From positions 17,478 to 52,029 of the forward strand of contig PFVA01000059.1 of assembly GCA_002790365.1 (NCBI GenBank): 34,552 nt of DNA, given 5' to 3'. This DNA comes from Ignavibacteriales bacterium CG_4_9_14_3_um_filter_30_11 (GTDB lineage: Bacteria > Bacteroidota > Ignavibacteria > Ignavibacteriales > Ignavibacteriaceae). The notes under the pieces were generated by a model. It worked only from the letters and a program-made list of their open reading frames with translations. It was not told the origin of the DNA and made no database searches. The position numbers and the translations under genes are program-made. This document shows positions 1 to 34,552 of the stretch, one piece after another. How positions within the stretch are numbered: position 1 is the stretch's first letter; each line of letters opens with the position of its first letter.

Positions 1-269
1 CAAGAAGTAAAGTCTATACAGTTGCAAAGAACCATGTTGAAAAAGGATTGGTTCATGCATACAGAGATAGAAGGTTAAAGAAAAGAACATTCCGCAGTTT
101 ATGGATTATTAGAATTAATGCAGCTGCAAGATTAAATAGTACTACTTATTCCAGACTAATACATGCTTTAAGTGTAAAAGGAATAAATATTAACAGAAAA
201 GTTCTAGCTAGTTTAGCATTAGATAATTCACAAGCTTTTACTGAATTGGTTAATTTTACTAAAAATTAA
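1..269 (+). CDS. rplT: 50S ribosomal protein L20, 5'-truncated by window edge
   Basis: Frame 3 reads [45 protein letters not shown]..., typical L20; continues upstream of the ORF-track start at 48. Confidence 0.95.
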
Positions 270-272
270 TTT

Positions 273-308
273 ATGCCCCCTCATTTATAATTTGGGGGCA
301 TTATTTTA
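273..308 (+). terminator. Rho-independent terminator candidate after rplT
   Basis: 8-bp stem ATGCCCCC(273-280)/GGGGGCAT(294-301) followed by a T-rich tract; GC-rich island in AT-rich DNA. Confidence 0.7.
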
Positions 309-333
309 AATATTTTATGGATTAGGATCTAAA

Positions 334-1347
334 ATGCTTCAAGAAAAAATTAAGCTGATTAATAAGGATTTTTCTTTTGAAATTAAAAGTATTAAAGATG
401 CTAAACAACTTGATGATTTAAGAGTTAAATACTTTAGTAAAAATGGTTTAGTCCCATCTTTGTTTGCTTTACTTAAAGAAGCTACATCAAAAGAAAAACC
501 TCTTTTGGGTAAAATATTAAACGAATTTAGAACTGATTTGCAGAATCAGTTTGATAATGTCAATTCTCAACTAAATGATATAAAAAACACCAATCTTAAT
601 AAATTAGATTTAACTCTTCCTGGAGTAATAAGTAATATTGGGAGCAAGCACATTTTAACCCAAACTTTAGACGAAATTAAATTCATTTTTAAAGGAATGG
701 GATTTTCTGTTCACGAAGGACCTGAACTAGAATCTGATTATAATAATTTTGAAGCATTAAATTTTGCACAAGATCATCCTGCCAGAGATATGCAGGATAC
801 TTTTTTTGTTAGTGATGATTTTGTTTTGCGTACACACACTTCACCTGTTCAAATAAGATTAATGAAAAAACAAAAACCTCCCGTAAGAGCTATAATGCCG
901 GGTAGAGTTTATAGGAACGAAGCAGTTAGTTCAAGAAGTTATTGTATGTTCCATCAGGTAGAAGGTTTATATGTAGATACTGATGTAACTTTTGCTGAAT
1001 TAAAAGGAACATTAGCTTCCTTTGCTAAACAATTTTACGGAGATGATTTGAAATTTCGTTTCAGACCAAGTTTTTTTCCTTTTACTGAGCCAAGCGCAGA
1101 AATGGATATCACTTGTTTCATTTGTAAAGGTGATGGATGTAAAATTTGCAAACAATCCGGTTGGCTAGAAATTTTGGGCTGTGGTATGGTTGATCCAAAT
1201 GTGTTTGATAATGTTGGATATGATAATGAAAAATATACAGGGTATGCATTCGGAATGGGAATTGAAAGAATTGCCATGCTTAAATTTGGTATTACTGATA
1301 TAAGAGTTTTCTTTGAAAATGATTATAGATTTTTGAAACAGTTTTAA
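334..1347 (+). CDS. pheS: Phenylalanine--tRNA ligase alpha subunit
   Basis: Class II aaRS motifs (LLRTHTSPVQIR-like, GMGIERIAMLKFGITDIR); followed by pheT. Confidence 0.97.
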   Translation: MLQEKIKLINKDFSFEIKSIKDAKQLDDLRVKYFSKNGLVPSLFALLKEATSKEKPLLGKILNEFRTDLQNQFDNVNSQLNDIKNTNLNKLDLTLPGVISNIGSKHILTQTLDEIKFIFKGMGFSVHEGPELESDYNNFEALNFAQDHPARDMQDTFFVSDDFVLRTHTSPVQIRLMKKQKPPVRAIMPGRVYRNEAVSSRSYCMFHQVEGLYVDTDVTFAELKGTLASFAKQFYGDDLKFRFRPSFFPFTEPSAEMDITCFICKGDGCKICKQSGWLEILGCGMVDPNVFDNVGYDNEKYTGYAFGMGIERIAMLKFGITDIRVFFENDYRFLKQF

Positions 1348-1364
1348 TTTTTGGAGATTATTGT

Positions 1365-3758
1365 TTGAAGATTTCACTTAATTGGTTAAAAGAATATGTT
1401 GATATAGGGAATTTACCTGTGCCGGAACTAATATCTTTGTTAACCATGTCTGGATTAGAAGTAGAAGATTATAAAGATCAAAATGAAATTTATAAAGATT
1501 TTATTGTTGGTTTTGTAAAGGATAAGAAAAAACATCCAAATGCTGACAGACTTTCCCTTTGCACAGTATATAATGGCAAAGAAGATTTACAAGTAGTTTG
1601 TGGAGCGCCTAATGTTGACAAAGGTCAAAAAATAATTTTTGCACCAGTCGGTTCAACAATTCCTAAAGGGAACTTTGTATTAAAAAAAGCAAAGATTAGA
1701 GGAACAGAATCTTGCGGAATGATTTGCAGTGAAGATGAATTAGGGTTGGGCGATAATCACGATGGCATTTTGGTATTGGATAGTTCATTAGTAGAAGGTA
1801 CTCCCATTTGTGATGCATTAAATCTAAATGATGTATTAATTGAAATAGCAATTACTCCAAACCGACCCGATGCACTTTCACATATTGGTGTAGCAAGAGA
1901 TATTAGTGCGTTACTTGGCAAAGAATTAAAAATTCCAAAAGTAAAAAGCTCAAAAAGTATTTCCAAATTAGCTGAAATAGAAATTGAAGATAAGTTAAAC
2001 TGTCCAAGGTATTCTGCAAAAATTGTAAAAAATGTTAAAATAAATGAATCACCTGCTTGGTTAAAAAACAAAATTAAAAATATTGGATTAAGACCTATAA
2101 ATAATATTGTTGATGTGACCAATTTTGTTATGCACGAAGTAGGTCAACCATTACATGCTTTTGATTTAAACAATTTATCCAAAAAAAAAATTATTGTAAA
2201 AAGTACAAAAGAAATTTCTACATTTAAAACATTAGATTCGAAAGATAGAAAATTACCAAAAGATACTTTGATGATATGCGATGGAGAAAAACCTATTGCT
2301 ATTGCTGGAGTAATGGGTGGAGAAAATTCTGAAATTAATCTAGAAACAAAGGACATATTAATTGAAAGTGCTTATTTCAATCCATCTTCAATAAGAAAAA
2401 CTTCTAAAGCACTGGCACTAAATACAGATGCATCTTACAGATTTGAAAGAGGAACAAATCCTAATATTACAGATTTTGCTGCTATTAGAGCTGCCGAACT
2501 AATTGCAGAAGTTTCTGGTGGTAAGATTGAAGAAGGAATAATTGATAATTATCCAAATAAGATTGAACCTAAAAAATTAACTGTTCGTTTTACAAGAATA
2601 TCAAAATTATTGGGTTTTGGAATAGATAAAGAAAAAATAAAAAATATTCTTTCTGCATTAGAATTAAATATTATAAAAGAAGATAAAGATAACCTAATTG
2701 TAACTGTTCCTACTTTTAGACCTGATATTGAAAGGGAAGTTGATATAATTGAAGAAATAGCAAGAATAAATGGTTATGAAAACATTCCAACAATATCAAA
2801 AATATCTATTACTCTTGATAAAAAAACAGATGAAACAACTTTTACGGAATTAATTAAAAGCGTTGCCAATAGTTTGGGCTTTTATGAAATGATAAATAAC
2901 CCGCTTTTGAGCAAAGAAAAAGCAATGGTAATAGGAGACCCAATTATTGTTAAAAATCCACAAAATCTGGATATGGAGTATTTGAGAACTTCTTTAATCC
3001 AAGGTGGACTTAAAGTAGTTTCACATAATATTAAATTTGGAGAAAAAGATTTACAACTATATGAAGTTGGAAATGTCTTTAATAAAACCAAAAAAAATAT
3101 AAAATCATTTGACGATTTTACTGAAAAAAGTAAACTTTTATTTATAGTTACTGGTAAATCTACTAAAAAGGAATGGAATGTTAATGAAAGTGGATATGAT
3201 TTTTATAAATTAAAGGGTTTCTTAAATAGTTTTGAAAGAAAAATTTTTCTTGACAATGTTTTAAATGATTCCTATAATGCACATGAAAGTAATTTTTACG
3301 ATAATTATTTTCAAAAAAATTATAAAGGTAAAAAAATTGGAGAAGGAGGAAAGTTAAATAAAAAAATACTGGAACAATTTGATATCTCGCAAGATGTTTT
3401 TTTGTTTGAGTATGATCTGGAATATTTAAAAGATATAGCTCCGGATAAAAAATATTATATTGAACCATTAAAATTTCCTAAAATATATAGAGATTTTGCT
3501 TTTATATTTGATAAGGAAATTATATATAATTCAGTAATTGAATTTATAAGTAAAAATAGTTCTGAATTATCAAAATCTGTTCGTATATTTGATTTGTTCG
3601 AAAACGAATCATTAGGGAAAAATAAAAAAAGTTTGGCGTTTGCATTGGAATATTATTCAAAAGACAGAACGCTGACTGAAGAAGAAGTTGAAAAAGATTT
3701 CCGCAGTATTATTGCTGCAGTAACTAAAAAATTTGATGCACAATTAAGAGGAAACTAA
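1365..3758 (+). CDS. pheT: Phenylalanine--tRNA ligase beta subunit (TTG start)
   Basis: MKISLNWLKEYVD N-terminus, tRNA-binding domain, B3/4, B5 and anticodon-binding domains; adjacent to pheS. Confidence 0.97.
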   Translation: MKISLNWLKEYVDIGNLPVPELISLLTMSGLEVEDYKDQNEIYKDFIVGFVKDKKKHPNADRLSLCTVYNGKEDLQVVCGAPNVDKGQKIIFAPVGSTIPKGNFVLKKAKIRGTESCGMICSEDELGLGDNHDGILVLDSSLVEGTPICDALNLNDVLIEIAITPNRPDALSHIGVARDISALLGKELKIPKVKSSKSISKLAEIEIEDKLNCPRYSAKIVKNVKINESPAWLKNKIKNIGLRPINNIVDVTNFVMHEVGQPLHAFDLNNLSKKKIIVKSTKEISTFKTLDSKDRKLPKDTLMICDGEKPIAIAGVMGGENSEINLETKDILIESAYFNPSSIRKTSKALALNTDASYRFERGTNPNITDFAAIRAAELIAEVSGGKIEEGIIDNYPNKIEPKKLTVRFTRISKLLGFGIDKEKIKNILSALELNIIKEDKDNLIVTVPTFRPDIEREVDIIEEIARINGYENIPTISKISITLDKKTDETTFTELIKSVANSLGFYEMINNPLLSKEKAMVIGDPIIVKNPQNLDMEYLRTSLIQGGLKVVSHNIKFGEKDLQLYEVGNVFNKTKKNIKSFDDFTEKSKLLFIVTGKSTKKEWNVNESGYDFYKLKGFLNSFERKIFLDNVLNDSYNAHESNFYDNYFQKNYKGKKIGEGGKLNKKILEQFDISQDVFLFEYDLEYLKDIAPDKKYYIEPLKFPKIYRDFAFIFDKEIIYNSVIEFISKNSSELSKSVRIFDLFENESLGKNKKSLAFALEYYSKDRTLTEEEVEKDFRSIIAAVTKKFDAQLRGN

Positions 3759-4073
3759 TTGTCAGAATATTCAAAATCAGAAACTTTATTAAATGACTTG
3801 AACTCAATAGAAACCCAGGTTTCTATTCTTGTTTCAAATTGTAGTGACCTTACTACTAGAAATTCAGATATTGAAAAGAAATTAGATAGTGCACAAAAGT
3901 TAATTTCAGATTTAAACCAAAAGATTAAAAATCTTGAGTTGGAATTATCTGAAATTAAAAAAGAAAAAGATAATAGGTCCTTGTTTAATTCAATTTCACA
4001 AACAGAAAGAGCAAATTTAAAAAATAAATTACAGAATTTGCTTACAAGGATTGATTATCATATTAGTTCTTAA
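3759..4073 (+). CDS. Coiled-coil protein, possibly ZapB-like (TTG start)
   Basis: 104 aa heptad-like K/E/L-rich sequence directly between pheT and zapA. Confidence 0.6.
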   Translation: MSEYSKSETLLNDLNSIETQVSILVSNCSDLTTRNSDIEKKLDSAQKLISDLNQKIKNLELELSEIKKEKDNRSLFNSISQTERANLKNKLQNLLTRIDYHISS

Positions 4074-4109
4074 TTTAATTATTAAGGATTATTGAAGGAT
4101 TAGATATTT

Positions 4110-4406
4110 ATGGCAGATAAAAAGAAGCTAAAAGTAAAAATATTTGATACGGAATATTCTCTCTTAGTAGAAAACGAAGATATAGCCAAAGAACTAGCTA
4201 TTTATGTAAATAAGGTCATGGAAGAAACAAAAGAAGAACTTCCTGATCAACCGGCACAAACAATTGCAATTATTGCTTGTTTAAATATTGCTTATGATTT
4301 GTTCCTTGAGAAAAATAAAAATCGAGAATTCCTTATCCAAGCTTCTGACATAGTAAAGAAAATAAAATTAAACCTTTACGAACCCGAAATATCCAACCCA
4401 TCATAA
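4110..4406 (+). CDS. zapA: Cell division protein ZapA
   Basis: 98 aa with KLKVKIFDTEYSLLVENEDIAKELAIYVNKVMEE and IAIIACLNIAYDLF, ZapA family. Confidence 0.88.
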   Translation: MADKKKLKVKIFDTEYSLLVENEDIAKELAIYVNKVMEETKEELPDQPAQTIAIIACLNIAYDLFLEKNKNREFLIQASDIVKKIKLNLYEPEISNPS

Positions 4407-4407
4407 T
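4402..4407 (+). promoter_or_regulatory. -10-like element (CATAAT) for the downstream structured RNA
   Basis: CATAAT (5/6 to TATAAT) overlaps the zapA stop and lies ~5 nt before the P1 stem start; no good -35 at 17-18 nt. Confidence 0.35.
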
Positions 4408-4411
4408 CTTA

Positions 4412-4613
4412 TCCGCTCTGTCAGTCCTTAATATATGAAAAACTAACTTTCATACATAGGGAGTTTGACTTACGGCGTCTATTGCAGGCCTCAACTTTCA
4501 TTTATTTGAAAGATTACATTTTTATGTAACAGTGGAAGCAAAAAGCGTTCGAGCTGATTCCCACATTGACTTAATAGGGTTTTTCCTTATTAAAATTGAC
4601 TGGCAGAAGCGGA
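4412..4613 (+). ncRNA. Structured RNA, candidate 6S RNA
   Basis: Closing stem TCCGCT-CTG-TCAGTC (4412-4426) / GACTGG-CAG-a-AGCGGA (4598-4613); rod-extending helices TTAATA(4428-4433)/TATTAA(4588-4593) and GAAAAAC(4437-4443)/GTTTTTC(4579-4585); ~200 nt; downstream of zapA as ssrS is in proteobacteria. Confidence 0.6.
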
Positions 4614-4638
4614 ATTTAAAAAATATATGGAGGTAAAT

Positions 4639-6213
4639 ATGGCAATTACAGAGAATCTGGTGTTTATGATAGGGGCATTGGTTGTAATAATTTTATTATT
4701 CTTTTATTTGGGGTGGTTACTTAATTCAAAAGTTGGTAAAAGAAGTATTTCAACTGCAGAAGAAAAAGCAAAACAAATTTTAAATGATGCTGATAAAGAA
4801 GCTAATAATCTTAAAAGAGAAAAACTTTTAGAAGTTAAAGATGAATGGTACAAAAAGAAAAGTGAATTTGATAAAGAGGTTGTAAATAAAAGGAATAAAT
4901 TCTCTACTCTTGAAAAACAATTTAGTAGTAGAGAAGAAAATATCGAGAAAAAATTTGACCTTGTTCTAAAGAAAGAAAAAGAAGCCAAAGATTTTGAAAA
5001 GCAATTACAAAATCAAAAAGTTGAAATTGAAAAAAGAATTGAAACTATTAAAAAATTAGAAAATGAGCAGAATGAAAAGCTAGAAAAAATAGCAGGACTA
5101 AGTAAAGATGAAGCTAAATCTATGCTTGTTGAAAACTTAATTAAAGATGCAAAAATTGATGCTTTTCAAACTATAAAAGAGTTACACGAACAAGCTAAGA
5201 ACGAAGCAAAGAGAGATGCTCAAAAAATAATTGTTCAAGCAATACAAAGAACAGCGGCTGACCATTCGATAGAGACTACAGTTTCTGTTGTCCAAATTCA
5301 AAGCGATGACATGAAAGGCAGAATAATTGGGAAAGAAGGAAGAAATATTAGAGCTTTTGAAGCAGCAACTGGTGTGGATGTTATTGTTGATGATACACCT
5401 GAGGCAGTTATACTTTCTTCATTCGATCAATTCAGGAGAGAAGTAGCAAGAGTATCATTAGAAAGATTAATTGCTGACGGTAGAATTCATCCAACTAGAA
5501 TTGAAGAGGTTGTAGAAAAAGTTAAAGCTGAATTGGAAGAAGAATTAGTTAGAGATGGAGAAAATACTGTTCTCCAATTGGGTTTGCATAACATGCATCC
5601 AGAATTAACAAAACATATCGGCAGGATGAGATACCGTTCAAGTTACGGACAAAACTTATTGCAACACAGTGTTGAAGTCGCTTATTTAACAGGCATTATG
5701 GCTGCTGAAATTGGATTGGATGTAAATCTAGCTAAACGAGCAGGTTTATTACACGATATTGGTAAAACTGTTGATAAAAGTATTGAAGGTCCTCACGCAT
5801 TAATCGGATATGATCTTACTAAAAAATATAAAGAGAATCCAATTGTTTCTAATGCAGTTGGTTCTCATCACGAAGATATAGAAATGGAACACCCAATTGC
5901 GCCTTTGGTTCAAGCAGCTGATGCTATTAGCGGTGCAAGGCCAGGTGCAAGACGCGAACCTTTAGAAGGTTATGTAAAAAGACTAGAAACATTGGAAGAA
6001 TTGGCAAAATCATTTGACGGTGTTGCTAAAACATATGCAATCCAAGCTGGAAGGGAGGTAAGAGTAGTTGTTGAACAAGATAAAGTTGACGATACACTTG
6101 CAGATAAATTAGCACACGATATTGCAGATAAAATACAAGAAGAGATGGAATATCCTGGCCAAATAAAAGTAACTGTAATAAGAGAAGTAAGAAAAGTTAG
6201 TTATGCCAAATAA
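4639..6213 (+). CDS. rny: Ribonuclease Y
   Basis: N-terminal TM, long coiled coil, KH (GRIIGKEGRNIRAFE), HD domain (LLHDIGK). SD GGAGG at 4629-4633 favours ATG 4639 over the ORF-track start 4627. Confidence 0.95.
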   Translation: MAITENLVFMIGALVVIILLFFYLGWLLNSKVGKRSISTAEEKAKQILNDADKEANNLKREKLLEVKDEWYKKKSEFDKEVVNKRNKFSTLEKQFSSREENIEKKFDLVLKKEKEAKDFEKQLQNQKVEIEKRIETIKKLENEQNEKLEKIAGLSKDEAKSMLVENLIKDAKIDAFQTIKELHEQAKNEAKRDAQKIIVQAIQRTAADHSIETTVSVVQIQSDDMKGRIIGKEGRNIRAFEAATGVDVIVDDTPEAVILSSFDQFRREVARVSLERLIADGRIHPTRIEEVVEKVKAELEEELVRDGENTVLQLGLHNMHPELTKHIGRMRYRSSYGQNLLQHSVEVAYLTGIMAAEIGLDVNLAKRAGLLHDIGKTVDKSIEGPHALIGYDLTKKYKENPIVSNAVGSHHEDIEMEHPIAPLVQAADAISGARPGARREPLEGYVKRLETLEELAKSFDGVAKTYAIQAGREVRVVVEQDKVDDTLADKLAHDIADKIQEEMEYPGQIKVTVIREVRKVSYAK

Positions 6214-6811
6214 TTTTCTTAAAATAGGCATAACAGGTAATATTGGTTCAGGTAAATCTACTTTTAGTAGTTATTTGTTATCCAAAGGATTCAAAGTATT
6301 TAATGCTGATGATATTGCTAAAGATATATTATCAAATGATAAGGATGTAAAAAAAAGAATCATCCAAGAATTTGGTGAAGAAACTTTTACAGGTAATTCA
6401 TTAAATAAAAAATATCTTGCAGACAAAATATTTTCTGATCCTCAAAAGGTACTACTCATAAATTCCATATTACATCCCAAAGTTTTTGAAAAGCTAGAAG
6501 AGCAATTCAATTCTATTAATACAAACGATAAAATTGTTTTTGTGGAAACAGCACTAATTTATGAAGCTGAAATGGAAGTCTTTTTTGATTTTGTTGTACT
6601 GATATCTTCTGAATTAGAAAACAGATTTAAGAGGAAAGAAAAAAGTAAGAGATATACTTTTGAAGATTTTAATAATAGAGAACAAAATCAAATTAAGGAA
6701 GAAGAGAAAAGCAAAAGAGCAGATTTTGAATTTAAAAATAACGGCAGTTTAAAAGAACTTGAACAAAAAGCTGAACTTTTATTAACAATGCTAAAGGGGA
6801 TTTCCAATTAA
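6203..6811 (+). CDS. coaE: Dephospho-CoA kinase
   Basis: P-loop GITGNIGSGKSTFSSYL, NADDIAK; overlaps rny end by 11 bp. Confidence 0.93.
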   Translation: MPNNFLKIGITGNIGSGKSTFSSYLLSKGFKVFNADDIAKDILSNDKDVKKRIIQEFGEETFTGNSLNKKYLADKIFSDPQKVLLINSILHPKVFEKLEEQFNSINTNDKIVFVETALIYEAEMEVFFDFVVLISSELENRFKRKEKSKRYTFEDFNNREQNQIKEEEKSKRADFEFKNNGSLKELEQKAELLLTMLKGISN

Positions 6812-6812
6812 A

Positions 6813-7646
6813 ATGAATTTTATTGCGATCCAGGGAGAGAAAGGTTCATATAGTGAAATTGCTGCAAAAAATTATTTTGGAAAGAAAATAAAAATATCAG
6901 CTTCTTACTCTTTCAAAGAAGTTTTTGATAAAGTTAAAAAGAGAAAAGTTAGTTTCGGTTTAATTCCTATAGAAAATTCTATTTATGGTAGTATCTTAGA
7001 TTCTTTTGATTTGCTTCAAAAGAATTCTATCAAAATTGTTGGAGAGATAAATTTACAAATAAGCCATTATTTGCTTTCCAATAAAAAATATAAACTAACT
7101 CAGATAAAAAATATTTATTCTCATCCACAGGCATTGGCTCAATGTTCTTGTCTATTAAATTCATTAAAAAAAATAAAAATAGTACCAAGCTATGATACAG
7201 CAGGTTCAGCAAAAAAACTCAAATTAGAAAAAGAAGATAATGCAGCTGTGATTGCCAGTAAAGAATCAGCTAAAATTTATGGATTAAAAATTATAAAACC
7301 TAAAATTCAAAATAATAAGAAAAATTTTACAAGGTTTTTAGTGATTGCAAATAAACCACAAATTTCAAAAATTAAAAATCCCAAATCATCGATCAGTATT
7401 GAATTGAAAAGTATTCCAGGTGCTTTATTCAAAACATTAAGTGTTTTTGCATTAAGGGATATTGATCTGGTTAAAATAGAATCTAGACCTCTACCAGATA
7501 AACCATTTCAATATTTATTTTATATAGACTTTATTGGAAACCTAAAAGATTTAAAGATTAAACAAGCAATAAATCATCTCAAAGAAGTTTCTACTAATAT
7601 AAAATTGTATGGTTCATATGAATTTGGAAAATTTATCACTAATTAG
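6813..7646 (+). CDS. pheA: Prephenate dehydratase with C-terminal ACT domain
   Basis: AIQGEKGSYSEIAA, GLIPIENSIYGSI, YSHPQALAQC, ESRPLPDKPFQYLFYIDF. Confidence 0.92.
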   Translation: MNFIAIQGEKGSYSEIAAKNYFGKKIKISASYSFKEVFDKVKKRKVSFGLIPIENSIYGSILDSFDLLQKNSIKIVGEINLQISHYLLSNKKYKLTQIKNIYSHPQALAQCSCLLNSLKKIKIVPSYDTAGSAKKLKLEKEDNAAVIASKESAKIYGLKIIKPKIQNNKKNFTRFLVIANKPQISKIKNPKSSISIELKSIPGALFKTLSVFALRDIDLVKIESRPLPDKPFQYLFYIDFIGNLKDLKIKQAINHLKEVSTNIKLYGSYEFGKFITN

Positions 7647-7687
7647 TAAAATTAAATTCTTTTGATAAAATAACTAGTAAATTTAAT

Positions 7688-7705
7688 TTTAGTTTATAAA
7701 CTAAA
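7688..7705. repeat. 18-bp perfect palindrome TTTAGTTTATAAACTAAA
   Basis: Direct reading; ends where the SD of the next CDS begins. Confidence 0.8.
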
Positions 7706-7716
7706 GGAGAAAAAAA

Positions 7717-8622
7717 CTGAATCCGTTTAATGAAATAATTGTAAAAATTGTACAATTGATGCCTAAAAAATTAGTATGGAAATTTTCCAAAAAATATATT
7801 GCCGGAGAAACTTTACAAGATGCAGTCAGCTTAGTAAAAAATCTAAATAGCATAGGAATTCTTGCAACAATTGATGTTCTGGGGGAAGCTGTCACCAATA
7901 AAAGTGAAGCAATTGAATCAAAAGTTGAAGCAAGTAAAGTAATTGATAAAATTATAATTGAGAATTTAAATGCAAATCTTTCTATTAAACCAACTCAAAT
8001 GGGATTGAGCATTGATAGTGATTTTGCCTACGAGCAAATTTCTGAATTAGTAGGAAAATTGGTAAAGGTAAATAATTTCCTTCGTTTGGATATGGAAGAT
8101 TCACCTTATACAACTTTGACTATAGATTTATTAAAAAAATTAAGAGAAAAATATAATCAAGATTCTGTTGGGATTGTTATCCAATCTTATTTAAAAAGAA
8201 GTTTAGGTGATGTGAAAGAACTGAATAAAATTAATACAAATTATAGATTGTGTAAGGGAATTTATGTTGAGCCTTCTGAAATTGCATATAAAGAAAAAGA
8301 TATTATTAGAAATAATTATTTGACACTTCTGGAGGAAATGATAAAATCAGGTAATTATGTTGGCATAGCTACACACGATGAATATCTTATAGATGAAGCT
8401 TATAAATTAATTGATAAATATAAATTAGGTGAAGATAAATTTGAATTTCAAATGTTATTAGGTGTAAGAGAAGATTTAAGAGATAAGATTTTAAAAGACG
8501 GATATAAAATAAGAATTTATGTTCCTTATGGAGTTCATTGGTATAAATATTCTATTAGAAGACTAAAAGAAAACCCAGCAATTGCCGGTTATATTTTTAA
8601 GAATTTATTTTCGTTTAAATAA
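7717..8622 (+). CDS. Proline dehydrogenase (monofunctional PRODH); likely CTG start
   Basis: PRODH TIM-barrel motifs (DMEDSPYTTLTIDLL, RLCKGIYVEP, GIATHDE, FEFQMLLGVRED, VPYG). In-frame CTG at 7717 has SD AGGAG 7705-7709 and adds LNPFNEIIVKIVQ; track start is TTG 7756. Confidence 0.88.
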   Translation: MNPFNEIIVKIVQLMPKKLVWKFSKKYIAGETLQDAVSLVKNLNSIGILATIDVLGEAVTNKSEAIESKVEASKVIDKIIIENLNANLSIKPTQMGLSIDSDFAYEQISELVGKLVKVNNFLRLDMEDSPYTTLTIDLLKKLREKYNQDSVGIVIQSYLKRSLGDVKELNKINTNYRLCKGIYVEPSEIAYKEKDIIRNNYLTLLEEMIKSGNYVGIATHDEYLIDEAYKLIDKYKLGEDKFEFQMLLGVREDLRDKILKDGYKIRIYVPYGVHWYKYSIRRLKENPAIAGYIFKNLFSFK

Positions 8623-9623
8623 TGAATGTATTAGGAATAGAAAGTTCATGCGATGAAACTTCAATCGCTATATTATCCAATAATAAAATTCTATCAAATT
8701 TAATTTCTTCACAAGACTTTCATAAAGAATATGGTGGTGTTGTACCTGAACTTTCAAGCCGTGCACATCTACAAATAATTTCCCCACTAGTAAAAAAAGC
8801 TTTAAAAGAATCTAAATTAAAATTACAAGATATAGATCTTATCTGTGCAACAGCCGGTCCTGGCCTAATTGGTGCATTGCTTGTCGGATTTACTTTTGCA
8901 AAAGGTTTATCACTTTCACTAGAAAAACCGTTTATTCCAGTGAATCATATTGAAGGTCATATTTTTTCCGGATTTTTAATGGAAGAAAAACCAGATTTTC
9001 CTTATTTAGCTTTAGTTGTCTCAGGAGGGCACACTTTACTTTTATTGGTTAATAGTTTTACTGAAATAATAAAATTAGGCTCAACTATAGATGATGCAGC
9101 AGGGGAAGCATTTGATAAAGTCGCAAAAATGCTTTCATTAGATTACCCTGGTGGAGCAAATATTCAGGTTCTAGCTTCTAAAACAAAATGGACAGACATT
9201 ACATTTCCGATTGCGGTTTTAAAAGGAGAATATGATTTTTCTTTTAGTGGTGTTAAAACTTCAGTGTTACGGTTTATTCAAAAAAAATCTGTCGATGAAA
9301 ATTTGAAAAATAATATTGCCTTTGCTTTTCAAAATGCAATTACAAGTGCACTAATTAAGAATACAGAAAAAGCTTTGAAAGAATATGAGGTAAATTCAAT
9401 TTCTTTAGTTGGTGGTGTTGCAGCAAATATAAATTTAAGAAAAGCAGTTATAAATTTGGGAGAGAAATATAAGCTAAAATCAATAATCCCAAAATTAGAA
9501 TATTGCGGAGATAATGCAGCAATGATCGCCTATAGGGGAATGACATTGTTTAACGAAGGTAAAAGGTATGACTTAAATAGTAAACCTTTTCCTTACCTTA
9601 AAAAAGATGAATTTAAATCATGA
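8622..9623 (+). CDS. tsaD: tRNA N6-adenosine threonylcarbamoyltransferase
   Basis: GIESSCDETSIAIL, NHIEGHI, VSGGHTLLLLV, GVAANINLRKA. Confidence 0.97.
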   Translation: MNVLGIESSCDETSIAILSNNKILSNLISSQDFHKEYGGVVPELSSRAHLQIISPLVKKALKESKLKLQDIDLICATAGPGLIGALLVGFTFAKGLSLSLEKPFIPVNHIEGHIFSGFLMEEKPDFPYLALVVSGGHTLLLLVNSFTEIIKLGSTIDDAAGEAFDKVAKMLSLDYPGGANIQVLASKTKWTDITFPIAVLKGEYDFSFSGVKTSVLRFIQKKSVDENLKNNIAFAFQNAITSALIKNTEKALKEYEVNSISLVGGVAANINLRKAVINLGEKYKLKSIIPKLEYCGDNAAMIAYRGMTLFNEGKRYDLNSKPFPYLKKDEFKS

Positions 9624-9707
9624 ATTTTTAATTATTTTTTATAAGAAATTTATAAATTGCATTATAATCCTAATATTTTTAACCGTCTAAATTATTAAAT
9701 ATGATTA

Positions 9708-10046
9708 ATGAATGACAAAGAATATAAAATTTTATTAAAAGATCTAACTTTATTAAATAAAGATGAGAAGGAAGAACTTCTTTTTAGACTTAGAAAAGAA
9801 ATGGATATTTTAGATGAAAAATTGACAAAATTATTGAGTGAGAGAACCGGATACTCACTTATGGTTGGTAGAGTTAAAAGATCTTTAAATCTTCCTACTT
9901 ACAGCCCGGAAAGAGAAAGAGAAATTAGTAAAAAGATAAATAAATTTATTGAAAAGCCATTAAATGAATCTGCATTGAAACGCATTTATGAAAGAATATT
10001 AGATGAATCTAGAGCAGTTCAAAAAAATGATACTACGGAAAAATAA
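9708..10046 (+). CDS. Chorismate mutase type II (AroQ-like)
   Basis: LRKEMDILDEKLTKLLSERTGYSLMVGRVKRSLNLPTYSPEREREI...RIYERILDESRAVQ. Confidence 0.85.
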   Translation: MNDKEYKILLKDLTLLNKDEKEELLFRLRKEMDILDEKLTKLLSERTGYSLMVGRVKRSLNLPTYSPEREREISKKINKFIEKPLNESALKRIYERILDESRAVQKNDTTEK

Positions 10047-10048
10047 TA

Positions 10049-11113
10049 TTGGTCAGTAAAATTTTTAATAAATATTTAGAAAAACTAATTACTTTATTTA
10101 ATAAAAAAGAAGTAGTTATTGTGACTAGTGTTTTCCTAATCATTTGGATGACACTTTACCTAATACTTTTCACTCCAAATTATTATAGCAAAAACTCTCC
10201 ACTCACATTTGAAATTAAAAAAGGTGAACCTTTGAGTAGTATAATTGACAGATTATATGATGAAGGTATTATTCCAAGCAAAAGACATATGTATTTAGCT
10301 TCATATATTTACATAGCGCAGAATAATTTAAGAGCAGCGCGGTTTCATATACCTAACGGATTAAGTTATTTAGACCTTGTTGATTTATTCACAAATGGTA
10401 ATGCAGATTTTTTAAGAGAAGTGAGCTTAAGAGATGGATTATCGATAAAGTGGATGGCATATGTACTTAAAAATAAAATATTTATGGATTCAACATCATT
10501 TGTAAATTTAAGCCAAGATAAACAGTTTGTACATAGCCTGGGCTTAAAAAGAAATACATTTGAAGGATTCTTAATGCCAGGTAAATATGAATTTTATGAA
10601 AGGAGTAGCGCAAAAGAGATAATAAAATCTCTTTATAATTCCTTCAATAAATTTATGAATGATTCCCTTTGGGAGCAGACCATTAAAACGGGTTATTCTT
10701 TTGAAGAAATTGTTACTTTAGCATCAATTGTAAAAGGAGAAACAAATTATAAAGAAGAAATGCCTAGTATAGCTAGTGTTTATTTTAACAGGCTTAGAAT
10801 TGGAATGAAACTTCAAGCTGACCCAACTATACAATATTTGCAAACTAACGGCTGGAAAAGATTATTATTTGATGATCTAAAAATTAAATCTCCTTACAAT
10901 ACATATCTTTATGCAGGTTTACCACCGGGTCCTATAAATAATCCAGGGAAAACAGCAATACTTTCAGTACTTTATCCAGAGAAAACAAAATATTTATACT
11001 TTGTTGCAAATGGCGAAGGGCAGCATAATTTTGCAACAAATTATAATCAGCATTTGAATAATGTAAATAAATTTAGAAGATGGTTGAAAGAACAAAAACG
11101 AAAACAAAAGTAA
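10049..11113 (+). CDS. mltG: Endolytic murein transglycosylase MltG (TTG start)
   Basis: N-terminal TM, TLASIVKGET, VYFNRLRIGMKLQADPTIQY, YAGLPPGPINNPG. Confidence 0.95.
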   Translation: MVSKIFNKYLEKLITLFNKKEVVIVTSVFLIIWMTLYLILFTPNYYSKNSPLTFEIKKGEPLSSIIDRLYDEGIIPSKRHMYLASYIYIAQNNLRAARFHIPNGLSYLDLVDLFTNGNADFLREVSLRDGLSIKWMAYVLKNKIFMDSTSFVNLSQDKQFVHSLGLKRNTFEGFLMPGKYEFYERSSAKEIIKSLYNSFNKFMNDSLWEQTIKTGYSFEEIVTLASIVKGETNYKEEMPSIASVYFNRLRIGMKLQADPTIQYLQTNGWKRLLFDDLKIKSPYNTYLYAGLPPGPINNPGKTAILSVLYPEKTKYLYFVANGEGQHNFATNYNQHLNNVNKFRRWLKEQKRKQK

Positions 11114-12771
11114 AAATCTTAATCCCATTTATTAGCTTGCTTTTGATTTCAGGATGTGCAAATCAACTCCCACCGGGAGGTGGAGAGGTTGATACTACTC
11201 CGCCAAAAATTGAGGAATTTTATCCTGCAAACGGTTCAATAAACTTTAATGATGATTTTATTAGTTTTGATTTTTCAGAATATGTAGATAAAAATTCTTT
11301 TAAAGATGCTGTATTTATTTCTCCACAAATAAATGGAGAATTAAAATATAACTGGAGTGGAACAAATGTTTCAATTGAATTCCCTGAAAAATTAAAAACC
11401 AAAACAACTTATGTAGTTACTATAGGAACAGATGCAGCTGATGTACATAACAGAAATAAAATGGCACAATCTTTTACATTAACTTTTTCTACAGGAAATG
11501 AAATTGATAAAAGGTCAATTACAGGAAAAGTTTATGATTCTAATCCATCCGGTGTAATGATTTTTGCTTACAAAATTACTGATAATGAAATTGATCCAGA
11601 AAAAATTAAACCCTATTATGTAACTCAAACAGGAAATGACGGTTCATACAAATTAGAAGGAATTACAAAAGGGATTTTTAGATTATTTGCAGTAAGAGAT
11701 AAATTCAAAGATTTTTTATTTCAGCCCAAACAAGATGACATAGGAATAAGTTCATCTGAAATCTATTTCGATAAAAATGACACTACTGTAAATAATATGA
11801 ATTTTAAACTAATAAATTTTGATAAAGATCCGCCAAGATTATTGAAAGCTATTATGACAGACGAACATCATTTGCTAGTAGAATTTACTGAAGCTCTTTC
11901 GCCGTCATCCATAAAATCTGAGAATTTTTATATAATTGATTCTACTCTAAATGAGGAGCTGTTACTTAAAAGTATATATGCAAAAGATTCTAAGAATAAA
12001 ATAGTTCTGATAAATGAAAATAAAATAGATGGCAATTCAAATCTATTTTTTATTGCAAAAAATATTGAAGATCAAAAAGGGAATATAACGACTGAAGATG
12101 CTGTCAATCTGATTTACAGTAACAGAACAGATACTACAAAACCAAAATTAGTTTCTGTTGAACCTCCAAATGGAAATGATAACTCAGATTTTTCCGGACA
12201 GGAATTTAAATTTTATTTCTCAGATTATTTTGACACGACTTTAGCTAAAGAAGGAATTAAATTTGTTAACTCTGAAAATCTAAACATCCCATTTAAAATG
12301 AAATATTCGGATAATGCTTCATTTAAGATAATTCCTTCCAATGATCTTTTACCAGTGAAAGATTATAAAGTAATTCTAGATTTGAACAAATTTAAAAATC
12401 AAAATGGCACGGCAGCTGACTCAAATTATGTATATAATTTTACAACAATGAATGGGCTAAACTTTTCAGGCATAACAGGCGAGGTTAAAAACATTGAAAC
12501 TGATTTTCCCATTTATATAATTATAGAAGGTGTTGGTTATAATAAATTATATAAACAGCTTTTAAGCAATAACAAAAAATTTGTTTTTAATAGAGTATTA
12601 GCTGGAAAATATAATTTATGGTGTTTTATTGATAGTGACAAAAATGAAGAGTATACTTTTGGTAGTTTCCTTCCTTATAAATCCGCAGAACAGTTTATTT
12701 ATTTAAATTCAGTGCTAGAGTTGAAACCCCGTTGGATGCAAACTGATATAATATTAGAACCTAAAAATTGA
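11080..12771 (+). CDS. Ig-like (Big_5/SbsA-like) domain lipoprotein
   Basis: Lipobox LLISGC, then ANQLPPGGGEVDTTPPKI, repeated Ig-like modules; overlaps mltG end by 34 bp. Confidence 0.82.
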   Translation: MVERTKTKTKVKILIPFISLLLISGCANQLPPGGGEVDTTPPKIEEFYPANGSINFNDDFISFDFSEYVDKNSFKDAVFISPQINGELKYNWSGTNVSIEFPEKLKTKTTYVVTIGTDAADVHNRNKMAQSFTLTFSTGNEIDKRSITGKVYDSNPSGVMIFAYKITDNEIDPEKIKPYYVTQTGNDGSYKLEGITKGIFRLFAVRDKFKDFLFQPKQDDIGISSSEIYFDKNDTTVNNMNFKLINFDKDPPRLLKAIMTDEHHLLVEFTEALSPSSIKSENFYIIDSTLNEELLLKSIYAKDSKNKIVLINENKIDGNSNLFFIAKNIEDQKGNITTEDAVNLIYSNRTDTTKPKLVSVEPPNGNDNSDFSGQEFKFYFSDYFDTTLAKEGIKFVNSENLNIPFKMKYSDNASFKIIPSNDLLPVKDYKVILDLNKFKNQNGTAADSNYVYNFTTMNGLNFSGITGEVKNIETDFPIYIIIEGVGYNKLYKQLLSNNKKFVFNRVLAGKYNLWCFIDSDKNEEYTFGSFLPYKSAEQFIYLNSVLELKPRWMQTDIILEPKN

Positions 12772-12772
12772 A

Positions 12773-13402
12773 TTAACTTCTTAATTTATTATTTATGGAT
12801 CCAGTAATTTCATCACAAGAGTTCTTAACTTCCTCAAAAATGATCTCTATTCTTTTTAAGTATTCATTTCCAATAGTTTGATTAGATAGGGAAGTACAAT
12901 TGATAAGCACATTTAAGAAAGCTCCTTGATTAGCAGCATTTATAAGTGCTGTGGCAACTCCAACATCCGAAAATGAATTTTGATTACCTTTTTCTGCAAC
13001 TGTTTTTATAAATGGTAAAATTAATCTGCATGTATTGATAACTTCTGTCGGAATTTCTGCTGCACCAAAAGTAACTTCATCAATTTTTTTACTTCTTATA
13101 TCTTTTTCATCTTCAGTTTCTTTAGGTAATTTGAATGCATCCATAACTTTATCAAATGCTTCGTTGTCTTTATCTGCTAAATCAGAAAATTTGTTTTTAA
13201 TTTTTTCTAATTGATTTTTTAATTCAATCATTTCAGATTCCACTTCAAAATATTTCTTTTTACCAATGGTAAGATTGCAAACCATAATAGCAAGACTAGA
13301 TGCCAAGGTTCCACAAAAAGCAGAAACATTCCCTCCGCCTGGTGTTGGTGATTTTGAAGATAATGATTCTAAATATTCATTTAATGTTTGGTTGTAATTC
13401 AT
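12773..13402 (-). CDS. Formiminotetrahydrofolate cyclodeaminase family
   Basis: TPGGGNVSAFCGTLASSLAIMVCNLTIGKKK, DVGVATALINAANQGAFLNVLIN. Confidence 0.9.
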   Translation of the reverse strand: MNYNQTLNEYLESLSSKSPTPGGGNVSAFCGTLASSLAIMVCNLTIGKKKYFEVESEMIELKNQLEKIKNKFSDLADKDNEAFDKVMDAFKLPKETEDEKDIRSKKIDEVTFGAAEIPTEVINTCRLILPFIKTVAEKGNQNSFSDVGVATALINAANQGAFLNVLINCTSLSNQTIGNEYLKRIEIIFEEVKNSCDEITGSINNKLRS

Positions 13403-13443
13403 TATTATTCTCTTATTAGTTGTTAATTGTACATTGATAATTG

Positions 13444-14460
13444 CTAAATCATATATTCAATAATTTTATTTTCTTTTTTAAACGGAGTTACACTATTTAG
13501 ACCAAGATTATCAATAGCCAAATCTACAAATTGATCTTCATTTATGTTTTCATTGTTTGCATAAAACTTACCTGCTGAAAGTATCGCTTCCAATGGAACA
13601 AGCCCAACAACTTCACTTCCTTTTACTTTAACTCCCATTTTTTCAGCTTCTTTTTTTACTTCTTCAAAAGCTACATGCATTGGTGTAATTTTGTAGTTGG
13701 TTAAATTCATTGAGACCTGAGTAATATTATGTTTCTCTAAAGCAACACCCATACCTTTTAACTCTTTTAGTCTACCTGGAATTCGAACTGTTTTACCTTC
13801 AACTTTAACTATTTTTCCATCATCATCTCTTTTCGGTTTACCGGATTCTCTTAAAGTTTCAGCAATTTCTTTAGAATATTTTAGATCATTAGAATCTATA
13901 TTTACATTGTAGGCAATTAGAAAGAATCTGCTGCCTGTAACCAATGCTCCAAGCTTTGGGTTAAAAACAGCTTCACCAAAATCCGGTTCCCACATTGGGT
14001 CCTTTAATTTTTCTTCAAGTCCTTCGTATTCACCTTGGCGTATATTTGATAGATTTCTTCTTTCAGGTTTTCTTGCTGAAGCTTCATATAAATACACAGG
14101 AAGATTTAATTCTTCAGCAACTCTTTTCCCAAATTCTTCAGATATTTTTACACATTCTTCAGTTGTTACATCTTTAATTGGTATAAAAGGGACAACATCA
14201 ATTGCACCTAACCTTGGATGTTCACCTTTATGATTTCTCATATCAATATTTTTAGCTGCAGCTTTACAAGCATTTAAGGCGCCTTCAATTATACTTTTTT
14301 CATCTCCGGCTAAAGTGACAACAACTCTATTATAATCACCATCAGGCTCTAAATTTAATAATTTAACACCACTGGTTTTATTAATTGAATCTTTTATTGC
14401 TTCAAAAGTTTCAGCTTTTTTCCCTTCACTAAAATTTGGGACACATTCTATTATTTTCAT
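13444..14460 (-). CDS. ftcD: Glutamate formimidoyltransferase
   Basis: MKIIECVPNFSEGK, HPRLGAIDVVPFIP, QVSMNLTNYKITPMH. Confidence 0.93.
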   Translation of the reverse strand: MKIIECVPNFSEGKKAETFEAIKDSINKTSGVKLLNLEPDGDYNRVVVTLAGDEKSIIEGALNACKAAAKNIDMRNHKGEHPRLGAIDVVPFIPIKDVTTEECVKISEEFGKRVAEELNLPVYLYEASARKPERRNLSNIRQGEYEGLEEKLKDPMWEPDFGEAVFNPKLGALVTGSRFFLIAYNVNIDSNDLKYSKEIAETLRESGKPKRDDDGKIVKVEGKTVRIPGRLKELKGMGVALEKHNITQVSMNLTNYKITPMHVAFEEVKKEAEKMGVKVKGSEVVGLVPLEAILSAGKFYANNENINEDQFVDLAIDNLGLNSVTPFKKENKIIEYMI

Positions 14461-15713
14461 TCTGTTACTCCATTTTTATCATAGATCAATTTCCCATTTT
14501 TAATTGTTTTAACATTTAAGTTTTCACCTGTTTGATAAATCAAATCAGAGTAATTTTCTGTCTCAAATATTGAAAGGTCAGCTTTTTTGCCTATTTCTAA
14601 ACTCCCTACCTCTTTACTGATTCCTAATGCTTTTGCTGAGTTTATAGTATAAGCAGAAATAATTTGTTCAATACTCATTCCTAATTTTAAAGCAGCCAAA
14701 CTCATTATTAAACTGATATTTTTAATATTAGAAGAGCCTGGATTAAAATCTGTTGCTAAGGCAATAATAGCGTTTTTTTCAATCAATTCTTTTGCCGGCG
14801 CATATTTATGATTAAGAAAATATGAAACACCAGGAAGTAAGACACAAACCATTTCCAATTCTGAAAGTTTAGGTATTTCATTGTTTGGTATAATTTCTAA
14901 ATGATCTATACTGAGTGCATTATTTTTTATAGCAATATCAATTCCTCCAATACTGTTAAATTGATCTGTGTGAAGTTTACATCTCAATCCCAAATCATTG
15001 GCTTTGTTAAAAATCAAATTTACTTCATCTTTTGTAAAAGCCGTTGATTCACAAAAAGCATCACAAAATGTTGCAAGGTTCTCTTTTTTTATAAATGGTA
15101 GTAATTCTTTTAAAATAATATCAATATATACATTTCTATTAAAAGTAAATTCTTTGGGTATTGAATGAGCACCTAAAAATGTTGGTAAAATTGTAATAGG
15201 AAAATTTTTATCTAATTGACGAATTACTTTTAAAATCTTAATCTCATTTTCAAAATCAAGACCATAACCACTTTTAATTTCTAATGTTGTTACTCCTTGC
15301 TCAATAAAATGTTGTACTCTTTTAGACGCAATTTTTAATAATTTACCAAAAGAAGTTTCTCTTACGGAATTGACTGTCGAATTTATTCCACCACCTTTTT
15401 TTGCAATTTCTTCGTAAGTAGCTCCATTTAATTTTTGTCTGAATTCATCTGCACGGGAACCAGAAAAAACAAGGTGTGTATGACATTCAACAATGCCGGG
15501 TAGAACTATATTATTTTTACAATAAACTATTTTATCAATTTTAATTTTGGAAGTAGAGTGGTTGGGGATAAAATCTATAATTGTATCATTTTCAATAAGA
15601 ATAGAATGGTCAGTCAGTACCTCAATATTATTTAGTTCACTGCCTCGTTTATATCCAATACGATTTGTATTTACTGTTATAATTTGTTCGGGATTTTGTA
15701 AAAGCAAATTCAT
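14457..15713 (-). CDS. hutI: Imidazolonepropionase
   Basis: Amidohydrolase; VECHTHLVFSGSRADEF, EIKSGYGLDFENEIK, HTDQFNSIGG, ALATDFNPGSS; overlaps ftcD start by 4 bp. Confidence 0.95.
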   Translation of the reverse strand: MNLLLQNPEQIITVNTNRIGYKRGSELNNIEVLTDHSILIENDTIIDFIPNHSTSKIKIDKIVYCKNNIVLPGIVECHTHLVFSGSRADEFRQKLNGATYEEIAKKGGGINSTVNSVRETSFGKLLKIASKRVQHFIEQGVTTLEIKSGYGLDFENEIKILKVIRQLDKNFPITILPTFLGAHSIPKEFTFNRNVYIDIILKELLPFIKKENLATFCDAFCESTAFTKDEVNLIFNKANDLGLRCKLHTDQFNSIGGIDIAIKNNALSIDHLEIIPNNEIPKLSELEMVCVLLPGVSYFLNHKYAPAKELIEKNAIIALATDFNPGSSNIKNISLIMSLAALKLGMSIEQIISAYTINSAKALGISKEVGSLEIGKKADLSIFETENYSDLIYQTGENLNVKTIKNGKLIYDKNGVTE

Positions 15714-15730
15714 TAAATAAAAATTCCGGT

Positions 15731-16255
15731 TTATCGATGTAAGTTTATTTTCTCTCTTACAACTCTTGCATCTTCATAGCCTAGTTGTTTTAATTTGAAT
15801 TCTAAATTTTCTGCCAAAGGAAGAAAAGTAAAATCACCAATTTGAAGTTTATAGAATGGAGGGTCAAATAATATATAAGCATTTTTCTGACTTATTTTAG
15901 GTAACACTCTATTTTGCATATTTCTAGCTTGTTCTAGATTATCAGTAGATAAAATCTGTACTCTAAATCCATTTGAATTATCTTGAGAAATTGTCGTATC
16001 AACTAAATGATTTTTGGGATAACCATACCAAACATTAAGATATGAAATTATATTTGAAGTGGATTTTGGATTTACAGTAATTTTTGTCCTGTATGGAGTA
16101 ATAATAAAATCCTCATTAATATCTTCAAAAGTTAACTTTTTGTTTGTATCATTTTTTTTATTATTGTCATCATTAGTTGTTGAAGGTGAAGATCCGCAAG
16201 AAATTATCAAAAATGGTAAAATGATAATCAATAAATACTTAATGACTTTGTGCAT
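15731..16255 (-). CDS. SPOR-domain lipoprotein
   Basis: Lipobox LIISCG; C-terminal GFRVQILSTDNLEQARNMQNRV...FYKLQIGDFTFLPLAENLEFKLKQLGYEDARVV. Confidence 0.8.
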   Translation of the reverse strand: MHKVIKYLLIIILPFLIISCGSSPSTTNDDNNKKNDTNKKLTFEDINEDFIITPYRTKITVNPKSTSNIISYLNVWYGYPKNHLVDTTISQDNSNGFRVQILSTDNLEQARNMQNRVLPKISQKNAYILFDPPFYKLQIGDFTFLPLAENLEFKLKQLGYEDARVVREKINLHR

Positions 16256-16411
16256 ATAATTTTAAAATTATTATAAAAACTGTTTAAAAAATATTAAAAT
16301 ATAAATAAGTGTCCAAATGAAAGGATTTTAATTATCAAAAGAGTGGTAAAATCAACAATAAATACACGAACATTTAATATACTTAAAAGGAAATATAAAC
16401 CAAACAATTTT

Positions 16412-16440
16412 TTGAGAAAGTTACAATTATTTTGTAAATT
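16412..16440 (+). promoter_or_regulatory. Sigma70-like promoter candidate for glgA
   Basis: TTGAGA(16412-16417)-17 nt-TAAATT(16435-16440), ~30 nt upstream of glgA ATG. Confidence 0.3.
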
Positions 16441-16472
16441 AACATATTCAACCAAAAAAAATTAAAGAGAAT

Positions 16473-17966
16473 ATGGCTGCAAAAAAATATAAAATATTAT
16501 TTGTCACTTCAGAAGTAGTTCCATTTATAAAAACAGGTGGTCTTGCAGATGTTTCATCAGCACTTCCTCAAATGTTAGCTGAACTGGGTCACGAGGTAAG
16601 AATTGTAGTGCCCAAGTATGGTATTGTTGATGATAGGAAATATAAAATACATGAAGTAGTTAGACTTAAAGATATTCAAATAAAAATAGGCGATAAGGAT
16701 GTTACTTTCTCTTTAAAATCTTGTTTCCTTCCCGGACAAAGAGTAAGAGTACAAATTTATTTTCTTGATAATGAAAAATACTTTAAAAGTAGAAGTAGTT
16801 TATATGCAGATCCACTTACTGGAAAAGATTATCCGGATAATGATGAAAGATTTACTTTACTTTCAAAATCAGTTTTTGAACTAATAAGTAAACTTGGTTG
16901 GGAACCAGATATAATCCATTGCAATGATTGGCAGACTGGACTTATTCCTGCTTATCTAAAAACATCTTATAAAAATGATCCATTATTCTCAAAATTTAAA
17001 ACTCTATTTACAATTCATAATTTAGCTTATCAAGGTGAGTTCAAAACTTCATCATTTAAGAATTTAGGACTTGATGAGAATTTGAACAATGATAATGGAA
17101 TATTGAAAAATGGAAAAGTTAATCTAATGAAAAGTGGCTTGCTTTATGCTGATGTTATTAATACAGTAAGTAAAACTTATGCCGAAGAAATTAGGACTGA
17201 TAATGATATAGGAGCAGGACTAAAAGATATCCTTTCAAAGAGGAAAAAAGATCTTTACGGTATTGTTAATGGGATAGATTATAAAGTTTGGAATCCTGAA
17301 AAAGACAAACATATAAAGAAAAAATATTCTGTAAAAAATTTGCAAGCTAAATATTTAAATAAAGAAGAATTAGCTGAGAAGTTTAATCTCAAGGCAAGCA
17401 TAAATACACCTATAATTGGTATTATTGCAAGAATGTTTGACTCAAAAGGATTTGATCTGATAAAAGATGTTTTTACAGACCTGATGAAATTAGATATTCA
17501 AATGGTATTGCTTGGTATCGGTGATCAAAAATATCATACATTCTTTAATAAAATGTCATCTAAATATTCAAAGAAATTTGCATGTTATTTAGGATTCAAT
17601 GATGAATTAGCTCACATTATTGAAAGTGGTTCTGATATGTTTTTAATGCCTTCTCAATATGAACCTTGTGGATTAAACCAGATGTATAGTTTAGTTTATG
17701 GAACAGTGCCTATTGTTAGAGAAATCGGTGGACTTGCAGATACAGTTGTGAATTATGATGAGAAAAAAGATACAGGAAATGGTTTTATGTTCAAAAATTA
17801 TGATTCAAAAGAAATGCTTAAAGAAATTAAGAGAGCTTTAAAGATTTATAAAAATAAAGAAGCATGGCAAAAAATAATGAAGACAGGAATGAAATCAGAT
17901 TTCAGTTGGAAATCTTCAGCAAAACAATATGTAGACCTTTATAAAATAATTCTTAATAACAATTAA
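16473..17966 (+). CDS. glgA: Glycogen synthase
   Basis: ILFVTSEVVPFIKTGGLADVSSALP, FTIHNLAYQG, MPSQYEPCGLNQMYSLVYGTVPIVREIGGLADTV. Confidence 0.96.
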   Translation: MAAKKYKILFVTSEVVPFIKTGGLADVSSALPQMLAELGHEVRIVVPKYGIVDDRKYKIHEVVRLKDIQIKIGDKDVTFSLKSCFLPGQRVRVQIYFLDNEKYFKSRSSLYADPLTGKDYPDNDERFTLLSKSVFELISKLGWEPDIIHCNDWQTGLIPAYLKTSYKNDPLFSKFKTLFTIHNLAYQGEFKTSSFKNLGLDENLNNDNGILKNGKVNLMKSGLLYADVINTVSKTYAEEIRTDNDIGAGLKDILSKRKKDLYGIVNGIDYKVWNPEKDKHIKKKYSVKNLQAKYLNKEELAEKFNLKASINTPIIGIIARMFDSKGFDLIKDVFTDLMKLDIQMVLLGIGDQKYHTFFNKMSSKYSKKFACYLGFNDELAHIIESGSDMFLMPSQYEPCGLNQMYSLVYGTVPIVREIGGLADTVVNYDEKKDTGNGFMFKNYDSKEMLKEIKRALKIYKNKEAWQKIMKTGMKSDFSWKSSAKQYVDLYKIILNNN

Positions 17967-18541
17967 TGCCTAACTGTGCAATATTTTTAGATAGAGATGG
18001 AACTATCAATGAAGATCCTGGGTATCTTGGTGAAATTAATAAAGTTTTTCTGTTACCCGGTGCAGGACAGGGACTTTCAATATTAAAAAATGAATATAAT
18101 TTTAAGTTAATTGTTATTTCAAATCAATCCGGTATTGCAAGAGGATTATTGACTCATAATATTGTTAAAAGTATTAACAAAAAAATAAATGAATTGCTAT
18201 TTCATTTTAATGTTCAGATCGACGAGTTTTATTTTTGTCCTTTTCACCCGGATTTTAGTAATGAAGAAGAATGTAAATGCAGAAAACCTTCTGCAATAAT
18301 GGTATATAAAGCAGCAAAAGAACATAATATTGATTTAACTAAATCTTATTTTATTGGGGATATGACTTATGATATTGAGTGCGGGAAAAATGCTGAGTTA
18401 AAAACGATTTTGGTAAAAACCGGAAATGGCAAAAAATCTTTAAAAGCCTTGAAATTGCAAAATAATTTACCAAGCTTTGTTGCTCAAAATATTTTAGACT
18501 CTTGTAAATTTATTAAAAATGATTTTTTTGGAGCATCATAA
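17966..18541 (+). CDS. HAD-IIIA phosphatase, D-glycero-D-manno-heptose 1,7-bisphosphate phosphatase-like
   Basis: FLDRDGTINEDPGYLGE, VISNQSGIARGLL, FYFCPFHPD...CKCRKP, FIGDMTYDIECGKNA. Confidence 0.85.
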   Translation: MPNCAIFLDRDGTINEDPGYLGEINKVFLLPGAGQGLSILKNEYNFKLIVISNQSGIARGLLTHNIVKSINKKINELLFHFNVQIDEFYFCPFHPDFSNEEECKCRKPSAIMVYKAAKEHNIDLTKSYFIGDMTYDIECGKNAELKTILVKTGNGKKSLKALKLQNNLPSFVAQNILDSCKFIKNDFFGAS

Positions 18542-19723
18542 TTGATTAAAAAAATATTCTTACTTCTCTTTGCAATAATTGTCTGTATTCAAATACCATC
18601 CTGTAGTGATGAACCTAAAACTTTTGGTGTTGATATATTAAATTCAGATTTCATTGTACTAGATACACTGAATTCAACAAAAGATTCACTTGCTCAAACT
18701 TCCACAGTATTTAAAACAGTTATACCACTTGGAGCTGGAAGTAATTTACTGGTTGGTAAAAAAGGAATTCTGAAAGCTTCATTTTTAATTAAGTTCACAT
18801 TAGGATTAATTGATTCACTTAAAACAGATATTAACTCCGGTGCAACAGTTATTACTGAAGCAAAAGTAAAATTAATAAATACATATCAATTTGGTGACAG
18901 TACTGCTGCCTTTGATCTTACTGCACATAATATTACTTCAGATTGGTCTTCTATTGGTTTTACATCGGATAGTCTTGCTAATTTTACTTTTGATAATCCG
19001 GATGTAAGTTCATCTTTAAATTTGACTGATTCTATTAAAACTTTTAATCTGGATGTAAATCTTATAAAATCTTGGTTACAATCTGTAATAGATACAACTC
19101 AAAAAACCAATAAAGGGTTATATGTAAAATCTGAAGCAAGTTCACAAAAAGTTTTAGGATTTCAAGCTAAAACAACTTCTACAATAAATCAGCCTGAACT
19201 TATAGTAATTATAAATAAACCAGGTGTATATACTGACACTTTAACTTACTTTCCTGAGGCAGATGTAAGTGTAGTTAAAAGTAATATACCTGATGTTGGT
19301 GCAGGAAACATTGCATTGCAATCAGGTTTAATTGTAAATTCAAAGATTTGGTTTGATATTTCTTCTGTCCCTAAAAATGCTATAATAAATAAAGCGAAAC
19401 TCTTTTTGAAAACTGATACAGTGCAAACAATTAAAGGAACAAATATTGTAGATGCAATTATTGTCAGTAATATTGTTGATAGTACAACAAAAGTAATTGA
19501 TTCAACTATTTCTCAAGAAAATTTATTTCCTGATGGTGATTCATATTCCGGACTTATTACAACATTTGTTCAAAATTGGTTGTTAACAGGAAAGAATGAA
19601 GGTATTTTATTAGCCCCTAGTGTTGGTATTGATGGTGTTGATCTTTTTGTATTCAAAGGAAGTACTACATCAATTTATGCAGACAGACCTAGACTAGAAA
19701 TATTTTATACAACCAGAAAATAA
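18542..19723 (+). CDS. Secreted lipoprotein, DNRLRE/DUF4270-like beta-rich protein (TTG start)
   Basis: Signal peptide with IPSC lipobox; C-terminal YADRPRLEIFYTTRK resembling DNRLRE-type ends. Confidence 0.5.
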   Translation: MIKKIFLLLFAIIVCIQIPSCSDEPKTFGVDILNSDFIVLDTLNSTKDSLAQTSTVFKTVIPLGAGSNLLVGKKGILKASFLIKFTLGLIDSLKTDINSGATVITEAKVKLINTYQFGDSTAAFDLTAHNITSDWSSIGFTSDSLANFTFDNPDVSSSLNLTDSIKTFNLDVNLIKSWLQSVIDTTQKTNKGLYVKSEASSQKVLGFQAKTTSTINQPELIVIINKPGVYTDTLTYFPEADVSVVKSNIPDVGAGNIALQSGLIVNSKIWFDISSVPKNAIINKAKLFLKTDTVQTIKGTNIVDAIIVSNIVDSTTKVIDSTISQENLFPDGDSYSGLITTFVQNWLLTGKNEGILLAPSVGIDGVDLFVFKGSTTSIYADRPRLEIFYTTRK

Positions 19724-19724
19724 T

Positions 19725-20978
19725 ATGAATTTCAAAAAAGTAAAGATAATAATTGTATTTCTTCTCATCCAATTGAGTGCATTCTCACAAACTAGTTCCA
19801 ATTATACTCGATTTGGAGTTGGGGAGATGGTTTACTCCTATTCAGGAAGAAATTTAGGATTTGGAGGTCTTGGTGTTTCTGTATTAAGTGAAAATCATCT
19901 TAATTTTATTAACCCAGCAAGCTTAACTAAAATAAATTTAACAAGAACTGAATTTGGTGCTAACTATAGTTCTTTATTTCTATCTGATAAAAATAACAGT
20001 GGATTTTATAGTAGCGGTGGTTTTGATGGTGTAACTTTAGCTTTTCCAATAAGCGTATCTAATGGAATTACTTTATCAATGGGATTATTACCATTTTCAA
20101 ATGTCAATTATAAAAATGTTCAAACAACTGCCCCAAGTTCAGATCCCTCAGAAACATTTGTAACTACTTATGAAGGATCCGGAAGTTTATCAAAATTATT
20201 TTTGGGTACTTCATTAAAACTTCCATTTGATTTGAGCCTTGGTGTTACAATGGATTATTATTTTGGAAGTATGACTTACTATTCAAGACTTGAATATACC
20301 AATAATGTTTCCTTTCGTATGTCAGAATTTAATAGCAAGAGAAGACCAGGCGGATTTGGCAGTACTGTTGGAATAATAAGTCCAGATATATCCAAAATGT
20401 TTTCATCAAGTACTTTATCTGATTTTAGATTAGGATTTTCTGTTAATCTTTTTTCTGATTTAGATACAGATACTTTATTGATTAGGTCGACATCAATTGG
20501 TATCGATACTTTATCCGACTCAAAGGTTAAGATGCATATTCCAATTAGAATGTTTGCCGGAATGAGTTTTTTCATAAATAAAGAGTATTTATTTACATTT
20601 GATTATACAACTCAAAAATGGACAGATTATTCATTTAATGAAATTAAATCAAATAATTTAAGAGATTCTTATCGGATTAGTTTTGGTATCGAACACGATA
20701 ATCAAAACAATGTTGGGGGATATATTAGGGAACATATGATTTGGCGTTTGGGTTTAAGTTATGAGAAGACACAATACGAATTTAATGGACAAGGTATAGA
20801 TATGTTAGCTTTTAATACAGGTTTATCATTACCATTAAGTCCAAATAATTCATTAGATTTGGGATTAGAGTTTTCAATGAGAGGAACAACGGAATCTAAT
20901 TTGATTAAGGAAAATAGACTTAAATTTAGTTTAGGATTGAGTTTGGGAGAATTATGGTTTTTAAGAAGGGAAAGATAG
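19725..20978 (+). CDS. Outer membrane beta-barrel protein (OMPP1/FadL/PorV-like)
   Basis: Signal peptide; SGRNLGFGGLGVSV...INPASLT motif; alternating beta strands. Confidence 0.65.
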   Translation: MNFKKVKIIIVFLLIQLSAFSQTSSNYTRFGVGEMVYSYSGRNLGFGGLGVSVLSENHLNFINPASLTKINLTRTEFGANYSSLFLSDKNNSGFYSSGGFDGVTLAFPISVSNGITLSMGLLPFSNVNYKNVQTTAPSSDPSETFVTTYEGSGSLSKLFLGTSLKLPFDLSLGVTMDYYFGSMTYYSRLEYTNNVSFRMSEFNSKRRPGGFGSTVGIISPDISKMFSSSTLSDFRLGFSVNLFSDLDTDTLLIRSTSIGIDTLSDSKVKMHIPIRMFAGMSFFINKEYLFTFDYTTQKWTDYSFNEIKSNNLRDSYRISFGIEHDNQNNVGGYIREHMIWRLGLSYEKTQYEFNGQGIDMLAFNTGLSLPLSPNNSLDLGLEFSMRGTTESNLIKENRLKFSLGLSLGELWFLRRER

Positions 20979-21004
20979 TTATAAATAAATAAGAAGGTAT
21001 AATT

Positions 21005-22282
21005 TTGAAAAACATAGTTAAACTTATTTTAATTGTTGTTGTCTTATTATTTGTTTTTTCTAATAATAATTATTCGTATTCATTACATAATATTAATAAT
21101 AATTCAGCAATTGATTCAGTTAATATTCTTGAACAATACAGTCTCTTTTCTGAATATTATAAAAACAAGGACTTCAAAAGCGCTCTACCCTATGGCTGGA
21201 AAGTTTTAAGCCTTGATCCAGAAAAATTTAGTAAATGGATCTATTATAAAATGGAAGACATTTTATGGCAACTACATGATTCTTCAACAGTTACCCCTGA
21301 AATTAAAAAAGAAGTTGAAGATACAATTATGTATGTGTACGATCTTGCTCTAAAATATAATAACTCATCAAGTAATTTCTTTTTGCAAAGAAGAGCTTTT
21401 GTAGCTGAAACCTGGCTTAATTTGAGTAATGATAAAGTTATAAATTATTACGAGGAAGCTATTAAAGCCGATCCACAAATATCTACATATTGGATTAATA
21501 GACTGGGGCAGTATTATAAAAATAATGCAACAGACACTAATGACTATAAATCAAAAGCCATCGATATTTATACTCAATTAAGTGAAAAGGAACCAGATAA
21601 TCCGATTTGGAATTCACAATTAGAATCTATGGTTGAAAACATTGATGAACTTGTTGACCTTGCTAAAAAAACTTGGGATTTGGATAAAGATAATTTAGGT
21701 AAAGCATGGAAGTTTGTAACAATTGCACAGAGAGCCAGTAAATATGATCAGGCAATTGTTGGACTAGAATATTTAGTTTTGAAAGCTCCAAAAACTATTA
21801 ATTATTGGACACAACTTGCAATAGCATATCAGAAGGTTAATGACATAAATAAAGCTGAAGACGCATATAAAACATTAATCAAACTTGAACCTACTAAAAA
21901 AGAAAACCATCTTAATTTAGGAATCATTTATAAGGACAAAGGGATGTTCTCTAGTGCTAGAAATGAATATAGAAGAGCATATAATATTGATAAATCCTGG
22001 GGGCTACCAATTTTTTACGAAGGATTATTATACGAAATGAGTGCAAGACAACAAAAATTTGATTTTGAATCCAAGCTTGTGTATTTATTAGCTGTTCAAA
22101 CTTACAGACAAGCTTTAAGTGTTGAACCAACCCTAGATCAAGCAAGAGATAGAATTAATGCTCTATCGTCATCCTTACCAACCGATGAGGACTATTTCTT
22201 CAGAGGATATAAAAAAGGGTCCACGATAAATATATCAGGTAATAGTTTCTCTTGGATAGGAAGAAGTGTTACTGCTCAATAA
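21005..22282 (+). CDS. TPR-repeat protein with signal peptide (TTG start)
   Basis: TPR-like repeats (YWTQLAIAYQKVNDINKAEDAYKTLIKLEP; NHLNLGIIYKDKGMFSSARNEYRRAYNID). Confidence 0.8.
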   Translation: MKNIVKLILIVVVLLFVFSNNNYSYSLHNINNNSAIDSVNILEQYSLFSEYYKNKDFKSALPYGWKVLSLDPEKFSKWIYYKMEDILWQLHDSSTVTPEIKKEVEDTIMYVYDLALKYNNSSSNFFLQRRAFVAETWLNLSNDKVINYYEEAIKADPQISTYWINRLGQYYKNNATDTNDYKSKAIDIYTQLSEKEPDNPIWNSQLESMVENIDELVDLAKKTWDLDKDNLGKAWKFVTIAQRASKYDQAIVGLEYLVLKAPKTINYWTQLAIAYQKVNDINKAEDAYKTLIKLEPTKKENHLNLGIIYKDKGMFSSARNEYRRAYNIDKSWGLPIFYEGLLYEMSARQQKFDFESKLVYLLAVQTYRQALSVEPTLDQARDRINALSSSLPTDEDYFFRGYKKGSTINISGNSFSWIGRSVTAQ

Positions 22283-22304
22283 AAAGTATAATTGATGATA
22301 AATT

Positions 22305-22339
22305 AAAAGGTTTTAAATTTAATATTTGAAACCTTTTTT
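22305..22339 (+). terminator. Rho-independent terminator candidate
   Basis: AAAAGGTTT(22305-22313)/AAACCTTTT(22329-22337), followed by T's. Confidence 0.6.
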
Positions 22340-22435
22340 GTTTTAAATAAGAATCTTCTTTTTGTAGATATAAAAAATATAAATAGTTAACTTTATAAGT
22401 TAAATTTTCTAATAAAAATTGATAAAGGTTAAACA

Positions 22436-23716
22436 TTGCTTAAAGACAAAGAAATATCCAAAGTATTAGAGCTTGAATCTAAAAGACAGCTAGAAAACTT
22501 AGAATTAATTGCTTCTGAAAATTATGTAAGCCAAAATGTATTAGAAGCAGCCGGAACAATATTAACAAATAAATATGCTGAAGGATATCCTGGTAAAAGA
22601 TATTATGGCGGTTGTGAATATGTTGATATGGCTGAGGAAATTGCTCAAGAAAGACTAAAAAAAATATTCAATGCAGAATATGTAAATGTTCAACCACATA
22701 GCGGCTCACAAGCTAATATGGCAGTTTTAATGGTATTTTTAAATCCAGGTGATAAGTTCTTAGGCTTAAGTCTTGCACACGGTGGACATTTAACACACGG
22801 TTCTCCAGTAAACTTTTCAGGTCAGCTTTATCAAGCAGTTGGTTATACCTTAAATAAAAAAACTCAAATGTTGGACTATGATGTAATTGCTGATATTGCC
22901 AAAAAAGAAAAACCAAAAGTAATAGTTATGGGTGCCAGTGCTTATTCTCGTGAATGGGACTACAAAAAATTTAGAGAAATTGCTGATTCTATTAATGCAT
23001 ATTTAATCTGTGATATGGCTCATCCAGCAGGATTAATTGCAAAAGGATTACTGAATAATCCCTTACCTTATTGTGATGTAGTTACTTCAACTACACATAA
23101 AACTCTAAGAGGTCCAAGAGGGGGAATAATATTAATTGGAAAAGATTTTGAAAATAAAATGGGTGTTACTGCACCAAAAAGCGGAAGATTAAAGATGATG
23201 TCTGAGTTGATTGACAGCAAGGTAATGCCTGGAATTCAAGGTGGTCCATTGATGCATATTATTATGGCTAAAGCCGTTGCATTTGGTGAGATACTTGATG
23301 AATCTTTTAACTACTATGCTAAACAAGTAATTAAAAATTCAAAAATATTAGCTTCTAAATTAAATGAATATGGATTTAGTATTATTTCTGGGGGAACAGA
23401 TAACCACCTTATGTTAATTGATTTGACAAATAAAGATATAACCGGTAAAAATGCTGAAATTGCTTTAGGTAAAGCTGGTATTACAGTTAATAAAAATATG
23501 GTACCTTTTGATGAAAGAAGTCCATTTGTTACTAGTGGAATTAGAGTTGGTACAGCTGCTGTTACAACTAGGGGAATGGAAGAAAAAGAGATGGAAACCA
23601 TTGCTGATTTTATTAATCAAGCAATTAAAGGAAATGAAAACGATCAAGTATTAAGTTCAATAAAAGAAAATGTAAAAGAAATGTGTTCTCATTTTTCATT
23701 ATTCAAAAATAATTAA
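22436..23716 (+). CDS. glyA: Serine hydroxymethyltransferase (TTG start)
   Basis: [41 protein letters not shown]. Confidence 0.98.
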
Positions 23717-23724
23717 TAACCAAT

Positions 23725-24480
23725 TTGTCTGAAAAAGAATTAAGTGAAATAATTGATGATGATCCTAAAGAAGAATCAATGTCTTTTCTTGAACATTTGG
23801 AAGAATTTAGGTGGAGGATAATATATTCCTTAATCGGAATTGTTCTGGGAACAATAATAGCTTGGATATTTATTGACTACCTTGTTGATTATGTTTTACT
23901 TGTACCTGCCAAAAGCTCCGGCTCAGAATTACAGAACTTAAAACCTTTTGGTCAGTTATTTATGTATATGCAAATTGCCATAATTGTAGGCTGCATATTA
24001 AGTATACCAAATATTTTTTATCAATTTTGGAAATTCATTTCTCCTGCTCTCCGAAAAAAAGAAAGAAAATATATTTCATTGATTGTTATATTTTCTTCTT
24101 TATGTTTTCTTCTTGGAATTGCTTTTGCCTACTTAGTTATGCTACCATTGGCTTTAAAATTTGCATCCAAATTTGGTTCAACTTCTATTAAAAATTTTTT
24201 TGCTATTGACGAGTATATGTCAATAATACTTAGTGTTATGTTAACAGCAGGGTTTGTATTTGAACTACCTATGGTTTCTTTATTCTTAACTAAACTTGGG
24301 ATTTTAACTCCATCATTCATGAAGAAATATAGGAAACATGCTATTGTAATAATTTTGGTTGCTTCTGCAATTTTAACTCCGGGTACGGATCCAGTCTCAC
24401 AAGTTATTTTGGCAGTTCCTTTATTGTTATTATATGAAATAAGTATATTGATTTCTAAAATTGCTCGAAAAAAGAAATGA
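23725..24480 (+). CDS. tatC: Sec-independent protein translocase TatC (TTG start)
   Basis: MSFLEHLEEFRWRI, multi-TM, AFAYLVMLPLALKF, LTPGTDPVSQ. Confidence 0.95.
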   Translation: MSEKELSEIIDDDPKEESMSFLEHLEEFRWRIIYSLIGIVLGTIIAWIFIDYLVDYVLLVPAKSSGSELQNLKPFGQLFMYMQIAIIVGCILSIPNIFYQFWKFISPALRKKERKYISLIVIFSSLCFLLGIAFAYLVMLPLALKFASKFGSTSIKNFFAIDEYMSIILSVMLTAGFVFELPMVSLFLTKLGILTPSFMKKYRKHAIVIILVASAILTPGTDPVSQVILAVPLLLLYEISILISKIARKKK

Positions 24481-25457
24481 TTAAACCAAAACTAAAAGAA
24501 ATTAGTCTTCCTATTAATTCTGAACTTTCAGAGTTCAATAAGCATTTTAAAGAAGCAATGCATTCCAAAGTTGGAATTGTTGATTTAATTACAAAGTATA
24601 TTTTAAGACAAAAAGGAAAAAAAATTCGTCCCCTATTAGTTTTACTTTCATCCAAAGTTGCGGGGGGAATAACTGAAAGATCATATAGAGGAGCGGTATT
24701 AGTAGAACTTCTTCACACAGCAACTTTAATACACGATGATGTTGTAGATAATGCCGACAAGAGAAGGGGCTTTTGGTCAATAAATGCTGTATTTAAAAAT
24801 AAGATTGCAGTACTTATGGGAGACTATCTACTCTCTAAAGGATTGATGATTGCAGTTGACGGTAAAGATTTTGATTTTTTAGAAGTAATTACAAATACAG
24901 TTAAAAGGATGTCGGAGGGAGAATTACTTCAAATTAAAAAAACAAGAAAATTAGATATTGACGAAGAAACTTATTTTAAAATAATTTCTGATAAAACAGC
25001 TTCTTTACTTGAAACTTGTTGCTTAATAGGCGCTTTGAGTGCTTCTAAAAATCCGGAATATCTAAATGCAATGAAAATTTTTGGAGAAAATATTGGAATG
25101 GCTTTTCAAATAACAGATGATGTATTAGACTTAACAGGCAAGAGTAACATTATTGGGAAACCCATTGGTGGAGATATTAAAGAAAAGAAAATTACTCTAC
25201 CTTTAATTTATTCCCTTAACAAAGTTTCAATTTCAGATGCAAAGAATATTAGAAAAATTATTAAGAATGGAAGTTCCAATGAAGATATAGAAAAAGTTAT
25301 TAACTTTATTAGGAATAACAATGGGATTGAATTCGCACTTGAAAAAGCTAATCAATATTCAGAGACTGCAAGGGAAGCATTAAAAATATTTTCAGACTCA
25401 CCTTCAAAAATTGCGTTGGAAACTCTTGTTGATTTTATAATGAACAGAAAAAATTAA
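24477..25457 (+). CDS. Polyprenyl diphosphate synthase
   Basis: First Asp motif ATLIHDDVVDNADKRRG, second AFQITDDVLDLTG; ATGA overlap with tatC. Confidence 0.94.
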   Translation: MIKPKLKEISLPINSELSEFNKHFKEAMHSKVGIVDLITKYILRQKGKKIRPLLVLLSSKVAGGITERSYRGAVLVELLHTATLIHDDVVDNADKRRGFWSINAVFKNKIAVLMGDYLLSKGLMIAVDGKDFDFLEVITNTVKRMSEGELLQIKKTRKLDIDEETYFKIISDKTASLLETCCLIGALSASKNPEYLNAMKIFGENIGMAFQITDDVLDLTGKSNIIGKPIGGDIKEKKITLPLIYSLNKVSISDAKNIRKIIKNGSSNEDIEKVINFIRNNNGIEFALEKANQYSETAREALKIFSDSPSKIALETLVDFIMNRKN

Positions 25458-25463
25458 TTCAAT

Positions 25464-25946
25464 TTAATTTTTCTTTTCATCAAGATAGTTAAATCCTTTT
25501 AGGGGATTTCTTAAAGTAAGAACTGGACAAGGAGCTTTTCTTACAACTTTTTCTGCAGTGCTTCCAAACAGAATTTTTTCAATTCCTGTTCTTCCATGAG
25601 TTGATATAATAATCAGATCAATATTTTCTTCATTAACAGTTTCAACAATTTCTATAAACGGTTTACCTGTTTTTATTATTTTTCTCGCTTTTATTTCTGA
25701 TGGGATCTCATTTTTAATTAACTTGGCGAGCCCATCATCAGCATTTTTTGTCAGTTCACTATCTGTTGGTGGAATAGTAATTTGAGTGGCACTAAAATCC
25801 GGGGGATAAATTACAGGTTCAATAACATATATCAGAATTAATTCAGCTTTAAAACATTTAATAAAATTGATAGAATAAATTAAAGCATCCTTTGAATAGT
25901 CCGAAAAATCAATCGGAACTAATACTTTATTTATATTCAATTCCAT
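25464..25946 (-). CDS. Universal stress protein (UspA family), ATP-binding type
   Basis: VLVPIDFSDYS, STHGRTGIEKILFGSTAEKVVRKAPCPVLTLR (G-2x-G-9x-G-S). Confidence 0.92.
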   Translation of the reverse strand: MELNINKVLVPIDFSDYSKDALIYSINFIKCFKAELILIYVIEPVIYPPDFSATQITIPPTDSELTKNADDGLAKLIKNEIPSEIKARKIIKTGKPFIEIVETVNEENIDLIIISTHGRTGIEKILFGSTAEKVVRKAPCPVLTLRNPLKGFNYLDEKKN

Positions 25947-25963
25947 TTTAATTACCTCCTATT

Positions 25964-26476
25964 TTATTGTTGATCTAAATCGGCATTAAGCTTTCTAAGT
26001 CTTGCAGCTATAATTTTAGAAATACCTCTCATTATTTTTATACCTTTTTTTGGTATTTTATCAATAAATTCTTCCAGATCAGGTTTAAATATTACGGCTA
26101 ATTTTGCATCTGTTTTAGAAATAGCAGAAGCTGATCTTTTTTCTCCGTCAACCAAAGCAAGTTCACCAAAAAAATCACCTTTTTTTAAGTTAGCTAATAG
26201 TGTATGTTTTTTACCTTGGTTTTCTCTTTTAATTTCAACCTCGCCTTCTCTAATTATATACATCCCCAATCCAGGGTCTCCCTGATAAAATATATACTCA
26301 CCAGCTACATAAATTCTATTATGTACAATATTTAGTAATAAAGAGCAGTCTCTTTTAGACAATTCTTTGAATATTGGTAACGCCTGTAATGCTTCTCTTA
26401 AATTTGTTTCATCAGTTTTGGAAGTAAAAAAATTTGTCCAAAAGCTACTGTGAATTATTTGTTCATTTTGTTCCAT
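25964..26476 (-). CDS. Stand-alone cyclic nucleotide-binding (CNB) domain protein
   Basis: EYIFYQGDPGLGMYIIREGEVEI...GDFFGELALVDGEKRSASAIS; no C-terminal HTH. Confidence 0.87.
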   Translation of the reverse strand: MEQNEQIIHSSFWTNFFTSKTDETNLREALQALPIFKELSKRDCSLLLNIVHNRIYVAGEYIFYQGDPGLGMYIIREGEVEIKRENQGKKHTLLANLKKGDFFGELALVDGEKRSASAISKTDAKLAVIFKPDLEEFIDKIPKKGIKIMRGISKIIAARLRKLNADLDQQ

Positions 26477-26485
26477 AATTAACCT

Positions 26486-27235
26486 TTATTTATTTTGGCT
26501 CTCAGCTACACGCCATAATTTCTGGCAGGGGAATCTGTTTTCATATAGCGAACGGCCAATAATTACTGAATCAACTCCTGAGTTAACTATATTTTTAAAA
26601 TCCATTAGCTCGTCTTTATTTCTTATACCGCCAGAATGTGTAACCTTTGTTTTGGTTTTAACTGAAATATCTTTTGAAAGTTTTATATTTGGACCGGACA
26701 TCATTCCGTTTTTAGTAATATCAGTTACTAAAAATCTTTCTATTCCCAATTCTACCATTTGTTTTGCATATTGTAAATAGTTTATACCGGTTTTTATTTT
26801 TCGACCTTTAATTATTAATTCCTTTTTTAAGATATCTAAAGCAATAACAATTTTCTTTGGTCCGAATATTTCTAATGCTTTTACTAAATCTTTTTTATTT
26901 TCAAAAGCCATTGTACTGATTGCTAATCTGATAATACCCGTATCCATTATTTTTTTTACATCATCTAAATTTCTAATACCTCCAGAAAATTGTACAGGTA
27001 TTACAACTGATGAACACATTTCTTTTATTATGTTAAGATTTTTTTGTGAGTGTTCCAAAGCACCATCAAAATCAACAACATGTATCATTTTTGCATTTTC
27101 CGCACGCCATAACCTTGCCATTTCAACCGGATTACTTCCATATTCTTGACAGTCTAATTCAGGTATTCCCTGAACAACTCTAACAGTTTTTCCGTCTTTA
27201 ATATCTATTGATGGTATTACAAGCAAATTATTCAT
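26486..27235 (-). CDS. HisA-like TIM-barrel protein (HisA/HisF family)
   Basis: LLVIPSIDIKDGKTVRVVQG, MIHVVDFDGA, VPVQFSGGIRNLDDV, VTDITKNGMMSGPN, SVIIGRSLYE. Confidence 0.8.
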   Translation of the reverse strand: MNNLLVIPSIDIKDGKTVRVVQGIPELDCQEYGSNPVEMARLWRAENAKMIHVVDFDGALEHSQKNLNIIKEMCSSVVIPVQFSGGIRNLDDVKKIMDTGIIRLAISTMAFENKKDLVKALEIFGPKKIVIALDILKKELIIKGRKIKTGINYLQYAKQMVELGIERFLVTDITKNGMMSGPNIKLSKDISVKTKTKVTHSGGIRNKDELMDFKNIVNSGVDSVIIGRSLYENRFPCQKLWRVAESQNK

Positions 27236-27397
27236 ATTATAAATTTGTTCTTATTTTAATTATAAAATTTTTAATTATAAAATTACGAAATTCAAATTAG
27301 ACATATAATTTTTTATAAAAATATTTTATCTTTTATTGTTTAATCATAATTTACAATTTCTTGACTTTTCTGTCTATAATCGGCATATTTCAAAGCA

Positions 27398-28237
27398 ATG
27401 AGTAAAAATTTTGTACTTATCACCTCACAGAAAGAAAAACTTAGAATAACTACATACGGTTATGAGAATGCTGGTACAGTTCCTTGTATTATTTTAGTTC
27501 ATGGGTTTAAAGGATTCAAAGATTGGGGATTTGGTCCTTATATAGGCAAATATTTATCAGAAAATGGTTTCTTTGTAATTACTTTTAATTTTTCTCACAA
27601 TGGAGTAGGTAATAGTTTAACAGAATTTACAGAACTTGATAAATTTGCAAATAATACTTTTTCACTAGAGTTTAATGAATTAAATGAAATTATTTCTGCT
27701 TATTTAAATGGCAATTTTTGTAATGTTAATAATAAAAATATTGGATTATTAGGACATAGCAGAGGTGGTGCAATTTCAATTATAACTGGATGTAAAAACA
27801 ATTCAGTAAATGCAGTAGCAACTTGGGCTTCAGTTTCAAATTTAGATAGATATTCTGAAATACAGAAAGTTAGATGGAGAGAGAAGGGTGTATTTGAGGT
27901 ATTAAATACACGAACTAACCAGGTTATGAAATTAAATGTGTCTTTATTAGAAGATATTGAAAAAAATGGTGAAGATAATCTTAATATCAAAAAATCTGTA
28001 AAGAATTTAAATAAACCTTTTTTAATTGCACATGGTAAACAGGATTTAGCAGTTCCATTTGAAGAAGCTGAAAATATATTTGAATGGGCAGATAAAAAGT
28101 TAACAGAATTTTATCCTATTGAATCAACGGGCCATACTTTTAATATTCAACATCCATTTAAAGGAAGTAATCAAAAATTTGATATATTGCTTAATAAAAC
28201 GGCAGAATTTTTTAAAAGTAATTTAATAAGGAAATAA
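27398..28237 (+). CDS. Alpha/beta hydrolase
   Basis: ILVHGFKGFKDWG, nucleophile elbow GHSRGGA, IAHGKQDLAVPFEEA, TGHTF. Confidence 0.88.
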   Translation: MSKNFVLITSQKEKLRITTYGYENAGTVPCIILVHGFKGFKDWGFGPYIGKYLSENGFFVITFNFSHNGVGNSLTEFTELDKFANNTFSLEFNELNEIISAYLNGNFCNVNNKNIGLLGHSRGGAISIITGCKNNSVNAVATWASVSNLDRYSEIQKVRWREKGVFEVLNTRTNQVMKLNVSLLEDIEKNGEDNLNIKKSVKNLNKPFLIAHGKQDLAVPFEEAENIFEWADKKLTEFYPIESTGHTFNIQHPFKGSNQKFDILLNKTAEFFKSNLIRK

Positions 28238-28239
28238 AT

Positions 28240-28830
28240 ATGACAACAGAAAATATTAAAAGAAATGTAATTGCAGAATACATATCCGTTGCATTCTCAA
28301 AACAATTATTTTGGATAGTTTCTTTTTCAATAATTACTGCATTAGCCGCACAAATTACTGTTCCTATAAAACCAGTACCATTTACTTTACAAACTTTAGT
28401 CGTTCTACTTTCAGGTGCATTCTTAGGTGCCAGGAACGGTGCTTTAAGTCAAATACTATATTTATTTTTAGGTATTATTGGGTTACCAGTATTTGCACAA
28501 GTACCTGATGGTTTAATTGGATTTGCCAGAATATTTGGACCTACAGGAGGTTATTTATTAGCTTTTCCTTTTGCAGCTTTCTTAGTAGGATTTTTAATTG
28601 AAAAAAACAATAATTATTTAAGTAGTATCCTATCAATGTTTTTGGGAAATATTCTTATTCTTATTTCTGGCTCACTTTATCTTAGTTTATTTTTAAATGG
28701 AGATATAAAAGAAGGGCTTACTTTAGGAGCTTCAATATTTTCAGTATGGATGGTAGTTAAAGTATTTCTTGCAGCCTCTATATTTGCAAGTACTTCAAAT
28801 AAATATAAAAGATTACCACCAATTAATTAA
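28240..28830 (+). CDS. bioY: Biotin transporter BioY
   Basis: VPIKPVPFTLQTLVVLLSGAFLGARNGALSQILYLFLGIIGLPVFA...FGPTGGYLLAFPFAAFLVG. Confidence 0.95.
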   Translation: MTTENIKRNVIAEYISVAFSKQLFWIVSFSIITALAAQITVPIKPVPFTLQTLVVLLSGAFLGARNGALSQILYLFLGIIGLPVFAQVPDGLIGFARIFGPTGGYLLAFPFAAFLVGFLIEKNNNYLSSILSMFLGNILILISGSLYLSLFLNGDIKEGLTLGASIFSVWMVVKVFLAASIFASTSNKYKRLPPIN

Positions 28831-28851
28831 TTTTTAATTTTGGGGATTAAA

Positions 28852-30858
28852 ATGGAAGTTAAATCTATAGTTTTCATTCTCGTTTTTATTCTGTCAATGG
28901 GGTTTTTCTTTTATAGTGCCAGAAATTTAATTTGTTATATGCTTGTTGCAAAAAAAGCAGATAACAGATTTGGTTCAATTGGTATAAGAATTATCAATGT
29001 TTTTAAATATGCTATATTCCAGAAAAAATTATTTAGATTCAAAATAGCCGGCATACTTCACTCACTTATCTTTTGGGGTTTTTTACTTTTCTTATTTGCA
29101 GTAATTGAAGCACTAATACAGGGTTTTTATCCACCGTTTAGTTATGAATCAACCGGGTATTTCTTTAGTCTGGTTACATTTGTTCAAGATATTTTTGGTG
29201 TGCTGGTAATTGTTTCTGTTTTACTTGCAATATTCAGAAGAGTGGTTCTAAAAGTGTCAAGATTAGAAGTGGGAAAAGCCGGTAAACTTGATGCTATTTT
29301 TATTTTATCACTTATTTTTCTTGTCTGTGTTTCAATGTTCGGACAAAATACGGCACTAATTGCAAAACATAATTTTGTTCTTCAGCCCAATGAACTTAGA
29401 CCAATTTCATACTTTTTAAGCACATTTTTTTATGCAGATAATGCTAACTCAGCTAATTTATTTTTTGAAATATTTTGGTGGATGCATATTGTAGTTGTAC
29501 TAGGATTTTTGAATGTTCTGCCTTATTCAAAACATTTACATGTTTTAACTTCAATACCAAACACATTTTTTTCCAATTTATATTCTGTTAGAAATACTCT
29601 TAAGCCCATTAATCTTGAAGATGAAAGTTTAGAAAATTTTGGTGTAGCTGATATTGAACATCTTTCTTGGAAACAAATATTAGATGGATATTCATGTACC
29701 GAATGTGGAAGATGTGAATCAGTATGCCCTGCTGCAACTGTTGGTAAATCGCTTTCGCCGAGGGAAATAATTGTTCAAATTAGAAAAAGAACAAAGGATA
29801 AAGCTCCGTTATTAGTAAATGGTTTGACTAATGAAGATGTACAAAATAAAACGCTTGTTCACGATTATATTCCAGATTTGAATTTATGGCAATGCACTAC
29901 ATGTATGGCTTGTGTGCAAGAATGTCCAGTTATGATAGAACATGTTGATTCAATTGTAGATATGAGAAGAAACCTTGTTTTAAGTGAATCTCAATTTCCA
30001 TCAAATTTAAATAATGTATTTAAAAGCATAGAAACTAATTTTACCCCTTGGGCATTTAATCCTGCTGATAGAGCTAATTGGACGGAAGGAATGGACATAA
30101 AAACTATGTCTGAAGACCCAAATGGGGAGATATTATTTTGGGTTGGTTGTGCAGGTTCTTATGATGCAAGATATCAAAAAGTTACAAAAGCTTTTGCAAA
30201 ACTAATGCAAAAGGGAAATGTTGATTTTAGAATTTTAGGTACTGAAGAAAAATGTAATGGTGATACAGCAAGACGATTGGGCAATGAATATTTAGCTCAA
30301 TCAATGATGCAAGAAAATATTGAAAAATTAAATAGTTATAATGTTAAAAAAATTGTGACTGCGTGTCCACATTGTTTTCATTCATTAAAGAATGAATACA
30401 AACAATTTGGAGGAAATTTTGAAGTTCTGCATCACTCAGAAATGATCGAAGATCTTTTAAGTAAAGGAAAAATAGAATTAACTAAAAACGGCGAGAAAAA
30501 AGAAGAAAAATTAACTTATCACGATTCTTGCTATTTAGGGCGATACAATAATATCTTTGATTCTCCAAGAAAATCATTGGGAAAAGTCAATAAAATCGAT
30601 TATATTGAAATGGAAAGGAACAAAACTCGTGGATTTTGTTGTGGTGCTGGCGGTGGAAGAATGTTTCTTGAAGATGAAGAAGGTGGGAAAATAAACATTG
30701 AGAGGACAAAAGAAGCATTAGATACCGGAGCTGAAACAATTGCAGCTGCCTGTCCATTCTGTATGACGATGGTTACTGATGGAGTTAAACATTTTGAAAA
30801 AAATGAACAAGTTCAAGTAAAAGATATTGCGGAAATAATATTAGAAAATACTAAATAA
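28852..30858 (+). CDS. Membrane (Fe-S)-binding oxidoreductase, HdrD/EMO-like with NarI-like N-terminus
   Basis: ~5 TM N-terminus; 4Fe-4S motifs CTECGRCESVCP and CTTCMACVQECP; CCG-domain motifs KCNGDTARRLGNEY...CPHC and FCCGAGGGRMF...CPFC. Likely ATG 28852 (track starts at 28840). Confidence 0.88.
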   Translation: MEVKSIVFILVFILSMGFFFYSARNLICYMLVAKKADNRFGSIGIRIINVFKYAIFQKKLFRFKIAGILHSLIFWGFLLFLFAVIEALIQGFYPPFSYESTGYFFSLVTFVQDIFGVLVIVSVLLAIFRRVVLKVSRLEVGKAGKLDAIFILSLIFLVCVSMFGQNTALIAKHNFVLQPNELRPISYFLSTFFYADNANSANLFFEIFWWMHIVVVLGFLNVLPYSKHLHVLTSIPNTFFSNLYSVRNTLKPINLEDESLENFGVADIEHLSWKQILDGYSCTECGRCESVCPAATVGKSLSPREIIVQIRKRTKDKAPLLVNGLTNEDVQNKTLVHDYIPDLNLWQCTTCMACVQECPVMIEHVDSIVDMRRNLVLSESQFPSNLNNVFKSIETNFTPWAFNPADRANWTEGMDIKTMSEDPNGEILFWVGCAGSYDARYQKVTKAFAKLMQKGNVDFRILGTEEKCNGDTARRLGNEYLAQSMMQENIEKLNSYNVKKIVTACPHCFHSLKNEYKQFGGNFEVLHHSEMIEDLLSKGKIELTKNGEKKEEKLTYHDSCYLGRYNNIFDSPRKSLGKVNKIDYIEMERNKTRGFCCGAGGGRMFLEDEEGGKINIERTKEALDTGAETIAAACPFCMTMVTDGVKHFEKNEQVQVKDIAEIILENTK

Positions 30859-30890
30859 CTTATTTATCAATTTATTAAAAGAGGTGTTTT

Positions 30891-31079
30891 ATGCAACAAT
30901 ATGAAAGTCTAATGCAAGCTATTCGTGAAATGGAATCAGATTTTGAAAAATTCTATGTCAAAGAACAAGCTGCAGCAGGTACTCGTTTAAGAAAAGGTTT
31001 GAGCCAATTAAGAAAACATGCACAAGAAATGAGAAAAGGTATTCAAGAATTAAAAGCTCAAAGAAAGGCAAGTAACTAA
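30891..31079 (+). CDS. Histone H1-like / Hc1 N-terminal-like miniprotein
   Basis: 62 aa MQQYESLMQAIREMESDFEKFYVKEQAAAGTRLRKGLSQLRKHAQEMRKGIQELKAQRKASN; AAGTRxRKxL...LRK motif of Bacteroidota H1-like proteins. Confidence 0.7.
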   Translation: MQQYESLMQAIREMESDFEKFYVKEQAAAGTRLRKGLSQLRKHAQEMRKGIQELKAQRKASN

Positions 31080-31102
31080 TATTTTTCTTGCTTAATTTTT
31101 TT

Positions 31103-31137
31103 AAGCTGAATTATCACTAGATAGTTCAGCTTTTTTT
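31103..31137 (+). terminator. Rho-independent terminator
   Basis: 13-bp stem AAGCTGAATTATC/GATAGTTCAGCTT (one G.U), ACTA loop, run of T's. Confidence 0.85.
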
Positions 31138-31144
31138 ATTTAAG

Positions 31145-32281
31145 ATGATCTTTTTATACAAATATATATTATTCCCACTTTTTTTTATTTCAATTATACA
31201 TTCAAAAAGTTATAATATAACAAAAGGGGATTCTGCCGCTACTGCATCTTTTACTTTTGTAGGGGATTTGATGTGTCATTCTCTTCAATTCAATTATGCA
31301 AGAGAAGATTCTACTTATAATTTTAATCCTACTTTTAGCTTAGTTAAAGAATATTTATCTAAATCAGATTTAACAATTGGAAATTTAGAAACAGTTTTGG
31401 GCGGCGATTCAATTAGATTTAGAGGATACCCTTTATTTAATACTCCAGATGAATATTTATCGGCTTTAAAAAATGCAGGGTTTGATATGCTTATAACTGC
31501 AAATAATCACGCACTAGATTTAGGGCAATATGGATTGGAAAGGACAATAAAAAAAATAAGAGAATATGGGCTGTTCAATTCAGGTACATTTTTAAATGAA
31601 AAAGATAGAGATTTAATTAAAATTATTAATATAAATGGGATTAAAGTTTCTGTTTTGAGTTATACCTTTGGAACTAACGGTAATTATCTTTCGAAAGAAA
31701 ATGATTATATGATTAACAAAATAGATTTTGATACAATAAAAGAAGATATCTATCTAACCAGGAAGAAATCAGTAGATTTAATAATTTTATATCTTCATTT
31801 TGGAGATGAATATTCAAGAACTCCAAATAAATTTCAGAAACAAGTAGTTGATTCTTGCATTAAATATGGTGCTAATATAATTATCGGTTCACATCCTCAT
31901 GTTGTACAAAACATAAAAAATATACATTCTGATAGTCAAAAAGTATTTGTTGCCTATTCATTAGGTAATTTTGTATCGAACCAAAGATGGCGTTATTCTA
32001 ATGGGGGAGTAATATTAAAACTAAAATCTGAAAAGAATTTGAATACAGGAATAATATCCACTTCTCTAGTTGATTTTGTACCTACTTATGTATTCAGAGG
32101 AAAAACTAAAAATAAAAATGAGTTTGTCATTGTTCCAAACGAATATTATTTAACCTCACCGATTTATCAGTTTTTTAATGATTCAACATATAATGAAATG
32201 GTCGAATCATTTATTGATACAAGAACTGTACTTTCTGAAGATAATTACAAAGAAAAATCAACGAAGATTTTATCAAAATAA
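31145..32281 (+). CDS. CapA-family (PGA_cap) metallophosphatase-like protein
   Basis: FVGDLMCHS, IGNLETVLGG, ITANNHALDLGQYGLERT, YLHFGDEY, IIGSHPHVVQ, VAYSLGNFVSNQ. Confidence 0.88.
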   Translation: MIFLYKYILFPLFFISIIHSKSYNITKGDSAATASFTFVGDLMCHSLQFNYAREDSTYNFNPTFSLVKEYLSKSDLTIGNLETVLGGDSIRFRGYPLFNTPDEYLSALKNAGFDMLITANNHALDLGQYGLERTIKKIREYGLFNSGTFLNEKDRDLIKIININGIKVSVLSYTFGTNGNYLSKENDYMINKIDFDTIKEDIYLTRKKSVDLIILYLHFGDEYSRTPNKFQKQVVDSCIKYGANIIIGSHPHVVQNIKNIHSDSQKVFVAYSLGNFVSNQRWRYSNGGVILKLKSEKNLNTGIISTSLVDFVPTYVFRGKTKNKNEFVIVPNEYYLTSPIYQFFNDSTYNEMVESFIDTRTVLSEDNYKEKSTKILSK

Positions 32282-32345
32282 TTTAAATCTTAGTATCTTT
32301 ACTGCTAAATTTTTTTTTGGCTTTTGAAAAGGAGAAATACTAAAA

Positions 32346-33365
32346 TTGAGTTATACATTTACTCTAATTCCTGGCGATGGAATTGGACCTGAAATTACTA
32401 AAGAAACTGTAAAAGTTATTAAAAGTACTGGAGTTAATATTGACTGGGATGTTGTTGAGGGTGGAATGACAGCACTTCATAAATATCACGATCCTCTACC
32501 ACAAGAATTATTAGATTCAATTGAAAGAAATAAAATAGCTTTAAAAGGACCGTTGACTACTCCCATTGGTAAAGGATTTAGGAGTATAAATGTTGCCCTT
32601 AGAAAAGAATTTGATTTATATGTAAATCTAAGACCTGCAATTTCTTTTAAAGGTGTGCCAACTATCCATGTAGATCATCTTGACTTAGTAATAGTTAGGG
32701 AAAATTTGGAAGAATTTTATTCAGGTGTAGAGCATTATATTGATCACACTCATTCTGCTGCAGAGACTATTGGAATTGTAACAAAAGGTGCTTGTCAAAG
32801 AATAGTTAGATATGCATTTGAATATGCAAGAAAGCATGGGAGGAAAAAAGTTACTGCAGTACACAAAGCAAATATTATGAAATTTACAGGCGGTATTTTC
32901 TTAAATGCAGCTGAAGAAATTGCACCGGAATATCCAGATATATTTTTTAATGATAAGATAATTGATAATATGGCAATGCAAATGGTTATGAATCCTCACC
33001 AATTTGATGTAATTGTTACTACTAATCTTTTTGGTGATATTTTATCAGATCTTGCATCCGGATTAGTCGGCGGTTTAGGTGTAGCACCAGGTGCTAACAT
33101 AGGATATAAAGTAGGTATATTTGAAGCTGTTCACGGTTCAGCACCTGATATTGCTGGAAAAAATATTGCAAACCCCACTGCACAAATATTAGGTGCAGCA
33201 ATTATGTTAGATCATATTGGAGAAATTGAAGCTTCTCAAAAAATTCAAACTGCAATTAGTAATGTACTTAAAAAAGGTAAGTATTTAACCAGAGACTTAA
33301 CAAAAAATAATCATGTAACAACTGATGTTTTTGGAGATGCAGTTGTAAGAGAAATAGAACAATAA
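32346..33365 (+). CDS. Isocitrate dehydrogenase, IDH/IPMDH family (NAD-dependent-like; TTG start)
   Basis: LIPGDGIGPEIT, LKGPLTTPIGKGFRSINVALRKEFDLYVNLRP, VRENLEEFYSGVEH, VHGSAPDIAGKNIANPTA. Confidence 0.9.
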   Translation: MSYTFTLIPGDGIGPEITKETVKVIKSTGVNIDWDVVEGGMTALHKYHDPLPQELLDSIERNKIALKGPLTTPIGKGFRSINVALRKEFDLYVNLRPAISFKGVPTIHVDHLDLVIVRENLEEFYSGVEHYIDHTHSAAETIGIVTKGACQRIVRYAFEYARKHGRKKVTAVHKANIMKFTGGIFLNAAEEIAPEYPDIFFNDKIIDNMAMQMVMNPHQFDVIVTTNLFGDILSDLASGLVGGLGVAPGANIGYKVGIFEAVHGSAPDIAGKNIANPTAQILGAAIMLDHIGEIEASQKIQTAISNVLKKGKYLTRDLTKNNHVTTDVFGDAVVREIEQ

Positions 33366-33366
33366 A

Positions 33367-34552
33367 TTGAAAAATAGACCATCATTATCATTAATATTTC
33401 TAACAGTCTTTATAGACCTTTTAGGCTTTGGAATTTTAATTCCTATACTACCAACCTTTTCAACAATTGAATTAAACTTAAATGAATTCTCGATTGGTTT
33501 AGTTTTAGCGATATATTCTCTTACACAATTTATTTTTGGTCCAATTTTAGGCAATCTTTCTGACAAAGTAGGCAGAAGACCATTAATTATCGGCTGTTTA
33601 TTTTTAAATGCAATTGGTTATGTAATTTTTGCTTTTACAAATTCATTCATGCTTTTACTTATATCAAGAGTGGTTGCGGGAATAGGTGGAAGTAGTGTAG
33701 CTGTAGCTCAAGCTTATATTGCAGATATAACTACCAAAGAAGACAGATCTAAAGGTATGGGTTTAATTGGTGCTGCATTTGGTTTAGGTTTTGTGTTTGG
33801 TCCTTTGATCGGTGGATTTCTTTCAAAGTACGGTTATCATGTAACAGGTTTTGCAAGTGCAGCTTTTTCTTTTATTGCATTTTTATTTACAATCTTCTTT
33901 TTGCCTGAATCATTAAAAGAAGTAGCTGATATAACAACTAAAAAGGCAAGAAAATTAATAGATATTCCTGCAATTAAATTATTATTCAAAAATAAGAAGA
34001 TAGCTTTTTTAATAATAATGTTTTTTATACTAGTGTTTTCAGTTGCAAACATTTATGGCACTTTTGCACTTATTGGCTATAAAGTTTATCACTTTAATGA
34101 TATGCAAAACGGAATTATGTATGGAATAATAGGATTGGTTTCTGCTTTTGTACAGGGAGGATTATTAAGAGTTCTAACCAAAAAATTGAATGATAAAAAA
34201 ATTGTTATTGGTGCTGCATTTTTAATGATGGTTGGATTAACATTAATACCATATGCAGGTAATATGACAGGATTAATAATTGTTACAATTATTCTTGCTT
34301 TCGGTACAGGTGCTTTACAACCTACAATGCTCAGCCTTATTTCCAAAAATACTACTGAAAGTGATCAGGGATTTACTTTGGGAATAAATCAATCATTTTC
34401 TGCATTTGCTCGAGTATTAGGACCACTTTGGGGTGGATTTGCCTTTGAATATATTGGCTATCAATATCCGTTCTTAACTGGTGCTGCTTTCACTTCAATT
34501 ATTTTTGTGGCAAGTATTTACTATTTACCTAAAATATTGCTTGATACTGATA
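33367..34552 (+). CDS. MFS transporter (TetA/drug-efflux-like), 3'-truncated by window edge; TTG start; not in supplied ORF track
   Basis: Open frame from TTG 33367: MKNRPSLSLIFLTVFIDLLGFGILIPILPTF...GPILGNLSDKVGRRPLIIG...SRVVAGIGGSSVAVAQAYIADITTKEDRSKGMGLIGAAFGLGFVFGPLIGG. Confidence 0.9.
   Translation, partial: MKNRPSLSLIFLTVFIDLLGFGILIPILPTFSTIELNLNEFSIGLVLAIYSLTQFIFGPILGNLSDKVGRRPLIIGCLFLNAIGYVIFAFTNSFMLLLISRVVAGIGGSSVAVAQAYIADITTKEDRSKGMGLIGAAFGLGFVFGPLIGGFLSKYGYHVTGFASAAFSFIAFLFTIFFLPESLKEVADITTKKARKLIDIPAIKLLFKNKKIAFLIIMFFILVFSVANIYGTFALIGYKVYHFNDMQNGIMYGIIGLVSAFVQGGLLRVLTKKLNDKKIVIGAAFLMMVGLTLIPYAGNMTGLIIVTIILAFGTGALQPTMLSLISKNTTESDQGFTLGINQSFSAFARVLGPLWGGFAFEYIGYQYPFLTGAAFTSIIFVASIYYLPKILLDTD

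What the first reader, a model, noticed from the sequence alone, without database searches (positions are those of the whole stretch)
4402..4638. ~200-nt structured RNA between zapA and rny: divergent 6S RNA or an RNase Y leader
Seen: the non-coding gap is closed by a 15-bp stem (4412-4426/4598-4613, one bulged A) and has helices extending it as a rod (4428-4433/4588-4593; 4437-4443/4579-4585). Some of these are mutually exclusive with local hairpins, e.g. TATGAAA(4434-4440)/TTTCATA(4448-4454) and TTAATAGGG(4571-4579)/CCTTATTAA(4585-4593). Known: 6S RNA is ~180-200 nt, rod-like, and proteobacterial ssrS lies just downstream of zapA. Inference: a 6S homologue. Since no Rho-independent terminator separates it from the rny SD (15 nt beyond P1), it may alternatively or additionally be a 5'-UTR regulator of RNase Y, as the rne 5' UTR is for RNase E.
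Basis: partly seen in the sequence, partly recalled or inferred. Interest (0 to 1): 0.6.

Follow-up and report, generated by a model that had tools for sequence, protein, structure and literature searches.

The report
Divergent 6S RNA upstream of rny
The gap between a cell-division gene and an RNA-degrading enzyme gene encodes a divergent version of 6S RNA, a known bacterial RNA that parks the transcription enzyme; the standard database model scores it too low to report, but it sits in the same gene neighbourhood across the phylum Bacteroidota.

Summary
Rfam's 6S model (RF00013) matches 4407-4619 full length at 35.2 bits, E 1.2e-5, below its 46.4-bit cut-off; it is the only such match in the genome. 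Of 80 related rny loci, 79 have zapA upstream with a gap of about 190-260 nt (379 in one). An alignment of 70 gaps supports the structure: 94% of cells paired, 28 of 40 pairs with two-sided changes, 0 of 500 shuffles as good. A covariance model built from it finds one copy per genome in 127 of 149 genomes of the class and 201 of 396 of the phylum. One relative in the same zapA-rny slot passes Rfam's own 6S cut-off, and 6S-Flavo RNAs occupy the same slot. Helix 4437-4443/4579-4585 covaries strongly and is best read as the P2 helix beside the product-RNA start. The 3' bubble hairpin is conserved; the 5' one is not. A role only as rny leader is unlikely: four distant relatives keep the RNA without rny next to it, two with a convergent gene downstream. 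An added cis effect on rny remains open. No expression data were available.

The parts
4407..4619 (+). 6S RNA (ssrS) homologue, span matched by RF00013; mature RNA probably about 4409-4616
   Evidence: cmscan RF00013 positions 1-187, 35.2 bits, E 1.2e-5; only match in the genome; R1 model match 4407-4628 (this sequence is in the training set)
4412..4426 (+). closing stem P1, 5' arm
   Evidence: sequence; 13 pairs tested, all with two-sided changes, 88.5% of cells paired; own arms beat swapped arms in 69/70
4598..4613 (+). closing stem P1, 3' arm, A4607 bulged
   Evidence: as for the 5' arm
4437..4444 (+). P2 / 'downstream' helix, 5' strand (GAAAAACU), in the conserved AA[GA]AACUAAC motif
   Evidence: 97.4% of cells paired; G-C 40 / A-U 28 at one pair; A-U 23 / G-C 13 at another; further pair types across the phylum; 66/70 in swap test
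4578..4585 (+). P2 helix, 3' strand (GGUUUUUC); also the loop and inner pairs of the 3'-bubble hairpin
   Evidence: as for the 5' strand
4571..4593 (+). 3' central-bubble hairpin (9 bp), alternative to or pseudoknotted with P2
   Evidence: mean z -3.2 across relatives; own arms beat swapped arms in 59/70, 56/70 without the P2 strand
4434..4454 (+). 5' central-bubble hairpin; not conserved, probably particular to this sequence and close relatives
   Evidence: mean z -0.9 across relatives; 47/70 in swap test
4459..4490 (+). apical arm, 5' side (GGG...CAGGCC)
   Evidence: helices 3-6, 94-100% of cells paired
4534..4562 (+). apical arm, 3' side (GGAAG..AAAAAGC...CCC)
   Evidence: helices 3-6; matches the conserved GGAAgC block of RF00013
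4491..4533 (+). variable apical hairpins
   Evidence: alignment A1
4426..4444 (+). predicted template for product RNA, start near U4444 (product 5'-AGUUUUUCAU...)
   Evidence: inference from P2 position and the scheme in PMC8876501; not tested
4110..4406 (+). zapA, conserved upstream neighbour
   Evidence: Pfam PF05164 5e-12
4639..6213 (+). rny (RNase Y), conserved downstream neighbour; GGAGG at 4629-4633
   Evidence: Pfam PF12072 3e-51 on the ORF called from 4627; start from sequence

Best explanation
The gap encodes the single 6S RNA of this Ignavibacteria-type genome. Shown by comparison: a rod with closing stem P1, a covarying helix next to the bubble (P2), an apical arm, and a conserved hairpin in the 3' bubble strand that uses the P2 3' strand. 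Inferred: the RNA mimics an open promoter and holds the housekeeping RNA polymerase holoenzyme. When nucleotides return, the polymerase transcribes a short product RNA starting near U4444 into the 5' P2 strand. That displaces the 3' P2 strand, which folds into the 9-bp 3' hairpin and releases the polymerase, as described for E. coli-type 6S RNA. The RNA is probably cut out of, or ended within, a zapA-6S-rny transcript (inferred).
For: RF00013 full-length match and sole match in genome. Covariation with shuffle and slide controls. P2 pair types GAACU/AGUUC, GAACC/GGUUC, GAAUC/GAUUC, AAUCU/AGAUU, UAGAUCC/GGAUCUA across the phylum. One copy per genome in 127/149 and 201/396 genomes. Relative L131 between zapA and rny passes Rfam's RF00013 cut-off, 47.1 vs 46.4 bits. 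6S-Flavo in the same slot and weakly matched by R1. E. coli zapA-ssrS order. Forced P2 fold lies 3.7 kcal/mol above the hairpin fold, so both states are reachable. Release scheme from PMC8876501; product RNAs seen for Bacteroides 6S RNA in PMC7366714.
Against: The window scores below the Rfam cut-off. R1 does not find E. coli ssrS, so the link to classical 6S rests on RF00013, 6S-Flavo and synteny. No transcript, RNA polymerase binding or product RNA is shown. Single-sequence folding favours both local hairpins over P2 (P2 probability 0.005). No promoter or terminator was recognised.
Confidence: 0.93

Rival explanations
1. The RNA is only a 5' leader that regulates rny in cis, for example through RNase Y cutting its own leader, and is no 6S RNA.
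For: No terminator before the rny ribosome-binding site; zapA-RNA-rny order in 79 of 80 related loci and 16 of 20 distant loci.
Against: Four distant relatives lack rny downstream: two have a convergent DAG-kinase-like gene, one ccmF, one ymdB, while zapA stays upstream. RF00013 and 6S-Flavo matches at the same slot.
Confidence: 0.03
2. Dual use: a 6S RNA whose precursor is also the rny leader, so that polymerase binding or processing of the 6S part sets RNase Y output.
For: Phylum-wide linkage to rny, spacing of a few tens of nt with no recognised terminator in the window. In B. subtilis the rny mRNA itself co-purifies with RNA polymerase, about 64-fold enriched, reason unknown (PMC11077062).
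Against: Linkage can be passive operon inheritance with pheT and zapA; it is lost in 4 of 20 sampled loci; no data on transcripts.
Confidence: 0.2
3. P2 and the 3' hairpin form together as a pseudoknot rather than as alternatives (a variant of the best explanation).
For: In the window the loop GUUUUUC is exactly the P2 strand, with 8 flanking pairs possible; both elements are conserved.
Against: The flanking-stem test was close to its null: 50/70 against mean 38, max 43; in some relatives the hairpin stem uses P2 residues.
Confidence: 0.25
4. Chance inverted repeats in AT-rich intergenic DNA.
For: Both strands fold well.
Against: Covariation against shuffles and slides; conserved blocks at 51% median pairwise identity.
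Confidence: 0.005

Closest known systems
6S / SsrS RNA, Rfam RF00013 (E. coli ssrS, B. subtilis 6S-1)
   Same: Length, rod with closing stem, central bubble and apical arm; conserved GGAAGC-type block; zapA upstream as in E. coli; 3' bubble hairpin as in E. coli-type 6S (PMC8876501)
   Different: Below Rfam's cut-off in this genome and in nearly all Bacteroidota searched (0 of 396 over cut-off; 2 of 149 in the class); rny instead of ygfA/fau downstream
6S-Flavo RNA, Rfam RF01685
   Same: Same zapA-RNA-rny slot; weakly matched by R1 in 3 of 6 loci
   Different: RF01685 (108 positions) does not match the window and found mainly one family in the phylum sample
Bacteroides 6S RNA (B. thetaiotaomicron, PMC7366714)
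   Same: Phylum; product RNAs reported there support the mechanism
   Different: That genome was not compared by sequence here
rne 5' UTR autoregulation
   Same: Structured RNA ahead of an RNase gene
   Different: Here the RNA persists without the RNase gene downstream in some relatives

Membership tests
6S RNA (RF00013) | Score at or above the Rfam gathering cut-off | tested here: not met
   35.2 vs 46.4 bits. This is a curation threshold, not a biological feature; a relative in the same slot passes it
6S RNA (RF00013) | Full-length match of the consensus sequence and structure | tested here: met
   Model positions 1-187, E 1.2e-5 in 451 nt and 1.5e-5 in the whole genome
6S RNA (RF00013) | About 180-220 nt rod: closing stem, central bubble, apical arm | tested here: met
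6S RNA (RF00013) | Usually one copy per genome | tested here: met
   One match in each genome that matched
6S RNA (RF00013) | Binds housekeeping RNA polymerase holoenzyme | not testable with these tools
   Needs co-immunoprecipitation or gel shift
6S RNA (RF00013) | Templates short product RNAs that trigger release | not testable with these tools
   Start near U4444 is a prediction only
6S RNA (RF00013) | Discrete stable transcript | not testable with these tools
   No transcriptome available
6S-Flavo (RF01685) | Match to the RF01685 model | tested here: not met
   No match up to E 10; none in the genome
6S-Flavo (RF01685) | zapA-RNA-rny position | tested here: met
   rny next to RF01685 in 6 of 6 loci; zapA upstream in the two checked
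cis-regulatory leader of rny only | RNA always on the rny strand directly upstream of rny | tested here: not met
   16 of 20 distant loci; 4 without rny

The most novel reading that the evidence does not exclude
In Bacteroidota the 6S RNA is built into the rny transcript, so that one structured RNA both sequesters RNA polymerase and sets the level of the main RNA-degrading enzyme, tying RNA synthesis to RNA decay.
Probability: 0.18. Interest if true: 0.7.

Novelty: new member of a known kind. Interest (0 to 1): 0.36.

Why it matters
It fills an annotation gap: Rfam's 6S model put no match over its cut-off in 396 Bacteroidota genomes sampled, and only 2 of 149 in this class. The model and the synteny rule (look between zapA and rny) allow 6S RNA to be found across the phylum. 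The covarying P2 helix and conserved 3' hairpin make the product-RNA release switch testable outside E. coli and Bacillus. The steady linkage of an RNA polymerase inhibitor to RNase Y raises a testable link between RNA synthesis and decay.

Tried and rejected
Rfam scan at gathering threshold: no hit in the window or at the RNA in 20 relatives, which alone would have suggested no 6S. SpR19 minus-strand match (E 5.3): chance. Pseudoknot test by flanking stems: inconclusive. Promoter search by third-position conservation at the end of zapA: no hyperconservation. A sigma-70-like site at 4596-4624 overlaps P1, and the number of such sites is below chance expectation (1 found, 3.1 expected). U-run after P1 as terminator: modest T enrichment at positions 2-3 in relatives, absent in the window. 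R1 on E. coli ssrS: no match. Wehner 2014, the main 6S survey, is not held, so prior knowledge of the rny linkage could not be excluded; searches of held papers found none.

Full report
Observation. Every pairing in the finding is present at the stated coordinates. P1 is 15 pairs with A4607 bulged. The strand folds to -63.3 kcal/mol, z -5.5 against dinucleotide shuffles. The reverse strand also folds well (z -4.6), so energy alone does not decide the strand or the function.

Database scan. No Rfam family reaches its cut-off in the window. With permissive filters, 4407-4619 matches RF00013 (6S) over its full length at 35.2 bits, E 1.2e-5, against a cut-off of 46.4. In the whole 2.29-Mb genome it is the only RF00013 match.

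Relatives. A search with the RNase Y protein returned 80 loci, mostly labelled Ignavibacteria, Melioribacter or Bacteroidetes. In 79 of them zapA lies upstream of rny with a gap mostly of 190-260 nt (the remaining locus starts too close to rny to tell). Seventy gaps below 90% identity, median pairwise identity 51%, were aligned by sequence alone. RNAalifold predicted 27 pairs, 19 with compensatory changes. For a 40-pair structure that I named, 94.1% of cells pair, 28 pairs have changes on both sides and the covariation score is 0.357; no shuffle of 500 reached any of these values. Sliding the partners by 1-3 columns dropped pairing to 37-50% and the score to 0.06-0.10.

Which helices are real. 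In an arm-swap test between distant sequences, own arms paired better than swapped ones in 69/70 for P1, 66/70 for the 4437-4444/4578-4585 helix, 59/70 for the 3' bubble hairpin and 60/70 for the apical arm, but only 47/70 for the 5' bubble hairpin and 45/70 for the outer rod extension. The 3' hairpin is more stable than shuffles across relatives (mean z -3.2), the 5' hairpin hardly so (-0.9). The helix 4437-4444/4578-4585 has G-C in 40 and A-U in 28 sequences at one pair, A-U in 23 and G-C in 13 at another. In distant families it appears as GAACC/GGUUC, GAAUC/GAUUC, AAUCU/AGAUU and UAGAUCC/GGAUCUA (that alignment was fitted to the structure, but the complementary words are visible in the raw letters).

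Link to 6S. A covariance model of the 70 gaps (R1) finds one match per matching genome in 127 of 149 genomes of the class and 201 of 396 of the phylum. On the same genomes RF00013 gave 8 of 149, 2 over the cut-off, and 67 of 396, none over the cut-off. Where I compared coordinates they were the same places. One genome (L131) has the RNA between zapA and rny and passes Rfam's own 6S cut-off at 47.1 bits. Flavobacterial 6S-Flavo loci lie directly upstream of rny in 6 of 6, with zapA upstream in the two examined, and R1 matches three of them weakly. E. coli also has zapA followed by ssrS. R1 does not find E. coli ssrS, so this last link is by RF00013 and position.

Leader or gene. Twenty distant R1 loci, chosen for family spread and not at random, were fetched. 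All have zapA upstream. Sixteen have rny downstream; four do not. In two of those four the next gene is convergent, in one it is ccmF, in one ymdB. The RNA therefore persists without rny, which argues against a role only as rny leader. It does not exclude an added effect on rny, because in most loci, including the window, the RNA ends a few tens of bases before the rny start, and in the window no consensus terminator was found.

Mechanism. Described 6S RNAs are released when a product RNA invades the 5' bubble strand and the 5' strand of P2; in E. coli types this lets a 9-bp hairpin form in the 3' bubble (PMC8876501). The window has the parts of that switch: a covarying P2 and a 9-bp 3' hairpin that uses the P2 3' strand. 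The forced-P2 fold is 3.7 kcal/mol above the hairpin fold. The start near U4444 is an inference. Whether P2 and hairpin alternate or coexist as a pseudoknot is unresolved. Product RNAs are reported for Bacteroides 6S RNA (PMC7366714).

Novelty. 6S RNA is known in Bacteroidetes: 6S-Flavo (PMC2864571) and Bacteroides (PMC7366714), with a bacterial survey by Wehner 2014 that I could not read. This is a new member of a known kind. What seems not to be described in the papers held is the zapA-6S-rny arrangement and the P2 covariation in this lineage, but absence from this library is weak evidence. In B. subtilis the rny mRNA binds RNA polymerase for unknown reasons (PMC11077062), which makes the linkage worth a test.

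Noticed in passing
4627-4641: The mechanical rny ORF starts at ATG 4627, but GGAGG at 4629-4633 and an in-frame ATG at 4639 suggest the real start is 4639.
   Followed up: partly
3759-4073: A 104-aa coiled-coil ORF between pheT and zapA has a weak ZapB-like Pfam match (0.00056, below cut-off), recalling the zapB-zapA-6S order described for proteobacteria (PMC7641849).
   Followed up: no
L142:2225-3070: In one relative without rny next to the RNA, the next gene is ymdB-like (PF13277, 1e-99); from general knowledge ymdB neighbours rny in Bacillus, so rny may have been lost or moved there.
   Followed up: no
L144:1467-1654, L146:1466-1655: Flavobacterial 6S copies have a long U-run right after the closing stem (GGCUUUUUUUAU), as if the closing stem serves as a terminator; the window lacks it.
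   Followed up: partly
G307, G349, G366 (family f50): Three genomes of one genus have sub-threshold RF00013 matches but are not among the listed R1 matches; their 6S may be a different form or in a different place.
   Followed up: no
L003, about 2618-2997: One relative has a zapA-rny gap of 379 nt, with extra sequence after the RNA.
   Followed up: no
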